A stretch of 56,027 nucleotides of DNA from Armatimonadota bacterium (GTDB taxonomy: Bacteria; Armatimonadota; Fimbriimonadia; Fimbriimonadales; Fimbriimonadaceae): the NCBI GenBank assembly GCA_025360125.1, contig JANYCU010000032.1, positions 1-56,027 on the forward strand, read 5' to 3'. Shown here one piece after another: positions 1-56,027 of this stretch. The translations under genes were made by a program, and so were the position numbers. How positions within the stretch are numbered: the stretch's first letter is position 1; the number at the start of each line of letters is the position of its first letter. The notes under the pieces were generated by a model, which saw nothing but the letters and a program-made list of their open reading frames with translations, made no database searches and had not been told where the DNA came from.

Positions 1-10
1 TGGGTGCCAT

Positions 11-760
11 TTGAAAGCAGTCTCCTTTCCACTGGCTTCTCCCATTTGGATGCTTCGCATCTCCACTCCGTTCAAGGCAGAGGTCGGAGCCAGTGCCACA
101 CCAAGGTCTTTCTACTTAATTAGTTTAACCCCGCCCACGAAGTGGCTCGCCGGAGGGACGACTGGCGACCAAAAAGGTCGCTATTGCGCCAACATTGGGC
201 ATAAGCAGGACGACGAGTCTGGCCTAATCTATATGAGAGCTAGATATTATGAGCCTTCGAACGGTAGATTTATCAGTCAAGACAACAGTGGGCAAGGAAC
301 AAACTGGTACTCTTACTACTATAATCGACCCAACTGTTTAGTAGATTCTAGTGGTAACACCGCCGGGATGGAAGCAGACGACATTCTGGAAATGCTTACA
401 AGGTTCTTGGATATCTTAAAAAATGCGCACTATGATGTTGAATTCTTAAAGAAGATAACCGAGGTAGCTTTAAAAGGTATTGGAACTATTAAGCTATTTG
501 AAAAATTTAGGAAAGGCCTGGAAAATACGGCAATAGGAGCCAGTGCAGTAGGCGATTTAGCTGCCGTAGATGGTGCTGAAAATATTGCCCTTGTAGCGAA
601 GTCTGTTGAAGGCTTGTGTCGTGCAGGTTCGATAGGTTGCAAAGTGGCCGAACTTTTGACATTTGTTTCGACAGTTTGGCAAATTATGGTTTTGGTTGTG
701 CAATGTGGAGAAGAAGCCTTTGGTGGTGCAGAAGATACTCTTCTAGGAGCTCACGGTTAA
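11..760 (+). CDS. Rhs/YD-repeat protein, C-terminal end with variable tail (5' partial)
   Basis: The Rhs core signature is visible at about residues 56-116: a GRY..NIGHKQDDESGLIYMRARYYEP motif followed by GRFISQD and YSYYYNRPNCLVDSSG. This is the conserved block that closes the Rhs shell just before the variable C-terminal tail. The tail (about residues 117-249) is rich in Ala, Gly and Val, ends in a hydrophobic stretch (LLTFVSTVWQIMVLVVQ) and matches no toxin fold I know. The frame is open to the left window edge and the first start-like codon is a TTG at 11, so this is either the end of a longer gene or a displaced tail. The first ~50 residues do not look like Rhs repeats, which favours a rearranged fragment. 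In such systems the tail is usually the toxic part and the next gene its immunity protein; that role is inferred here. Confidence 0.7.
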   Translation: MKAVSFPLASPIWMLRISTPFKAEVGASATPRSFYLISLTPPTKWLAGGTTGDQKGRYCANIGHKQDDESGLIYMRARYYEPSNGRFISQDNSGQGTNWYSYYYNRPNCLVDSSGNTAGMEADDILEMLTRFLDILKNAHYDVEFLKKITEVALKGIGTIKLFEKFRKGLENTAIGASAVGDLAAVDGAENIALVAKSVEGLCRAGSIGCKVAELLTFVSTVWQIMVLVVQCGEEAFGGAEDTLLGAHG

Positions 761-763
761 AGA

Positions 764-1078
764 ATGATAGTTAACGGCGTAAATATCTTTGTTGAATGGA
801 TCGTGGTCGTTTCATACGGCATAGCTATTCTGGTGCAACTTCTTGGGGCAATGTTAAGGATTAAAATTGCACATAAGACATGGTTAATAATTTGCATTCT
901 CGTTGGTATTTTTGCGTATACAGTATTCATTTTCAAAGAATGGCCAAGTGGGAGTACTAAGATTTGGCTCCTAAATGCAGTTGGGTTATTGTTAGCATCT
1001 TCTCTATTGAATATCAGCGGTAAATCTTATAAAGCGGCGGCAGAATTCCGGAAAATTAGTAAATCGGAGAAACGTTGA
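764..1078 (+). CDS. Small polytopic membrane protein, candidate Rhs immunity protein
   Basis: A 104-aa protein starting 3 nt after the Rhs tail stop, so very probably co-translated with it. Three hydrophobic segments are visible (about residues 9-31, 39-57 and 67-85), then a basic C-terminal end (KAAAEFRKISKSEKR). Being directly behind an Rhs C-terminal tail is the standard place for a cognate immunity gene, and membrane immunity proteins go with tails that act on or cross membranes. No family was recognised. Two other proteins of the same size and layout lie at 1635-1973 and 2247-2585, although their sequences do not align obviously. Confidence 0.6.
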   Translation: MIVNGVNIFVEWIVVVSYGIAILVQLLGAMLRIKIAHKTWLIICILVGIFAYTVFIFKEWPSGSTKIWLLNAVGLLLASSLLNISGKSYKAAAEFRKISKSEKR

Positions 1079-1130
1079 AGTTCTTATGCCATGCTAATAA
1101 AGCCAAGCCAGCTAGCCCTTTGTGTGGGCC

Positions 1131-1149
1131 GACAAGTCACTGTGTGAGC
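1131..1149 (+). repeat. Junction repeat A, copy 1 of 3
   Basis: GACAAGTCACTGTGTGAGC is found exactly at 1131-1149 and 2708-2726 and with two differences at 1968-1986. Each copy lies just behind a small membrane-protein gene or its spacer. In copies 1 and 3 it is followed about 45 nt later by a second shared word, TCTGCGCAGCTG (1193 and 2771). The function is unknown; it marks the boundaries of the cassettes. Confidence 0.6.
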
Positions 1150-1255
1150 GTGGTAGTTTTAAAAATTTCCCCGGGTGGCACCGGTAGCGACGTCTGCGCA
1201 GCTGGGAGTTACCTGTGCTCAAGTGCCTGTGCAAGAAAGGTAAAACCCATTTAAC

Positions 1256-1401
1256 GTGAGCCAAGCCAACAAGAGAAAGACCCGTAAGTTCATCAATGAG
1301 TTTGGCCACTCTCACTATCTGACATTTTCCACTTACCACCGCAAGCTCTATCTCAAGAATGATCAAATCTGCTAATTGAAGGTGATATCAAATGGCGCTA
1401 G
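1256..1401 (+). pseudogene. Remnant of a REP-associated (Y1) tyrosine transposase
   Basis: A GTG at 1256 opens 39 codons reading RKFINEFGHSHYLTFSTYHR..LYLKND and stopping at 1373-1375. The pattern of basic start, then HYLTFSTYHR, then LYLKND resembles the N-terminus of the TnpA_REP/IS200-like Y1 transposase family, where full proteins run to about 150-250 aa. A one-base frame change at 1372 continues as LIEGDIKW to a stop at 1399, consistent with frameshift decay. The catalytic HUH and Tyr regions are absent. The family call rests only on a short N-terminal resemblance. Confidence 0.45.
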
Positions 1402-1464
1402 ATTGCTGAATAGGAGTTAGAATAAGCATGGTGGTAGGCACTCTCTCAGGTTTCTCACGGTTAA

Positions 1465-1635
1465 CTCTCAGCTTCGCAGGGGTCGCTAACCGTGCCACCC
1501 GCGAAGTATGGCAGCAAAACCGTTGCGAGCTTAGCCGTGCTTGCAGCATTTACATACTCTATTGTGCTGATAGGTATGCTTGTGAGCATGATGATTGAGG
1601 GCGACACCGCGTTCGATCAACCGTGGGGTAGCTAA
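1465..1635 (+). pseudogene. Orphan Rhs-type toxin tail remnant
   Basis: An open stretch of 56 codons without a plausible start ends at TAA 1633-1635. The readable part ends ...SLAVLAAFTYSIVLIGML followed by VSMMIEGDTAFDQPWGS: a hydrophobic segment with an acidic end, the same style as the end of the tail at 11-760. Its stop overlaps the ATG of the next gene by one base (TAATG), the kind of coupling expected between a tail and its partner. The upstream Rhs core is missing, so this is most likely a displaced tail that kept its partner gene. Confidence 0.5.
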
Positions 1636-1973
1636 TGGCTAAAATGACAAAATTTGTTCTGATCAGTATACATGTTGTGTCCTTTGGGCTGGGGAATTTA
1701 ATCCTATCGATTTCGGGTGGAATCTTAATCGAAAAAATACTCTCGGAATTTGGCTTACTGGTTTTGACATATGTAATTTTTGCTAGATTTGGCAAGTCTT
1801 CTATTGAAAAGCAACTGGGCATTTTGTTTTTTATGTCCGTTTTGAACCTGATAGTTTCTTTGATTTGGGTCAAATCGGCTCAAATGCAAATACTTTTTGT
1901 TCTTACAGGGCACCTACCCGTGTATTGCCTTATGCTGTTCGATCGAGCTGAGTCAAAGACAAGAATCGACTAG
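1635..1973 (+). CDS. Small polytopic membrane protein, candidate orphan immunity protein
   Basis: A 112-aa protein with three or four hydrophobic segments (about residues 7-32, 38-52, 61-78 and 84-101) and a polar end (FDRAESKTRID). Its ATG overlaps the stop of the toxin-tail remnant ending at 1635, so it would be read by coupled translation. It has the size and topology of the membrane proteins at 764-1078 and 2247-2585. An immunity role against a displaced Rhs tail is inferred from position only. Confidence 0.55.
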   Translation: MAKMTKFVLISIHVVSFGLGNLILSISGGILIEKILSEFGLLVLTYVIFARFGKSSIEKQLGILFFMSVLNLIVSLIWVKSAQMQILFVLTGHLPVYCLMLFDRAESKTRID

Positions 1974-1986
1974 TCACTGTGTGAGT
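1968..1986 (+). repeat. Junction repeat A, copy 2 of 3 (imperfect)
   Basis: GACTAGTCACTGTGTGAGT matches the copies at 1131 and 2708 at 17 of 19 positions. It overlaps the stop of the membrane-protein gene ending at 1973, so the repeat begins exactly where the cassette ends. Confidence 0.55.
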
Positions 1987-2020
1987 GACTGGTCCCCATT
2001 TCCTGACCATGTTAGACCGC

Positions 2021-2037
2021 AAGCCACTGACGTGGGC
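2021..2037 (+). repeat. Junction repeat B, copy 1 of 3
   Basis: AAGCCACTGACGTGGGC recurs at 2601-2617 (AAGTTACTGACGTGGGC) and 2691-2707 (AAGCCACTAACGTGGGC). The third copy directly abuts repeat A at 2708, so A and B may be halves of one junction sequence. Confidence 0.55.
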
Positions 2038-2207
2038 GGGGCTATTTTGTGGTACTGGCTCCGACGGCAGGCTTGGTGGGCACGGGCCTTATGTTCGTCG
2101 GGGCTGGTATGATGATACTTTCAGCCGTCTTGTGCGCAATAGACATCTACACTACATTCTTGGCAATCGAAACTGCTTATCAAACCAGCGATTTAGCAGA
2201 TATGTAG
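2031..2207 (+). pseudogene. Second orphan Rhs-type toxin tail remnant
   Basis: An open frame of 58 codons, bounded by a stop at 2028-2030 and TAG at 2205-2207, with no good start. It reads VLAPTAGLVGTGLMFVGAGM and then MILSAVLCAIDIYTTFLAIE, ending QTSDLADM. Like the other two tails it is Gly/Ala-rich and hydrophobic with an acidic end, and it lies upstream of a small membrane-protein gene (ATG at 2247, 39 nt later). An overlapping 89-codon frame in the same stretch lacks these features and is less convincing. Confidence 0.45.
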
Positions 2208-2246
2208 GGACGACGAATTTGGAATGGGTGCTGGCGGTTATAGATT

Positions 2247-2585
2247 ATGGATAGTCTCATGGATAAATTGGATACGTTAACAATTCTGTGGAGAATTTTA
2301 ATAATTGGGACTTCATCCCTCATGTTATTGACTGCAATTTTCAAGTATTTTCTTTTTAGGCAATCTGCTTGGAAACTATGGGTCAATATAGGTTTTGCAG
2401 TGCTGTCTGTGATCGTGGCGATCATATTTCGTGCTTTTAACTTATTCTTAATTCAGCTCATCTTGTGTCCAATGTTACTCGTCATAACTGAGAAGAATAT
2501 GAAGTACATAGTTGCATCGAAAGAAAGAGAACTTAGCACTAGGAGCAAAGCATTAATTGGACAGGATGAGTCACTTCGTGAATGA
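2247..2585 (+). CDS. Small polytopic membrane protein, candidate orphan immunity protein
   Basis: A 112-aa protein with hydrophobic segments at about residues 12-36, 43-62 and 64-80, then a charged C-terminal tail (EKNMKYIVASKERELSTRSK). It follows the second orphan tail remnant and precedes the densest cluster of junction repeats (2601-2726). A second in-frame ATG at 2259 is an alternative start. No family was recognised; immunity is inferred from the pattern of three similar tail-plus-membrane-protein units. Confidence 0.5.
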   Translation: MDSLMDKLDTLTILWRILIIGTSSLMLLTAIFKYFLFRQSAWKLWVNIGFAVLSVIVAIIFRAFNLFLIQLILCPMLLVITEKNMKYIVASKERELSTRSKALIGQDESLRE

Positions 2586-2690
2586 AGTACTTTTCAGGGC
2601 AAGTTACTGACGTGGGCAAGCCACTAGTAAGATTGAAATTGAATCCCTACCTGGTGGATTAGGACGCGTGCGAGCCACAGCAACTTAGGC

Positions 2691-2726
2691 AAGCCACTAA
2701 CGTGGGCGACAAGTCACTGTGTGAGC
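2691..2726 (+). repeat. Junction repeats B and A adjoining
   Basis: Repeat B (2691-2707) runs directly into an exact copy of repeat A (2708-2726). It is followed by the TCTGCGCAGCTG word at 2771 that also follows the first copy of A. Confidence 0.55.
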
Positions 2727-3177
2727 TGGGTAGAAAATTCTAAGTAAGGTGTGGCAAGTATAGGCGACCATCTGCGCAGCTGCGAGCTTAAGCAGGGACA
2801 AACGAATGACCACCGAGGACCGGGCTAATCAGGTCCAATCCAACAGGTGATATCTCCAGGCGTCTCTGCTAGGTGGATCAAGATGCTTGCAAGCCACAGG
2901 AATCACGTTGCAGAGTCGAGACAAACTGAGCCTGCGAGAAACGAGCGTCCAATTTGAGGCAAAATAATCCTGAAATATTCTGAAAAAGTAGAACAATGTC
3001 TACTATATTGACGTCTAAATTTTTATGCCTCGGCAAAATCCCAAATGCATTCATCACTCGACCTGACCGATCAACGGTTTTCCCCGCCGGAAATCGGCAT
3101 GAAAGAAGGTACCCCTGAAACCCGAAAGCCAATCTTTGGGTACGTTTTTTCTGCCCCGGAATCTTATGTGTACTTCG

Positions 3178-3271
3178 CACTCTGCGCTTCCCAGGTTTTA
3201 GGAACATTTTTTTTCGCGGCCGTTCAAATCTCCCACTCTGCACTTCCCAAGTCTTAGGAACATTTTTTTTC
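3178..3271 (+). repeat. 38-bp direct repeat pair
   Basis: Positions 3178-3215 and 3234-3271 match at 35 of 38 bases. Both run from CACTCTGC through CTTCCCA to TTAGGAACA and end in TTTTTTTTC. They are separated by 18 nt. There is no hairpin within one unit, so these are not terminators in the usual sense. Confidence 0.65.
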
Positions 3272-3302
3272 AATATCATTCACCCATCCCAACTCCAATG
3301 AA

Positions 3303-3358
3303 CTTTTCCCTTTTCCCTTTTCCCTTTTGCTGAAAGGCGAAAGGCGAAAGGCGAAAGC
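3303..3358. repeat. Microrepeat tract (TTTTCCC)n then (GAAAGGC)n
   Basis: About three TTTTCCC units are followed by TTTTGCT and then three GAAAGGC units. The two halves are partly complementary and could fold back on each other. Similar CTTTCGGCTTTCGGC strings recur between the genes at 4592-4620. Confidence 0.6.
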
Positions 3359-3568
3359 TGAAGCCTAATTTCATCGGGTATTTGTTTCACCACCCCCGCT
3401 TTTTTGATGCTGACCAATTTCAATTTGAACCCAACATCGATGTTGACCACCCACCAAAAACTTGATGGAAAGAGTCACTTTGTTCTTCGCCCTCGCCTAA
3501 AACCGAAGCTTGCCTAAATGCGAAGCATGACCCTGACCAAAAGCGAAGCATGCCCCCCGCTCTTCTTC

Positions 3569-3588
3569 ATATTCCCAAATGTGAATAT
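3569..3588. promoter_or_regulatory. Candidate ArsR-type operator upstream of the regulator
   Basis: A 20-bp imperfect palindrome with ATATTC and GAATAT arms separated by 8 bases (CCAAATGT), matching its own reverse complement at 8 of 10 positions per half. It lies 43 nt before the ATG of the ArsR-like gene. A closely similar site (16 of 20 identical) is at 13223-13242. ArsR proteins typically bind such A/T-rich interrupted palindromes, so autoregulation is a reasonable inference. Confidence 0.45.
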
Positions 3589-3616
3589 TCCCGACCCGAT
3601 TCGACCAGCCGGAGGT

Positions 3617-3622
3617 TATAAT
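3617..3622 (+). promoter_or_regulatory. -10 element of the ArsR-like gene
   Basis: A perfect TATAAT lies 9 nt before the ATG at 3632, which would give a very short or absent leader. No good -35 is seen. Confidence 0.45.
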
Positions 3623-3631
3623 TCAACCTAA

Positions 3632-4591
3632 ATGCCTCACCACATTCATGATTTGTCGAGTTCAGAAAGCGTCGGGATTTTCCGTGCCCTCGCTTCAGAG
3701 TCCCGCGCACGCATCATGGAAATGCTCGGCGAGCGAGATATGAATATCAACGAGCTAAGCGTCTCGCTTGGGCTCGCCCAACCCAGCATCACCAAGCACA
3801 TCCAAATCCTCGAAGAGGCTGGACTCGTCATCAGCGACTACCTCAGTGGAGCCCAGGGCATGCAAAAGCGCTGCCGCAAGGTCCACGACCGACTTATTGT
3901 CGACATGAGCGGCCGGGTCAAAGAAAAAGATTACGTCATCGAAATCGAGATGCCCATCGGTATGTACACAAGGGCCGAGGTCGTTCCGACGTGCGGACTG
4001 GCCACCCGCGACCGAATGGTCGGCGTCATCGATGACCCACTCGCATTCGCCTTCCCAGACCGGGCAAAAGCCGAAATTCTCTGGTCTGGCGGAGGCTATA
4101 TCGAATACAAATTCCCGAATTCTCTCCCCGTGACCAGCATCATCGAGTCGATCGAACTCATCGGTGAGGTCGCCTCCGAGGCACCCGGCTATGCTAACGA
4201 CTATCCGTCAGACATCACCCTGTGGATCAACGACGTCGAAGTCGGCACCTGGACCTCCCCCGGTGACCCGGGCGGAGAAAAGGGCCGCCTCAACCCCTCG
4301 TGGTGGCAAGACTACATGAACCAGCACGGATACCTGAAGGCGTGGCGGATCAACGACACTGGTACCTATGTTGACGGCGACAAACTGTCCGACGTTAAGG
4401 TGATCGACCTCAACGTGCACCCATGGCAGGCAACACGGGTTCGATTTGGAATTAAAAAGGACGCTCAAAACAAAGGCGGCTTTACGATTTTCGGAAAAGG
4501 GTTTGGATCGTTTGAGCAAGATTTGGTTTTGCGCATCCATCACTCAAGCAGAGGTGGAGATTTGCCGGAGTCCGTAAAGCAAGGGAAATAG
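3632..4591 (+). CDS. ArsR-family transcriptional regulator with long C-terminal domain
   Basis: A 319-aa protein. Residues ~12-80 form an ArsR-type winged helix (IFRALASESRARIMEML, then INELSVSLGLAQPSITKH as the recognition helix). Classic ArsR repressors end near 100-120 aa; this one carries ~210 further residues that look beta-rich and soluble, as in COG4189-type predicted regulators, where the extra part probably senses a ligand. No metal-binding Cys cluster is visible. It sits directly upstream of the arabinan/arabinose genes on the same strand, so I infer it responds to arabinose or an arabino-oligosaccharide. A palindrome upstream of it recurs in the GH27/prepilin intergenic region. The family call is strong; the ligand is a guess. 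Confidence 0.8.
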   Translation: MPHHIHDLSSSESVGIFRALASESRARIMEMLGERDMNINELSVSLGLAQPSITKHIQILEEAGLVISDYLSGAQGMQKRCRKVHDRLIVDMSGRVKEKDYVIEIEMPIGMYTRAEVVPTCGLATRDRMVGVIDDPLAFAFPDRAKAEILWSGGGYIEYKFPNSLPVTSIIESIELIGEVASEAPGYANDYPSDITLWINDVEVGTWTSPGDPGGEKGRLNPSWWQDYMNQHGYLKAWRINDTGTYVDGDKLSDVKVIDLNVHPWQATRVRFGIKKDAQNKGGFTIFGKGFGSFEQDLVLRIHHSSRGGDLPESVKQGK

Positions 4592-4676
4592 CTTTCGGCT
4601 TTCGGCTACTAGCTTTCAGCTGGTGGCCAAGAAGCCAAGAGTCGGTGAATCGGGGAAGCCAAGAAGCAGGGAAGTA

Positions 4677-5186
4677 ATGATTCTTTCAACGACGTTAGAT
4701 CAGGAATCTGGCTTCTCAATTAAGCTTGATGACAAAGTGCTCTTTAGGGTTGCTTCACTTCCAGAAACCTTTGCTTTTCAACCATCCGATTCCGTCACCT
4801 ACTTTATTTCAAAGGAGCCTCGCGACTTCCTTAATCGCAGTAAATACGTTCTGTCCGATGCGAAGAGGACGCAAATTGCCCGGATCACTGGTGAATTTTT
4901 TGGAGGAATAATCTTCGGTTCAAAGCTTTTCGTTGGCGAGAAGCAATATCGACTGAGGCTCAAGGCAAAACCTTTTTTCAACATTGGGATTAATAGCGAG
5001 GGTTTTCTCATTGATGAACTCGGCATCGTTATGGATTCATACCGGCCCAATGACGGAATCATGTCGATTTTTTCGGAAGGCAACGAGGTAAGGACGGCAA
5101 TCGAAGACTATGATGAACAGCAAGTGGCGATTATCGCGCTCTTACACTTCGCGCGATTTTGGAAGTGGAGAGAACAAGCGGATTGA
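4677..5186 (+). CDS. Hypothetical soluble protein, possibly tubby/LURP-one-like
   Basis: About 169 aa from the ATG at 4677; an in-frame GTG at 4623 lies in low-complexity repeat-like sequence, so I prefer the ATG, which has an AGCAGGGA ribosome site. The sequence alternates beta strands and turns (FSIKLDDKVLFRV, YVLSDAKRTQIARITG, YRLRLKA) and ends in a hydrophobic helix (VAIIALLHFARFWKW). That layout resembles the beta-barrel-plus-central-helix of tubby-like/LURP-one/scramblase-type proteins, but no diagnostic motif confirms it. There are no signal peptide or membrane anchors. It lies between the regulator and the arabinan genes; any link with them is unknown. Confidence 0.6.
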   Translation: MILSTTLDQESGFSIKLDDKVLFRVASLPETFAFQPSDSVTYFISKEPRDFLNRSKYVLSDAKRTQIARITGEFFGGIIFGSKLFVGEKQYRLRLKAKPFFNIGINSEGFLIDELGIVMDSYRPNDGIMSIFSEGNEVRTAIEDYDEQQVAIIALLHFARFWKWREQAD

Positions 5187-5239
5187 TAAAGCGAAAAGCT
5201 AATTGCTAATACTTATTCCCATTTGGCTATGAAGTAGCG

Positions 5240-5268
5240 TATAATCCGATAACCGCCTTGTGGTGGTT
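5240..5268 (+). promoter_or_regulatory. Promoter of the arabinan operon with an inverted repeat behind it
   Basis: TATAAT at 5240-5245 is a clear -10. The 13-base word TTATTCCCATTTG at 5213-5225, in the -35 region, matches the left half of the palindrome at 3569 at 10 of 13 bases. Just downstream of the -10 an inverted repeat AACCGCC (5251) / GGTGGTT (5262) could be an operator or leader hairpin. Confidence 0.4.
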
Positions 5269-5288
5269 TAAGATGATCGAAGTCGCTC

Positions 5289-6608
5289 ATGTTCACTGCC
5301 GCTCTTGCCGTCCATCTGTTTTCCATGGGGTTGCCCGTGCAGCGAACTGACGAGGGATCCATTTTCCCCGGAGACGGCTCCTACGCAGTCAACTCCGAAC
5401 ACACCCACGATCCCTGCATCGTCGAACTCGATGGCCGAACGTTCTGCTTCAGCACCGGCAACGGAGGCGGCATGAAATCGACCAAGGACTTCAAAACCTG
5501 GGACATTCATGGCCCAATCATGAAGACTCCGCCCGACTGGCTCAAAACCATGATCCCCGAACATCGCTCAATCTGGGCGCCCGACGGGGTCCGTGTCGGC
5601 AAAAAAGTTCGGATATATTACTGTGCTAGTCGATACTTTGGCGGAAACGACTCCGCAATCGGTTTCCAAGAAAACGAACACTTTGACGCCAATAAACCCA
5701 ACGAAGGTTGGACCGACCGTGGAATGGTGATCGAGAGTTCCAAAGCGAAAGGGAACCATTACAACTGCATCGACCCCGATGTCCAGATCGACCAAACGGG
5801 TCGCCATTGGATGTTCTTCGGCTCATACTATTCCGGCATCTACGTTGTCGAACTCGACCCCGAAACGGGCAAGATCAAACCCGGTAAAGAGCCCGTCTCG
5901 GTCGCATGGAACAAAGGTTCAAAGGAGAACGCGCTCGAAGGCGCGGCTGGCTGCTTTCACGACGGCTACTACTATTTGTGGGTTTCCTACGGACTCGCCG
6001 CACAGGGCGTCCGAAGCACCTACCAAGTGATGGTAGGCAGGTCAAAGACCCCCGATGGTCCGTTCCTCGACGCCAATAGCACCCCGATGACCGAAGGCGG
6101 TCACGTCAATATCCTCAAAACCTCGCCGCCGATGTTCTCGCCTGGCCATAACGAAGTGATGCACCACAGCGACGGCAGATGGATGATGAGCTACCACTTC
6201 TACGATGGGCGAAAATTCTGGACGGGCGACAAATGGGGCATGCCCCGGCTCCAAGTACGCGAATTCCTTTGGTCACCCGACGGCTGGCCGCTGCCAGGTC
6301 TCCCCGTAGAGTTCACCAACCAAGTCAAACTCAAGGATCACAACTCTCCCGCCGGAAAATGGCTCCACCAAGCTGACTTTACCAATGTCGAAGTGATCAC
6401 CCTCACTCCTGACGGAGTCATTGAATCCGGAAAGCGGCGCGGGAAATGGGAAGTCAAAGGAGACTCCCTCCTGATGAAGTGGCCCAAAATCGACGACGAA
6501 AAAGACTTCTGGATCGACCAGCTTCAACTCGCCTACAAAGGCAACTACTACGTCGGTCGCAATCAGTCGGGCTTAGTCATTCGCGGAATTCGGAGCGAAC
6601 TGAAGTGA
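5289..6608 (+). CDS. GH43 arabinan endo-1,5-alpha-L-arabinosidase-like, secreted
   Basis: A 439-aa five-bladed beta-propeller hydrolase. GH43 catalytic residues can be assigned: general base D41 in EHTHDP, pKa-modulating D162 in NCIDPD and general acid E217 in ENALEGA. The N-terminus (FTAALAVHLFSMGLPVQ) looks like a signal peptide, though without basic residues; an in-frame stop at 5274 rules out a longer start. After residue ~355 a small beta domain with GKWLHQADF and GKWEVKGDSLLMKW resembles the lipocalin-like C-terminal domain of endo-arabinanases. It would cut alpha-1,5-arabinan outside the cytoplasm and feed the ABC transporter encoded next. Its stop overlaps the GTG of the binding-protein gene (GTGA). 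The exact GH43 subfamily is not certain. Confidence 0.85.
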   Translation: MFTAALAVHLFSMGLPVQRTDEGSIFPGDGSYAVNSEHTHDPCIVELDGRTFCFSTGNGGGMKSTKDFKTWDIHGPIMKTPPDWLKTMIPEHRSIWAPDGVRVGKKVRIYYCASRYFGGNDSAIGFQENEHFDANKPNEGWTDRGMVIESSKAKGNHYNCIDPDVQIDQTGRHWMFFGSYYSGIYVVELDPETGKIKPGKEPVSVAWNKGSKENALEGAAGCFHDGYYYLWVSYGLAAQGVRSTYQVMVGRSKTPDGPFLDANSTPMTEGGHVNILKTSPPMFSPGHNEVMHHSDGRWMMSYHFYDGRKFWTGDKWGMPRLQVREFLWSPDGWPLPGLPVEFTNQVKLKDHNSPAGKWLHQADFTNVEVITLTPDGVIESGKRRGKWEVKGDSLLMKWPKIDDEKDFWIDQLQLAYKGNYYVGRNQSGLVIRGIRSELK

Positions 6609-7921
6609 GCACGAAGGCGTCCATGATTCTCCTTTTGGTGATTTGTGGCGTCATCGGCATTTTCAGAGGCGATTTCTCTTGCGGGAAATTGGCGGCGACT
6701 CAGAAGACGGAAATCAGTTTTTGGAACGGTTTCACCGGCCCCGACGGCCGAGTCATGCTCGAGATGATTCGGGACTTTAACGAGAAGAACCCCGACGTCA
6801 ACGTTACCATGCAGAGGATTCCTTGGGCTCTGTACTACAACAAGGTGATGGTGTCCGGGCTCGATGACCGTGGACCCGAAGTCTTCGTCATCCATGCCAG
6901 TGCTCTTACCAGAATGCACCGGGCTGGAATTTTGGCCGAAGAAAACTCGCTATTTGCCGGAACCAAGTCAGTCCCGACCGATGACTTTGACTCTTATGTG
7001 TTAGAGCAAACGATGTTCGACGGAAAGCACTTCGCGGTCCCGCTCGACATCCACCCCCAAGGGATGTATTGCAACGCCGACATGCTGAAGGCATCAGGCA
7101 TGACCAACCCGGACGGGTCAGCAAAACCCCCAGAGACCCGCGAAGAATTCCTCAAAGTCGCGCACCTGATGATGTCGCCGAAGGGAAGTGACCATCCCGA
7201 TACGTTCGGCTATGCCCTGACTTCGTGGCCGAATAACTTTTCGTCATTGGTGGCACAGTTTGATGGCCAATGGCTGGATAAGGACGGGAAATGCACGCTG
7301 AATCATCCGAACAACGTGAAGGCACTGGAGTTCATGGCGTCACTTCGGAGTACTGAAAAGCTGATTCCGCCGCCGGATAACCAGATGGGTTGGACTGGCT
7401 TCCGACAAAAGAAGGTCGGAATGGTTTGGGACGGCATATGGATGGTGGGTGACCTCAAAAACATGCCTGACTTTCACGGGATAGGAGCTCCGATTCCGAC
7501 GATTGGCAACCATCCGGGGACCCTGGCCGACTCGCATTGTCTCTGCTTAAAACCCAATCTGACTCCGAAACAACGGGAAGCGGGCGAGCGATTCATCCAA
7601 TATCTTTCGTCCCATAGCTTGAAGTGGGCTAGCGCGGGTCAGGTTCCGGCTCGAAAGAGCGTGCGGGCAAATCCGGAATTCCAGCGAATGCAGATCCAGT
7701 ACGCCTTCTCGAAGCAGATTCCGTTCATGAAGTATCCGCCCAGGATTACGACCTTGTTCGAGATGGGACAAGAGATCAATTTAGCGGTGGAGAAAGTCGT
7801 TCGAGGCAATGCCAAGGCCCAAGAAGCGCTCGATATCGCCAACGTCAATGCCCAAAAGGCGATGGATCGAGACGAAGAGACGCAAAAGGACGCGAAACTG
7901 AGTGAGGCGGCTAAGAAATGA
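6605..7921 (+). CDS. Sugar ABC transporter substrate-binding protein (family 1)
   Basis: 438 aa from the GTG at 6605, which overlaps the GH43 stop by 4 nt; an in-frame ATG at 6623 is an alternative. The N-terminal hydrophobic segment (MILLLVICGVIGIF) is followed by a Cys in GDFSCG, a weak lipobox. The mature part begins EISFWNGFTGPDGRVMLEMI, the typical start of sugar-binding SBP_bac_1 proteins, and contains GMVWDGIWMVGDL. It ends in a charged helix (AQKAMDRDEETQKDAKLSEA) common in this family. The context (arabinanase before, two permeases after, arabinofuranosidase behind) suggests L-arabinose or arabino-oligosaccharides as substrate. Its stop overlaps the ATG of the first permease (ATGA). 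Confidence 0.88.
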   Translation: MSTKASMILLLVICGVIGIFRGDFSCGKLAATQKTEISFWNGFTGPDGRVMLEMIRDFNEKNPDVNVTMQRIPWALYYNKVMVSGLDDRGPEVFVIHASALTRMHRAGILAEENSLFAGTKSVPTDDFDSYVLEQTMFDGKHFAVPLDIHPQGMYCNADMLKASGMTNPDGSAKPPETREEFLKVAHLMMSPKGSDHPDTFGYALTSWPNNFSSLVAQFDGQWLDKDGKCTLNHPNNVKALEFMASLRSTEKLIPPPDNQMGWTGFRQKKVGMVWDGIWMVGDLKNMPDFHGIGAPIPTIGNHPGTLADSHCLCLKPNLTPKQREAGERFIQYLSSHSLKWASAGQVPARKSVRANPEFQRMQIQYAFSKQIPFMKYPPRITTLFEMGQEINLAVEKVVRGNAKAQEALDIANVNAQKAMDRDEETQKDAKLSEAAKK

Positions 7922-8805
7922 CCTACAAGAAGCAAAAGGCGCTGGTTGGGTATCTCTTCATGGCTCCTTACGGAATCGCTTTTCTTTGTTTTCTTGTGCT
8001 GCCGCTCGTCGTTGCTGGAGCTCTCTCGGTCATGCAGTTCGATCTCACTTCGAAAGAGACGACTCACTTCGTCGGCACCCAAAACTTTGTCGAAGTCTAT
8101 AAAGACACCTATTTCTGGCAGGCTCTCTTGGCCACCTCAAGATACGTGATATGGATGGTTCCTGCCTTGGTCATCACATCGCTTGGCATCGCCCTTGGAC
8201 TCAATGCAATGTCTCGTGGCCGAAACATGGTTCGCGCCCTCATCTTCTTACCCGGAATGTTTACCATCGCCGTCACTGCGATCATCTGGCAATGGTTTTA
8301 TAACCTGGAATTTGGCTTTTTCAACTACGTCATAAAGACATTTCTTCACGGACAACCAGTGCCGTGGCTGTCGGAGAAATCGCTGGCGATGCCGAGCATT
8401 GTGGTGATGGCTCTTTGGTGGAGCGCGGGTGGGGCCTCGATCATCATCCTGACTTCGCTCCAGCAGATTCCTAAGATGTACTTCGAGGCCGCGTCTTTGG
8501 ATGGCGCGAACATCTGGCAGCTCTTTAAAAACATTACATTCCCGCTCCTCAAGCCAGTCTTATTCTTCGTCATCCTCACCAGCACGATTGGCGCTTTTCA
8601 GATGTTTCCGCAAGCGTCGCTTCTCACCAACGGCGGACCAGAACTCTCGACCCGGGGTGTTGTCCAGTACATCTACGAAACCGCATTTAACAACTATCGA
8701 TTGGGCTATGCGGCGTCAATTAGCTGGATTCTGGCCGCAATTACGATGCTGTTCGGAATGTTCCAATTCCTCATGATTCGCAAGGGGGTACGAAATGTTA
8801 GTTAG
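7918..8805 (+). CDS. Sugar ABC transporter permease, MalF/UgpA type
   Basis: A 295-aa inner-membrane protein with six predicted helices. The EAA loop that contacts the ATPase is clear at about residues 191-207 (EAASLDGANIWQLFKNI). It is the first of the two permeases for the binding protein encoded upstream. The ATG overlaps the previous stop (ATGA). No ATPase gene is present in the cluster, so it probably shares an MsmX/MalK-type ATPase encoded elsewhere, as is known for many family-1 sugar importers. Near its 3' end an AAGGGGG ribosome site (8782-8789) precedes the ATG of a 39-codon ORF. Confidence 0.9.
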   Translation: MTYKKQKALVGYLFMAPYGIAFLCFLVLPLVVAGALSVMQFDLTSKETTHFVGTQNFVEVYKDTYFWQALLATSRYVIWMVPALVITSLGIALGLNAMSRGRNMVRALIFLPGMFTIAVTAIIWQWFYNLEFGFFNYVIKTFLHGQPVPWLSEKSLAMPSIVVMALWWSAGGASIIILTSLQQIPKMYFEAASLDGANIWQLFKNITFPLLKPVLFFVILTSTIGAFQMFPQASLLTNGGPELSTRGVVQYIYETAFNNYRLGYAASISWILAAITMLFGMFQFLMIRKGVRNVS

Positions 8806-8914
8806 CCTCATCTTATTTGGCACAGCGAAACCTGTTTCGCTGCTTAACCTCGGTGAATTGCTGAACTTCGGAGTAGCCAAAGCGACACAACCGCGGAGAC
8901 GCTACGACCAATGA
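8795..8914 (+). CDS. 39-aa small ORF bridging the two permeases
   Basis: The ATG at 8795 lies inside the end of the first permease gene (11-nt overlap) and is preceded at good spacing by a strong AAGGGGG ribosome site. The stop TGA at 8912-8914 overlaps the ATG of the second permease in the same ATGA fashion as the other junctions of this operon. The product begins MLVSLILFGTAKPVSLLNLG, a short hydrophobic start, and ends in a basic RRRYDQ. It could be a real small membrane-associated protein or a leader that couples translation of the second permease across a 105-nt gap. No homologue is known to me. Confidence 0.5.
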   Translation: MLVSLILFGTAKPVSLLNLGELLNFGVAKATQPRRRYDQ

Positions 8915-9732
8915 AATTCCTCAAATGGGTTGTCGGCATCTTCATGAGCCTGGTCGCGTTCCTTTTCATTTCGCCCATCCTGCTCATGGCAATGACCTCT
9001 TTCAAGCACGAAAGTGATGTCCTCAACCCCTCGACCGTCGTTCCCAAGATCTGGACATTCGAGAACTATCGTAACGTCCTGAGTTGGGCCGAGGAAGCTC
9101 CATTCGGAAAGTGGCTGCTCAACAGCATTTTCGTCTCGTGCAGCGTCACTTTACTTGTACTTCTTTTCTCAAGCATGGCCGCCTACGCCATCACCCGGCT
9201 CAAGGTCCCCGGCGGAAGCCAATTCCTTACCGTCGTAATCTTCTCGATGATGGTGCCCGGACAACTCTTCCTTGTTCCGGTCTACTTCATCCTCAGCAAG
9301 CTTCACTGGCTCGACACTCCGTTCGCTCTCATCATTCCTGCGACGGCGGGTGGCTTCGGAGTCTTCATGCTCTGCCAATTCATGAAGGCAGTTCCAACCG
9401 CGATCGAAGAAGCCGCGATGATCGACGGCTGTTCGCTCGCGGGAGTCTATTCAAAGGTGACTTTGCCTTTGATTGCTCCTGCGCTTGCCACTCTCGGAGT
9501 GTTCACATTCATTGGCTCTTGGAACGACTACGTTTCGCCACTGGTGTTCATGGATTCCGTCCGGAATTACACGTTGCCCGTCGGAATCGCCATGTATCAA
9601 GCCTCGTATTACACCGAGTATGGACGGACCCTCGCCACCAGCGCGATGGCCTCCCTCCCGCTCATGATCATCTTCCTCATATTCCAAAAACAGATCGTAG
9701 ACAGCATGTCTTCTACTGGTCTGAAAGATTAA
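8911..9732 (+). CDS. Sugar ABC transporter permease, MalG/UgpE type
   Basis: A 273-aa inner-membrane protein with six predicted helices and the EAA loop at about residues 168-184 (EEAAMIDGCSLAGVYSKV). It pairs with the permease at 7918-8805 to form the membrane channel of the importer. The N-terminus MKFLKWVVGIFMSLVAFLFI is a normal first helix for this subfamily. The ATG overlaps the stop of the 39-codon ORF, so initiation may depend on translation of that ORF. A GH51 arabinofuranosidase gene follows after only 6 nt, which supports an arabinose-related substrate. Confidence 0.9.
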   Translation: MKFLKWVVGIFMSLVAFLFISPILLMAMTSFKHESDVLNPSTVVPKIWTFENYRNVLSWAEEAPFGKWLLNSIFVSCSVTLLVLLFSSMAAYAITRLKVPGGSQFLTVVIFSMMVPGQLFLVPVYFILSKLHWLDTPFALIIPATAGGFGVFMLCQFMKAVPTAIEEAAMIDGCSLAGVYSKVTLPLIAPALATLGVFTFIGSWNDYVSPLVFMDSVRNYTLPVGIAMYQASYYTEYGRTLATSAMASLPLMIIFLIFQKQIVDSMSSTGLKD

Positions 9733-9738
9733 TTACCC

Positions 9739-11235
9739 ATGAAAAAGACCACCCTCCACTTGCATTCTCGTTTCGTTGTCGACGTTGTCGACCCCCGAGT
9801 TTTTGGTGGCTTTCTTGAGCACCTTGGGCGCGCTGTTTATGAAGGCGTCTACGAGCCAACGAGCAAACATGCTGACGAACACGGCTGTCGAACCGACGTT
9901 TTGGAAGCTCTGAAGAGATTGAGATTTACCGCCATGCGCTACCCAGGTGGAAACTTTGTCAGCGGTTACCATTGGCAAGACGCCGTTGGTCCCAAAAAGG
10001 ATCGACCTCAAACGCTCGACCTCGCCTGGCAGAGCATCGAAACGAACCAGTTTGGTCCCAACGAGTTCCTTGAGCTGTCAAAGCGGATGGATTGGACGCC
10101 GATGATGGCGGTCAACCTCGGCACAGGTACACCCGAAGAAGCTCGAAATTGGTTGGAGTATTGCAACAATACCGCTGGAACCAAGTACGCCGACCTCCGA
10201 GTTGAGCATGGGTACAAGGATCCGTTTGATGTGAAGCTGTGGTGCCTCGGAAACGAGATGGACGGTCCGTGGCAAATTGGCCATGTCCCCGCCGAGACTT
10301 ACGCCATCAACGCTCAGCAAACCGCGCGGATGATGAAAATGGTTGACCCGAATATCGAGCTCGTGGTTTGCGGTTCGTGCGCGATCAATTTGCCCACCTA
10401 TCTCGAATGGGATCGTAAGGTTCTCGAGCACTGCAAGGATGACGTCGAATTCATTTCGGTCCACCGATACGTCGAGAATCCCGAGCATGACACCGAGAAT
10501 TTCCTCGCCGTCACCAACAGCATCGACGAGCAAATCGAAGCGATGGATTCGGTCTGCACATCAGTCCACCACACCAAGAAGACCAAGCGGAAGGTCAAGA
10601 TCAGCTTCGACGAATGGAACGTTTGGTATCGCGCTCGAACTCCCGAGCATCTTGACGGTCGCGGAAAGATCGCCCCACATCTCCTCGAAGAGGTCTACAA
10701 TCTCGAGGACGCTTTGATCGCAGCTGGATTCTTAAACAGCTTCATTCGCCACGCCGATAGTGTCAAAATCGCCAACATCGCCCAGATTGTGAACGTCATT
10801 GCGCCGCTTCTCACCCGTGGCGACGAACTCGTCTACCAAACCATTTTCTATCCGATCGAGATGATGGCCAAGAGACGCGACGGTGTCTCTCTCCAGGTGC
10901 AAGTCGAAGGCTCCGAGTACAAGTCGAAGGATTACGGCGTCGTCAAGACCCTCGATACCAGCGCAATCTTCAGCGGCAAAGAACTCAGCGTATTCATGGT
11001 TAATCGCGACCTAACTCAACCGCTCGAAGTGACGATTGATCTCGCCGATCAAGCAATTTCGAAATTGCTCAATGCTGAAATCGTCCACGGAAGCGATCCA
11101 AACGCCGCCAACACATTTGAGACGCCAAATCGAATCACTGCGAAGGATTTTGACGAAGTCTGCATCAAAGATGGAAAAGCCGTGGTCAAACTACCGCCGC
11201 TCTCCTTCTGTGCTGCAACATTTAGCCTGGAGTAA
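9739..11235 (+). CDS. GH51 alpha-L-arabinofuranosidase, intracellular
   Basis: 498 aa, the usual length of bacterial intracellular GH51 enzymes, without a signal peptide. The catalytic acid/base is E173 in GNEMDG and the nucleophile E292 in SFDEWNVWY; known GH51 enzymes have these at almost the same places. The family motifs FGGFLEHLGR and RYPGGNFVSGYHW are present near the N-terminus and the C-terminal beta domain is complete. It releases L-arabinofuranose from the imported arabino-oligosaccharides by a retaining mechanism. It ends the operon that starts with the GH43 gene. A second GH51 gene at 14491 is clearly different in sequence, so the two may differ in linkage or chain-length preference. 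Confidence 0.92.
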   Translation: MKKTTLHLHSRFVVDVVDPRVFGGFLEHLGRAVYEGVYEPTSKHADEHGCRTDVLEALKRLRFTAMRYPGGNFVSGYHWQDAVGPKKDRPQTLDLAWQSIETNQFGPNEFLELSKRMDWTPMMAVNLGTGTPEEARNWLEYCNNTAGTKYADLRVEHGYKDPFDVKLWCLGNEMDGPWQIGHVPAETYAINAQQTARMMKMVDPNIELVVCGSCAINLPTYLEWDRKVLEHCKDDVEFISVHRYVENPEHDTENFLAVTNSIDEQIEAMDSVCTSVHHTKKTKRKVKISFDEWNVWYRARTPEHLDGRGKIAPHLLEEVYNLEDALIAAGFLNSFIRHADSVKIANIAQIVNVIAPLLTRGDELVYQTIFYPIEMMAKRRDGVSLQVQVEGSEYKSKDYGVVKTLDTSAIFSGKELSVFMVNRDLTQPLEVTIDLADQAISKLLNAEIVHGSDPNAANTFETPNRITAKDFDEVCIKDGKAVVKLPPLSFCAATFSLE

Positions 11236-11335
11236 TTCGCTCCCTCAGTAGCAAAACAAGCTCTGGCCGAAGAAGGATCCTCAACCTACGTTACCGAAAA
11301 GCAACAAGGTCAACATAAAAGGGTATGAAACCCTC

Positions 11336-13150
11336 TTACTTCGAGATCTTCAACAGTCGGCAACCGTGCCAAGGGATCTCGAGGATCGTCGTCTGTGATT
11401 CAAGCTTCCACGTCTCGCCTGACCAAACGTCGGTAACCGTGTCGCCAGCCTTCGCTCCCGCCGGGCCGAGGTCAAAACTCATCCGCCGGGTCTTCTTGTC
11501 CTGCTGACCGCCGTCCTTGAACCCGTAAACATAAGGCTGAATGGTGCCACCAAGCGTCTCCGCCATCGCAGTGTCGTTCAGCGCAGCAAATGCCGAGAAC
11601 GACTTTGCCCCCGCGGGCAAGTCGAAGATGATGACCGATGGTGCATGGGCAAAGATTCCATTGGTAGCTGGCTTACCTTTCACGGTCAACGGCTTCGAGT
11701 CAGGCGCGGTTGTATGCGACGCTTGCCCGTATCCAACTGAAACATACTTCCACGTTTGTTGGCTCAGGTCAATCGTCGTTCCGAAGGATAGCTCAATGGA
11801 CGGATTCACCCAAAGAGCATGATCCCAAACGATACCGTCACCTGTGTCGGTCATGACCAAGGCAATTTTCGAATAGCCCTCAACGTTGGCAAGAATTGAT
11901 CGTCCCTGGTCGGGGGTAGATCGATTGATGATTTCACCTTCGGAAAGAACCTCTGCGTTGGCCAGATCATATTGATCGTGGGTGTTGAACACCGCAGCGT
12001 AATGATCCTTCGTTTTCGGATTTTCCGCCGTCCAAGCAACGATTCCCTTATCATCAAAAAACGGTTTATTGTTGACGCTATCTTGGTTAATCGTCATGAG
12101 CGTCGGATTGGTCAGCAACGACTCGGTGAACGAATCCAAATGCGCCATATCTCCGCCCAATATAAGCGGTGACTTTGCGATGGACCATAAAGACATCAAG
12201 GTGTATTGCTCGTCGTGAGTGAAATTGGTCTGCCGCGTTCCGTTCGCCAAGGTTCCCAGCGGAAGCATGTCGGCGTCGGGATAGTGTCCAAAGCCAACGA
12301 ATTCGTTCCACTTTCGCAATCTGACAAACTGTTCTTTGAGTGCTGGCCAGCTATCCCAGAAATCATCGCTGATTCGCCACATATTCGCGTGGGTCGTCGC
12401 GTGCTCGGCGGACTCAAGCGCGGTCTCGCCCGGTGACAGGCTCAACACGATCGGGCGTTTGGTCTTGTCAATCGCCTTGCGAATCGCTTCGACTTCGGGC
12501 TGATTTTGAGGATACGGACGGCTAAGGTCATCAACTTTGACGAAGTCAACGCCCCACGAAGCGATGAGCTTGAAAACGCTGTCGTAATACTCTTGAGCGC
12601 CTGGCTTTGTCATGTCGACACCATACATGTCGCCGTTCCACGTACAAACATGTTCCTTGTCGGCAATATCTGAGCACTTCAACTTCGTTCCAAGGATCGG
12701 AAGCTCCTTTTCGACCGCAACGCGAGGGACCCCGCGCATCAAATGGATGCCAAATTTAAGTCCTTTCTTGTGTACCCACTCAGTGAGGGCCTTAAACCCG
12801 ACGCCGTTCGCCGAAGAAGGGAACTTGTTGGCGGTCGGAATGAGCCGACCATATTCGTCCATGGTCAGCACTCCCCGCGCTTCAAAATCAAAACCCTGTG
12901 TTGCGTTTGGCTCGTACCACGCTACATCGATGACGGCATATTGCCAACCGAATGGCTTTAACTTTGCGGCCATAACTTCGACGTTTGCTTTGTACTGCTC
13001 CTCGGTTAGGCTTGCCCCATAGCTATCCCAACTGTTCCATCCAAGCGGGGGTTTTGGTGCCCATCGGTGGTATTCAAGGGTTTTAGGCTTTGATTTGATG
13101 ATTATTTGACCTTGCATAGCCAGCAATATTGAAAGGTGAGGAATGATCAT
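11336..13150 (-). CDS. GH27 alpha-galactosidase/beta-L-arabinopyranosidase-like with embedded NPCBM-like domain
   Basis: 604 aa. The GH27 barrel starts at PPLGWNSWDSYG (residues 34-45); the nucleophile is the Asp of FVKVDDL (~residue 207) and the acid/base the Asp of WRISDDFWDSW. The usual IDDCW motif is replaced by IDVAWYEP, which is atypical for plain alpha-galactosidases. A domain reading SVGYGQASHTTAP and NGIFAHAPSVIIFDL (about 470-545) looks like an NPCBM carbohydrate-binding module, inserted before a last strand set (DVWSGETWKLE) that normally closes the barrel's C-terminal domain. The N-terminus has only a weak signal-like stretch. In this locus it may remove galactose or beta-L-arabinopyranose side groups. 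It is transcribed away from the prepilin gene, sharing an intergenic region with a candidate operator. Confidence 0.8.
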   Translation of the reverse strand: MIIPHLSILLAMQGQIIIKSKPKTLEYHRWAPKPPLGWNSWDSYGASLTEEQYKANVEVMAAKLKPFGWQYAVIDVAWYEPNATQGFDFEARGVLTMDEYGRLIPTANKFPSSANGVGFKALTEWVHKKGLKFGIHLMRGVPRVAVEKELPILGTKLKCSDIADKEHVCTWNGDMYGVDMTKPGAQEYYDSVFKLIASWGVDFVKVDDLSRPYPQNQPEVEAIRKAIDKTKRPIVLSLSPGETALESAEHATTHANMWRISDDFWDSWPALKEQFVRLRKWNEFVGFGHYPDADMLPLGTLANGTRQTNFTHDEQYTLMSLWSIAKSPLILGGDMAHLDSFTESLLTNPTLMTINQDSVNNKPFFDDKGIVAWTAENPKTKDHYAAVFNTHDQYDLANAEVLSEGEIINRSTPDQGRSILANVEGYSKIALVMTDTGDGIVWDHALWVNPSIELSFGTTIDLSQQTWKYVSVGYGQASHTTAPDSKPLTVKGKPATNGIFAHAPSVIIFDLPAGAKSFSAFAALNDTAMAETLGGTIQPYVYGFKDGGQQDKKTRRMSFDLGPAGAKAGDTVTDVWSGETWKLESQTTILEIPWHGCRLLKISK

Positions 13151-13222
13151 TGTTGTAAGTCCAGGCTCAACAGAGCTTACCTACATATCCTTTTCGGAAT
13201 ACTTTCGAAAAAAAAGGCAAAT

Positions 13223-13242
13223 ATATTCCCACTTTTGAATAA
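13223..13242. promoter_or_regulatory. Candidate operator shared with the ArsR-like gene
   Basis: ATATTC and GAAT arms separated by CCACTTTT; 16 of 20 bases match the palindrome at 3569-3588 with the same 8-base spacing. It lies in the divergent region between the GH27 and prepilin genes and overlaps the expected -35 of the promoter whose -10 is at 13251. Confidence 0.45.
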
Positions 13243-13250
13243 GCATATCA

Positions 13251-13256
13251 TATAAT
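13251..13256 (+). promoter_or_regulatory. -10 element of the prepilin-like gene
   Basis: A perfect TATAAT about 80 nt before the ATG at 13335, without a good -35. The resulting leader contains a small hairpin (CTCCC/GGGAG around 13278-13292) and an AAGGAG ribosome site at 13325-13330. Confidence 0.5.
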
Positions 13257-13334
13257 GATTTTGGCCTTGGGGTGTCTCCCGCATTGGGAGCTGTTCAAGG
13301 ACGCAATTGTGACTTCATTATTCGAAGGAGAAAT

Positions 13335-14141
13335 ATGAAAACTCGAAGTAGAGCGTTTACTTTAATTGAACTTCTCGTCGTTATCGCGATCATCGCGATT
13401 TTAGCGGCCATCCTATTCCCCGTTTTTGCTCAAGCAAAGATGGCGGCCAAAAAGGCTTCCTGCCTATCCAACCTCAAACAGCACGCGCTTGCCTACATCA
13501 TGTATGCAAACGACTATGATGATATGGGTGTTCGGCAAGGCGTTGATGCAGGTGGTTGGATTTATTGGTTCGCCGGATCAGGCAAACCACTTGGATTTAT
13601 GGATCCAACCGAATATCCCAACTGGGGCCGGGATACCTATCCATATGTAAAGAACTTGCAAATGTACGAAAGCCCAGGAGCACCAAAAGATAACAATCCT
13701 GTGTTTGGCTATATTAGTAACAACCCAAAGGCGGGTAACGGCAGCTATGCCGCCAATGGTGGAGCTCTAGGAATAAGCTTGACTTCGTTTAGCGACTCAG
13801 CCAATGTAATTTACCTTCAGAGTAAGAACACGACAACACGTGAGGCAATCGTCCAGCCAACTCCTTTGTATCCATTGGGAACCCCCTATATTGCAAACGG
13901 AATTGACATCAGCTGGGTCGGAGCTACTTTTGGCAAAGGTGGAAACTATGCTTGGTGTGACGGTCACGCGAAGTACAGACCACGAACTGGAATTACTTTC
14001 CGAAACTTCGGAATCTACGGTACAGTTCACTGCCATCAGCCTGGATGTACGGATGTTCCGAATACAACCGGTCTGACTGATCCATTGGTTAACCCAAATT
14101 ATTGGGATACATGGGGCACAGTCGACGTCGGCCTGATCTAA
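13335..14141 (+). CDS. Prepilin-like DUF1559-type protein
   Basis: 268 aa from the ATG at 13335, chosen because AAGGAG sits just upstream and because the prepilin cleavage motif then lies at residue ~8 ([20 protein letters not shown]). A long hydrophobic N-terminal helix follows, then [13 protein letters not shown] and a secreted globular domain ending with a [12 protein letters not shown] motif (H-x9-DG type). Proteins of this kind are very numerous in planctomycetes and Armatimonadota; they are processed by a prepilin peptidase and displayed outside, with unknown individual roles. Its place beside arabinan hydrolases suggests a surface protein co-expressed during polysaccharide use. A terminator follows at 14164. 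Confidence 0.85.
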
Positions 14142-14163
14142 TTTCCAGTAGTTCACGAAAAAT

Positions 14164-14193
14164 GACCCCTTGTTGCCAAACAAGGGGTCTTCC
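14164..14193 (+). terminator. Intrinsic terminator after the prepilin-like gene
   Basis: An 11-bp perfect stem (GACCCCTTGTT / AACAAGGGGTC) with loop GCCA, followed by TTCCT. It ends 23 nt after the prepilin stop and just before the promoter of the small lipoprotein. Confidence 0.8.
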
Positions 14194-14204
14194 TATACAC
14201 AGCC

Positions 14205-14429
14205 ATGAAAACTTCTATGAGCACAAAAACTTGGTTCTCAATCGTCACTTTCACTCTTACTCTCGGTGCGCTACTTGCGGGCTGCAGCAACCCGGATGGC
14301 GAGGGCCTAACCGACCAACAAAAGTTGGATGGGTCAACTAAAGCGAGGGCTCAACAAATGAGCGGTCAGAAGTCAGGATCTAATGCTCCAATGACTCGTG
14401 AATCGATGCCCGGCCAGAACAAACCCTGA
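14205..14429 (+). CDS. Small lipoprotein
   Basis: 74 aa: a basic n-region, a hydrophobic stretch (WFSIVTFTLTLGALLAGC) with lipobox LLAGC at about residues 24-28, and a short hydrophilic mature part rich in Gln, Ser and Lys without recognisable domains. The mature part is probably disordered. A TATACA hexamer 5 nt before the ATG suggests a nearly leaderless transcript of its own. It lies between the prepilin-like protein and the second GH51 gene; a role in that locus is only suggested by position. Confidence 0.65.
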   Translation: MKTSMSTKTWFSIVTFTLTLGALLAGCSNPDGEGLTDQQKLDGSTKARAQQMSGQKSGSNAPMTRESMPGQNKP

Positions 14430-14450
14430 ATGTTTGGCAATTTTATTGAG

Positions 14451-14482
14451 TGCGCTCGTGGTCATTCCATGAGCGCATTCTT
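14451..14482 (+). terminator. Intrinsic terminator after the small lipoprotein
   Basis: Stem TGCGCTCGTGG (14451-14461) with CCATGAGCGCA (14467-14477), one G-T pair, loop TCATT, then TTCTTC. It ends only 8-13 nt before the ATG of the second GH51 gene, so that gene has little room for its own promoter unless some transcripts read through. Confidence 0.6.
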
Positions 14483-14490
14483 CGCGAATC

Positions 14491-15915
14491 ATGATTGCAA
14501 ATCTTGAAGTTCAATTAGATCAGCTGTACGGCACAATTTCGCCTCGGTTGTATGGTCACTTTGCCGAACATCTCGGCCGCTGCTGCTATGACGGGCTATT
14601 TGTTGGCAAGAATTCCTCCATTCCCAATATTGGCGGGTTTCGTACCGATGTTATCGAAGCCCTGCAGGCTATGCCAACACCGCTTTTGCGGTGGCCAGGC
14701 GGATGCTACGCAGATCACTATCACTGGAAGGATGGCGTCGGACCGGATCGCCCCGTTCGGCTGGGCTTGTCTTGCGGGCTCAAAACATTGGATACGAATG
14801 AACTGGGCACCGACGAATTTTTGCACCTATGCGAACTGATCGGAGCCGAGCCATACCTTGCCGGGAATGTCGGCTCTGGATCGCCCGAAGAACTTTGTCA
14901 CTGGGTGGAGTATTGCAATTGCGATATGCCGACGACCTTGGCCCAGCAAAGAACTGCGAACGGTAGAACTGACCCTTGGAACGTCAAACTTTGGGGTGTA
15001 GGGAACGAGAATTGGGGGTGCGGCGGGAACTATGACCCGGAAAGCTACGCACTCGAATACCGTCGGTATTCCCTTATGGTGCAACATGTTGACCCATCGG
15101 TAGAGCTAGTTGTGTGCGGACATGATACCGATTGGAACAGGCGCTGCATTGACAAGCTTCGACACCACATGAATTTTGTCGATCACTACTCCATCCACCG
15201 ATACTGGATCAATGGCGGACATGGAACCTCGTTCTCCGAAGAGGAGTACTATGCGCTGCTCGATGAAGCCGATCAGACCGAGGATTTCATCGTCGAGACC
15301 CGAAACTTTCTCGAAGAAGCTGCGGGCGGACAAAAGAAAGTCGGCATTGCCCTTGATGAATGGGGCGTCTGGCACCCAGAAGCAAGAACGTGGGGTCCCG
15401 GCCCAGTGGCCGCTGGCTTACACGATTACACCCAAGCAGGCACGATGCGCGATGCCGTTGCCACGGCGGTCGGATTAGAAGTCTTCCATCGCCAATGCGA
15501 CTCACTTTCGATGGCGAACTTAGCTCAGATTGTTAATGTCCTCCAAGCGCCGATCATGACAGACGAGGCAGGTGGCATGTGGTTAACGCCAACGTATTAC
15601 GTTTTGCAGATGCACCGGGCTCACATCGGACAGCAAGCCTATCGAGTTACCATTTCAGGCGGAGAAAGTCTTCCCTGCGGCAAAAGTGCGGTCAGCGCAA
15701 CGGCGTCTAGTGGTGGACTTACGATTACCAATCGTCACATGACAAAAAGCTCCGAAGTCAAAATCCCAGTCCATTATAAGACAGGTGCTTTGCTTGCCTC
15801 CGAACAACCCAATGAACAAAACTCGGCCAGTCGGTCGGGCATCTGTCCGAAAAACGTAGTGATTCAGGACGGCATGATTCATCTTCCGCCCCATTCAGTT
15901 GCAACCGTTTGTTAG
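14491..15915 (+). CDS. GH51 alpha-L-arabinofuranosidase (second copy)
   Basis: 474 aa, no signal peptide. The acid/base is E173 in VGNENWGCGG and the nucleophile E290 in IALDEWGVWHP; RWPGGCYADHYHWKDGVGP is the substrate-binding region. The NENWGCGG form is typical of another GH51 branch than the enzyme at 9739, so the two are not recent duplicates. It probably hydrolyses arabinofuranosides in the cytoplasm and leads directly into the isomerase-kinase-epimerase genes (58-nt gap), supplying L-arabinose where it is consumed. Confidence 0.9.
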   Translation: MIANLEVQLDQLYGTISPRLYGHFAEHLGRCCYDGLFVGKNSSIPNIGGFRTDVIEALQAMPTPLLRWPGGCYADHYHWKDGVGPDRPVRLGLSCGLKTLDTNELGTDEFLHLCELIGAEPYLAGNVGSGSPEELCHWVEYCNCDMPTTLAQQRTANGRTDPWNVKLWGVGNENWGCGGNYDPESYALEYRRYSLMVQHVDPSVELVVCGHDTDWNRRCIDKLRHHMNFVDHYSIHRYWINGGHGTSFSEEEYYALLDEADQTEDFIVETRNFLEEAAGGQKKVGIALDEWGVWHPEARTWGPGPVAAGLHDYTQAGTMRDAVATAVGLEVFHRQCDSLSMANLAQIVNVLQAPIMTDEAGGMWLTPTYYVLQMHRAHIGQQAYRVTISGGESLPCGKSAVSATASSGGLTITNRHMTKSSEVKIPVHYKTGALLASEQPNEQNSASRSGICPKNVVIQDGMIHLPPHSVATVC

Positions 15916-15961
15916 GATTTCTTTTGACTATAACCATTCCAGACTTGAATCAACTAAACTC

Positions 15962-15967
15962 TAAACT
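15962..15967 (+). promoter_or_regulatory. Leaderless-type -10 before the isomerase gene
   Basis: TAAACT lies exactly 6 nt before the ATG at 15974, so transcription would begin at or next to the start codon. No Shine-Dalgarno sequence is present. A near-operator, ATTC (15936) and GAAT (15947) spaced by 7, lies just upstream. Confidence 0.45.
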
Positions 15968-15973
15968 TAAATC

Positions 15974-17380
15974 ATGAAGCGCGTAACTCTAGGAGTCATT
16001 ATTGGGAACCGAGGATTCTTCCCAACTCATCTTTGCGAAGCCGGACGGAAAGTCATCCTGAAGGTCCTCGAGGAGCAAGGAATTGACGTTGTCATTTTGC
16101 CAGAGTCTGCGCGTCAGTCGGGCACCGTCGAGTCGATCAACGATGCAAGGGCATGCGCCGATCTCTTCAAAGCAAATCGCGAAAAGATCGACGGCATTCT
16201 TATTACGCTCCCGAACTTCGGTGAAGAGACGGGAATCGTGAATGCGGTTAAGTTTTCCGGCCTGAACGTTCCAATCTTGGTCCATGCTTTTGGCGACGAC
16301 GCCAAGCGAATGACAATCGCAGACCGTCGAGACAGCTTCTGCGGCAAAATGTCGACTTGCAATAACCTACGCCAATATGGGTTCAAATTTTCGTTGACCG
16401 AGCTTCACACCGTTGACCCGACCAACCCCTCTTTCATTGCCGACCTGCACAAATTTGCCGCCGTTTGCCGAGTCGTCAAGGGCCTCAAAACCGCACGAAT
16501 TGGCGCCATTGGCGCTCGACCAGGTGCATTTAACACGGTTCGATATAGCGAAAAGCTATTTGAGAATGCAGGAATTTCGGTTGCGACGCTTGACCTTTCC
16601 GAAGTCCTTGGCTGGGCAAACAAGCTCACCTCCGGCGATGCTGCGGTCAAAGAGAAGATGGATGCTATCCGGGCTTACACCAACGTCGATGGAATCCCGG
16701 TCGAGAGCCTCGATAAGATGGCTCGACTTGGTGCCGCCATCGACACCTGGAGCAAAGACAACGAAATCGACGCCACTGCAATCCAATGTTGGACCTCGCT
16801 CGAAGAATTCTACGGCGTTGTGCCTTGTACGATCATGTCGATGATGTCCGACACCCTTCGATCAAGCGCATGCGAGACCGACGTTGCGGGCACGGTTTCG
16901 ATGTACGCGATGCAGCTTGCATCGGGACAACCATCCGCTTTGCTTGATTGGAACAACAACTACGGTGGTGATCCCGATAAGGCGGTTGTTTTCCACTGCT
17001 CGAACCTGCCAAAATCGGTCTTTGCTGAGCAAAAGATGGACTTCCAGGAGATCATTGCTGGCGCGGTTGGAAAAGAGAACACTTACGGAACAATCGTTGG
17101 ACGAATGAAGACTGGCGCCTTCACCTATTGCCGAGTCTCGACGGATGATACGTTTGGGGAAATTCAGGCCTACGTTGGCCAGGGCCAACTGACGAACGAC
17201 GTGCTCAATACATTCGGCGGCTTCGGAGTTGTCAAGATCGACCAAATGCAGGATCTCCTCAAGTTCATCTGTAATAACGGCTTCGAGCATCACGTCGCCT
17301 TCAACCTTAGCGAAATTGGCTCGGTCATCGATGAAGCCATGAGCAACTACATGGGTTGGAGCGTCTACAACCATGGCTAA
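15974..17380 (+). CDS. L-fucose/L-arabinose isomerase family protein, probable L-arabinose isomerase
   Basis: 468 aa of the COG2407 type (fucose isomerase-like), not the classical AraA family. Typical features are an N-terminal Rossmann-like part (LITLPNFGEETGIVNAVKF), the AIQCWTSLEEFYGVVPC region and the SACETDVAGTVSMYAMQLAS motif, whose acidic residues and the later His would hold the catalytic metal. It sits directly upstream of ribulokinase (8-nt overlap) and L-ribulose-5-phosphate 4-epimerase, and no classical araA is present in the window. The simplest reading is that it converts L-arabinose to L-ribulose as a non-orthologous replacement. Substrate is inferred from context. Confidence 0.8.
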   Translation: MKRVTLGVIIGNRGFFPTHLCEAGRKVILKVLEEQGIDVVILPESARQSGTVESINDARACADLFKANREKIDGILITLPNFGEETGIVNAVKFSGLNVPILVHAFGDDAKRMTIADRRDSFCGKMSTCNNLRQYGFKFSLTELHTVDPTNPSFIADLHKFAAVCRVVKGLKTARIGAIGARPGAFNTVRYSEKLFENAGISVATLDLSEVLGWANKLTSGDAAVKEKMDAIRAYTNVDGIPVESLDKMARLGAAIDTWSKDNEIDATAIQCWTSLEEFYGVVPCTIMSMMSDTLRSSACETDVAGTVSMYAMQLASGQPSALLDWNNNYGGDPDKAVVFHCSNLPKSVFAEQKMDFQEIIAGAVGKENTYGTIVGRMKTGAFTYCRVSTDDTFGEIQAYVGQGQLTNDVLNTFGGFGVVKIDQMQDLLKFICNNGFEHHVAFNLSEIGSVIDEAMSNYMGWSVYNHG

Positions 17381-19019
17381 GTATGCCCTTGGCGTCGATT
17401 ACGGAACCAATAGCGTTCGCGCCCTGATCGTCGACGTCTCCAACGGCGACGAAATTGGCACCGCGGTCTGGAATTACGAGACAGGGAACCATGGCGTCCA
17501 CGAGGATGATCGCGATGTGCATCTGGCACGCCAGAATCCGGCTGATTACCAAAAAGGCTTCTTCGAAGCCGTTAAAGGCGCTGTTGCCGATGCCCAAAAC
17601 ATGGCCGGGTTCGAAACCGCCCAAATCATCGGAATCGGCGTCGACACTACGGGATCGACGCCAATCCCGGTCGATAAAGATGGCGTCGCCCTCGCCCTCA
17701 AACCTGAATTCAAAGGCAATCTCCACGCTATGGCCTGGTTGTGGAAAGACCATACTGGGTACGCCGAGGCTGCCGAAATCACCGAGAAGGCCAAATCTTT
17801 CCCTTATCTCAAAAAGTGCGGTGGAACCTACTCGTCCGAATGGTTCTGGTCCAAAATCCTTCGCTGCAAGCGAGTCGCGCCAGAAGTATTCCAAGCCGCC
17901 CACTCGTGGGTTGAAATGCAGGACTATATTCCTGGCTGGTTGGTGGGTAAGTCAACCCCGAGCGAAATCCCCCGTGGAATCTGCGCAGCCGGGCATAAGG
18001 CGATGTTCCACACGGAGTGGGGGGGGCTGCCATCAAAAGAATTCCTAACCCTTCTCGACCCTGATCTTGCCGAGCTCCGAGATCGCCTTTATAATTCAAC
18101 CATGACGGCCGAGCAGATTGCAGGCCAACTATTGCCCGATATTGCGGACAGAACTGGATTACCTGCCGGGATACCAGTCTCGGTTGGTGCATTCGACGCC
18201 CACCTTGGCGCGGTCGGAAGTGGAATCCGCGAAGGCACGCTGGTCAAGATCATGGGGACCAGCACCTGCGACATCATGATCGGCGGAGCCGATACCCCAG
18301 ATATTCCTGGAGTCTGCGGAATCGTTCCTGGTTCGGTTGTTCCTGGATTCATGGGAATTGAAGCAGGTCAATCTGCAGTCGGCGATTTGTTCAACTGGTG
18401 CGTCGATAAGTTGGGGTCTGGTTCCCACGAGTCCCTTTCGGAAGAAGCCCTGCAGTTGAAACCTGGCGAAAGCGGCCTCCTTGCCTTGGATTGGAACAAC
18501 GGGAATCGCACAATATTGGTAGACCCTCAGTTAACCGGCCTCATTGTTGGCCAAACCCTCCACACAAGTGCGGGAGAGATCTATCGGACACTCATCGAGG
18601 CAACCGCCTTCGGCTCGCGCAAGATCATTGAGCGAATTGAAGAATTCGGTGTCCCGGTAAGAGAGGTTGTAGTTTGCGGAGGAATTGGCGAGAAGAGTCC
18701 TTTGGCCATGCAGATCTACTCCGATGTATTCGGAAGGCCAATCAAGATTAGCCGCTCGGCCCAAACGTGCGCACTTGGTTCGGCCGTCGCCGCTTCGGTA
18801 GCAGCGGGAGCCCACCAAACTGTCCTCGAAGCCGCCGATGCCATGACGGGTTACAAAGACCTCTCGTATACACCAAACCCGGACGCAGTTCGCGTTTATA
18901 ACCGCCTTTATGACCTCTATTCCGCCCTGCATGATTCGTTCGGAATTGCAGGCACAACCAATGATTTGAGTCAAGTAATGAAAGCCCTTCTCGAGATTCG
19001 CCGTGAGGTGGTAGCGTGA
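17373..19019 (+). CDS. araB: Ribulokinase
   Basis: A 548-aa FGGY-family kinase. The ATP-domain start is ALGVDYGTNSVRALIVD (residues 4-20), with GIGVDTTGSTPIPVD and SVGAFDAHLGAVGSGI as the sugar-kinase motifs and VVCGGIGEKSPLAMQIYSDV as the FGGY adenosine signature. Length and the EWFWSKI..CKRVAPEVF region fit AraB rather than xylulo- or glycerol kinases. It phosphorylates L-ribulose at the 5-position in the cytoplasm. The ATG overlaps the isomerase gene by 8 nt, and the TGA overlaps the GTG of the epimerase gene by 4 nt, so the three genes are translationally coupled. Confidence 0.93.
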   Translation: MAKYALGVDYGTNSVRALIVDVSNGDEIGTAVWNYETGNHGVHEDDRDVHLARQNPADYQKGFFEAVKGAVADAQNMAGFETAQIIGIGVDTTGSTPIPVDKDGVALALKPEFKGNLHAMAWLWKDHTGYAEAAEITEKAKSFPYLKKCGGTYSSEWFWSKILRCKRVAPEVFQAAHSWVEMQDYIPGWLVGKSTPSEIPRGICAAGHKAMFHTEWGGLPSKEFLTLLDPDLAELRDRLYNSTMTAEQIAGQLLPDIADRTGLPAGIPVSVGAFDAHLGAVGSGIREGTLVKIMGTSTCDIMIGGADTPDIPGVCGIVPGSVVPGFMGIEAGQSAVGDLFNWCVDKLGSGSHESLSEEALQLKPGESGLLALDWNNGNRTILVDPQLTGLIVGQTLHTSAGEIYRTLIEATAFGSRKIIERIEEFGVPVREVVVCGGIGEKSPLAMQIYSDVFGRPIKISRSAQTCALGSAVAASVAAGAHQTVLEAADAMTGYKDLSYTPNPDAVRVYNRLYDLYSALHDSFGIAGTTNDLSQVMKALLEIRREVVA

Positions 19020-19663
19020 GCCTCCAAGTGCTGAGAGAACAGGTTTGCTGGGCAAACCAAATGCTCCCAAAAACTGGCCTTGTTACCATGCATTCGGGGA
19101 ACGTCAGCGGTTACGATCCCGAGAGCGGAAAAGTAGTGATCAAGCCAAGCGGAATGGATTACGAAATGATCACTCCCCAAAACTTGGTCGAGGTTGACCT
19201 CAAAACTGGCGATATTCAACCGGGCCAGGCCAAACCGAGCGTCGATCTTCCTCATCACCTTTACATGTATCGGCATGACCCCGAGGTTCGGTCTGTCGTT
19301 CACACCCACAGCAACTACGCAACTGCATTCTCAGCCTGCCAAAAACCGATCCCCTGCGTCCTAACTGCAATCTCAGACGAGTTTGGTGGCGAAATCCCAT
19401 GCACACCGTATATCGACAACGAGTTTGATCATATTGGCGAAGCCATTCTCGAATTTCGCAAACGCGGACCTGCGATCTTGCTCGGCAACCATGGGGTCTT
19501 CACGTGGGGACCTTCGGTCGCCGCCGCCCTCAAAGCCGCAGTCATGGTCGAAGATGTCGCAAAGACCGTCCACCTTGCCTCCCAACTCGGAACCTTGATT
19601 CCTATCGACCAAGGCGAAGTCGACAAGTGGTGGAACCGATACCACACGACGTACGGTCAGTAG
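19016..19663 (+). CDS. araD: L-ribulose-5-phosphate 4-epimerase
   Basis: A 215-aa class II aldolase-fold enzyme. Zinc ligands can be placed at H96 and H98 (VVHTHSNYA) and H159 (LLGNHGVFTWG); the phosphate-binding segments GNVSGYD and IKPSGMDYE and the acidic PSVDLPHH region match AraD. It starts with GTG inside the ribulokinase stop (GTGA). It converts L-ribulose-5-phosphate to D-xylulose-5-phosphate, which enters the pentose phosphate pathway, completing the L-arabinose route of this locus. Length is close to the usual ~230 aa. A small GC-rich hairpin follows at 19676. Confidence 0.93.
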   Translation: MSLQVLREQVCWANQMLPKTGLVTMHSGNVSGYDPESGKVVIKPSGMDYEMITPQNLVEVDLKTGDIQPGQAKPSVDLPHHLYMYRHDPEVRSVVHTHSNYATAFSACQKPIPCVLTAISDEFGGEIPCTPYIDNEFDHIGEAILEFRKRGPAILLGNHGVFTWGPSVAAALKAAVMVEDVAKTVHLASQLGTLIPIDQGEVDKWWNRYHTTYGQ

Positions 19664-19675
19664 TAAGCTGGGAGC

Positions 19676-19693
19676 CCGGGCGTCCTCGCCCGG
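19676..19693. terminator. GC-rich hairpin after araD
   Basis: A 7-bp stem CCGGGCG / CGCCCGG with loop TCCT, between the end of the arabinose genes and the end of the RND gene coming from the other side. There is no U-run on either strand, so termination is uncertain; it could be a dispersed GC-rich repeat. Confidence 0.35.
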
Positions 19694-19724
19694 ATTGTCG
19701 GAATGCGAAATGCATTAAGCACTT

Positions 19725-22700
19725 CTACTCAATCGTGATCGGCTCTTTCGGACCTGGATGATAGAACTTATTCTTCATGTCGTCGAGGATTGTGTAAACC
19801 GCCGGAATAACATAGAGCGTCAAGATCGTCGAAGTCGCCAAGCCGCCCATGACAGCCGTGGCCAAAGGAACGTAAAGCTCTGAGCCAGTTCCAATCCCCA
19901 AGGCAAGGGGGGACATTCCCAAAATTGCACATAGGGAAGTCATCAATATCGGCCGAAGTCGAGTTGGACCCGCAGTTAGCAAAGCTTCGTTCCGCTCCAT
20001 GCCCGACTCCCTCAATTGATTCGTGTAAGTAACCAGCAGAATTCCGTTTTTGACCGAGATTCCCACGAGCATCAGGAGTCCGATAAACGCAGTCAAACCA
20101 AATGCCCGATCGGTCAAGAATAGGGCCAAAACGAACCCAATGGCGCATAAAGGAACCGAAAATAGAACGACCAGTGGATAAATGAACGACTCGAATTGGG
20201 CTGCGAGCATCATATAGATCAAGGCAATCGCAAGGATAATCGCAAGACCAAGTCCTGAGTACTCGCGGTCTTTCTGCAGCTGCTGTACCCCAAGCGAATA
20301 GTACGTCCCTGGCGGCATATCAATCTTCTTTAGTGCCTTCATCACGTCGTCCTGGACTTCACTCTGAGAGCGATCCAAGATGTTTCCACCAACACCAATA
20401 ACCCTTTGGCGGTTCTGTCGAGCGATCTGGTTGGGACCAAGCCCCTTTTCAGCGTGGGCGACTTGCCCAAGGAGAATCGTCACTCCTGATTTCGTAACGA
20501 TGGGCAAGTTTTCAAGTTGCTCAACCGATTGGCGCATTTCTCGAGGAACTTGGACGTAGATCGGATATTGAAATCCTTTGTCTTGGTAGTAGCTCGACAG
20601 TTTTCCGCTGGTACTGCTTGATATAACTGATGCAACATCAGAGAAAGACACACCGAGCATCGATGCCTTTTGACGATCAATCTTCCACTGGATCTCGGGA
20701 TTAGTATCTTGCGTATTGAGGTCCACGTTTTGCAAGCCAGGAACATCGCTCATTGCCTTCTGAATCATCTTCGCGGCGAGGGTCATTTGTTCGAGGTCTT
20801 GGCCGTATACGTCAATGCCAAAACCAGAGTTGTTACCGAGAATTTGTTGGACAACATCGAGCGGAGATATCTGAGCGCGGACTCCGGGAATCGATGACAT
20901 GCTCTTTTGAAGTCGCTTAATGACGTCGCCAGTCGAAAGTTTGCGCTTTAGTTTTAGCTGGACCGCTGCCGATCCATCGTTCGGCGAGCCTCCTCCGCCA
21001 CCCCGTAAACCTACGTTCGCACCTGCACCAGAAATAAAGCTTTCTACATCTGGGTCGGCAGCAAGGACCTTCTCCATTTGCCTGACTGTGGCATCGGTGA
21101 CCGTCACAGGGGTACCGATTGGTAGTCTCAGTCGAACGTTTACATTTCCACTGTCGCTCTGCGGGAAATTCTCCTTTCCAACCATTGGCCAAAGTAAAGC
21201 TGCGCCAACCACGCTCAAACCACCAATGAATAGCACCGAATTTCGCTTCTTGATCGCCCATTCTAATCCGTGGCGATAGGACGTATCAAGTCGATGAAGA
21301 ACCCTGCCCGCCCAATCCATGAACTTCGTCGCGAGGGTGATGCGCTTGTGTGGATGTCCTTCCGGATCAGCTTCTTCGAGAACCTCTTCTTCGCTAATCA
21401 TTCGCGAGGTCAACATCGGAACAATGCTTGTTGCATCGAGAAGCGATATCGCCAATGAGAAGATGATGACGAGTGCGAATTGGGTGAAGATTTGGCCAGA
21501 CTGCCCCTTGATGAGGAGCAATGGAATGAACACGATCATGATCGTGAATGTTGATGCAAAGACGGCGGAAAGAATCTCTTGAGTTCCTGATATCGCTGCC
21601 TGAACTCGGTTTTCTTTTCCTCGTTCGATGTGTCGGTAAATGTTCTCTAACACAACGATCGCATCATCGACGATCAATCCCGAAGCTAAAGCGAGACCGC
21701 TCAAAGATATTGTATTGAGTGTGAATCCACAGAAATAGAGGAGAGTGAAGGTCGAGACAATTGAAATCGGAATGGAGAGGGCGACTACAAACGTGCTCTT
21801 CAAGTTCCGCAAGAAAAAAGTGATGACGATAACGGCGAGGGCGGCTCCAATGATAGCGGTTTGTTTGAGGTCCTCAACCGAGTTCGTAATAAACCTGGCC
21901 TGATTGTAAACTTTTCCGAAGTGAAGGCTTGGATCTCTTTGCTCGATTTCGGCCAATACTTTTTCGACTTTGGCGGACGTCTCGACCGTATTTGCATCAC
22001 TTTGCTTTGTGACGTTCATCATAACGGCAGGTTCGCCGTTCAGACGAGTGTAAGACAATATGTCCTGGCTGGAGTCATGAACGGTGGCAACTTCACTTAG
22101 GGTGACCAAATTGCCGTTATAGTTGCCAATTGGCATCTGGCGAAGTTCATCGACACTTTTGAAATAGCCTATAGACCGAAGGCTGTATTGGGTTTTGCCT
22201 TGAATGGCGGTGCCAGCCGGAAGGCTAATGTTTTCTTGACTGATTTTGGTCGATAGTTCAGCAATGGAGATCTTTCGAGATTTGAGTTTCTCGGGGTCGA
22301 CTTCAACAATAATTGCCCGGTCCTGACCACCAGAAATGTTGATGGCGGCAACTCCACCAGCCGCTTCAATCTGTGGGCTGATTTCGTTGGTGAGTCGGGT
22401 GCGAAGTTTGATGAGGTCATTGCCCGCTGCTGTCACTCCATACAGCAAAATTGGCGTTGTCGAAGGGTCAAACTTGAATACCGACGGCGGCGAAATATTA
22501 GGATCATTTGGAAAACGACCTTGTGCCCGCTGAACCATCTGCATGACGTCAATGGTTGCCTTATCGACATCGACACCATATTCCAGTTGAACTCGGACGA
22601 AACAGCTTCCTTGTGACGAGTTTGAAGAGACCATATAGAGCCCCTTAAGAGATCCAACTGCCTGTTCAATCGGTCTCGTAATCTGAGACTCCATTTCTTC

Positions 22701-22868
22701 AGGCGAGGTATTAGGCCACGAAACCGCAATTGCCACGATTGGAATGTCAATCTTTGGCAAAAGATCAACAGTTAGACGCTGGAGACAGATGAACCCGAGA
22801 ACAACCAAACTCAGGATTCGCATCGTAACTGCGACTGGCCTTGTTACCGCAAATTTAGCGAGATTCAC
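19725..22868 (-). CDS. RND efflux transporter, inner-membrane subunit
   Basis: 1047 aa, full length for the AcrB/MexB superfamily. The N-terminal helix is followed by the porter domain (MESQITRPIEQAVGSL). The proton-relay segment in helix 4 reads SGLALASGLIVDDAIVVLEN with both Asp residues, and a second set of six helices ends with the LRPILMTSLCAILGMSPLAL motif. It pumps hydrophobic or amphiphilic compounds out of the inner membrane using the proton gradient. It starts with GTG inside the stop of the adaptor gene upstream (GTGA overlap). No TolC-type outer-membrane gene is next to it. The HAE-1-like relay Asp pair argues against a heavy-metal pump. Confidence 0.93.
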   Translation of the reverse strand: MNLAKFAVTRPVAVTMRILSLVVLGFICLQRLTVDLLPKIDIPIVAIAVSWPNTSPEEMESQITRPIEQAVGSLKGLYMVSSNSSQGSCFVRVQLEYGVDVDKATIDVMQMVQRAQGRFPNDPNISPPSVFKFDPSTTPILLYGVTAAGNDLIKLRTRLTNEISPQIEAAGGVAAINISGGQDRAIIVEVDPEKLKSRKISIAELSTKISQENISLPAGTAIQGKTQYSLRSIGYFKSVDELRQMPIGNYNGNLVTLSEVATVHDSSQDILSYTRLNGEPAVMMNVTKQSDANTVETSAKVEKVLAEIEQRDPSLHFGKVYNQARFITNSVEDLKQTAIIGAALAVIVITFFLRNLKSTFVVALSIPISIVSTFTLLYFCGFTLNTISLSGLALASGLIVDDAIVVLENIYRHIERGKENRVQAAISGTQEILSAVFASTFTIMIVFIPLLLIKGQSGQIFTQFALVIIFSLAISLLDATSIVPMLTSRMISEEEVLEEADPEGHPHKRITLATKFMDWAGRVLHRLDTSYRHGLEWAIKKRNSVLFIGGLSVVGAALLWPMVGKENFPQSDSGNVNVRLRLPIGTPVTVTDATVRQMEKVLAADPDVESFISGAGANVGLRGGGGGSPNDGSAAVQLKLKRKLSTGDVIKRLQKSMSSIPGVRAQISPLDVVQQILGNNSGFGIDVYGQDLEQMTLAAKMIQKAMSDVPGLQNVDLNTQDTNPEIQWKIDRQKASMLGVSFSDVASVISSSTSGKLSSYYQDKGFQYPIYVQVPREMRQSVEQLENLPIVTKSGVTILLGQVAHAEKGLGPNQIARQNRQRVIGVGGNILDRSQSEVQDDVMKALKKIDMPPGTYYSLGVQQLQKDREYSGLGLAIILAIALIYMMLAAQFESFIYPLVVLFSVPLCAIGFVLALFLTDRAFGLTAFIGLLMLVGISVKNGILLVTYTNQLRESGMERNEALLTAGPTRLRPILMTSLCAILGMSPLALGIGTGSELYVPLATAVMGGLATSTILTLYVIPAVYTILDDMKNKFYHPGPKEPITIE

Positions 22869-24484
22869 GGTTTCCTGTTTCCTTTTCCTTCGCTCTTACT
22901 TTTGCCAATATCTTTCGGATCAGTTACCTTAACTTCCTTTCCGTCCTTGAGTGGATCGTAAGACAAGGTGACAACTTTTTCACCAGTGGCTACACCTTCC
23001 GTAACTTCAATGACTTTTTCATCGGAAACGCCAAGCTTAACCAGCCTCATTTCGATTTTATTGTCCTTGTTGACAACCGCAATTGATGGAATTTTTCCTG
23101 TGTAAAGGACTGCTTCCTTTGGAACCGAAACCAGCACTTTCTTGGCATCTGTCGAGAAAGTGATCTTGCCAAATAATCCAGGACGCAAGGCGTGATCGGT
23201 ATTCTCGATCCGAATTTTTAAAGTGATCTGACGACTTTGCGGATCAGCTGACGGGTTAATGTTTGTAATCGCTCCTTGAATATCCTTGCCATCGTTGCCT
23301 TCAATCGCAATCTTTGCGATTTGCCCTACTCGTACCTTGTCTCCCAGTTCAACCGGAATTGATGTAACAAAGAAGAGCCAATCGAGCGACTGGATGACAA
23401 GTACGGCTTGTCCAGGTGACGAGAGGGCTCCCTCGTCAGCATTTCTCGCCGTAATGACTCCGTTGATTGAGCTCTTGAGGTCCGTTTCGCTAAGGATGGT
23501 TCGGGCTTGTGAAACTTGGGCTTCAGCAACTGAGACTGCGGCCGCCAGGGCTTTGATATTTTCGAGGTAAGCCGGATTCATCGCTTGGTTTGCTTGAGCG
23601 ACCCTTACTGTGGACTGACCTTGATTTACTTTTGCTTGAGAAGCCGCGATATCGGCCTTTCCTTTGGCTTTCGCAATTTCAAGCTGAGATTTCGCTTGAG
23701 CTAATTGAGTTTTCGCGTTTTGATTTGCTTGGTTTGCCGAACCAAGGGTTGCCACCGAAATTTGAACCTGCTTGTCTTGTAGGTCGAGAGCGGTCACGGA
23801 ATCTTCGTAATCCCTTTCCGCAATAAACCCCTTGTCAAGGAGTTCTTTGTTTCGATCAACCTTTGTTTGCAAGTTTTTTCTGGTCGCCTTTTCCTTCTCG
23901 AGCGTTGCCGAAGACGTTGTGACCGTCGCTTGGGTAGCGAAAACGCGGGATTGAGCATCCGAAACGGCGCCAGCCAAAGTTCCCAGCGTGGAATCGACAG
24001 TTCGCTTGGTTTGGGTCAATTCAGCGTTAAGATTATTGAGAGCGGCTGTCTGTTGATCAATTTGACCCTTGACACCAGCCTTATTGGGAGAAGCCTCGAT
24101 TTTGGCCTGAGCGAGCCGTGCCCTGGCTTGGGCTAAATTGGCTTCAGCCTGAGACAGGCTGGCCTGGGCGGTAGAAGGATCGACTTTAACGAGCGTTTGT
24201 CCGGCAGTGACGGTGTCACCTTCTCGAACCGTCAGGCGGGTGATTTTCCCGGAAACTCGGGAGGTTAGTTGAACTTTAAACGGAGAGTCAAGGGTGCCCG
24301 CCGCCTCGATATTCCCAGAAATGATCGCTGGGCCAGCGATGCCAATCTGGACAGAAGTGGCCCGCTTTGCGGACATGCCCGTTTTGAGCTGCTGATCAAC
24401 ACCAGACTTGGATTTGATCCTCCAGCCGATTAGTCCTCCTAAGACGGCCAGCGGAACGATTATGAATATGACTTTCTTAAACAT
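22865..24484 (-). CDS. RND efflux periplasmic adaptor (HlyD/AcrA family)
   Basis: A 539-aa membrane-fusion protein with an N-terminal anchor (FKKVIFIIVPLAVLGGLIGW). The lipoyl/barrel-sandwich half-motifs are ITRLTVREGDTVTAGQTLVKVD at about 79-100 and GVITARNADEGALSSPGQAV near 345. Between them lies an unusually long alpha-helical hairpin (~100-330) very rich in Ala, Gln and Lys (SQAEANLAQARARLAQAK). The C-terminal membrane-proximal domain contains VSVPKEAVLYTGKIPSIAV. It links the RND pump to an outer-membrane channel. The long coiled coil suggests a long periplasmic reach. It is the first gene of the two-gene operon. Confidence 0.92.
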   Translation of the reverse strand: MFKKVIFIIVPLAVLGGLIGWRIKSKSGVDQQLKTGMSAKRATSVQIGIAGPAIISGNIEAAGTLDSPFKVQLTSRVSGKITRLTVREGDTVTAGQTLVKVDPSTAQASLSQAEANLAQARARLAQAKIEASPNKAGVKGQIDQQTAALNNLNAELTQTKRTVDSTLGTLAGAVSDAQSRVFATQATVTTSSATLEKEKATRKNLQTKVDRNKELLDKGFIAERDYEDSVTALDLQDKQVQISVATLGSANQANQNAKTQLAQAKSQLEIAKAKGKADIAASQAKVNQGQSTVRVAQANQAMNPAYLENIKALAAAVSVAEAQVSQARTILSETDLKSSINGVITARNADEGALSSPGQAVLVIQSLDWLFFVTSIPVELGDKVRVGQIAKIAIEGNDGKDIQGAITNINPSADPQSRQITLKIRIENTDHALRPGLFGKITFSTDAKKVLVSVPKEAVLYTGKIPSIAVVNKDNKIEMRLVKLGVSDEKVIEVTEGVATGEKVVTLSYDPLKDGKEVKVTDPKDIGKSKSEGKGNRKP

Positions 24485-24572
24485 GCGGAATAAATTGCTG
24501 CGGAGACCAGATTGTACTACGCATTTGAATCCAGAAAGGTCGGCCCAATGTCATATAACTGGCATATGAAAG

Positions 24573-27077
24573 TTACTTCCGTACTGCCAATCCGTACCGA
24601 GGGGATGGCGTTTTCGAGTCTAAACCTTTGATCGACTTCCAAAGAATGTCATTCAACTCTTCGTCGATGTCGCTTTCTTCGGAGTATCGAGGGATTTTTT
24701 CGCTGTCCTTCGATCGATATGCCGACTTTGTATTGATCTGACACACGATTTCTCGACTGGGTTTGATGGCCACAAATGGCTCGGAATTGACGACCCGAGA
24801 ATCAAATATGGCTAGCGGATTTGCAACCGCATCGTATTGTGACATCGGCGGCATTCCCAACAGCAATTCCATCGTTCTTAACATCGAGTCGGTGTTATAG
24901 AAAGTACTGTCAATTTTCCCCTTTTGAATAAAGGGCGAAATAACGTAAGCCGTCGACCGATGAGCATCCACATGGTCGATGCCGGCTTGGGCGTCATCTT
25001 CGAGAATGCAGATTGCCGTCTCTTTCCAAAAGGGGCTATTTGAGACCGCTTCGACCAATTTGCCGACGGCGTAGTCATTGTCGGCCACCATACTGGAGGG
25101 GGTTGGAACTCCATTCCGGGTACCCATCGTGTGGTCGTTTCCAAGTCGAATGGTTTGGAATTTCGGCATGGTGCCTGATTTCACAAATCCATCAAATTCT
25201 CGTTTCCATTCATCAAATCGGTTCGTTGATTTGTTCGCACCATAAGACTTGAGTTGGCCTTTAAACGTAAAACTGTATTCACTAAAGAGGGGCGAGTCGG
25301 CGTACATATTGTCATAGTGGCGGAAGCTCGAATCATTATGGTTCAGAAGTGCCTTGATGTTTGGTTGACTGTCTTTGGCGCCTACGAACGTTGAGTTGCG
25401 CTTGTCGTTAGGGTCAATGAATTGGGTGAACATGCCGTAATTTCGGTAGGAAACATTGTTGCGATTACAAAGCTCCCAAATATATCCAGCCGCAGGCTTT
25501 GCAACGTTGTTCATACCAAGTATTTCGACCGCTTCGCCGTTATTCTGACCCTCAGTGTCATACGATCGACCTCGGCCCGAATAGTTGTAGGGAGTATTTC
25601 TTGAACCGTATGGGCTAGCCATTCCGCTCAACGACCACTGCCAGCCGTCCTGGCTGACTTCGGCGCACACATAAAAATTATCGAGCAACACAAAACGCTC
25701 AGCCAAGGCATGCTGATTAGGAGTGACATCTCGCGGAAATAACGTGAGGCTCGGATCTCCATTTCCAGATTTGAGGTCACCAAGGATATTGTCGTATGTG
25801 CGGTTCTCTTTGACCACGTAGATCATATGCTTGATGCCAGGATTCTTCAGGAGGTCCGACTTTGGGGAGTTCAGTCCCGGCTTAATCCGATTGTTCATGA
25901 GTACGGTCGTCGTCGATTTTTTGAGATTTGTAATGGTCGGGACCATTTGGTGAGAAACCGTCCCGGCGATAATATCTTGAATATATGTGCCTTTCTCGCC
26001 CACAGGCTTGCCGTTGGGGTTCTGGCTCTGGATTCCTTTCGCTGATGCAACAAGCAGGTGACCATTGTTTTGTACGACGCTGGTCGGGAGCCATCCAGTC
26101 GGCGAGTAGCCGATTAACTGGTGCTTGGCAAGGTCGATGACGCCAATGGCTTGCATATCGCCCAGAGTTACAAATAGTATCTTTTCGTCGTCGGATAGGC
26201 TGACGCCCAGTGGCCCTGCTCCCGGCAAGCCGCGAAGTTCGATCGGGCGAACGGTGATAGTATCAATGACGTTATCGGTACTTGTGTCGATAACACTAAT
26301 CGTGTCGCTTCCACTATTGGCAACATAAAGTCTGGATTGCAGTCGGTTGAGCGTTATGCCAACGGGAGCACTTCCGGTTCGAATAGATTTCGAAACGGTT
26401 CTGTGATCAAGATCAAGCACATCGATAACACCGTCACGCTCAGATCCGACATAAGCCTTCTGATCGGCACCGTTTCCTTTGGTTAAATAGGCACACGCCA
26501 AGGGAAACCCAGAGACGGGAATCTCGAAAAGGGGAGTACCTGCCTCGGTGTCGAAAATCGTTACTGATCCCCTGAAGTCCGTGGCTCGGCTGGTTTGATT
26601 GTTGACAACCAGGAGGCGCGAACCGTTCGAGTTAAACCCCAATCCCGCGAAGTGATAGGGAAGTTTCTTGCGGCTTTCCGGGATTGAAACGGAGATTGGA
26701 GTCCCTATCTCTTCAATTTTGCCGTCGGTGATTCGATAGGAGCTCACCTTATCTTGAGCACCCCGAGAGACGTAAACGTTGCCAGTCTTTGGGTGGACCG
26801 CTAAACCAAAGTAAAGCCCGTCATGGTCGGGATTATCCTTGGAAGTCTTGTAATCAAATTGGCTGGCCACTGCCCCGGTTTCGACGTTGACCACGGACAA
26901 AGCTTGTCGAAATCCGGAAGTGGTCACGACGCAATACTTCTTGTCCTTCGTCAGCACCATGTTAAGCGGATAACTACCGACTTCCACGTGCGAACCTGCC
27001 GGACTAATGTACTTGCCGATTGGAAGCATCGTTCGATCTTGGTTCCCAAGAATGGTTGACAGAAGAAGGGTGAGCAT
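24573..27077 (-). CDS. YncE-like beta-propeller fused to a phosphoesterase domain, secreted
   Basis: 834 aa with a short signal-like N-terminus. Residues ~30-370 form a YVTN/YncE seven-bladed propeller (YVANSGSDTISVIDTSTDNV, VDTITVRPIELRG). Residues ~415-760 match the phosphoesterase/phospholipase C-like family: VVKENRTYDNILGDL holds the catalytic Thr/Asn region and ILEDDAQAGIDHVDAHRSTA supplies metal-binding Asp and His. Such propeller-phosphoesterase fusions are common in acidobacteria and Armatimonadota; the true substrate is unknown, possibly phospholipids or other phosphodiesters in the periplasm. The gene stands alone between the RND operon and the cytochrome gene. Confidence 0.82.
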   Translation of the reverse strand: MLTLLLSTILGNQDRTMLPIGKYISPAGSHVEVGSYPLNMVLTKDKKYCVVTTSGFRQALSVVNVETGAVASQFDYKTSKDNPDHDGLYFGLAVHPKTGNVYVSRGAQDKVSSYRITDGKIEEIGTPISVSIPESRKKLPYHFAGLGFNSNGSRLLVVNNQTSRATDFRGSVTIFDTEAGTPLFEIPVSGFPLACAYLTKGNGADQKAYVGSERDGVIDVLDLDHRTVSKSIRTGSAPVGITLNRLQSRLYVANSGSDTISVIDTSTDNVIDTITVRPIELRGLPGAGPLGVSLSDDEKILFVTLGDMQAIGVIDLAKHQLIGYSPTGWLPTSVVQNNGHLLVASAKGIQSQNPNGKPVGEKGTYIQDIIAGTVSHQMVPTITNLKKSTTTVLMNNRIKPGLNSPKSDLLKNPGIKHMIYVVKENRTYDNILGDLKSGNGDPSLTLFPRDVTPNQHALAERFVLLDNFYVCAEVSQDGWQWSLSGMASPYGSRNTPYNYSGRGRSYDTEGQNNGEAVEILGMNNVAKPAAGYIWELCNRNNVSYRNYGMFTQFIDPNDKRNSTFVGAKDSQPNIKALLNHNDSSFRHYDNMYADSPLFSEYSFTFKGQLKSYGANKSTNRFDEWKREFDGFVKSGTMPKFQTIRLGNDHTMGTRNGVPTPSSMVADNDYAVGKLVEAVSNSPFWKETAICILEDDAQAGIDHVDAHRSTAYVISPFIQKGKIDSTFYNTDSMLRTMELLLGMPPMSQYDAVANPLAIFDSRVVNSEPFVAIKPSREIVCQINTKSAYRSKDSEKIPRYSEESDIDEELNDILWKSIKGLDSKTPSPRYGLAVRK

Positions 27078-27234
27078 GACTTGCCCAATTCTACACTGGG
27101 CGTTTCATGAGTTGTGTAAACATAATGTGAAGTTCGAGATCATGATCTGAGAAGGCAACCCCCGTTCTCGTAGAATTCATACGAGTTTGGTCACATTAGG
27201 CAAGGTAACATTGGCCCGGCTCTGAGTCGTTTTG

Positions 27235-30138
27235 ATGAAGCGTTCCATCCCATTTTTCGGTCTATGCATTTCTGTGTTCGCTTACGCGCTGGCGGGCCAT
27301 CAGGCACCTACTTCATCACCAAAATTAGTCAATTTTGATCGAGACGTACTTCCGATTCTGAGTCAGCATTGTTATAAGTGTCACGGTCCAGACGCAACCA
27401 AAGCCGCCGCCGGACTGCGGCTCGACTCTTTTTCATCGGTGGCGATCGCGAAAGGCTCCCCAGAGAAATCCTTGCTGATTCACCGAGTCAGCGATAAGAA
27501 TCCCGGCTCAAGGATGCCGCCCGAGGATTCGGGAGTCAAGCCGCTGAAACCCAATGAGATTGCGATTATTTCTCAATGGATTAAGCAGGGAGCTCAGTAT
27601 GAAAAGCATTGGTCGTATATTCCGCCGACAATGCCCAAGATGCCCGTTGTCAAGAATCTCACATGGAGCAAAAACCCCATGGATCGGTTCGTCTTGGCCA
27701 AACTCGAGGGTACAAACTTAAAACCAGAACCCGAAGCCGACAAGGATACGCTCGCTTTGCGAGCATCCCAAGTTTTGACCGGACTCCCGCCGAGCCCGGC
27801 CGAACTCGACGAATTTCGTCGGGATTCAAAACCAGGATCCTACGAGCGCTACGTTGACCAATTGATGGCAAAGCCATCGTACGGCGAACACCAAGCACGG
27901 TACTGGCTAGACGCGGTTCGTTACAGCGATACTCACGGTTTGCAGCTTGACAATGAGCGAGGTGTTTATCCCTACCGAGATTGGGTTGTACGGTCACTTA
28001 ACCAAGACTTACCGTTCAAGAACTTCATCGAATGGCAATTAGCCGGAGACCTCTTACCGAATCCAACTACCGAGCAGCGAGTTGCAACGGGTTACGTGCG
28101 AATGAACTTAACGTCCAACGAGGGCGGAGCGATTGCGGATGAGTTTTTGGCCCGCAACACCTTTGATCGGGTTGATACCACTAGCACCGTCATGCTGGGA
28201 CTGACCGTACAATGCGCGAAGTGTCACGACCATAAATATGACCCGATCAAGCAAAAGGACTATTACGGCCTTTACGCTTTTTTTAACAGCACTAAGGATG
28301 AGCCACTCGATGGAAACATCACGCTCCCACCTCCATTTATCCGCGCCAGCACACCAGAGCAAGAAGCTCGGCTGGTAGCGATGACGAGCAAATTGATGGA
28401 GCTACGTCAGTCGGTTGACCTAAGCAAAGCTGCTGCCCAGATCACGGCACAAAAAGTGGCGATCCCCACAACAAAGGGCTGGCAAATCAGTCCGGTTTAT
28501 GCGGAGAAGTCATTCGATGAGGCGTTTGATCGCGCGGAAGCACCGGAGTCTAACACTGGGGCCACCGTTCCTTGGAAGCCATTTGATTTTGAAGTCGGAA
28601 AAGACTTTGCGAACATTGTTAAAATAGACAACGCGTCGGTCTATGTCAGAGGAACGGTCGTCATGCCGACCGCGCAGACTTTCAGTTTTGGCGTGTCAAC
28701 CGATGATGCAGTCAAAGTTTGGCTCAACGGAAAATTGATTCATTCCCACAAAATCGGACGAGCCTTGAATTCAGAAGTTGATCGTGTTGTGGGAGAATTC
28801 AAGGCAGGAGAAAACGAACTCCTTGTGAAAATCATCAATGGAAGTTCAATAGACGGACTCAATATTCGGTTATTCGATCCTAACACGAAAGTTTTGATGG
28901 ATGCTTTGGCGGCTCACCAAAAATCTCCGAATACCGAAAAATCTAAGATTGATCTGGCTACTGCTTTCCTTGAACTTGGGCCGTCGAGTGATTCAAGCGC
29001 CGAATATCGAACTTTGATCAAAGAGCGAACTGCCTTCGAAGGGTCGATTCCCATGAGTTTGGTCGCCGAGGAGATGCCGAAACCCCGACCAGCGTTCATT
29101 CTCAAGCGGGGTGACTACCTACAGAAGGGAGACATGGTCCAGCGTCATATCCCTGACGTACTCGGATCGATTCCGGCGGGAACAAAAATCGACCGACTCG
29201 GATTCGCCCAGTGGCTGACGTCCCCGGCAAACCCCCTCGTGAATCGAGTGTTTGTAAACCGTATTTGGCAGCAGTACTTTGGAACCGCGATCGTCAAAAC
29301 AACGGACGACTTTGGCAGTCAAGGGGAGTGGCCCCAGAACCAGCCTTTGCTTGATTTCTTGGCGGTGTCGTTCGCCCAAAACGGCGGAAGCATGAAGAAG
29401 CTCAATCGAATGATTGTGACTTCGGCAACGTTCCGCCAAAGCTCGCAGATCACGAAAGAAAAGTTGACCAAAGACCCTGAAAATCGTTTGATTTCCCGAG
29501 GTCCTCGGTTCCGGATGGACGCCGAAGTCATTCGCGACAAGGCGCTTTACTCGGGCGGAATTTTGGTTCAACAGTTGGGTGGACGAGGGTTCAAGCCTTA
29601 CCAACCCGATGGACTTTGGGAGGGAGCTTCCGACCCCGCGAGTTCGACCCATATCTATGAGCAAGATCACGGCATGGCGATATACCGCCGCAGCATGTAC
29701 CTGTTCTGGAAGCGAACGGCTCCACCGCCATCCATGCTTTTGCTCGACGCCCCGCTTCGCGATACCTGCGTGGTTCGACGTTCGACGACGAATACGCCGC
29801 TTCAAGCTCTCACGACCGAGAATGAACCCGCATTTTTGGAAGCAAGCCGAACCATGGCGCAGCGAATTCTCAGCCAGCGAAGCGATGATGCGGGCCGACT
29901 TAAGTTCGCCTATGAATTGACCGTCGCGCGCGCACCAAAACCTGCCGAGTCAGAATTGCTCATGAAAGGATTGGCGTATTATCGCAAGAAGTATTTGGCG
30001 GACCCAGCATCGGCGAAGAAGCTGATCTCCATTGGAGAGGCCCCAGTAGCCAAAGGCATTTCCGCTTCGGAGCAAGCATCCTGGATGATCATTTGTTCGA
30101 CCTTGATGAACACCGACGAGTTTCTCACCATACACTAA
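27235..30138 (+). CDS. PSCyt1/PSCyt2 (DUF1549)-PSD1 (DUF1553) cytochrome-like protein
   Basis: 967 aa from the ATG at 27235 (a TTG precedes it in frame). After a signal peptide (FFGLCISVFAYALAG) a haem-binding motif CYKCH is at residues 46-50 in a planctomycete-type cytochrome c domain (FDRDVLPILSQHCYKCHGPD), followed by DUF1549 (GLPPSPAELDEFRRD). A second CAKCH lies at about 327-331 and DUF1553 at the C-terminus (NPLVNRVFVNRIWQQYFG). A PA14-like insert (TFSFGVSTDDAVKVWLNGKL, ~480-580) may bind carbohydrate. The protein is exported and pairs with the DUF1501 protein encoded 4 nt downstream, the usual partnership. Function in the family is not settled; polysaccharide-linked redox chemistry is often suggested. 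Confidence 0.88.
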   Translation: MKRSIPFFGLCISVFAYALAGHQAPTSSPKLVNFDRDVLPILSQHCYKCHGPDATKAAAGLRLDSFSSVAIAKGSPEKSLLIHRVSDKNPGSRMPPEDSGVKPLKPNEIAIISQWIKQGAQYEKHWSYIPPTMPKMPVVKNLTWSKNPMDRFVLAKLEGTNLKPEPEADKDTLALRASQVLTGLPPSPAELDEFRRDSKPGSYERYVDQLMAKPSYGEHQARYWLDAVRYSDTHGLQLDNERGVYPYRDWVVRSLNQDLPFKNFIEWQLAGDLLPNPTTEQRVATGYVRMNLTSNEGGAIADEFLARNTFDRVDTTSTVMLGLTVQCAKCHDHKYDPIKQKDYYGLYAFFNSTKDEPLDGNITLPPPFIRASTPEQEARLVAMTSKLMELRQSVDLSKAAAQITAQKVAIPTTKGWQISPVYAEKSFDEAFDRAEAPESNTGATVPWKPFDFEVGKDFANIVKIDNASVYVRGTVVMPTAQTFSFGVSTDDAVKVWLNGKLIHSHKIGRALNSEVDRVVGEFKAGENELLVKIINGSSIDGLNIRLFDPNTKVLMDALAAHQKSPNTEKSKIDLATAFLELGPSSDSSAEYRTLIKERTAFEGSIPMSLVAEEMPKPRPAFILKRGDYLQKGDMVQRHIPDVLGSIPAGTKIDRLGFAQWLTSPANPLVNRVFVNRIWQQYFGTAIVKTTDDFGSQGEWPQNQPLLDFLAVSFAQNGGSMKKLNRMIVTSATFRQSSQITKEKLTKDPENRLISRGPRFRMDAEVIRDKALYSGGILVQQLGGRGFKPYQPDGLWEGASDPASSTHIYEQDHGMAIYRRSMYLFWKRTAPPPSMLLLDAPLRDTCVVRRSTTNTPLQALTTENEPAFLEASRTMAQRILSQRSDDAGRLKFAYELTVARAPKPAESELLMKGLAYYRKKYLADPASAKKLISIGEAPVAKGISASEQASWMIICSTLMNTDEFLTIH

Positions 30139-30142
30139 CCCC

Positions 30143-31672
30143 ATGGACCCAACCCGCGAAGCCGAACTTTTGATGACCCGGAGGCAACTCTTTGGGAATA
30201 CCACGCTAGGAATTGGGACAGCCGCACTCAGCCGACTCTTGACCGTCGGCGGATTGGGCAGTATTGCGGGCCTCGCCGAAGCGTTTGGCGAACAGGGCCG
30301 CCATGGGATCCCAGGAATTCCGAACTTTGCTCCGAAAGCCAAACGGGTGATCTTTTTGTTCATGAGCGGCGGACCCAGTCAGCTGGACCTTTGGGATTTC
30401 AAACCAAAGCTAGCCGAACTGTTTAATACGGATTTGCCGGACTCGGTTCGAAGGGGACAACGCGTCACTACCATGACGAGCGGGCAAACTCGATTTCCGA
30501 TCGCACCGTCGAAATACAAATTCAAACAATATGATAACGGGTCGGACGGAATCTTTGTCAGTGAGTTGCTTCCCCATACCGCTAGCGTCGTGAAAGAATT
30601 GTGTGTGGTCAAGTCGATGTGGACTGAGGCGATTAACCACGATCCCGCCACGACTTTTATTCAAACGGGAAGCCAAATTCCCGGACGACCGAGCATGGGA
30701 TCTTGGTTGAGTTATGGTCTCGGATCGCTTAACGATAACTTGCCAACCTATATCGTTCTGCATAGCAAAGTTTCGTCGAATAAGCCAAATCAAGCGGTAT
30801 ATCCGCGACTTTGGGGTTCAGGATTTTTGCCAAGCGAATATCAAGGCGTTGCATTTCGGTCACAAGGTGACGCAGTTTTGTACCTAAAGGACCCGGAAGG
30901 AATGGATCGAGAGACACGGCGAGTCATGCTTGACAATGTTGAAGCGCTCAACCATCAGGCCCTTGGCCATTTTGGTGATCCCGAAATTGCCGCTCGAATC
31001 AAGCAATATGAACTCGCTTATCAACTTCAGGCAAGCGTTCCCGACTTGATGGATCTTAGCAAAGAGACGCAAGAAACGTTTGATCTCTATGGAAAGGAAG
31101 CACACGAGCCGGGAACCTTCGCCGCCAACTGCCTTTTGGCACGGAGGATGGTTCAAAAGGGCGTTCGATTTATTCAAATTTTCCACCGAGGATGGGACTT
31201 GCACAATAACCTTACAGGCGACCTTCCAAGTCAGACAAAGGATGTCGATCAAGCTTGCGCGGCACTCATCAAAGATCTCAAGCGGACCGGACTGCTCGAC
31301 GAAACGTTGGTTGTATGGGCGGGAGAATTTGGCCGTACCGTTTATTGCCAAGGCCCGTTATCCGCAGACAATTACGGTCGCGACCACCACCCACGGGCTT
31401 TCACGATTTGGATGGCTGGCGGCGGCGTCAAACCCGGCATGGTTTACGGCAATACCGATGATTTTGGCTACAATATCGTTGACAAGGACGGGAAGATCAT
31501 TGATCCAAGCGTTGAAGACTTCACCCCGGGTGCCGTCCACGTTCATGACCTTCAGGCAACGATTTTGAATCAGCTTGGCATTGATCACACCAAGCTGACC
31601 TATCACTACCAAGGTCGGGATTTTCGCCTGACCGACGTTCATGGTCACGTCGTCAAAGACTTGCTTAAGTAG
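30143..31672 (+). CDS. DUF1501 family protein, Tat-exported
   Basis: 509 aa. A twin-arginine signal (MTRRQLFGNTTLGIG, residues ~11-25) indicates folded export. The body has the alkaline-phosphatase/sulfatase-like fold of DUF1501: VIFLFMSGGPSQLDLWDFKP near the start, VVWAGEFGRTVYCQ and GRDHHPRAFTIWMAGGGVKPG with metal-type His/Asp residues towards the end. It is 4 nt behind the PSCyt gene and surely co-transcribed. The start at 30143 fits the spacing, although an internal ATG at the Tat motif is possible. The end overlaps the convergent gene at 31665 by 8 nt. The substrate is unknown. Confidence 0.9.
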   Translation: MDPTREAELLMTRRQLFGNTTLGIGTAALSRLLTVGGLGSIAGLAEAFGEQGRHGIPGIPNFAPKAKRVIFLFMSGGPSQLDLWDFKPKLAELFNTDLPDSVRRGQRVTTMTSGQTRFPIAPSKYKFKQYDNGSDGIFVSELLPHTASVVKELCVVKSMWTEAINHDPATTFIQTGSQIPGRPSMGSWLSYGLGSLNDNLPTYIVLHSKVSSNKPNQAVYPRLWGSGFLPSEYQGVAFRSQGDAVLYLKDPEGMDRETRRVMLDNVEALNHQALGHFGDPEIAARIKQYELAYQLQASVPDLMDLSKETQETFDLYGKEAHEPGTFAANCLLARRMVQKGVRFIQIFHRGWDLHNNLTGDLPSQTKDVDQACAALIKDLKRTGLLDETLVVWAGEFGRTVYCQGPLSADNYGRDHHPRAFTIWMAGGGVKPGMVYGNTDDFGYNIVDKDGKIIDPSVEDFTPGAVHVHDLQATILNQLGIDHTKLTYHYQGRDFRLTDVHGHVVKDLLK

Positions 31673-32276
31673 TCTTGAACGGTTTGCCTTGCAAGGTTTG
31701 CCAACTCTGGAGTTGAGCCGGAGTAAGGTTGCCTTTCACGTTGGTTTGCGCTTCGGTTCGACTCTTCTTGATCTTCTCAAGGGTGGGAGGCAGTATGGTC
31801 GCCTTTCCATTTTCAATTTTGACTTCCTTCGAAATGATCGCGTTGACCTCGGATTGCGATGCGGCGAAGGTACCTTGGATCTTCGTGATTTGAGGTGAGG
31901 TTAGGGCGATTGCCTTTTGGTATTTGGGCAATGTGAGGAGAACAAGTCCTGATTTTTGAATCCAAATCTGTTCGAATCGCGCCTGTTGAACTGGCTGAAG
32001 AAGTTTCAAAACTCGGGCATCATACGAGTTGTCGCCTCCCTGAGCATGAGCTTGAAGGTAGGGCCTTCCGTCCTTGCTCTCCGCCCCGACCTCAACCATG
32101 ATGTAGTTCAACTCCTTGATCTGTTTCGCGTTCAGGGCCAATTCTTCGGGAACGCCCTTGTACAAGTAGGTTAAAAACATCGAAGGCATGTTGGGAGTTG
32201 TGACCTTCATCTGGTGAGCTTGGGTCGATCCGAGCAAGACTGTGAGCGATACAAGAGATGTGAGATAGCTTAACAT
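31665..32276 (-). CDS. Secreted helical protein of unknown function
   Basis: 203 aa with a clear signal peptide (MLSYLTSLVSLTVLLGSTQA). The mature part is helical and includes LNAKQIKELNYIMVEVG and a C-terminal LTPAQLQSWQTLQGKPFK. This LTPxQ..xW..LxGxPF pattern is common in small exported proteins of planctomycetes and Armatimonadota, with some resemblance to CpxP/Spy-like LTxxQ repeats. No catalytic motif is seen. It is convergent with the DUF1501 gene, overlapping by 8 nt. A TAACCA hexamer lies 6 nt before the ATG. Confidence 0.7.
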   Translation of the reverse strand: MLSYLTSLVSLTVLLGSTQAHQMKVTTPNMPSMFLTYLYKGVPEELALNAKQIKELNYIMVEVGAESKDGRPYLQAHAQGGDNSYDARVLKLLQPVQQARFEQIWIQKSGLVLLTLPKYQKAIALTSPQITKIQGTFAASQSEVNAIISKEVKIENGKATILPPTLEKIKKSRTEAQTNVKGNLTPAQLQSWQTLQGKPFKTT

Positions 32277-32353
32277 TGGACTTGGTTACGCACTGCAGAA
32301 TTCCGAAGTTCCATTCTTTGAAAACTGCCAGATTCAGCCCGAATTGCAATCAA

Positions 32354-32887
32354 TTACGAAGTGCGAGGAGTTAAGAATCCGATCAATCGGAATTTATTTC
32401 GGCCACCCGAAAAGCTGACTTCGCCCGACCCAGAACGCACACATTCGCACGTTCGAATCCCGATGCCATCGAGTGTCGCAAACACGGTCCCTGCTCCCAT
32501 ATTGGCGTGGGAGATCGTCCATCGATTCGTACCTTGTACCGACTCAACAAAGGCGACATGCCCGAACTCGTTACCTTTCCAACCGCCGAGCACCATGATG
32601 CTTCCGAGGGTTGGAGTTTGGCTCAGCCTGACGCCAATGGCCAAGGCTGGCCAGAATCTCGCATCTCGTCCATGCGATCGAGTGAAACGAAATCGGTGAC
32701 CCGTTTCGAGCGATCGCTCAAAGGCATACCAAGTGCATTGGCCCTTCGGAAACGAGTTGAGGCGGCTCGATGAACCAAGGTCGATAACCAAAGCCGATGG
32801 CCGTACAAACTGATGTTTAACGGTCACCACCGAAGCGCTAACGGCAATGAACACCGCCGCCAAAACCTGCCACTTTCTTGTCGCCAT
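32354..32887 (-). CDS. CHAP-domain amidase/endopeptidase-like protein
   Basis: 177 aa. An N-terminal hydrophobic segment (WQVLAAVFIAVSASVVTV) serves as signal or anchor. The CHAP catalytic Cys is in KGQCTWYAF and the catalytic His in NEFGHVAFVE, followed by a typical SHANMG segment. Such proteins cut peptidoglycan cross-bridges or the amide next to muramic acid. There is no additional cell-wall-binding domain, so it may be a small periplasmic remodelling enzyme. Divergent from the M14 carboxypeptidase gene, whose product could also act on peptides. A TAAGAA hexamer stands 6 nt before the ATG. Confidence 0.82.
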   Translation of the reverse strand: MATRKWQVLAAVFIAVSASVVTVKHQFVRPSALVIDLGSSSRLNSFPKGQCTWYAFERSLETGHRFRFTRSHGRDARFWPALAIGVRLSQTPTLGSIMVLGGWKGNEFGHVAFVESVQGTNRWTISHANMGAGTVFATLDGIGIRTCECVRSGSGEVSFSGGRNKFRLIGFLTPRTS

Positions 32888-32947
32888 TGGAACTTCTTAA
32901 CCGACGAAATACGTAGCGAGTTCCAATGAATTCCTGGGGGAGAGGGG

Positions 32948-32953
32948 TAACCT
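32948..32953 (+). promoter_or_regulatory. Leaderless-type -10 before the M14 gene
   Basis: TAACCT lies exactly 6 nt before the ATG at 32960. Confidence 0.35.
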
Positions 32954-32959
32954 CGCGCG

Positions 32960-34669
32960 ATGCCTGCGATAGAATTTAATCGCTATTACCGTTTTGACGA
33001 GATGACCTCGCTGCTACGCGCGTTCGCGAGTGAGTTTCCAAACCTTGTCGATCTTGAATCGATCGGGAAGAGCCACGAGGGTCGGGACATCTGGTGCCTC
33101 ACCGTTACCAACAAGGCAACCGGAAAGCACCAAGACAAACCCGCGTTCTGGTGCGATGGCAACATCCATGCTTCCGAAGTAAGTGCCTCGACGTCCGTTC
33201 TGTACATTCTTAACAAGCTCACCACCCAATATGGCAAAGACGAGACTGTCACCCGAGCGGTGGATTCTCGGGCGTTCTACTTGGTTCCTCGTCTTGGACC
33301 TGATGGGGCCGAATGGGCGCTGGCCGACAAGCCCAAGATTATTCGCAGCTCTACCCGGCCGTATCCGTATGACGAAGAAGATCCTTATGGGCTAGAGTTG
33401 CAGGATATCGATGGCGACGGACGGGTCCTCAACATGCGGGTCAAGGATCCAAATGGCCCCTGGAAAGTATGTGCTCAAGAACCGCGACTGCTCGAATTGC
33501 GGCAACCTGGGGAGGTTGGCGGGACCTATTATCGGCTGATGCCCGAAGGTCTGTTCCATAATTTTGACGGATTAACCATGCGCGGGCAAAAGCGAAAAGA
33601 AGGGTTGGATATGAACCGAAATTTCCCGTCCGCTTGGCGACTCGAAGGTGAGCAGTACGGGGCCGGACCATTCCCCACCAGCGAGCCTGAGATCCATGCT
33701 GCAGTCTCCGCCATTTGCGAGAGGCCAAATATTTGCGGAGCGGTTACGTTCCATACCTTCTCAGGCGTTCACCTTCGCCCACCGAGCCGAATGCCAGACG
33801 ATGATCTTCCGCCGGAAGATATTTGGACGTTCAAACGCATCGGTGACGAGGGAGAGAAACTGACGGGATATCCCGCGATTAGTAACTACCACGAGTTTCG
33901 ATATCACCCGAAGGAGACGATTACTGGAGTCTTTGATGACTGGATGTACGAGCATCGGGGAGTTTATTCTTGGACGACTGAGATTTGGTCGCCCCAGCGT
34001 CAAGCCGGAATCACGGACTACAAATACATCGACTGGTTCCGTGATCATCCGATCGAAGATGATATCAAGATGCTGGCGTGGTCCGATACCGCTCTCGACA
34101 AGAAGGGCTATATCGATTGGGTTCCGTTTAAGCACCCTCAGCTGGGTGAAGTTGAAATTGGTGGATGGGATTCGATGTATGCGTTTCGCAATCCGCCTCC
34201 TCAATTCTTGGAAAAAGAGATTTCGCCGTTTGCTGACTGGGTGATCTGGCAGGCCCTGTCTTCGCCTAAACTCGAGTTGCGAGAAACCCAAGTGACCCGG
34301 GCTGGCGATGGTGCATGGCGAATTCGCGTTGCGGTTCAGAACACGGGCTGGCTACCGACGAATGTGACGAAAGGTGCGATCAAAAACAAACTGGTACGAG
34401 GAGTTACGGCTGAGATTTCAAAGTCGGGTGCTTCGACCGATTCAATCGGCAAACGCGAACCAGCTTGGCTCGTGGCGGGTAAATTACGCGAAGTTGGAGA
34501 TCAATTGAGGGGCTGGGATCGGGTGCCGGTCGGCGGCTTTGGTTGGCACGGCGACGAGACCGACGACGTTGCCGTGTTTGAGTGGGTTGTCTCCGAGCCC
34601 GGCGAATACGCCGTCGAAGTCCATCACGAGCGAGCAGGCCGAGTTAGGGTTTCAATTCAAACTGGATAA
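32960..34669 (+). CDS. M14 zinc carboxypeptidase-like protein
   Basis: 569 aa without a signal peptide. The zinc-binding pair is H70 and E73 in GNIHASEV, the third ligand the His of AVTFHTFSG (~residue 261), and the general base Glu lies in YSWTTEIWSP. RNFPSAWRLEGEQYGAGPFPTSEPE is the usual M14 substrate region. After ~430 the chain has a beta-sandwich-like region (TRAGDGAWRIRVAVQNTGWLPT) as in several large M14 proteins. It is expected to remove C-terminal residues from peptides or act on peptidoglycan-type peptides. Other members of this subfamily lacking signal peptides are thought to be intracellular. Confidence 0.87.
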   Translation: MPAIEFNRYYRFDEMTSLLRAFASEFPNLVDLESIGKSHEGRDIWCLTVTNKATGKHQDKPAFWCDGNIHASEVSASTSVLYILNKLTTQYGKDETVTRAVDSRAFYLVPRLGPDGAEWALADKPKIIRSSTRPYPYDEEDPYGLELQDIDGDGRVLNMRVKDPNGPWKVCAQEPRLLELRQPGEVGGTYYRLMPEGLFHNFDGLTMRGQKRKEGLDMNRNFPSAWRLEGEQYGAGPFPTSEPEIHAAVSAICERPNICGAVTFHTFSGVHLRPPSRMPDDDLPPEDIWTFKRIGDEGEKLTGYPAISNYHEFRYHPKETITGVFDDWMYEHRGVYSWTTEIWSPQRQAGITDYKYIDWFRDHPIEDDIKMLAWSDTALDKKGYIDWVPFKHPQLGEVEIGGWDSMYAFRNPPPQFLEKEISPFADWVIWQALSSPKLELRETQVTRAGDGAWRIRVAVQNTGWLPTNVTKGAIKNKLVRGVTAEISKSGASTDSIGKREPAWLVAGKLREVGDQLRGWDRVPVGGFGWHGDETDDVAVFEWVVSEPGEYAVEVHHERAGRVRVSIQTG

Positions 34670-34676
34670 TTTTTGG

Positions 34677-34886
34677 ATGGGTCCATACAAACGATGGGAT
34701 TCGAGGATGAAACCAATCAAACCCGAAAAGAGAAAGCTGGTCGCCATGACCTGTTTAATCGCCTTTTGGGGCCTTGGTGAGTTGTTTGTTATCCCTCACC
34801 TGCCCATACGGCACCATTCGCCCGTCTTGTCGTTTGTCTATGTGCTGATCATACTTCTGGTGATAGCCACGAAGAAATTCGAATAA
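34677..34886 (+). CDS. Small two-helix membrane protein
   Basis: 69 aa from the ATG at 34677 (alternative ATG at 34707). Two hydrophobic helices (about KLVAMTCLIAFWGLGELFVI and SPVLSFVYVLIILLVIA) are separated by a short PIRHH turn, after a basic N-terminus. It begins 7 nt after the M14 stop and could be co-transcribed with it. No family was recognised. The translation is supported only by the clean membrane pattern and position. Confidence 0.5.
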   Translation: MGPYKRWDSRMKPIKPEKRKLVAMTCLIAFWGLGELFVIPHLPIRHHSPVLSFVYVLIILLVIATKKFE

Positions 34887-34942
34887 GTCATCTGCCAATG
34901 CCAGAAGATGCCGAAGAAAAGCAGAATCAGCCAGGGTTAAGG

Positions 34943-36097
34943 CTACTTAATATCGCCAGGCATCAATGCGCCTGCAAATGACTGCCATCCGCTGGCACCC
35001 TTCGGAGTGATTTTCACAACGATAACTCGCTTTGGGGGATTCCCGTTCATACCCGCCAACGATATGTTTCCAGAGACGCCTTTGAACCCAATTGTCGCTT
35101 CGAGAGCTTCGGTTAGCGATTTCGGGTCGCTGTCCTTTGTTCGTTTGAGCGCGTCCAGAGTTAGAGCCATGGCGTCATATCCCAAGGCAGCCATCGTCGT
35201 ATTCGGCACTTGGCCACCGTGCGCCTGCTTCCATTTTGCGAGGAATGTTTTGGATTCTGGCCATGGATCATCGGCGACAAAATGGTTCGTGAAGTAACCT
35301 CCGACGATTTTCTGTGACGAATCTTTAAGAATGGTCTCGCTGTCCCAGCCATCGCCTCCCATGAAGACAGCCTTGATACCCAGAGCCCGGGCTCGTTTCG
35401 AAATCGTTCCGACTTCGGTGAAGTAGCCGCTCATATAAATGCCGTCCACTTTTGCTTTGGCTATTGCCTTGAGTGCCTTATCGTAGTTGGGGGCGTTTCG
35501 GCTACCCGATTCGTAGGTCGGACTTGCCACCACTTTGCCGCCCAATTTCTTGAAATGCTCTGTGAAATCTTTGTTGAGTTTTTCTGAATAGGGAAGTGCC
35601 GAGTCGGCGAAGGTCGCGACCCGATGCAGGTGCAATTTTTCGCTTGCAAAAGTCGCCATCGCAGGTCCTTGAACATCATCGGTGTAATTGACCCGGAAGA
35701 TATTTCCGAATTCTCTTAGGTTAGGTTTTGTTGCCCCACAGGCAACGACAGGAATGCCTTTTGCCGCCGCCGCTTTGCTGATTTGGATCGTATTGCCACT
35801 CGAGCAATCTCCAAGGATGGCAACGACGTCATTTTCCAGCACCTTCTCGGTAGCCGTAAGCGCCATGTCGGGCCGCGAGGCACAATCGCCTGCGACGAGA
35901 ATAATTTTCTTGCCCTGAATTCCTCCGAGATTATTCACTTCGCCGGCGGCCATCTGGTACCCCGCCATTTGGTCGACTCCCCACGGCTTGTTGTCGCCAG
36001 TCAGGCTGGCAATGCAGCCAATCAGAATAGTGTCGAGTGGCGGCGAAACTGGTTTTGATATTGCGGAACTAAGAATGAGGCCTAGCATTGAAATCAT
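34943..36097 (-). CDS. Branched-chain amino acid-type ABC substrate-binding protein
   Basis: A 384-aa periplasmic-binding protein (LivJ/Peripla_BP_6 type). The N-terminus (MISMLGLILSSAISKPV) is a short signal peptide. ILIGCIASLTGDNKPWGVDQ and GYQMAAGEVNNLGGIQGKKI are the hallmark start; DCSSGNTIQISKAAAAKGIPV contacts the ligand amino group in relatives. It would bind a branched-chain amino acid, amide or related small molecule. No permease or ATPase genes are next to it, so it is an orphan subunit or works with components elsewhere. A TAGAAT hexamer sits exactly 6 nt upstream of the ATG. Confidence 0.88.
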   Translation of the reverse strand: MISMLGLILSSAISKPVSPPLDTILIGCIASLTGDNKPWGVDQMAGYQMAAGEVNNLGGIQGKKIILVAGDCASRPDMALTATEKVLENDVVAILGDCSSGNTIQISKAAAAKGIPVVACGATKPNLREFGNIFRVNYTDDVQGPAMATFASEKLHLHRVATFADSALPYSEKLNKDFTEHFKKLGGKVVASPTYESGSRNAPNYDKALKAIAKAKVDGIYMSGYFTEVGTISKRARALGIKAVFMGGDGWDSETILKDSSQKIVGGYFTNHFVADDPWPESKTFLAKWKQAHGGQVPNTTMAALGYDAMALTLDALKRTKDSDPKSLTEALEATIGFKGVSGNISLAGMNGNPPKRVIVVKITPKGASGWQSFAGALMPGDIK

Positions 36098-36103
36098 GTG
36101 CTG

Positions 36104-36109
36104 ATTCTA
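36104..36109 (-). promoter_or_regulatory. Leaderless-type -10 before the binding-protein gene
   Basis: Read on the minus strand this is TAGAAT, exactly 6 nt before the ATG whose first base is 36097. Confidence 0.45.
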
Positions 36110-36186
36110 TCGCGAAAGGCGATCAAATGCTAGAAGAAATTAACGAAGAATCTTGCATCCCGTGAGAATCTCTGACCGCACAAACG

Positions 36187-36228
36187 AAAACACGGAAGGA
36201 GTCCCAAAGAGGATCCCTTCCGTGTTTT
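36187..36228 (-). terminator. Intrinsic terminator of tRNA-Asn
   Basis: A perfect 13-bp stem (AAAACACGGAAGG / CCTTCCGTGTTTT) with a 16-nt loop, ending in T-runs on both strands. It lies 9 nt beyond the CCA end of the tRNA. Confidence 0.85.
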
Positions 36229-36237
36229 CGAAAAAAG

Positions 36238-36313
36238 TGGCTGCCGCTGTAGGACTCGAACCTACGACCAGCTGATTAACAGTCAGCTGCTCTACCAACT
36301 GAGCTAAGCGGCA
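36238..36313 (-). tRNA. tRNA-Asn (anticodon GTT)
   Basis: A 76-nt cloverleaf including an encoded CCA end. The acceptor stem TGCCGCT pairs with AGCGGCA, the D-arm is GCTCAGTTGGTAGAGC, the anticodon stem-loop GCTGACTGTTAATCAGC has GTT in the centre, and the T-arm is GTAGGTTCGAGTCCTAC. All stems are fully paired. Confidence 0.97.
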
Positions 36314-36689
36314 GTGGAAGGATAATAATACCCGTAAGGATAATCGGCTAGCAACTGACCGGAGAACAGGGGACAGAGAACCGAGAACAGAAAAAGAGCA
36401 AGAACAAGCAGAATGGGAAGAATGGATCGACGAGAAAATTGTGCCGACTTAGCCTGACCCGAGCCAACTTTCCTGCCAATACTACGGGTGTAAGGGATCG
36501 TCAGCGGGTAAATTCTAGACAGAAATATATGGCTAGTTGAACCTAAAGGCGAGCAAGCATCGTCCAGAACATTGTTGTTCTCAATAGGTCTAACCGATCT
36601 ACCGAGGAAACTTGCGCTGGCAACGGTTCGTCTGACGTAGTAACTAGCAATAGAACCGACGCAAGGTCGGAAAAAGGACAAAAAAGAGT
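36314..36689. other. Intergenic region between tRNA-Asn and clpC
   Basis: No gene is seen in these 376 nt. The left end carries the tRNA promoter. Around 36358-36420 there is a low-complexity purine-rich stretch with repeated GAGAACAG/GAGAACCG words. No CIRCE or CtsR-type operator is recognisable before clpC. A small hairpin CCGAC/GTCGG at 36656-36670 precedes the clpC ribosome site. Confidence 0.6.
36325..36354 (-). promoter_or_regulatory. Promoter of tRNA-Asn
   Basis: On the minus strand: -35 TTGCTA, an 18-bp spacer, -10 TATTAT, then 11 nt to the first base of the mature tRNA. The spacing suits a tRNA with a short 5' leader. Confidence 0.5.
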
Positions 36690-39215
36690 ATGTGGCAACG
36701 TTTTACAGAAAGAGCACGCAAAGTAGTGTTCTATGCACAAGAAGAAGCGCAAAAGTTTGGCGAGGGCTACGTCTCCACCGAGCACCTGTTGCTCGGTTTG
36801 GTGCGAGAGTCTGACAGTGTCGCAGCCCGCGTACTCGATAAATTAAGTGTAAGCCTTAATCGAGTTCGAGCGGAAGTGGAAAAGCAGTTGCCTCGCGGTG
36901 ATGCCCGACCCAACCAAGACATGACGCTCACGCCTCGAGCCAAGCGGGTTATTGACCTTGCTTATGATGAAGCGCGAAATCTCAACAACAACTATATTGG
37001 AACCGAGCACTTGTTGCTGGGTCTGATACGAGAAGGAGACGGATTGGCCGGAAGAGTTTTGGCCAAGCTAGGCGTCGAACTGGAGAAGGCACGACGGGAA
37101 GTCATGGGTCTGCAAGACAATGACATCCAACAAAAGTCGACCACTGGTTCACGTCCAACATCTTCATCATCATCAACGACTTCTTCGACAACTACCAAGA
37201 CCCAAACCCTTGATGAGTTTGGCCGCGACTTAACCGAGCTTGCCCGCGATGGCAAGCTTGACCCCGTGGTCGGGCGCCAAAACGAAATCGAGCGGGTCAT
37301 GCAGATTCTCTGTCGAAGAACCAAGAACAACCCTTGCCTTATTGGTGAACCTGGTGTTGGTAAGACAGCGATTGCTGAGGGGCTTGCCCTTCGAATCGTG
37401 AGCGGAGATATTCCTGACCTCTTGAAGGATCGACGAATCGTCGCCCTTGACCTCGCTGCGCTCGTCGCTGGTACCAAGTATCGTGGTGAGTTTGAAGAGC
37501 GAATGAAGAAGGTGATGGAAGAAGTCCGTCGCGCCGATGGTCAAGTAATCCTCTTTATTGACGAGCTTCACACGCTTGTAGGTGCCGGTGCCGCCGAGGG
37601 TGCCATCGACGCCAGCAACATCATGAAGCCAGCCCTTGCAAGAGGCGAACTGCAGTGCGTGGGAGCCACGACTCAGGACGAATTTAGAAAGTACATCGAA
37701 AAAGATGCCGCTCTTGAGCGACGTTTCCAAGCGGTCAAGGTCAAGGAACCTACCGAAGAAGAGGCGATCGAGATTCTTAAGGGACTTCGAGAGCGATACG
37801 AAGCTCACCACCACGTGGAAATTACGGATGACGCGATTGTCGCAGCCGTCACGCTTTCACAACGATATATCAGCGACCGGACCTTACCGGACAAAGCCAT
37901 CGACCTTGTCGATGAGGCCGCATCGCGAGTGCGATTGCAGCAGAGCTTGCCACCGAAGGACGTCCGGGATGATCGAGTTCGTTTGAACAAGATGATCACG
38001 GAGATCGAGCACCTTGAGAAGCGAAGTAACGAGCCAGAAAGACTTGAAAAGTTGATCACCGAAAAGGAAGCCATCGAAGCAAGTGTGTCTGAGCGAGAAG
38101 AAGCTTGGGATGCGGTTGAGAAGATCGAGCCAATCGTTAACGAATCAGAAATCGCGAGTATCGTCCAAAGCTGGACGGGTATTCCGGTGATGAAGCTGGT
38201 TGAGACCGAGAGTGCAAAACTCTTGAAAATGGAAGACGACATCCACGCCAAGATGGTTGGTCAAAACGATGCGGTCATTGCCGTCAGTCGCGCGATTCGC
38301 CGATCACGAAGTGGACTTAAGGATCCTAAGCGACCGATGGGTAGCTTCATCTTCCTTGGCCCCACGGGTGTTGGAAAAACTGAGTTGGCTAAGACCCTCG
38401 CTGGTTACCTTTATGAAAAGGAATCGAGCATGGTCCGAATCGACATGTCGGAATACATGGAGCGCTTTGCAGTCTCACGGCTGGTCGGCGCCCCTCCGGG
38501 ATATGTTGGATACGATGAGGGCGGACAACTTACGGAAGCCGTTCGACGAAATCCGTACTGCGTGGTTCTCCTCGACGAAATCGAGAAGGCTCACCCTGAA
38601 GTCTTTAACTTGCTCCTGCAAGTGCTTGAAGATGGCCAGTTGACGGATAGCCAAGGTCGAACCGTTGACTTCCGAAATACGCTTATCATCATGACCTCCA
38701 ACGTCGGAGTTCGACCGATCGAGCTCGACAAGCAGCTTGGATTCCGTGACTCTCGACAGGATGTTAACGATCCTAAGACGTATGAGCATATGAAGACGAG
38801 AATGCTGGAAGAGATGAAGAAGAGCTTCCGACCCGAGTTCCTCAACCGTGTCGACGAGATCATCGTGTTCCAAAATCTCAAGCGAGAAGAAATCCTTGAA
38901 ATCGCGGATCATTATCTCAAGCGAGTTAATGAGCAAGCTGCTTCGATGGGTATCACCATTGATTTGAGCGACGCAGTCAAGAACATTCTTGTCGACAAGG
39001 GTTACGATCCGAACATGGGTGCGAGGCCTCTGCGAAGAGCGGTCCAGCGCTTCATCGAAGATCCGCTTGCTGAGGAAATGCTGGAAGGCAAGTTCCATTC
39101 TGGCGATGCCATCATGGCCGACGTCAGCCCAGACGATCCGGAGAAGATCATCTTCAAGAAGATCGTCAAGAAAGAAGGCGGCGGCGGAAAGAAGAAAGAA
39201 CTCGTCGGCAAGTAG
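36690..39215 (+). CDS. clpC: ATP-dependent Clp protease ATP-binding subunit ClpC
   Basis: 841 aa, full length. Two Clp-N repeats are at ~1-145 ([38 protein letters not shown]). A Ser/Thr-rich linker (~155-175) leads to AAA+ domain 1 (Walker A GEPGVGKT, Walker [10 protein letters not shown]), a coiled-coil middle region (~405-475) and AAA+ domain 2 ([20 protein letters not shown]). The KQLGFRD segment around 685 is the ClpP-binding loop (LGF), so it should deliver substrates to ClpP. The unfoldase handles regulated proteolysis and heat-stress quality control. A clear terminator follows. No mcsA/mcsB/ctsR neighbours are seen, unlike in Firmicutes. Confidence 0.95.
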
Positions 39216-39248
39216 TCGAAAGGCGGGCATTTCGCCTGCAAAAATGAG

Positions 39249-39282
39249 CCCCGCGAAGTGAGACTTCGCGGGGTTCTTTTTA
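39249..39282 (+). terminator. Intrinsic terminator after clpC
   Basis: An 11-bp perfect stem CCCCGCGAAGT / ACTTCGCGGGG with loop GAG, followed by TTCTTTTTAT. It starts 33 nt after the clpC stop. Confidence 0.92.
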
Positions 39283-39307
39283 TATTTTCGGTTATGCTAA
39301 GTGAGCA

Positions 39308-39523
39308 ATGATTTGGGACAAGATTCTGTCAAATTTTCCCAATGCATTAGCCATTATTTGCACAATCATTGGTTTAAAGGGAATTGTTCGACGAAGGATC
39401 AGGCTGAGGGGCCGAACATACGATAATTCGAAAGCCGTGTGGATTGGCCTCGTTTACATTTTGGTAGGAGCAGTGGGCTTTTTGTCATGGGAATTGCTTC
39501 ACCAATTTAGTGGCACGAATTAG
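39308..39523 (+). CDS. Small two-helix membrane protein
   Basis: 71 aa with two hydrophobic helices (LAIICTIIGLKGIV and AVWIGLVYILVGAVGFLSWELL) around a basic loop (RRRIRLRGRTYDNSK), so the loop would face the cytoplasm. It starts 26 nt after the clpC terminator; a TATGCT hexamer stands 9 nt before the ATG. No family was recognised. The membrane pattern and the promoter-like position support it as a real gene. Confidence 0.55.
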   Translation: MIWDKILSNFPNALAIICTIIGLKGIVRRRIRLRGRTYDNSKAVWIGLVYILVGAVGFLSWELLHQFSGTN

Positions 39524-39595
39524 TTGGAGTCGCATAGCTCCTTATTGACAAAACTGAATACATTGCTCCTCTTTGCCTGTAGCTAGAAGTTTCGC

Positions 39596-40279
39596 TCACT
39601 GCAAATCGAAATACATATCCTGCGGGGTCTGCCCTGAATAGAATGCGCTGAGTTTCTTCTTGCTTGCATGACCGTCGACCCAGGCGATGATGACGTTATC
39701 TATTGCGTTTGGATCGGGGATTCCCCAACAGTCTGCGCCTGCTCCGCCAAGGATGCCGTAATAATCCGAAGGGCGAAGTAGGAATTTGCCATCGTCGCCA
39801 CACCAGGAGTTGGTTTTGGAAGAATGAGAGGTGGTGAGGGCGACAGTGTTACCGGGATCTTCGACGGAGGTTGAGGAAACCGCAGTTTGGGTTGCAAGGT
39901 TCGAGAAGTCGAGTTTGATGTTCGACAGGTAGCGAACGTTGTAGCCGAAGTGGGTGGTCTGGGCTCCGCTGGCGTCCTTTTCCTTTACTTTGCTACATTG
40001 ACATAGCCAGATTTGTTTATTTTTGACGTAAGGATTGATTTCGTCGTGCCAGAAAGTTGTGTTGGCTGCGGTGCCGTAGGCTCCAAGTGGGAATTGGTCA
40101 TCGTAATCGGTTTGGTACATGACAAACGAGATATCGAGTTGGCGAAGGTTTGACATGCAGGAGGTTGCTTTTGCGGCCATTTTGGCTTGGGCGAAGACGG
40201 GGAAAAGGATAGCGGCAAGGATCGCGATGATAGCGATGACCACAAGCAATTCAATTAATGTAAAAGCACGACGAAACAC
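39596..40279 (-). CDS. Prepilin-like protein with N-terminal methylation motif
   Basis: 227 aa from a GTG at 40279. The prepilin motif [20 protein letters not shown] begins at residue 3 and is followed by [16 protein letters not shown], almost identical to the start of the protein at 13335-14141. The exported part includes a [19 protein letters not shown] segment and ends with the family's [10 protein letters not shown] motif. Processing by a prepilin peptidase and surface display are expected; individual function is unknown. The two proteins diverge beyond residue ~70. A TAAACT hexamer lies exactly 6 nt before the GTG. Confidence 0.85.
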
Positions 40280-40285
40280 TCATTT

Positions 40286-40291
40286 AGTTTA
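40286..40291 (-). promoter_or_regulatory. Leaderless-type -10 before the prepilin-like gene
   Basis: TAAACT on the minus strand, exactly 6 nt before the GTG whose first base is 40279. This spacing also supports the GTG as the true start. Confidence 0.45.
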
Positions 40292-40345
40292 TTGAAAAAC
40301 ATCGAGAAAAACATCGGCGGGGACGTTAGAATAGGTGAGAATGTC

Positions 40346-41179
40346 ATGAAAAAAAAGGAACCGCCGATGGGGCCGCGATGGAAACGAGTGTTGAAGTCGA
40401 TGGGGCGGATGTTCTTGATGTTCGTTTTGATTATCGGGGCGGCCTACTGGTGGAATCCCCAAAAGGTACATTATCCGAGTAGGAAAGCTCCAGAGAATAA
40501 TCCCAAAATAGACCCAGAGTCGTCACGGTTATTTTCTAAGGGAACCCGGGTTGCGGTGGTTGTTGGTCACCCGGATGATGCTGAGTTTTTCATTTCGGGG
40601 ACTTTATTGAAGTTACACGATGCGGGGGCGGTGATTACCTTGATCGTGGTGACGGACGGGGACAAGAGCTACTATCCGCCATTTACGACGAATGTCGACG
40701 AGAACCGGAAGGTTCGGCATCAGGAACAGACGGATGCTAGTTCGCATTACGGGGCGAATGTGGTGTTTTTAGGCGGACCTGACGGTCGATATGACCCCGA
40801 TGAGCCTGTTTTGCGATCCAAATTGAAATCAGCATTGGATGAGGTGAAACCCGACTATATCATTGCCTTTGATCCGGAGTATCTGCCTCGGATTCAGCAT
40901 CGGGACCATGAGAATTCGGGTCGTGCGGCGTTGGAGCTTGCGCCAGGAACCTCGGCGAAGTGGATATTGCTGTTTGCTTCGATGGCAAGAAACACTTTTG
41001 TCGATACTTCCAAGTATTGGGATCAACGATCGGATTTGATTGCTATACATAAGAGCCAGTTTGCGGGTGAAAAGCTCATGTTGATTCGCGGAACATTGCT
41101 GGACAAGGAAATGAAAGAGGGCGAAGAGGCCGGATTTGAATTGGCCGAAGGATTTCGCGCGGTTCGGCTCAAGGATTAG
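40346..41179 (+). CDS. PIG-L family deacetylase, membrane-anchored
   Basis: 277 aa from the ATG at 40346 (a TTG at 40292 is in frame but extends into promoter-like sequence). A basic N-terminus and one hydrophobic helix (MFLMFVLIIGAAYWW) anchor it. The PIG-L/LmbE zinc site is in VVVGHPDDAEFFISG (HPDD) and the third ligand in RIQHRDHENSGRAA. The family removes N-acetyl groups from GlcNAc-containing substrates such as mycothiol/bacillithiol precursors, glycolipids or antibiotics. The membrane anchor suggests an envelope or lipid-linked glycan substrate. The next gene follows after 14 nt, though with its own promoter-like hexamer. Confidence 0.87.
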   Translation: MKKKEPPMGPRWKRVLKSMGRMFLMFVLIIGAAYWWNPQKVHYPSRKAPENNPKIDPESSRLFSKGTRVAVVVGHPDDAEFFISGTLLKLHDAGAVITLIVVTDGDKSYYPPFTTNVDENRKVRHQEQTDASSHYGANVVFLGGPDGRYDPDEPVLRSKLKSALDEVKPDYIIAFDPEYLPRIQHRDHENSGRAALELAPGTSAKWILLFASMARNTFVDTSKYWDQRSDLIAIHKSQFAGEKLMLIRGTLLDKEMKEGEEAGFELAEGFRAVRLKD

Positions 41180-41181
41180 CG

Positions 41182-41187
41182 TAAAAT
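41182..41187 (+). promoter_or_regulatory. Leaderless-type -10 before the S9 peptidase gene
   Basis: TAAAAT exactly 6 nt before the ATG at 41194; there is no Shine-Dalgarno sequence between. Confidence 0.5.
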
Positions 41188-41193
41188 CGCACC

Positions 41194-43266
41194 ATGAGAT
41201 TTTTCGCGATTGTTCTCGCGTTTGCCACGATTCCCGCTTTTGGTCAAGACCGTTTAGCTAGTCATCCGAAATATAAGGCGTACCAGGCGGGACAAGAAGC
41301 CGCTCGGAAAATGTCGTCGGCCGCTAATATGGCAATGACGTCGGGATGGTCTGCGGATAGTCGCTATGTTGTTTTGCGAGACGGGAAGGGTTTCGACATG
41401 AAGTCGAGGTCAGTGGTCGACTATAAGCCGGATGGAACGGTTGCCCAACCTGCACCCGCGGGCAGACGGGGTGGAGGACAAGGTCCAGCGCGAGGTCGAC
41501 AATTTACGTCTGCGACTTCGCCGGATGGTTTGTGGATTGCGAAATACGATAAAGCGAACATGTATTTGGCCAGTGCGAAAAAGCCAGACGATTTGACGCC
41601 GATAACCCGAGACGGAAGCGTTGAAAAACGGATCAAGTACGGAACGGGAAGTTGGGTCTACGGTGAGGAACTCGGTCAACGGGAGGCGATGTGGTGGTCG
41701 GCGGATTCGACGAAGGTCGTGTTTTATCGGTTTGATGAGTCGCAGGTTAAGGATTACTATGTAACCTTGGCGGAAGGCGACATCCAGAACAAGCTTTATA
41801 CGGAGGCGTATCCGAAAGCGGGGGCTCCGAACCCGTTGGTTCAGCTTTTGGCGTTTGATATTAAGACCAAGCAGACAACCAAGATCAACACGGAATTCAA
41901 GTCATCTGACCCGGATATCTCCCAATACATCTATAACGTTCGGTTTTCTCCAGATGGTAAATCTGTGCTCTTTAATCGGACCAATCGCAAGCAAAATGTC
42001 ATGGAGTTGGTGGCGGCAAACCCGAGTACGGGGGCTTGTCGAATGGTTATTCAGGAGACGAATCCGAACGGTTGGGTCGACAACAATCCGCGAATTCAGT
42101 GGCTTTCGGACGGAAAACGATTTTTGTGGGTGAGCGAGCGAAACGGCTTCTGGAATATTTACTTAGGTTCGCTCGACAAGGGAATCACGGCACCGATTAC
42201 ACGGCACGGATTCGAGGTCGAAGGCATTGTGAAAGTGGATGAACCGAAGGGATTGATTTGGTATTATGCGCATAGCGCGGAGAACCCGAATCAGGTGCAG
42301 CTTCACCGAATCAATTTTGACGGTTCGGACGAGAAACGGTTAACCGAGCCTAGCGCGGGGCATACGGTGCAGATTGCGCCAGACGGATCGGGCTTTACTG
42401 ATCGTTATGAAACGCTTGGGACTGCGCCGGGAACGAGAATATGCGACGGCGAAGGCAAAGTTTTGAAGGAAATGGGATCTGCGGATATTAGCGAGCAGAC
42501 CAAGGCTGGTTATAAGCCAGCGGAACGATTCTCTTGCATAGCTGCGGACGGGACAACGAGGATTTATGGCTACATTCAGAAGCCCTCGGACTTCGACCCG
42601 GGTAAGAAGTATCCCGTAATTTTGAGCGTGTACGGCGGGCCGGAGTCGGGCAGCGGTCCAGAGCGATTTGTGGCATCGAACGCAGACTGCGAATTTGGAT
42701 TTATTCACGCTTGGATCGATGGTCGAGGGACGCGAGGGCGAGGTCGCGATTTTCGGGAGAGCGTTTACCGAAAGCTTGGGATTGTCGAGATTGATGATCA
42801 GGCGGCAGCGATGAAGGCACTGGCCAAGGAGCCTTTCGTGGATGGTGCTCATATTGGAATTGAGGGGACCTCGTACGGTGGATATGCTTCGTTGATGTGC
42901 TTGGTTCGGCATCCGGAGACCTTTGCGGCCGCGGTTGCTGGTAGCGCCGTAACGGCGTGGTACCACTACGATTCAATCTACACGGAGCGGTTTATGGATA
43001 CTCCGCAGAATAATCCGGACGGATACAAGGCGGGGTCGGCGATGGAGTACGCGAAAGACCTTCGGGGGGCTTTGTGTTTGTACATTGGGACGGCGGACGA
43101 CAACGTTCATCCGTCGAACACGTGGCAGATGATCAATGCGCTTGACCGAGCAGGGAAGCCGTATCGGCTTTATGCGGGGGTTGACCAGGGTCACTCGGGG
43201 CTTCAGTTTGCCCGGCGAATGGAGTATTTCGTTGACAACCTACAACCCGGCGGCTGGGGTAAGTAA
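41194..43266 (+). CDS. S9 family peptidase, dipeptidyl peptidase IV type, secreted
   Basis: 690 aa with a signal peptide (MRFFAIVLAFATIPAFG). Residues ~45-430 form the DPP-IV beta-propeller (VYGEELGQREAMWWSADSTK contains the double-Glu substrate clamp region). The C-terminal alpha/beta hydrolase carries the nucleophile Ser in EGTSYGGYASL, Asp in GTADDNVHPSN and His in DQGHSGLQ. It should remove N-terminal X-Pro or X-Ala dipeptides from peptides in the periplasm. A Gly/Arg/Pro-rich loop (PAGRRGGGQGPARGRQ, ~88-103) interrupts the first blades and is unusual. Confidence 0.9.
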   Translation: MRFFAIVLAFATIPAFGQDRLASHPKYKAYQAGQEAARKMSSAANMAMTSGWSADSRYVVLRDGKGFDMKSRSVVDYKPDGTVAQPAPAGRRGGGQGPARGRQFTSATSPDGLWIAKYDKANMYLASAKKPDDLTPITRDGSVEKRIKYGTGSWVYGEELGQREAMWWSADSTKVVFYRFDESQVKDYYVTLAEGDIQNKLYTEAYPKAGAPNPLVQLLAFDIKTKQTTKINTEFKSSDPDISQYIYNVRFSPDGKSVLFNRTNRKQNVMELVAANPSTGACRMVIQETNPNGWVDNNPRIQWLSDGKRFLWVSERNGFWNIYLGSLDKGITAPITRHGFEVEGIVKVDEPKGLIWYYAHSAENPNQVQLHRINFDGSDEKRLTEPSAGHTVQIAPDGSGFTDRYETLGTAPGTRICDGEGKVLKEMGSADISEQTKAGYKPAERFSCIAADGTTRIYGYIQKPSDFDPGKKYPVILSVYGGPESGSGPERFVASNADCEFGFIHAWIDGRGTRGRGRDFRESVYRKLGIVEIDDQAAAMKALAKEPFVDGAHIGIEGTSYGGYASLMCLVRHPETFAAAVAGSAVTAWYHYDSIYTERFMDTPQNNPDGYKAGSAMEYAKDLRGALCLYIGTADDNVHPSNTWQMINALDRAGKPYRLYAGVDQGHSGLQFARRMEYFVDNLQPGGWGK

Positions 43267-43270
43267 CCCC

Positions 43271-43747
43271 CTACGCCTTGGATTTGGTCAGAACAATTCC
43301 GGTTTGAATCGAAGCCGGAAGAAGTTCGGTCTGTTGAGGGTGGAGCGTCAATTTCGTTCCATCCTTCGATAGCTCACCCGGCATGGAAACAGCGGCAGGC
43401 TTGCCATCTTGTTCAAGCCGCTTCCCACCCATCGAAGTCGTCAAAAGATTAACCACTCCCTCAGCGTAGACATAGGTACCTTCGGTCGCCGCAGCCGTGA
43501 AACTTTTGTCTGCGTTGAACTCGAACCAAAATGTCTTTGCTAAGCCAGTAAGAAATCCACCCTTATCGGCATCTTTGTGACTCGAAATAAACTCAGGATC
43601 GACGACCCATTTACCGACCAAAGGATTCGAAGAAGCCGGATTTGCCTTTGGATCCACCGGATCAGCAGGACCTTTAACGGGGTTGGGCTCGGTATGAGAG
43701 CACCCAGCCAGAGCGATCGCGACAAAAAAGGCACACTTCAATTTCAT
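43271..43747 (-). CDS. Lipoprotein of unknown function
   Basis: 158 aa. The signal (MKLKCAFFVAIALAGC) ends in a clear lipobox at Cys16. A proline/asparagine linker (~20-43) is followed by a small domain beginning NPLVGKWVVDPEF and containing FWFEFNADKSFTAAATEGTY and LSKDGTKLTLH. This GKW...F..D..F pattern is typical of lipocalin-like small beta-barrel domains in lipoproteins. Convergent with the S9 peptidase gene. A CACAAT hexamer stands 6 nt before the ATG. Confidence 0.75.
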   Translation of the reverse strand: MKLKCAFFVAIALAGCSHTEPNPVKGPADPVDPKANPASSNPLVGKWVVDPEFISSHKDADKGGFLTGLAKTFWFEFNADKSFTAAATEGTYVYAEGVVNLLTTSMGGKRLEQDGKPAAVSMPGELSKDGTKLTLHPQQTELLPASIQTGIVLTKSKA

Positions 43748-43761
43748 CTGCCTATTGTGGC

Positions 43762-43804
43762 AAAAAAAGACGAATAGGGGACTTTCAGCCGTAATTCCCC
43801 TATT
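43762..43804 (-). terminator. Intrinsic terminator of the PQQ-propeller gene
   Basis: On the minus strand a 9-bp stem AATAGGGGA / TCCCCTATT is followed by CGTCTTTTTTT. It begins 10 nt after the stop of the gene ending at 43814. Confidence 0.8.
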
Positions 43805-43813
43805 ATGTTGAAC

Positions 43814-44962
43814 CTACTTGATCGCGTAGAGTTTGTAGTCGTTCGAACCTATGTAAACGGTTCCGTCGGCGGCAATGGCAGGCGAAGCATAAATGCTTTG
43901 ACCGGTCAAGAATGTCCATTTTCCGGTTCCGTTAGGATTCACCGCATGGAGCTTTCGGTCGTTCGAACCGACATAGATGGTTCCATCTGCACCAATGGCA
44001 GGCGACGAGTTAACGACGTCTCCGGTCGAATACGTCCACTTAAGGTTTCCGTTTGGATAGAGGGCATATAATTTGGCGTCAGTACTGCCAAAGTAAATGG
44101 TTCCGTCGGTCCCAATGGCCGCAAATCCACGGCATCCTCCGAGCCCACCATGGGTCCATTTCGCGTTGCCGTCGGGGTTAAAAGCGGTAAAGTTGCCGTT
44201 GTTCGATCCAATATAGATCGTGCCGTCTGGGGCAACCGAAGGCGAAGATTCGTTGCTGCCGCCGATGTTAACCGACCATTTTGGAGTCCCGTCTGGATTG
44301 ACCGCATACATTTTGCCATCGGTCGATACGACATAAACGGTTCCATCCGGAGCTAATGCCGGCGACGAGAGGATAATTCCTCCGGTCGCGACTGACCACT
44401 TCAAGGTGCCATCATCGTTGATCGCGTAAAGCTTTGAATCGCCTGAACCAATATAAATGACCCCGTTATAGTCGATCGCAGGTGAAGAGATGACTTCGCC
44501 GCCAGTAACAAACGGTGACGCCCATTTTGGCGTCCCATTTGAATTGATGGCGTAAACATTGTGGTTATTCGAGCCCACCACAATTGAATTATCAGGCGCA
44601 ATTGCTGGTGATGAATGAACGAATCCCGTTCCCATAAAGTTAGTGGCCCACTTCATGGTTCCGTTTGGTCGGACCGCATAGATTTTTCCGTCGAATGAAG
44701 GCAGGTAAACCGTGCCGTCACCGGCGATTGCCACCGATCCCTGAATTGCCGTACTGGTCAGAAATGGGGAACTCCATTTGGCCGCTCCGACTGCACCTTG
44801 GCCAATCCCCCGTCCCGAGTGGAATGGGTTGCTTCCGAATGTCAACCATTCTGGTTGGGGAGCGTCCTTCGGAACTCCTGCTCCACCACAGCCAATGGCA
44901 GTTATGAGAGTAATCGGGAGCAAAGCTCCAATTGCGATTTTGTTAATTGTCTTGATCTTCAT
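43814..44962 (-). CDS. PQQ-type beta-propeller lipoprotein
   Basis: 382 aa from the ATG at 44962, preceded by a GAGGAAAAA ribosome site; an upstream extension would run into the repeated promoter. The signal ends ITLITAIGC, a lipobox. The mature chain is about eight repeats of ~42 residues with the pattern NPDGTxKWSxxxGGxxxSSPAxAxDGTIYVGSxDxKLYA, a PQQ_2-like propeller, and the DNA itself is visibly repetitive. Such propellers are scaffolds for protein interactions in the envelope; no quinoprotein active site is seen. It is the third unit of the SARP-type operator array and differs in fold subtype from the two NHL units. Confidence 0.88.
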   Translation of the reverse strand: MKIKTINKIAIGALLPITLITAIGCGGAGVPKDAPQPEWLTFGSNPFHSGRGIGQGAVGAAKWSSPFLTSTAIQGSVAIAGDGTVYLPSFDGKIYAVRPNGTMKWATNFMGTGFVHSSPAIAPDNSIVVGSNNHNVYAINSNGTPKWASPFVTGGEVISSPAIDYNGVIYIGSGDSKLYAINDDGTLKWSVATGGIILSSPALAPDGTVYVVSTDGKMYAVNPDGTPKWSVNIGGSNESSPSVAPDGTIYIGSNNGNFTAFNPDGNAKWTHGGLGGCRGFAAIGTDGTIYFGSTDAKLYALYPNGNLKWTYSTGDVVNSSPAIGADGTIYVGSNDRKLHAVNPNGTGKWTFLTGQSIYASPAIAADGTVYIGSNDYKLYAIK

Positions 44963-44999
44963 TTTTTCCTCAAGTCGACTCTTTCGAGCTGATGAGAAG

Positions 45000-45041
45000 A
45001 ATTTACGACCGCATCGCAACACGGTCGTAACACCATCGCAA
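45000..45041 (-). promoter_or_regulatory. SARP-type operator/promoter, unit 3
   Basis: Reading the minus strand: TTGCGATGGTG, TTACGACCGTG and TTGCGATGCGG are three 11-bp direct repeats in a row (45041-45009), then TCG and TAAATT as -10 (45005-45000). Compared with units 1 and 2 several bases have changed, but the 11-bp phase and the distance to the -10 are the same. Confidence 0.7.
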
Positions 45042-45044
45042 TAC

Positions 45045-45078
45045 AAAAAGAGAGCGTGAATTTCACGCTCTCTTTCTT
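45045..45078 (-). terminator. Terminator of the NHL gene at 45096
   Basis: A stem of about 12 bp (AGAGAGCGTGAA / TTCACGCTCTCT) begins 18 nt after the stop and ends in TTTTTG on the minus strand, touching the operator of the next unit. Confidence 0.85.
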
Positions 45079-45095
45079 AAAAGGCAAAACCAATT

Positions 45096-46040
45096 CTATT
45101 CATGAACCGAGACATCTACCACTCCACGGAACTGGCCAGCTCCAATACCATGGCTGCCAAACGTCGTCCATCCGGCTCCAGCCATATCGTCGATTCTACA
45201 GACCCGATAGTTCCCTGCGTCTGCAATGAAAATATGTCCGGAGCTGTCGGTAGTGACGGCAAATGGTTGGTCGAGTTGACCAGCACCAGTACCCGGCGAC
45301 CCAAAGGTAGTCCATCCATCTCCGCCAATATTTCCCATGCGAACAATTCGACTATTGCCAATATCGGCTAGATAGATAGTTAGGTTGGGGGAGACATAGA
45401 CGTCATTGAGCCCTTGAAATTGATAAGTCCCTGTTCCAGTTGATCCCATTGAAGCGGGCAACGGATCGGTCATGGATCCAAAACGAAACAATCGGTTAGA
45501 TGACTTCATCGTAATATACATCGTGTCTGCCGAGTCAACCGCAATCGATGAGGGAGCATCCGTTGGGTTATTGGCCCAAGGAATCATGTCGAGGACGGTC
45601 CAATTCGTTCCAGTCAGGTCGTCAATTCTAACGATTCGCCGGTTACTGAAGTCGGCGACGTAGATCCGCCCAACTGAATCAAACGCAATTTTCGTTATGG
45701 TGCTGAATTGGTTGACGCCGGAACCGAACGTCCCAAATACCTGACGGTTCGGTGAGCCAGGCGACGGCACCATGATGATTTGGCCATTGTTTGTTCCAAT
45801 GTACAATCTTCCTAGTTTGTCGAATGCCTGGCAATAAGTATAAGCATTTGTCGTTTCTTCCTTTTCGTTCGCACCGTTGATGTTCGTAAAGTACTTGACA
45901 GAACTGCCGTCATAGGTTGAGACATACATGCCTTTCGGGAATGCCGACGAATTTTGGGCGCCGCCGGATCCGCCGCAACCTGCTAATAGGGCAATGGCGA
46001 GGGCAAGGGCGACGAGTTTGGTTGATTTGTTGATCTTCAT
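45096..46040 (-). CDS. NHL-repeat beta-propeller lipoprotein
   Basis: 314 aa. A lipoprotein signal (KLVALALAIALLAGC) is followed by an NHL propeller with blades such as YCQAFDKLGRLYIGTNNGQI, IAFDSVGRIYVADFSNRRIV and VTTDSSGHIFIADAGNYRVC. It is a clear paralogue of the protein at 46212-47138, with shared CQAFDKLGRLYIGT, FGSMTD/FNSMTD and GAGWTTFGSHG/GTGWVMFGSHG. NHL propellers usually bind proteins, RNA or glycans; on a lipoprotein an envelope binding role is likely. The ribosome site GAGGAAAAA is the same as in the two neighbour units. Confidence 0.85.
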   Translation of the reverse strand: MKINKSTKLVALALAIALLAGCGGSGGAQNSSAFPKGMYVSTYDGSSVKYFTNINGANEKEETTNAYTYCQAFDKLGRLYIGTNNGQIIMVPSPGSPNRQVFGTFGSGVNQFSTITKIAFDSVGRIYVADFSNRRIVRIDDLTGTNWTVLDMIPWANNPTDAPSSIAVDSADTMYITMKSSNRLFRFGSMTDPLPASMGSTGTGTYQFQGLNDVYVSPNLTIYLADIGNSRIVRMGNIGGDGWTTFGSPGTGAGQLDQPFAVTTDSSGHIFIADAGNYRVCRIDDMAGAGWTTFGSHGIGAGQFRGVVDVSVHE

Positions 46041-46078
46041 TTTTTCCTCAAGTCGGCTCTTTCGAGCTGATTGAGAAG

Positions 46079-46120
46079 AATTTACGACCCTATCGCAACA
46101 CAGTCATAACACTATCGCAA
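46079..46120 (-). promoter_or_regulatory. SARP-type operator/promoter, unit 2
   Basis: Minus strand: TTGCGATAGTG, TTATGACTGTG, TTGCGATAGGG (46120-46088), then TCG and TAAATT (-10, 46084-46079). The repeats are identical to unit 1. A GCTC-GAAA-GAGC hairpin lies at 46056-46067 in the leader. Confidence 0.75.
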
Positions 46121-46123
46121 TAC

Positions 46124-46152
46124 AAAAAAAGAGCGTGAAAATCACGCTCTTT
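46124..46152 (-). terminator. Terminator of the NHL gene at 46212
   Basis: An 11-bp stem AAAGAGCGTGA / TCACGCTCTTT with loop AAA, continuing in a T-run on the minus strand that touches the operator of unit 2. Confidence 0.85.
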
Positions 46153-46211
46153 CGTTCTGATCGGCCAAATCTCTGGGGGCTGCATGCAACCCCCTTGAGG
46201 ATTGGTCCAGA

Positions 46212-47138
46212 TCAATGAACCAAAATGTTTTGCGGGATCATGAATTGTCCCGTCCCGGTGCCGTGACTACCAAACATCACCCAGCCAGTGCCGACCATAT
46301 CATCCAATTGGCAAAGGCGGGAATTACCCGCGTCCATAACGAAAATTTTCCCAGAGTTGTCAGTAGTGACGCTTGAGGGTCGAAAGAATTGGTTGACTCC
46401 ATTCCCAATCACGCCAAATGAAATCCAACCGGCACCAGACATATCATTAAGGCGAACAATTCGGTCATTGTCTTGGTCAACGATATAGATCTTTCCATCA
46501 GAGCCGATGTGAACGTCCGATGGTTCTTTGAATTTTCCGACCGTACTTCCGACGCTTCCGTACGAGACTGGAGAGGAGTCGGTCATGGAGTTAAATCTTA
46601 ATATCCTGCCTGCACTTCGCGCAACCACGTAGATTCGGTTAGATGAGTCCAAGGCAATAGAAACCGGGCCGTCGGTCGCGTCGATCGTGAAGGGGGTTAA
46701 ATCCATTTCGATCATGTTCTTGCCAGTGACGTCATCGGCCCGAATCACCTTTCGACCTGAAAGGTCGGCAACATAGATCTTATTATCAGAATCGAAGGCA
46801 ATTTTGATGTAATAGCCGCCGGAAATTGGCATCGTCTCGAAATTCACTGCATTTGGCGATGGAATCATCATAACTTTGCCACCCCACGTTCCTATGTAAA
46901 GTCTTCCGAGCTTGTCAAAGGCTTGGCAAAGTGGTTTGTCTGGGGAAAAGTCCCTTACACCTTCGTTTGCGCCAGTCATGTCGCTGAAATACTTCGTGAC
47001 TTGAGCTCCATAGTCAGCGACATAGAGCCCGTGTTCAAACTGGGGGGTGGGTTGTGTAGCAACGGATCCGCCGCACCCAGCCAAAATGGCAACTGAAAGG
47101 GCTCCGATGACGAATAGGTTTGTTTTTTTGATCTTCAT
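46212..47138 (-). CDS. NHL-repeat beta-propeller lipoprotein (paralogue)
   Basis: 308 aa. The signal LFVIGALSVAILAGC gives a lipobox, followed by an NHL propeller (LCQAFDKLGRLYIGTWGGKV, IAFDSDNKIYVADLSGRKVI, VTTDNSGKIFVMDAGNSRLC). It matches the protein at 45096-46040 along its whole length, so the two arose by tandem duplication that also copied the promoter and leader. It is the unit closest to the SARP-like regulator, starting about 90 nt beyond the regulator's stop with no terminator in between, so some transcripts may read from the regulator gene into it. Confidence 0.85.
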   Translation of the reverse strand: MKIKKTNLFVIGALSVAILAGCGGSVATQPTPQFEHGLYVADYGAQVTKYFSDMTGANEGVRDFSPDKPLCQAFDKLGRLYIGTWGGKVMMIPSPNAVNFETMPISGGYYIKIAFDSDNKIYVADLSGRKVIRADDVTGKNMIEMDLTPFTIDATDGPVSIALDSSNRIYVVARSAGRILRFNSMTDSSPVSYGSVGSTVGKFKEPSDVHIGSDGKIYIVDQDNDRIVRLNDMSGAGWISFGVIGNGVNQFFRPSSVTTDNSGKIFVMDAGNSRLCQLDDMVGTGWVMFGSHGTGTGQFMIPQNILVH

Positions 47139-47175
47139 TTTTCCTCAAGTCGGCTCTTTCGAGCTGATTGAGGAA

Positions 47176-47217
47176 AATTTACGACCCTATCGCAACACAG
47201 TCATAACACTATCGCAA
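47176..47217 (-). promoter_or_regulatory. SARP-type operator/promoter, unit 1
   Basis: Minus strand: TTGCGATAGTG (47217-47207), TTATGACTGTG (47206-47196), TTGCGATAGGG (47195-47185), then TCG and TAAATT as -10 (47181-47176). Repeats one and three are 22 bp apart, two helical turns, and the last TTGCGAT heptamer ends 7 nt before the -10; both fit SARP-class sites. A GCTC-GAAA-GAGC leader hairpin is at 47153-47164. Confidence 0.75.
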
Positions 47218-47229
47218 TACAAAACAAAT

Positions 47230-49959
47230 TTATAAAAGTCGCATTACGAGGGCCCGGGCTTGGGCAATTGCAAAGGCATCCGTCCATGATTCACCTTCGA
47301 TCGCGAGCGGACCAAAGTCTGAGGTCAATTCTTCTGAAAAGGTCCTCAGAGACTCGTTGTAAAGCGCCATAATCGGTTCCGCCAAATTGGGTCCCAGCCT
47401 CTGGCGGCGAGATCGCTCGTACCCAATTAATCCCGCGCAGACCTCGGCGTCCGAATGGCAAAGCTCGCCGTGTGCAACAACGGTAATCAAAGCCCAGATA
47501 CAACTGGTGGCGACAAATACGCTTTGACAAACGTAATTGCTCTCGAATAGGACTTGAAAATAGGGGAGTGCCTCTGTCGCCTTCCCTACCCAGATACTGC
47601 TATTCGAGAAGTGAAGGGTTGCCCAGACCAACTCTCGTTCTAAGTTTGCGCCAGTGCTTAACTCAATAAGTGCCCTGAAGATGTCTCTTGCTTCCTCATA
47701 GCGCTTAATAAGGGCGAGAACCTGCCCTGTTCCTAACATACAGACGAGGTTCGTATTGGCACGAGGCGCAGGATCGGAAACGACGTTTGCCAACTCAAGC
47801 GCACGCTCGGCGCAGTCGGTACGTTCCCCTACGCAGATAAGTGGAAGCAATTGGTTCAACAAAAACTGCTGAGTAAATCCGTCAGTGGATCGAGAAATCA
47901 CTTCGAATAGGCTCGAAATGTGCTCATCGACCTCTTGTTTTGATCCAAAGTTGAGAGTTGCATGGGCCGAGAAACCGAGCATCAAATCCTGATCGTTGCT
48001 CGAAATGGCCCCGGAAGCCGAGAGTACTTTAACAATTCGGGCCCATTCGACAAGAACGCCGGAAGCTTCGGCCAGAATCCATGTTCTCATTAAGAATTCG
48101 AAGCCATGGACACTAAGCTCTTCAAAATCCGCGCAGGACTGAAATGCGAGCCGAATATTGGAAAGGTCGACCTTAAAGTGAGAGATCGCTTCGGACACTC
48201 CTTGGAATCTGTCCCTGAACCCCAGAATTTCTTGATAATAATGATGGAAATGGCTCTTTCTGAGCTCGATTGATAGCTGTTCATCCACCCTCTCCAAGCA
48301 GTACTCCTTGACGATTGGAAAAAGCGAGAAGCGGCGCGGAGTGGTACCAGACTGTGGTCGAACCACCGCTAGGCGACATAACTCTTCAACCAACGTCCCC
48401 GCGGTTTTAACTTTTGTAACCGGGCCAACATCATCGATAGTCCATGATCCGGGAAAAACGGTCAAGCGAACGAGGAGCTCTTGGGCGGTAACGCTGAGGT
48501 GGTCAAAACTCCAACGGATCGTTTCTCTGAGTGATAAGTGCCGAGCGGGCAGGTTCAGTTTTTCGTTAGCCAACCCAACTACACTTCCCTCAAGGCTCTC
48601 CCTCAGCTCTCGGGCCGAAAGATATGACATTTGCGAAACGGCCAATTCGATTGCGAGCGGGATGCCATCGAGCAGAGTTGCGAGTCGCGACAACTCCGCA
48701 ATTTCAGTGTCGTCCGGAGCATATGCATGATCAAAACTTCGAATTCGATGCATTAAAAGTTGAACCGACGGGCACTCCACTATCTGAGCCGACGAAGATT
48801 CTGCCGGTATTTCGAGCGGGCGAAGGGCCAACTCTTGTTCGCCATGAATGCCAAGCCTTACCCGAGATGTGGCGATGATCCAAATATTCTTGCTTCCACT
48901 CACCATCGACCGAATGAGTTCAGATATGTCCGGCAACAAATGCTCGCAGTTGTCGAGCACCAGCAAAGTAGGTTCGGCATCAAAAGTCGGTCCCAATACT
49001 TTGCCAAGATCGATCCCTGGAGCAATGACTACTTCCAACGTCTGAGACAAAGTGCTCTTGAACTGCTCAGCCGATTTCAAATCAGCCAAACCAATAAGCA
49101 AACATCGCTGGAATTCGTTGGCCGGAACCCGCATCGCATATTCGGAAACCAGCCGAGTTTTGCCCGAACCACCCGGTCCTGTGATCGAGAGCAATCTTGT
49201 CGGTTTGTCTCGGCCAATCATCGAATCAAGATATTCAAGCTCCTTTTGGCGACCATGAAAACTGTCGATCGGTCGACCGAGCGAAATCCAAACTTGGGGC
49301 TCGGCAGATTCTCGCTCTTCAATGGGCTGTTCAAAGGTGGTTTGATCACGCCATGCTCGGCTGGGTTTCAATCCCAATGACTTTTGAAGCCTTTGTTCAA
49401 AGTCGATTTTGAGTGCAACTGATTCGGCATCTCGCGCTAATTGTCGAAGTGCATTGAATTTGCAAAGATGCAGTGACTCGTCGAGCGCCCCGAACCTAAT
49501 GCCAATATCCGCGACGACTATTGCCCGCGCAAAGTCCTTGGCAATGATGGCGACCTCACATTTTGCGATACTTAACGAGAGTAATTCGGTTGTGATGCCC
49601 AGCCGGATACTGTGGATCCATTCCTCCGTAAAACCCTCCGCAAATGGTTGGGTTGCTATCACGGCGGCGCTTTCTAGGCTGGCGAAGTCGTCCTCAGCTT
49701 TTATTCGAAGCATCAGTTCTGACAACTCAGTGAGGTCGATCAAGCAATCCGACGTCTGAATTTGGATGGTCAGGCGATTGACGTTGAGAGGAGGTTCTCC
49801 GCCGGCATCCCGAAAATGCTTGTTTAGCAGAGCGAGCACTTGTCGAAAGCAATCGCGGGCGATCTCGATGTACTCGCCCGGCCAAAGGCTTTCGGCGATC
49901 GCGTCGCGCGAATGGACCTTGTTCGGCTGCGAAGCAAGGATCAGAAGGAGCTGGGCCAC
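47230..49959 (-). CDS. SARP/AfsR-like transcriptional regulator with BTAD, ATPase and helical-repeat domains
   Basis: At least 909 aa. A winged helix plus BTAD domain covers ~1-200. A STAND/NB-ARC ATPase follows with Walker A GPGGSGKT at 261-268 and Walker B TLLVLDNCEHLL, then TPR-like helices to the end. The first canonical start in frame is the GTG at 49959, but the upstream frame still reads like the missing first part of the domain: WRIQLLGDPRVEFYGRP then TGPFKTKR (50034-49960). No ATG, GTG or TTG occurs in that frame back to the stop at 50140. The true start is therefore non-canonical, or the gene is damaged. It most likely activates the three propeller-lipoprotein units directly downstream, whose promoters carry 11-bp-phased repeats. 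Confidence 0.88.
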   Translation of the reverse strand: MAQLLLILASQPNKVHSRDAIAESLWPGEYIEIARDCFRQVLALLNKHFRDAGGEPPLNVNRLTIQIQTSDCLIDLTELSELMLRIKAEDDFASLESAAVIATQPFAEGFTEEWIHSIRLGITTELLSLSIAKCEVAIIAKDFARAIVVADIGIRFGALDESLHLCKFNALRQLARDAESVALKIDFEQRLQKSLGLKPSRAWRDQTTFEQPIEERESAEPQVWISLGRPIDSFHGRQKELEYLDSMIGRDKPTRLLSITGPGGSGKTRLVSEYAMRVPANEFQRCLLIGLADLKSAEQFKSTLSQTLEVVIAPGIDLGKVLGPTFDAEPTLLVLDNCEHLLPDISELIRSMVSGSKNIWIIATSRVRLGIHGEQELALRPLEIPAESSSAQIVECPSVQLLMHRIRSFDHAYAPDDTEIAELSRLATLLDGIPLAIELAVSQMSYLSARELRESLEGSVVGLANEKLNLPARHLSLRETIRWSFDHLSVTAQELLVRLTVFPGSWTIDDVGPVTKVKTAGTLVEELCRLAVVRPQSGTTPRRFSLFPIVKEYCLERVDEQLSIELRKSHFHHYYQEILGFRDRFQGVSEAISHFKVDLSNIRLAFQSCADFEELSVHGFEFLMRTWILAEASGVLVEWARIVKVLSASGAISSNDQDLMLGFSAHATLNFGSKQEVDEHISSLFEVISRSTDGFTQQFLLNQLLPLICVGERTDCAERALELANVVSDPAPRANTNLVCMLGTGQVLALIKRYEEARDIFRALIELSTGANLERELVWATLHFSNSSIWVGKATEALPYFQVLFESNYVCQSVFVATSCIWALITVVAHGELCHSDAEVCAGLIGYERSRRQRLGPNLAEPIMALYNESLRTFSEELTSDFGPLAIEGESWTDAFAIAQARALVMRLL

Positions 49960-50117
49960 TCGCTTGGTCTTGAATGGTCCGGTTGGCCGACCATAAAACT
50001 CAACCCTTGGGTCACCAAGAAGCTGAATCCTCCACGGGACCTGAGAGTGTTCTTGAGCCTGAGCAACTTGACCTTTGATCTTAGGCCAGTTTACTTGCCA
50101 AAGATAAGCACCTGTTG

Positions 50118-50145
50118 TTATTCGCTCCGCCCAATCGACTCACCC
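50118..50145. repeat. Dispersed 28-bp repeat, copy 1
   Basis: TTATTCGCTCCGCCCAATCG followed by ACTCACCC is found again at 55822-55849 with three differences. This copy spans the stop codon of the DNA polymerase gene and the region where the SARP-like gene lacks a start; the other lies next to an insertion-sequence end. Confidence 0.55.
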
Positions 50146-51441
50146 ACTAAACGCCTTTCCGCCCCGAAACGTATCCGGAAAGGCGTCGTCGAAGACGTTG
50201 TCGTCTTTTCCTTCTTGAAAGAGTTCGACTTTTTGGAAGGCGATTTTTTCGTCGGCTGTGTGTTTTGCTTTATCGAGACCAGCGAGGACGACTTTGTGTT
50301 TGCCGAATTTTTGGTTGACGGTGTCGATGGCGGAGTTGAAGGCGGAGCGTTCGATGGTGGGGTCAAAGAGGCTTGGGGTTACTTGTTCTGGCTTGAGGAG
50401 TCCAGTGAATCCGACGCCGACCTGAAGAGGCCGCTCGAAGCTCCTTTTTTCCCACATTTCCAGGAATAAGTGGGTCATGGTGACGCTGTCTTGAGTTGGT
50501 GCCAGTGACGTTTGTTCGCCCCAGCTCTTTGACATTCCTTTTACATAGACACTCATGTGGGTGGCCCAGAGTCCGCTCGCACGGAGTCGGGCGGAGGCTT
50601 TGTGAAGGAGTCGGAGGAGGACATCGCGGCATCCTTGCTCGGTGCGAAACTCAGGAGCGAGGACGTGTGAGTGGCTGAGGGATTTATCGGTTTGGTTGTC
50701 GTCGTTGCCGGGTTCGCCTCTCAGTCGATGGTAAAACCGCTCGCCAATGACTCCCCCGAATGCCTGCCTTAGTTTCATCTCGCTTGCGAGGACGAGGTCT
50801 TTTCCGGTGAAGATTCCGGCGGCGTTGAGGCGAATCTTGGTTCGGGTGTTGATGCCACAGAATTCGGTGAGTTTGAGGTCAAATAGTCTCTCGGGCAAGT
50901 CGAAATGTTGGAGGATGACAAGGCCGTCGGGTTTCATCATGTCGGTGGCGAGCTTGGCGAGAAAGTGATTTGGGGCGACGCCGACGGACGAGGTGATGCA
51001 TTCGCCGACTTGCTCGAGGACGGCTTTTTTCATCTTGGTGGCCAGCTTGGCAGCGACTTCGGGAACGCCTTCGGTGGCGAGGAGGCAGAAGCGCATTTCG
51101 TCGATGCTACAGACTTTATCGATGGGGAGGACGCTTTCGCAGGCGACTTTTACCTTTTCGTGGAAGGCGACGTAAGCCGGGTGGTTTCCGGTCATGAGGA
51201 TGATTTCGGGGCATCGCCGCTTGGCTTCGGCGACATTGGTTCCGCATTTGATCCCGAATTTCTTGGCTTCGTAGGAGGCGGCGATGCAACTTGTGGTGTC
51301 GGCCATTGTCGGAATGACGGCGACGGGTTTGCCGCGCAGTTTGGGGTCGAGTTGCTGTTCGACCGACGCGAAGTAGCTGTTGAGATCCAGGAACATTGAT
51401 CTCAGGGGAAGCTTGCGCGGGGGTAGATATTCGTCTACCAT
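50140..51441 (-). CDS. dinB: Y-family DNA polymerase (DinB/Pol IV-like)
   Basis: 433 aa. The metal-binding Asp is D19 in MFLDLNSYFASVEQQ, and D114/E115 are in VCSIDEM, the conserved Y-family SIDE motif. The fingers segment TSCIAASYEAKKFGIKCGTN and the helix-hairpin-helix region LTEFCGINTRTKIRLNAAGI are present, and the little-finger domain extends to ~360. The C-terminal end contains KVELFQEG, possibly a clamp-binding motif of QxxLF type. It carries out translesion synthesis in the cytoplasm. No imuA or dnaE2 neighbour is seen. The promoter appears leaderless and overlaps a GTATAGTATAC palindrome (51444-51454) that could be an SOS-type operator. Confidence 0.9.
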   Translation of the reverse strand: MVDEYLPPRKLPLRSMFLDLNSYFASVEQQLDPKLRGKPVAVIPTMADTTSCIAASYEAKKFGIKCGTNVAEAKRRCPEIILMTGNHPAYVAFHEKVKVACESVLPIDKVCSIDEMRFCLLATEGVPEVAAKLATKMKKAVLEQVGECITSSVGVAPNHFLAKLATDMMKPDGLVILQHFDLPERLFDLKLTEFCGINTRTKIRLNAAGIFTGKDLVLASEMKLRQAFGGVIGERFYHRLRGEPGNDDNQTDKSLSHSHVLAPEFRTEQGCRDVLLRLLHKASARLRASGLWATHMSVYVKGMSKSWGEQTSLAPTQDSVTMTHLFLEMWEKRSFERPLQVGVGFTGLLKPEQVTPSLFDPTIERSAFNSAIDTVNQKFGKHKVVLAGLDKAKHTADEKIAFQKVELFQEGKDDNVFDDAFPDTFRGGKAFSG

Positions 51442-51443
51442 AT

Positions 51444-51454
51444 GTATAGTATAC
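51444..51454 (-). promoter_or_regulatory. Leaderless-type -10 within a palindrome before dinB
   Basis: On the minus strand TATACT (51453-51448) lies exactly 6 nt before the ATG at 51441. The same bases form the perfect palindrome GTATAGTATAC, so a repressor binding here would block the promoter. It does not match the LexA boxes I know from other phyla. Confidence 0.45.
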
Positions 51455-51985
51455 GCGGTTTTGGTTTTGGGCTGTAGGGGGATTTTGATATTTCAGAATG
51501 CGAGGATGCGACTGTAACAGTCGGGGTCGCTCATCACGTTGGGACTAGTTCAAGTATTTTGCCTGAGCGACCATGGACTTGGGACAGCTCTGGCTTTCCA
51601 GGGGTATTCACCTCAATCTGCGCCGGAGGCTTGATCGAGGCTCGACCCCTGGCTAATTTGATATAACCCCTTCGGGGTAGGTTTGTCAGCAGGAAGAAGC
51701 AGCTCGTGCAAAGCCTAGAGATTGAACTTGAATTTAAGCATTTTGAATTGTGTGGACAAGGAGAAGCCGATTGGCGGGGGATCTCGAAGTTTGTAGGTGT
51801 GGTGAATGTCTGCACCCCTTGGGAAACTTCGTTTCCTCTGGTTCGTTCCTCACCGACTCCCCCGGGGGGCGTAGCGTGGTTAAGTTCTTTTTGACGAATG
51901 GCTTCGGCGATTCGGTTTCTCCACACTGCTTCAAATCAACATTCAGGGACGGATGAAGACTGCGCTCTATGGGGTCACAACCTGC
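51455..51985. other. Non-coding region with palindromic elements
   Basis: No convincing gene is seen. There is a hairpin ACCCC-TTC-GGGGT at 51666-51678. From about 51750 to 51936 TGTGGA....GGAGAAGCCGATT at the left is imperfectly inverted at the right end (AATGGCTTCGGCGATTCGGTTTCTCCACA), enclosing GGGAAACTTCGTTTCC. A minus-strand frame of 130 codons over this element has no recognisable domain and is probably not a gene. Confidence 0.5.
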
Positions 51986-51991
51986 TAAGAT
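51986..51991 (+). promoter_or_regulatory. Leaderless-type -10 before the BNR gene
   Basis: TAAGAT 5 nt before the ATG at 51997. Confidence 0.4.
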
Positions 51992-51996
51992 TTGGT

Positions 51997-54657
51997 ATGC
52001 GCTGGTTGGCCTTTTTGACGATTGTTCTTGCTTCGGGGGTTGTGAATGCTCAGAAGCTGGATGTTGACCGAACGAACTGTTTGCCTTGGCGGAATATTGG
52101 TCCGTTTCGGGGTGGGCGGACGGTTGGGATTGACTGCGTGGTCAGTCAGCCGAATATTTGGTACATCGGGGTTAACAATGGCGGAGTTTGGAAGTCGACC
52201 GACTACGGTCACGTCTGGAAACCAGTGTTTGACGACCAGCCAACGGGCTCGGTTGGATGTCTAGGGATTGCTCAGTCGCGGCCCGATACGGTTTATGTCG
52301 GTTCGGGCGAAGGGCTGCATCGGCCTGACCTTAGCGTTGGGGACGGGATTTATAAGACCACCGACGGCGGAAAGACGTGGAAAAACACGGGTCTGCAGGA
52401 CGGGATGCAGGTTAGTGGAATTTCGGTTGATGCGAAGAATCCAGATCGGGTTTTTGTTGCGGTGATGGGACATCCCTACGGACCAAATAAGACTCGCGGG
52501 GTCTATCGGACCCTCAATGGAGGGAAGTCGTGGGAGCAAGTTATGTTTAAGGACGAGCATACGGGGGCGGCGGCGGTGGCGATTGACCCGACGAATGCGA
52601 AGGTGATTTACGCCGACCTTTGGGCCTCGAGCGAAGGTCCTTGGGAGAATGGCGGCTGGCAAGGGAAGACGAGTGGGCTGTTTAAGTCGACCGACGGCGG
52701 GAATAGCTGGAAGCAGTTAACCAAGGGCCTCCCGACGGTTGAAGAAGGGCTTGGGCGAATTGGATTTACGGTTTGCCGGGCAAATCCGAAGCGACTTTAT
52801 GCGACAGTAGACGCACCGAAAGTTGGCGGGATTTTTCGTAGTGATGATGGCGGCGAAAGCTGGGTGCTGACGAATAACGAGCCTAGGATTTGGGGCCGAG
52901 GCAGCGACTTTGCCGAGGTTCGAGTTGACCCGAGTAACCCCGATGTGGTGTATGCGGCGAATACTTCGACGTATCGATCGACGGATAAGGGAGTTACCTT
53001 TACGTGCATTAAAGGGAGTCCGGGTGGTGACGATTACCATACCATTTTGGTCCATCCGACCAATAGCCAGATAGTTGGTTTAGCGAGCGACCAAGGGGCG
53101 ACGATCAGCGTGAATTACGGCGAGACTTGGAGCAGTTGGTACAACCAGCCGACGGCTCAGTTCTATCATGTTTCGACTGACAATCAGTTCCCTTATTGGG
53201 TTTATGGCGGTCAGCAGGAAAGCGGTTCGGCTGGGGTCGCTAGCCGGGGCCGAAATGGCGCGATTACTTTTCGGGAATGGCATACAGTTGGTGCGGAAGA
53301 GTACGCCTACGTTGCGCCGGATCCTTTGAATCCGGACTTGGTTTACGGAAATAAGGGAACCCGTTTTAGCCATAAGACGGGCATTGTTGAGAACATTCGG
53401 CCTCCGTTTGCGGACATGCGGTTCTTGCGTTCGATGCCGATGCTGTTCAGCCAGGCGGACCCTCATGTCTTGTATCAGGCGGCTCAGTACTTGATGAAGA
53501 CGACTGATGGCGGGGCGAATTGGACAAAGATTAGTCCTGACCTTTCGCGGACGACTTGGGATGTTCCGGAGGCTTTTTCGATTGGTGCCGACCAAGGCAA
53601 GACGATGAAGCAACGGGGCGTCATTTATGCGGTTGGGCCATCGCCTTTGGATGTGAATATCATTTGGTGCGGCACCGATGATGGTTTGGTTTGGGTGACT
53701 AAGGATGGCGGGGCTAACTGGTCGAACGTGACTCCTCCGGGCATGACCAGTTGGAGCAAGGTTTCGCAGATTGACGCGGGCCATTTTGCACCGGGGACGG
53801 CTTATATTTCGGTGAATCGGCTTCGATGCGACGACATGAAGCCCTATATTTATAGGACTTCGGACTTTGGCGTATCGTGGTCGCTGATTGTTGATGGATT
53901 GGACAATTCACCCGTGAATGCGGTTCGGGAGGACGTCAAGAAGCCGGGCTTGCTGTTTGCGGCAACTGAAACGAAGGTTTGCTTTTCTGCCGATGATGGT
54001 GCGCGTTGGAATTCGTTGAGGACCAATATGCCTGCGACTTCGATTCGCGACTTGGTCGTTCACGACGACGACTTGGTGATTGGCACTCATGGCCGAGGAT
54101 TTTGGATCATGGATTCGATGACGATGCTGCGCGATTTGGACTCGGTTTTTGCTCAGCCGTCGGTAGCGTACGAGATTGAGTGGAATAAGAACACAGATAC
54201 TCCGCTGCCGCCAGAGGAGTCTGCAGGCAAGAATCCGGCGGATGGCGTTGCTTTTGACTACTACTTGAAGTCGTCGGCCTCGCTAGTGACGATGGAGATT
54301 TTGGATGCGAAGGGGGAGGTCGTGCGGAAGTTTTCGAGCACTGACACGTTGAAGCCGATTGATCCGAAGGCGATCACGGTTGATCCGCGGTGGGCAATGG
54401 CTCCGCAGGGATTGATGGCGACGAAGGGCTCGCATCGATTTGTATGGGACTTGCGGGGCGAGGGCTCGGCGACGGGGTTGGCGATGGCGGCGATTTGGTT
54501 ATCGACTCCGATTCATCGGGGGGCGTTTGTGGAGACGGGCAAGTACACGGTTCGGTTGACGGTGGATGGGGTCTCGCATGAGCGAACGCTTGAGGTTCGG
54601 CAAGATCCGGATGGGAAGGCGAAGAACCCGCGTCGGCGCGGGAATGATGATGATTAA
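51997..54657 (+). CDS. BNR/VPS10-like beta-propeller exported protein
   Basis: 886 aa from the ATG at 51997, chosen because it starts a clean signal peptide (MRWLAFLTIVLASGVVNAQ) right behind a TAAGAT hexamer; the frame is open 33 codons further upstream. The body holds at least six BNR-type Asp-box repeats such as STDGGNSWKQL, SDDGGESWVLT, TTDGGANWTKI and TKDGGANWSNV, forming two seven-bladed propellers as in VPS10/sortilin-like and xyloglucanase-like proteins. The C-terminal ~170 residues form a beta-sandwich (VTMEILDAKGEVVRKFSSTD). No catalytic pair of GH74 enzymes could be assigned. Related proteins are abundant exported proteins in Acidobacteria and Bacteroidetes with unknown roles. Confidence 0.85.
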   Translation: MRWLAFLTIVLASGVVNAQKLDVDRTNCLPWRNIGPFRGGRTVGIDCVVSQPNIWYIGVNNGGVWKSTDYGHVWKPVFDDQPTGSVGCLGIAQSRPDTVYVGSGEGLHRPDLSVGDGIYKTTDGGKTWKNTGLQDGMQVSGISVDAKNPDRVFVAVMGHPYGPNKTRGVYRTLNGGKSWEQVMFKDEHTGAAAVAIDPTNAKVIYADLWASSEGPWENGGWQGKTSGLFKSTDGGNSWKQLTKGLPTVEEGLGRIGFTVCRANPKRLYATVDAPKVGGIFRSDDGGESWVLTNNEPRIWGRGSDFAEVRVDPSNPDVVYAANTSTYRSTDKGVTFTCIKGSPGGDDYHTILVHPTNSQIVGLASDQGATISVNYGETWSSWYNQPTAQFYHVSTDNQFPYWVYGGQQESGSAGVASRGRNGAITFREWHTVGAEEYAYVAPDPLNPDLVYGNKGTRFSHKTGIVENIRPPFADMRFLRSMPMLFSQADPHVLYQAAQYLMKTTDGGANWTKISPDLSRTTWDVPEAFSIGADQGKTMKQRGVIYAVGPSPLDVNIIWCGTDDGLVWVTKDGGANWSNVTPPGMTSWSKVSQIDAGHFAPGTAYISVNRLRCDDMKPYIYRTSDFGVSWSLIVDGLDNSPVNAVREDVKKPGLLFAATETKVCFSADDGARWNSLRTNMPATSIRDLVVHDDDLVIGTHGRGFWIMDSMTMLRDLDSVFAQPSVAYEIEWNKNTDTPLPPEESAGKNPADGVAFDYYLKSSASLVTMEILDAKGEVVRKFSSTDTLKPIDPKAITVDPRWAMAPQGLMATKGSHRFVWDLRGEGSATGLAMAAIWLSTPIHRGAFVETGKYTVRLTVDGVSHERTLEVRQDPDGKAKNPRRRGNDDD

Positions 54658-54664
54658 ACTCTTG

Positions 54665-54764
54665 TGTGGAGTGCGACAATTTATTGCGTTGAAATTGCAG
54701 CGAGACAAGTCCTGGGAACTTCGTTCCTCCAGGACAGGGCGCGAATAAATTCGCGCACTCCACA
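54665..54764. repeat. MITE-like 100-bp inverted repeat between convergent genes
   Basis: Outer arms TGTGGAGTGCG (54665-54675) / CGCACTCCACA (54754-54764) and AATTTATT / AATAAATT pair perfectly with short interruptions. The inner part pairs GTCCTGG (54709) with CCAGGAC (54729), enclosing GGAAC-TTC-GTTCC. It lies between the ends of two convergent genes and may act as a bidirectional terminator; the long nested symmetry resembles a small non-autonomous element. Confidence 0.6.
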
Positions 54765-54770
54765 TAATGC

Positions 54771-55766
54771 CTAATGCCAATCAGAGCAGATTTCGACCCA
54801 GGTTTGGCTTTCGGCGCCTTTGTAGATTGCGTCCATGACGACGTCTCGGGCGGTTGCTTCGCGAGGTTTTACGAGGTCTACGTGTTTGCCTTCGAGGTAG
54901 TCGAGGAAGCCGGGGAAGCCAGCGGGGGCGGCAGGTTCAAACTCGGTGACAACGCTCATTTTTCCGTCGGCTCCGGCCAACTGGAGTTCGCCGTTGAGGA
55001 GGGCGTGGCCTTTGGTTCCGGAGATTTGGAGTCGGACTGGGTTGGCGACGTCATCCCATGAGGCGGTTAGTGTTCCGATGGCTCCGCTCGTGAATTTGAG
55101 GAGTCCTTCGCCGAATTCGTCGCATCCTTTGTAGCGGGCGGTGCCCATTCCCAGGACTCCGGTGGCAGATTTGACGCCGCCGAAGAGCCACATGAGGAGG
55201 TCGAGTCCGTGGGTGCCGAGGTCGCCAAATGCTCCGACGCCTGATTGGGTCCGGTCGGCCATCCATCGCCAGTCGGTATCGAACCAGCCGCCCAGTGCTC
55301 CGTTGTGGCAGACACTGGCCCGAACTCGGGTGATGGTGCCGAAGTGTCCGGTGTCGACTTTCTTTTTCACAGTTTGCATTTCTTTGCTACCACGTTGGAA
55401 GTAGCCAGTTTGGAAGATGATTTTGTTGGATTCGAGGGTTTCAAGCAGCGCGGTGGAGATTTCGGTGCTGGTTCCCAGTGGTTTTTCGAGGAAGACGGGT
55501 TTGCCTGCTTTGGCGATTGCGTTGAGGAGTTCGAGGTGGTGGACAGTTTCGCTGGTGATGATAAAGGCGTCGACGGTTTTGTCGGAGGCCATCTCGGCGA
55601 GGGTTCGCACTTTTCCGCCAAGCTTGGTGGCATTTTTGGCGGCTTTGGCGGCGTCTCGGTCGTAGACTCCGGCGCAGAGGTGTTTGCGCTTGAGGACTTC
55701 GCCGGAGAATCCGGGGGTGTGAATGTGGGCGACGCCAACCCAGGCGAGATTGAGAGGAGCGGACAT
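54771..55766 (-). CDS. Gfo/Idh/MocA family oxidoreductase
   Basis: 331 aa from the ATG at 55766; a longer frame upstream runs through a CAGTTTGC-type repeat and is unlikely. The N-terminal Rossmann domain starts LNLAWVGVAHIHTPGFSGEV, slightly unlike the usual GxGxxG. The catalytic Lys is in KPVFLEKPLGTS (EKP motif, ~residue 95), followed by GYFQRGSKEMQTVKKKV and a C-terminal alpha/beta domain with GVGAFGDLGTHGLDLLMWLF, which carries the conserved Asp/His. It would oxidise or reduce a sugar or inositol-like compound with NAD(P). The substrate cannot be read from this context. Confidence 0.9.
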   Translation of the reverse strand: MSAPLNLAWVGVAHIHTPGFSGEVLKRKHLCAGVYDRDAAKAAKNATKLGGKVRTLAEMASDKTVDAFIITSETVHHLELLNAIAKAGKPVFLEKPLGTSTEISTALLETLESNKIIFQTGYFQRGSKEMQTVKKKVDTGHFGTITRVRASVCHNGALGGWFDTDWRWMADRTQSGVGAFGDLGTHGLDLLMWLFGGVKSATGVLGMGTARYKGCDEFGEGLLKFTSGAIGTLTASWDDVANPVRLQISGTKGHALLNGELQLAGADGKMSVVTEFEPAAPAGFPGFLDYLEGKHVDLVKPREATARDVVMDAIYKGAESQTWVEICSDWH

Positions 55767-55773
55767 GGTGGGT

Positions 55774-55779
55774 AGTTTA
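55774..55779 (-). promoter_or_regulatory. Leaderless-type -10 before the Gfo/Idh/MocA gene
   Basis: TAAACT on the minus strand, 7 nt before the ATG whose first base is 55766. It overlaps the short CAGTTTGC-type repeat. Confidence 0.4.
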
Positions 55780-55821
55780 CAGTTTGCTGTTGGCAGTTTG
55801 CAGGAAGAAGAGGTTTGCCTT

Positions 55822-55849
55822 TTATTCGCTTCGCTCAATCGACTCACCC
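55822..55849. repeat. Dispersed 28-bp repeat, copy 2
   Basis: 25 of 28 bases match the copy at 50118-50145. It lies directly beside the palindrome at 55863 and the insertion-sequence end. Confidence 0.5.
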
Positions 55850-55852
55850 GGT

Positions 55853-55894
55853 TCGCTCACTGTTTCGATTGAATTCAATCGAAATCGCTCACTG
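55853..55894. repeat. 22-bp perfect palindrome flanked by 10-bp direct repeats
   Basis: TTTCGATTGAA followed by its exact complement covers 55863-55884. TCGCTCACTG stands directly on both sides (55853-55862 and 55885-55894). The right copy overlaps the first bases of the putative insertion-sequence end. Confidence 0.65.
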
Positions 55895-56027
55895 TAGGGG
55901 ACGGGGAATTTTGGACAGTTTTTGACGAGATGAGAGAGGTCTTACGAATTTTTTTCCTTCTCCCAGAATTGTTGAAAAGCATCGAATGGTGTTTTGTATT
56001 TCAGTGATGTGTGCAGCCGTGTTTGGT
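55893..56027 (-). mobile_element. Insertion sequence end with transposase C-terminus (partial, runs off the window)
   Basis: On the minus strand a frame entering from the right edge reads QTRLHTSLKYKTPFDAFQQF then WEKEKNS and stops at 55942-55944. The R.H.SL.YKTP.DAF pattern is the typical end of the DDE integrase core of IS3/IS481-type transposases. The sequence TGTAGGGGACGGGGAATTTT at 55893, about 50 nt beyond the stop, is the likely terminal inverted repeat. Only 27 codons are in the window, so whether the element is intact cannot be judged. The IS family is uncertain between IS3 and IS481. Confidence 0.6.

Follow-up and report, generated by a model that had tools for sequence, protein, structure and literature searches.

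The DNA analysed here, a stretch of 56,027 nucleotides that is called the window throughout, belongs to a member of the Fimbriimonadaceae in the phylum Armatimonadota, not the Actinobacteria, and it carries on its minus strand the gene for a large regulator of the SARP/AfsR type followed by three genes for beta-propeller lipoproteins, each with its own leader and promoter (Table 1). An earlier note on this DNA had proposed a dedicated SARP-lipoprotein system outside actinobacterial secondary metabolism, and the host is indeed not an actinobacterium. The papers found present SARPs as activators of antibiotic clusters in Actinobacteria, their usual role being in antibiotic or secondary metabolism. 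The annotated genes of the window included no visible biosynthetic cluster, and the box-bearing genes adjoining the regulator encode exported propellers.

Table 1. Features of the regulator and lipoprotein locus, in their order along the minus strand
Feature	Position	Strand	Description
Large SARP/AfsR-type regulator	47230..50046	-	OmpR-like winged helix, BTAD, P-loop NTPase, long C-terminal part; start codon uncertain
Box and core promoter of gene 1 (module 1)	47176..47219	-	Predicted SARP box, three 11-bp repeats and TAAATT; heptamers 47219-47213, 47208-47202, 47197-47191; -10 at 47181-47176
Leader of gene 1	47139..47175	-	Conserved; hairpin AATCAGCTCGAAAGAGCCGACTT, then GAGGAAAAATG
Gene 1	46212..47138	-	NHL-repeat beta-propeller lipoprotein, 308 aa, lipobox LAGC
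Intrinsic terminator hairpin after gene 1, ahead of the gene 2 box	46126..46153	-	
Box and core promoter of gene 2 (module 2)	46079..46122	-	Predicted SARP box; heptamers 46122-46116, 46111-46105, 46100-46094; -10 at 46084-46079
Leader of gene 2	46041..46078	-	Same leader as before gene 1
Gene 2	45096..46040	-	NHL-repeat beta-propeller lipoprotein, 314 aa, lipobox LAGC
Intrinsic terminator-like hairpin after gene 2, ahead of the gene 3 box	45047..45077	-	
Box and core promoter of gene 3 (module 3)	45000..45043	-	Predicted SARP box, plan unchanged, letters variant; heptamers 45043-45037, 45032-45026, 45021-45015; -10 at 45005-45000
Leader of gene 3	44963..44999	-	Same leader as before gene 1
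Gene 3	43814..44962	-	PQQ-type beta-propeller lipoprotein, 382 aa, lipobox AIGC

The regulator and the lipoprotein genes

The assignment of the regulator to the large SARPs is supported by a family profile, by Pfam matches in its relatives and by the predicted fold, in agreement with the earlier note, which had placed a SARP/AfsR-like gene directly upstream of the lipoprotein genes; the regulator gene ends about a dozen nucleotides before the first repeat. The profile, made of 41 SARP domains (the window protein and 40 family relatives), matched AfsR (8k60, E 2.7e-29) and EmbR (2fez, E 1e-23) among the PDB sequences, and it aligns with AfsR over positions 5-271. Pfam recognised BTAD in 39 and Trans_reg_C in 36 of the 41 aligned SARP domains; the window protein by itself does not reach the BTAD model, and its winged helix matches Trans_reg_C with an E-value of 3e-4 at 21.2 bits against a gathering cut-off of 26.2. 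When the 270 residues of the SARP part were modelled with AlphaFold2 (pLDDT 92), the best structural alignment was that with AfsR (Z 18.7, 234 residues, 4.1 A), and EmbR gave Z 18.1; the alignment with AfsR and EmbR covers residues 3-242, whereas OmpR-type domains score well below these two and cover the winged helix only. The NTPase of the window protein matches AAA_16, AAA_22 and nSTAND_NTPase5 with E-values of 3e-6 to 4e-4, below the curated cut-offs, and the sequence holds the NTPase motifs GPGGSGKTRL (P-loop) and LLVLDNCEH. The C-terminal residues, about 350 in number, gave no Pfam TPR match.

The beginning of the regulator gene is unusual, as the regulator frame contains no canonical start codon (ATG, GTG or TTG) upstream of 49959, which lies within the winged helix, and around the expected start the frame offers no codons but ATA, ATC and ATT. 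An unusual start codon, stop read-through from dinB and an assembly error are possible explanations. At 49959-50142 (minus strand) the regulator frame abuts the dinB stop codon with zero gap and in a shared frame. A single-protein scan of named genomes found no close orthologs of the regulator. A link to anti-phage defence was considered and rejected: PADLOC returned no match for the regulator, and one of the propellers weakly resembled part of PD-T4-6 (E 8e-5).

Strong terminator-like hairpins lie between modules 2 and 3 and the gene before each of them, so each promoter probably gives rise to its own transcript. In BLASTP comparison, the homology of the gene 3 protein with those of genes 1 and 2 is confined to the signal peptide, and gene 3 has the promoter plan and the leader of genes 1 and 2 despite this unrelated protein. 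After gene 3 follows a 158-aa gene (43271-43747, minus strand) with a lipoprotein-like start, without a Pfam match and without a box.

In the leaders of all three genes a short hairpin can form just 5′ of the ribosome site, part of which is kept in a genome of the same genus (G024, described below); the fold is strong in gene 1 (z -4.7) and weaker in genes 2 and 3 and in G024. We do not claim that this hairpin masks the ribosome site, as its outer strand would fall upstream of the expected transcription start. A role of the leader RNA as a wider element was rejected, since the other matches inspected in the same genome (on contigs C39 and C52) lie inside coding DNA and are attributable to chance.

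Triple repeats and core promoters

The earlier note had described a triple 11-mer before each of the three propeller-lipoprotein genes, and all three were located on the minus strand. In the heptamer register NNTTGCG, which was chosen as the one fitting the relatives, module 1 reads TATTGCG-ATAG-TGTTATG-ACTG-TGTTGCG-ATAGGGTCG-TAAATT. The distance of 7 nt from the last heptamer to the -10, as given earlier, stands when counted from the heptamer TTGCGAT, and it becomes 9 nt in the register shared with the relatives. Two exact copies of the pattern TTGCGATA-N14-TTGCGATA are present in the window and none in 100 shuffles, and the genome search that had been suggested for the repeat pattern, run with the relaxed form TTGCGATNNNGTTNNGACNNNGTTGCGAT at up to 3 mismatches, gave 3 matches in the 4.13-Mb genome, namely the three window sites before the lipoprotein propeller genes and no others. 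A genome-wide regulon is therefore ruled out, as the box has no further genomic copy at up to 3 mismatches, and the idea of a dedicated system agrees with this whole-genome confinement of the box to one locus. A phage origin of the promoter was also rejected, phage records being without a match.

The arrangement has the geometry of known SARP boxes, as had been claimed for it: an 11-bp period, a heptamer with a 4-nt spacer, and the downstream repeat by the -10 (PMC10936776, PMC5930380). SARP sites are generally direct repeats at 11 or 22 bp, and those of the AfsR box start at -40 and -29 (PMC10936776); when the -10 is placed at -12, the repeats of the window and of the five family loci with the same geometry (see below) fall at about -39/-40 and -28/-29, as in the AfsR box. 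The operator of PimR consists of three heptamers (CGGCAAG) with 4-nt spacers, which is the preferred repeat number of PimR (PMC5930380). The window promoters have a fair -10 and no recognisable -35 hexamer, a sigma-70 match being absent on that strand. Since a box over the -35 region would also block the polymerase, the regulator might bind it to repress the propeller genes instead of activating them; we regard this as very improbable, because a fair -10 that lacks a recognisable -35 hexamer is what SARP-activated promoters look like, and because the repeats stand in the same phase to the -10 as those of AfsR, which is an activator and engages sigma region 4 (PMC10936776).

The repeats are also kept, in other letters, in the sole close ortholog that was found, so that the conservation which the earlier note had asked about in relatives with this regulator was seen in one genome, G024. 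Its regulator is the closest in the family (37% and 31% identity in two frames), with a reading frame split by a frameshift and a contig that ends within the gene. Outside the window, gene 2 likewise has its closest relative in G024 (39%), on a 5.3-kb contig that bears at its end a SARP-like C-terminus, a triple repeat, a similar leader and an NHL lipoprotein; we infer the adjacency of the regulator and NHL contigs from an overlap of 6 bases only. After the TAG stop the G024 box reads CTTTGCG-CTCA-CTTTGCG-CCTA-CTTTGCG-GTCTGGTCG-TATCTT, in which the letters of the repeat differ from those of the window but the 11-bp period and the 9-nt gap to the -10 are retained. Aligned to the window promoters, it has TTGCG, GGTCGTA and the leader TTGAGGAAA in common with them, and many other letters differ. 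The triple repeat is unique within the G024 genome, and an exact triple heptamer at 11-bp steps would be expected by chance in about 5 per ten million such regions, by our own estimate of 4^-14 x ~120 positions.

This ortholog bears on the origin of the likeness between the modules. Promoter and leader of modules 1 and 2 are 90-95% identical, and 96% across the full 98-nt block, far closer than the coding DNA, and the copied unit extends into the signal peptide; the promoters could accordingly be recent copies of a cassette of promoter, leader and signal peptide, with repeats that have no regulatory meaning. We consider this highly improbable, as the proteins of genes 1 and 2 are 46% identical and their third codon positions match in 24 of 77 conserved 4-6-fold codons, which is near saturation, so that a neutral promoter would have diverged as well, unless gene conversion acted on the promoter only; moreover, the G024 triple repeat has other letters with the same period and the same gap to the -10. 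With genes that have diverged and promoters and leaders that remain alike, the promoter has therefore been kept constant, whether through selection or through gene conversion confined to that stretch.

The 11-bp repeat at other SARP loci of the family

The survey covered 79 further SARP-NTPase genes from genomes of Fimbriimonadaceae. For each of them, positions -40 to +150 relative to the stop codon of the regulator were scanned for exact heptamer repeats at lags 8 to 44. Such repeats occurred at lag 11 in 13 of the 79 (other lags: mean 1.35, maximum 5), a count whose members are not all independent, since nine of the regulators form one clade (L066, L072, L074, L077, L079, L081, L100, L102 and L103); controls taken within the gene body and at distances of 1 and 2 kb downstream gave 0-2 at lag 11. 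The next gene is co-directional in 12 of the 13 lag-11 cases, and among the regulators with a co-directional next gene lag 11 is found in 12 of 56, where other lags average 0.91. The 11-bp rule is a partial one, as most of the regulators (66 of 79) have no exact heptamer repeat of this period following their stop codon. For SARP loci outside the family it was unconvincing (lag 11 in 5 of 30, against a maximum of 4 elsewhere).

A scan of the gap from TGT-N8-TGT to TANNNT gave matches solely at 13 and 14 nt, and TGT-N8-TGT-N13/14-TANNNT was found in the window, L058, L065 and L082, and in L081 and L077. By a crude hydrophobicity rule, exported-like proteins are enriched among the genes next to SARP regulators, with 23 of 56 as compared with 149 of 773 other ORFs. 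The letters of the box vary from one regulator lineage to another. Members of the nine-regulator clade stand mostly beside DUF1559-type pilin-like genes, called by their N-terminal signature, and most of them have TGTTGAC-like doublets at 11-bp spacing. In L120 (G017:C135) a second large SARP-like gene with a LRLFGSVEIRVHGIPLPHLKSRKGLWLLA-type start begins 4 nt past the stop of the first, giving a tandem regulator pair. The SARP locus of another genome of the family, G004, is common to CP075364.1 of Fimbriimonadaceae bacterium ACE_ARM1, which is the basis for naming the family Fimbriimonadaceae, of the phylum Armatimonadota.

One of these loci, in G056, repeats the whole plan of the window, a regulator followed by box-bearing tandem propeller genes: its box TGTCAGA-N4-TGTCAGA has exactly 2 copies genome-wide, one before each of a tandem pair of exported PD40-propeller genes that come immediately after the regulator, and a GC-rich hairpin with a T-run precedes the second copy. 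In G072 the box is confined to the locus of its regulator. Between this regulator and a divergent exported gene lies a strong triple 11-mer, GATCCTTGAGG/GATCCGTGGGG/GATCCTTGGGC (L058:11371-11414), and a doublet is present downstream of the regulator in addition. A paralog in the window's own genome (L049) has TTTCACG/TGTCACG/TGTCACG at 22-bp spacing before an exported gene; the gene behind that one encodes a lactonase-type propeller whose start is lipoprotein-like. Upstream of this paralog there is also a triple 11-mer, TTAGCGG/TTAGGCA/TTAGCGG, with no clear -10 (L049:8117-8149, contig C56, minus strand), possibly the box of another regulator or a chance occurrence.

Tandem winged helices read 11-bp direct repeats before the -10 in the PhoB/OmpR pho-box systems too, PhoB boxes having the same 11-bp period; these systems differ from the window in a two-component receiver that takes the place of BTAD and NTPase, and in a regulon that is global and not tied to a single locus. 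The repeats could thus be real operators of another response regulator of the OmpR/PhoB type, beside which the SARP gene lies by coincidence, since OmpR-type winged helices share the fold and since, in Streptomyces, boxes for PhoP overlap with those for AfsR (PMC10972967). This is very improbable in our view, because the box is present only beside the window regulator, the G024 box with its other letters lies directly 3′ of its own regulator, and the 11-bp peak of the family stands at SARP stop codons and is absent from the control stretches. The variation of box letters with regulator lineage likewise argues against it, being what is expected if each box is cognate to the neighbouring regulator.

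Proposed circuit and its meaning

Based on these findings, we propose, with a probability of roughly four in five, that the locus is a self-contained, locus-dedicated circuit of the AfsR-type SARP outside the Actinobacteria with exported propellers as its output. First, the regulator may sense a signal through its NTPase and C-terminal domains, by which ATP and some ligand or partner presumably control it. The SARP domains, consisting of the winged helix and BTAD, would then align side by side on the 11-bp repeats, with one protomer per repeat, and, bound just upstream of the -10, could recruit RNA polymerase to promoters without a -35, in the manner of AfsR. The exported beta-propeller lipoproteins would thereby be expressed from three separate promoters, of which two are insulated by the terminators of the preceding gene. 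Since the box is private to the locus, the regulator would serve only its neighbours. The architecture and fold of the regulator, the repeats with their spacing and genomic uniqueness, the plan retained in the ortholog and the 11-bp peak at the stop codons of family regulators are observations; the binding of the box, a positive and not a negative direction of control, the inducing signal and the function of the propellers are inferences.

The nearest known counterpart is AfsR-afsS of Streptomyces coelicolor (PDB 8k60, 8hvr), where AfsR activates the adjacent afsS (PMC10972967). It resembles the window in the SARP-NTPase-C-terminal layout of about 950-1000 aa, in a target adjoining the regulator and in 11-bp direct repeats over the -35 region. 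However, AfsR-afsS has two repeats and the small regulator AfsS as its output, whereas the window has three repeats, three target promoters in a row and exported beta-propeller lipoproteins, and it differs further in its phylum, Armatimonadota, and in the letters of the box. No AfsK-like kinase was seen among the annotated genes adjoining the window locus. The operators of PimR and the SARP-LAL regulators are like those of the window in their three heptamers with 4-nt spacers, but the PimR operator is clear of the -35 box and the target of PimR is another regulator gene, pimM (PMC5930380). EmbR of Mycobacterium tuberculosis (PDB 2fez) shares the winged helix and BTAD fold with the window regulator, and carries an FHA domain in place of its NTPase and long C-terminal part.

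A wider reading, for and against which we see about equal chances, is that the large paralogous set of AfsR-type STAND-SARPs in the Fimbriimonadaceae consists of one-regulator-one-locus switches, in which every regulator reads a heptamer code of its own at a promoter with 11-bp repeats located immediately behind its gene, and whose outputs are mostly exported, namely NHL, PQQ, PD40 and RCC1 propellers and DUF1559 pilin-like proteins. In the literature searched, we found no published work on such regulators in Armatimonadota. The SARP architecture and promoter grammar occur in this phylum many times per genome, before surface propellers, and, if the wider reading is true, they would form a layer of surface-protein switching unlike the SARP biology of Streptomyces, together with a natural catalogue of matched regulator-box pairs. 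Such pairs, with diverged letters and fixed geometry, would open the DNA-recognition code of SARPs to direct tests, would make SARP targets predictable by position alone, and would give a handle on gene regulation in Armatimonadota.
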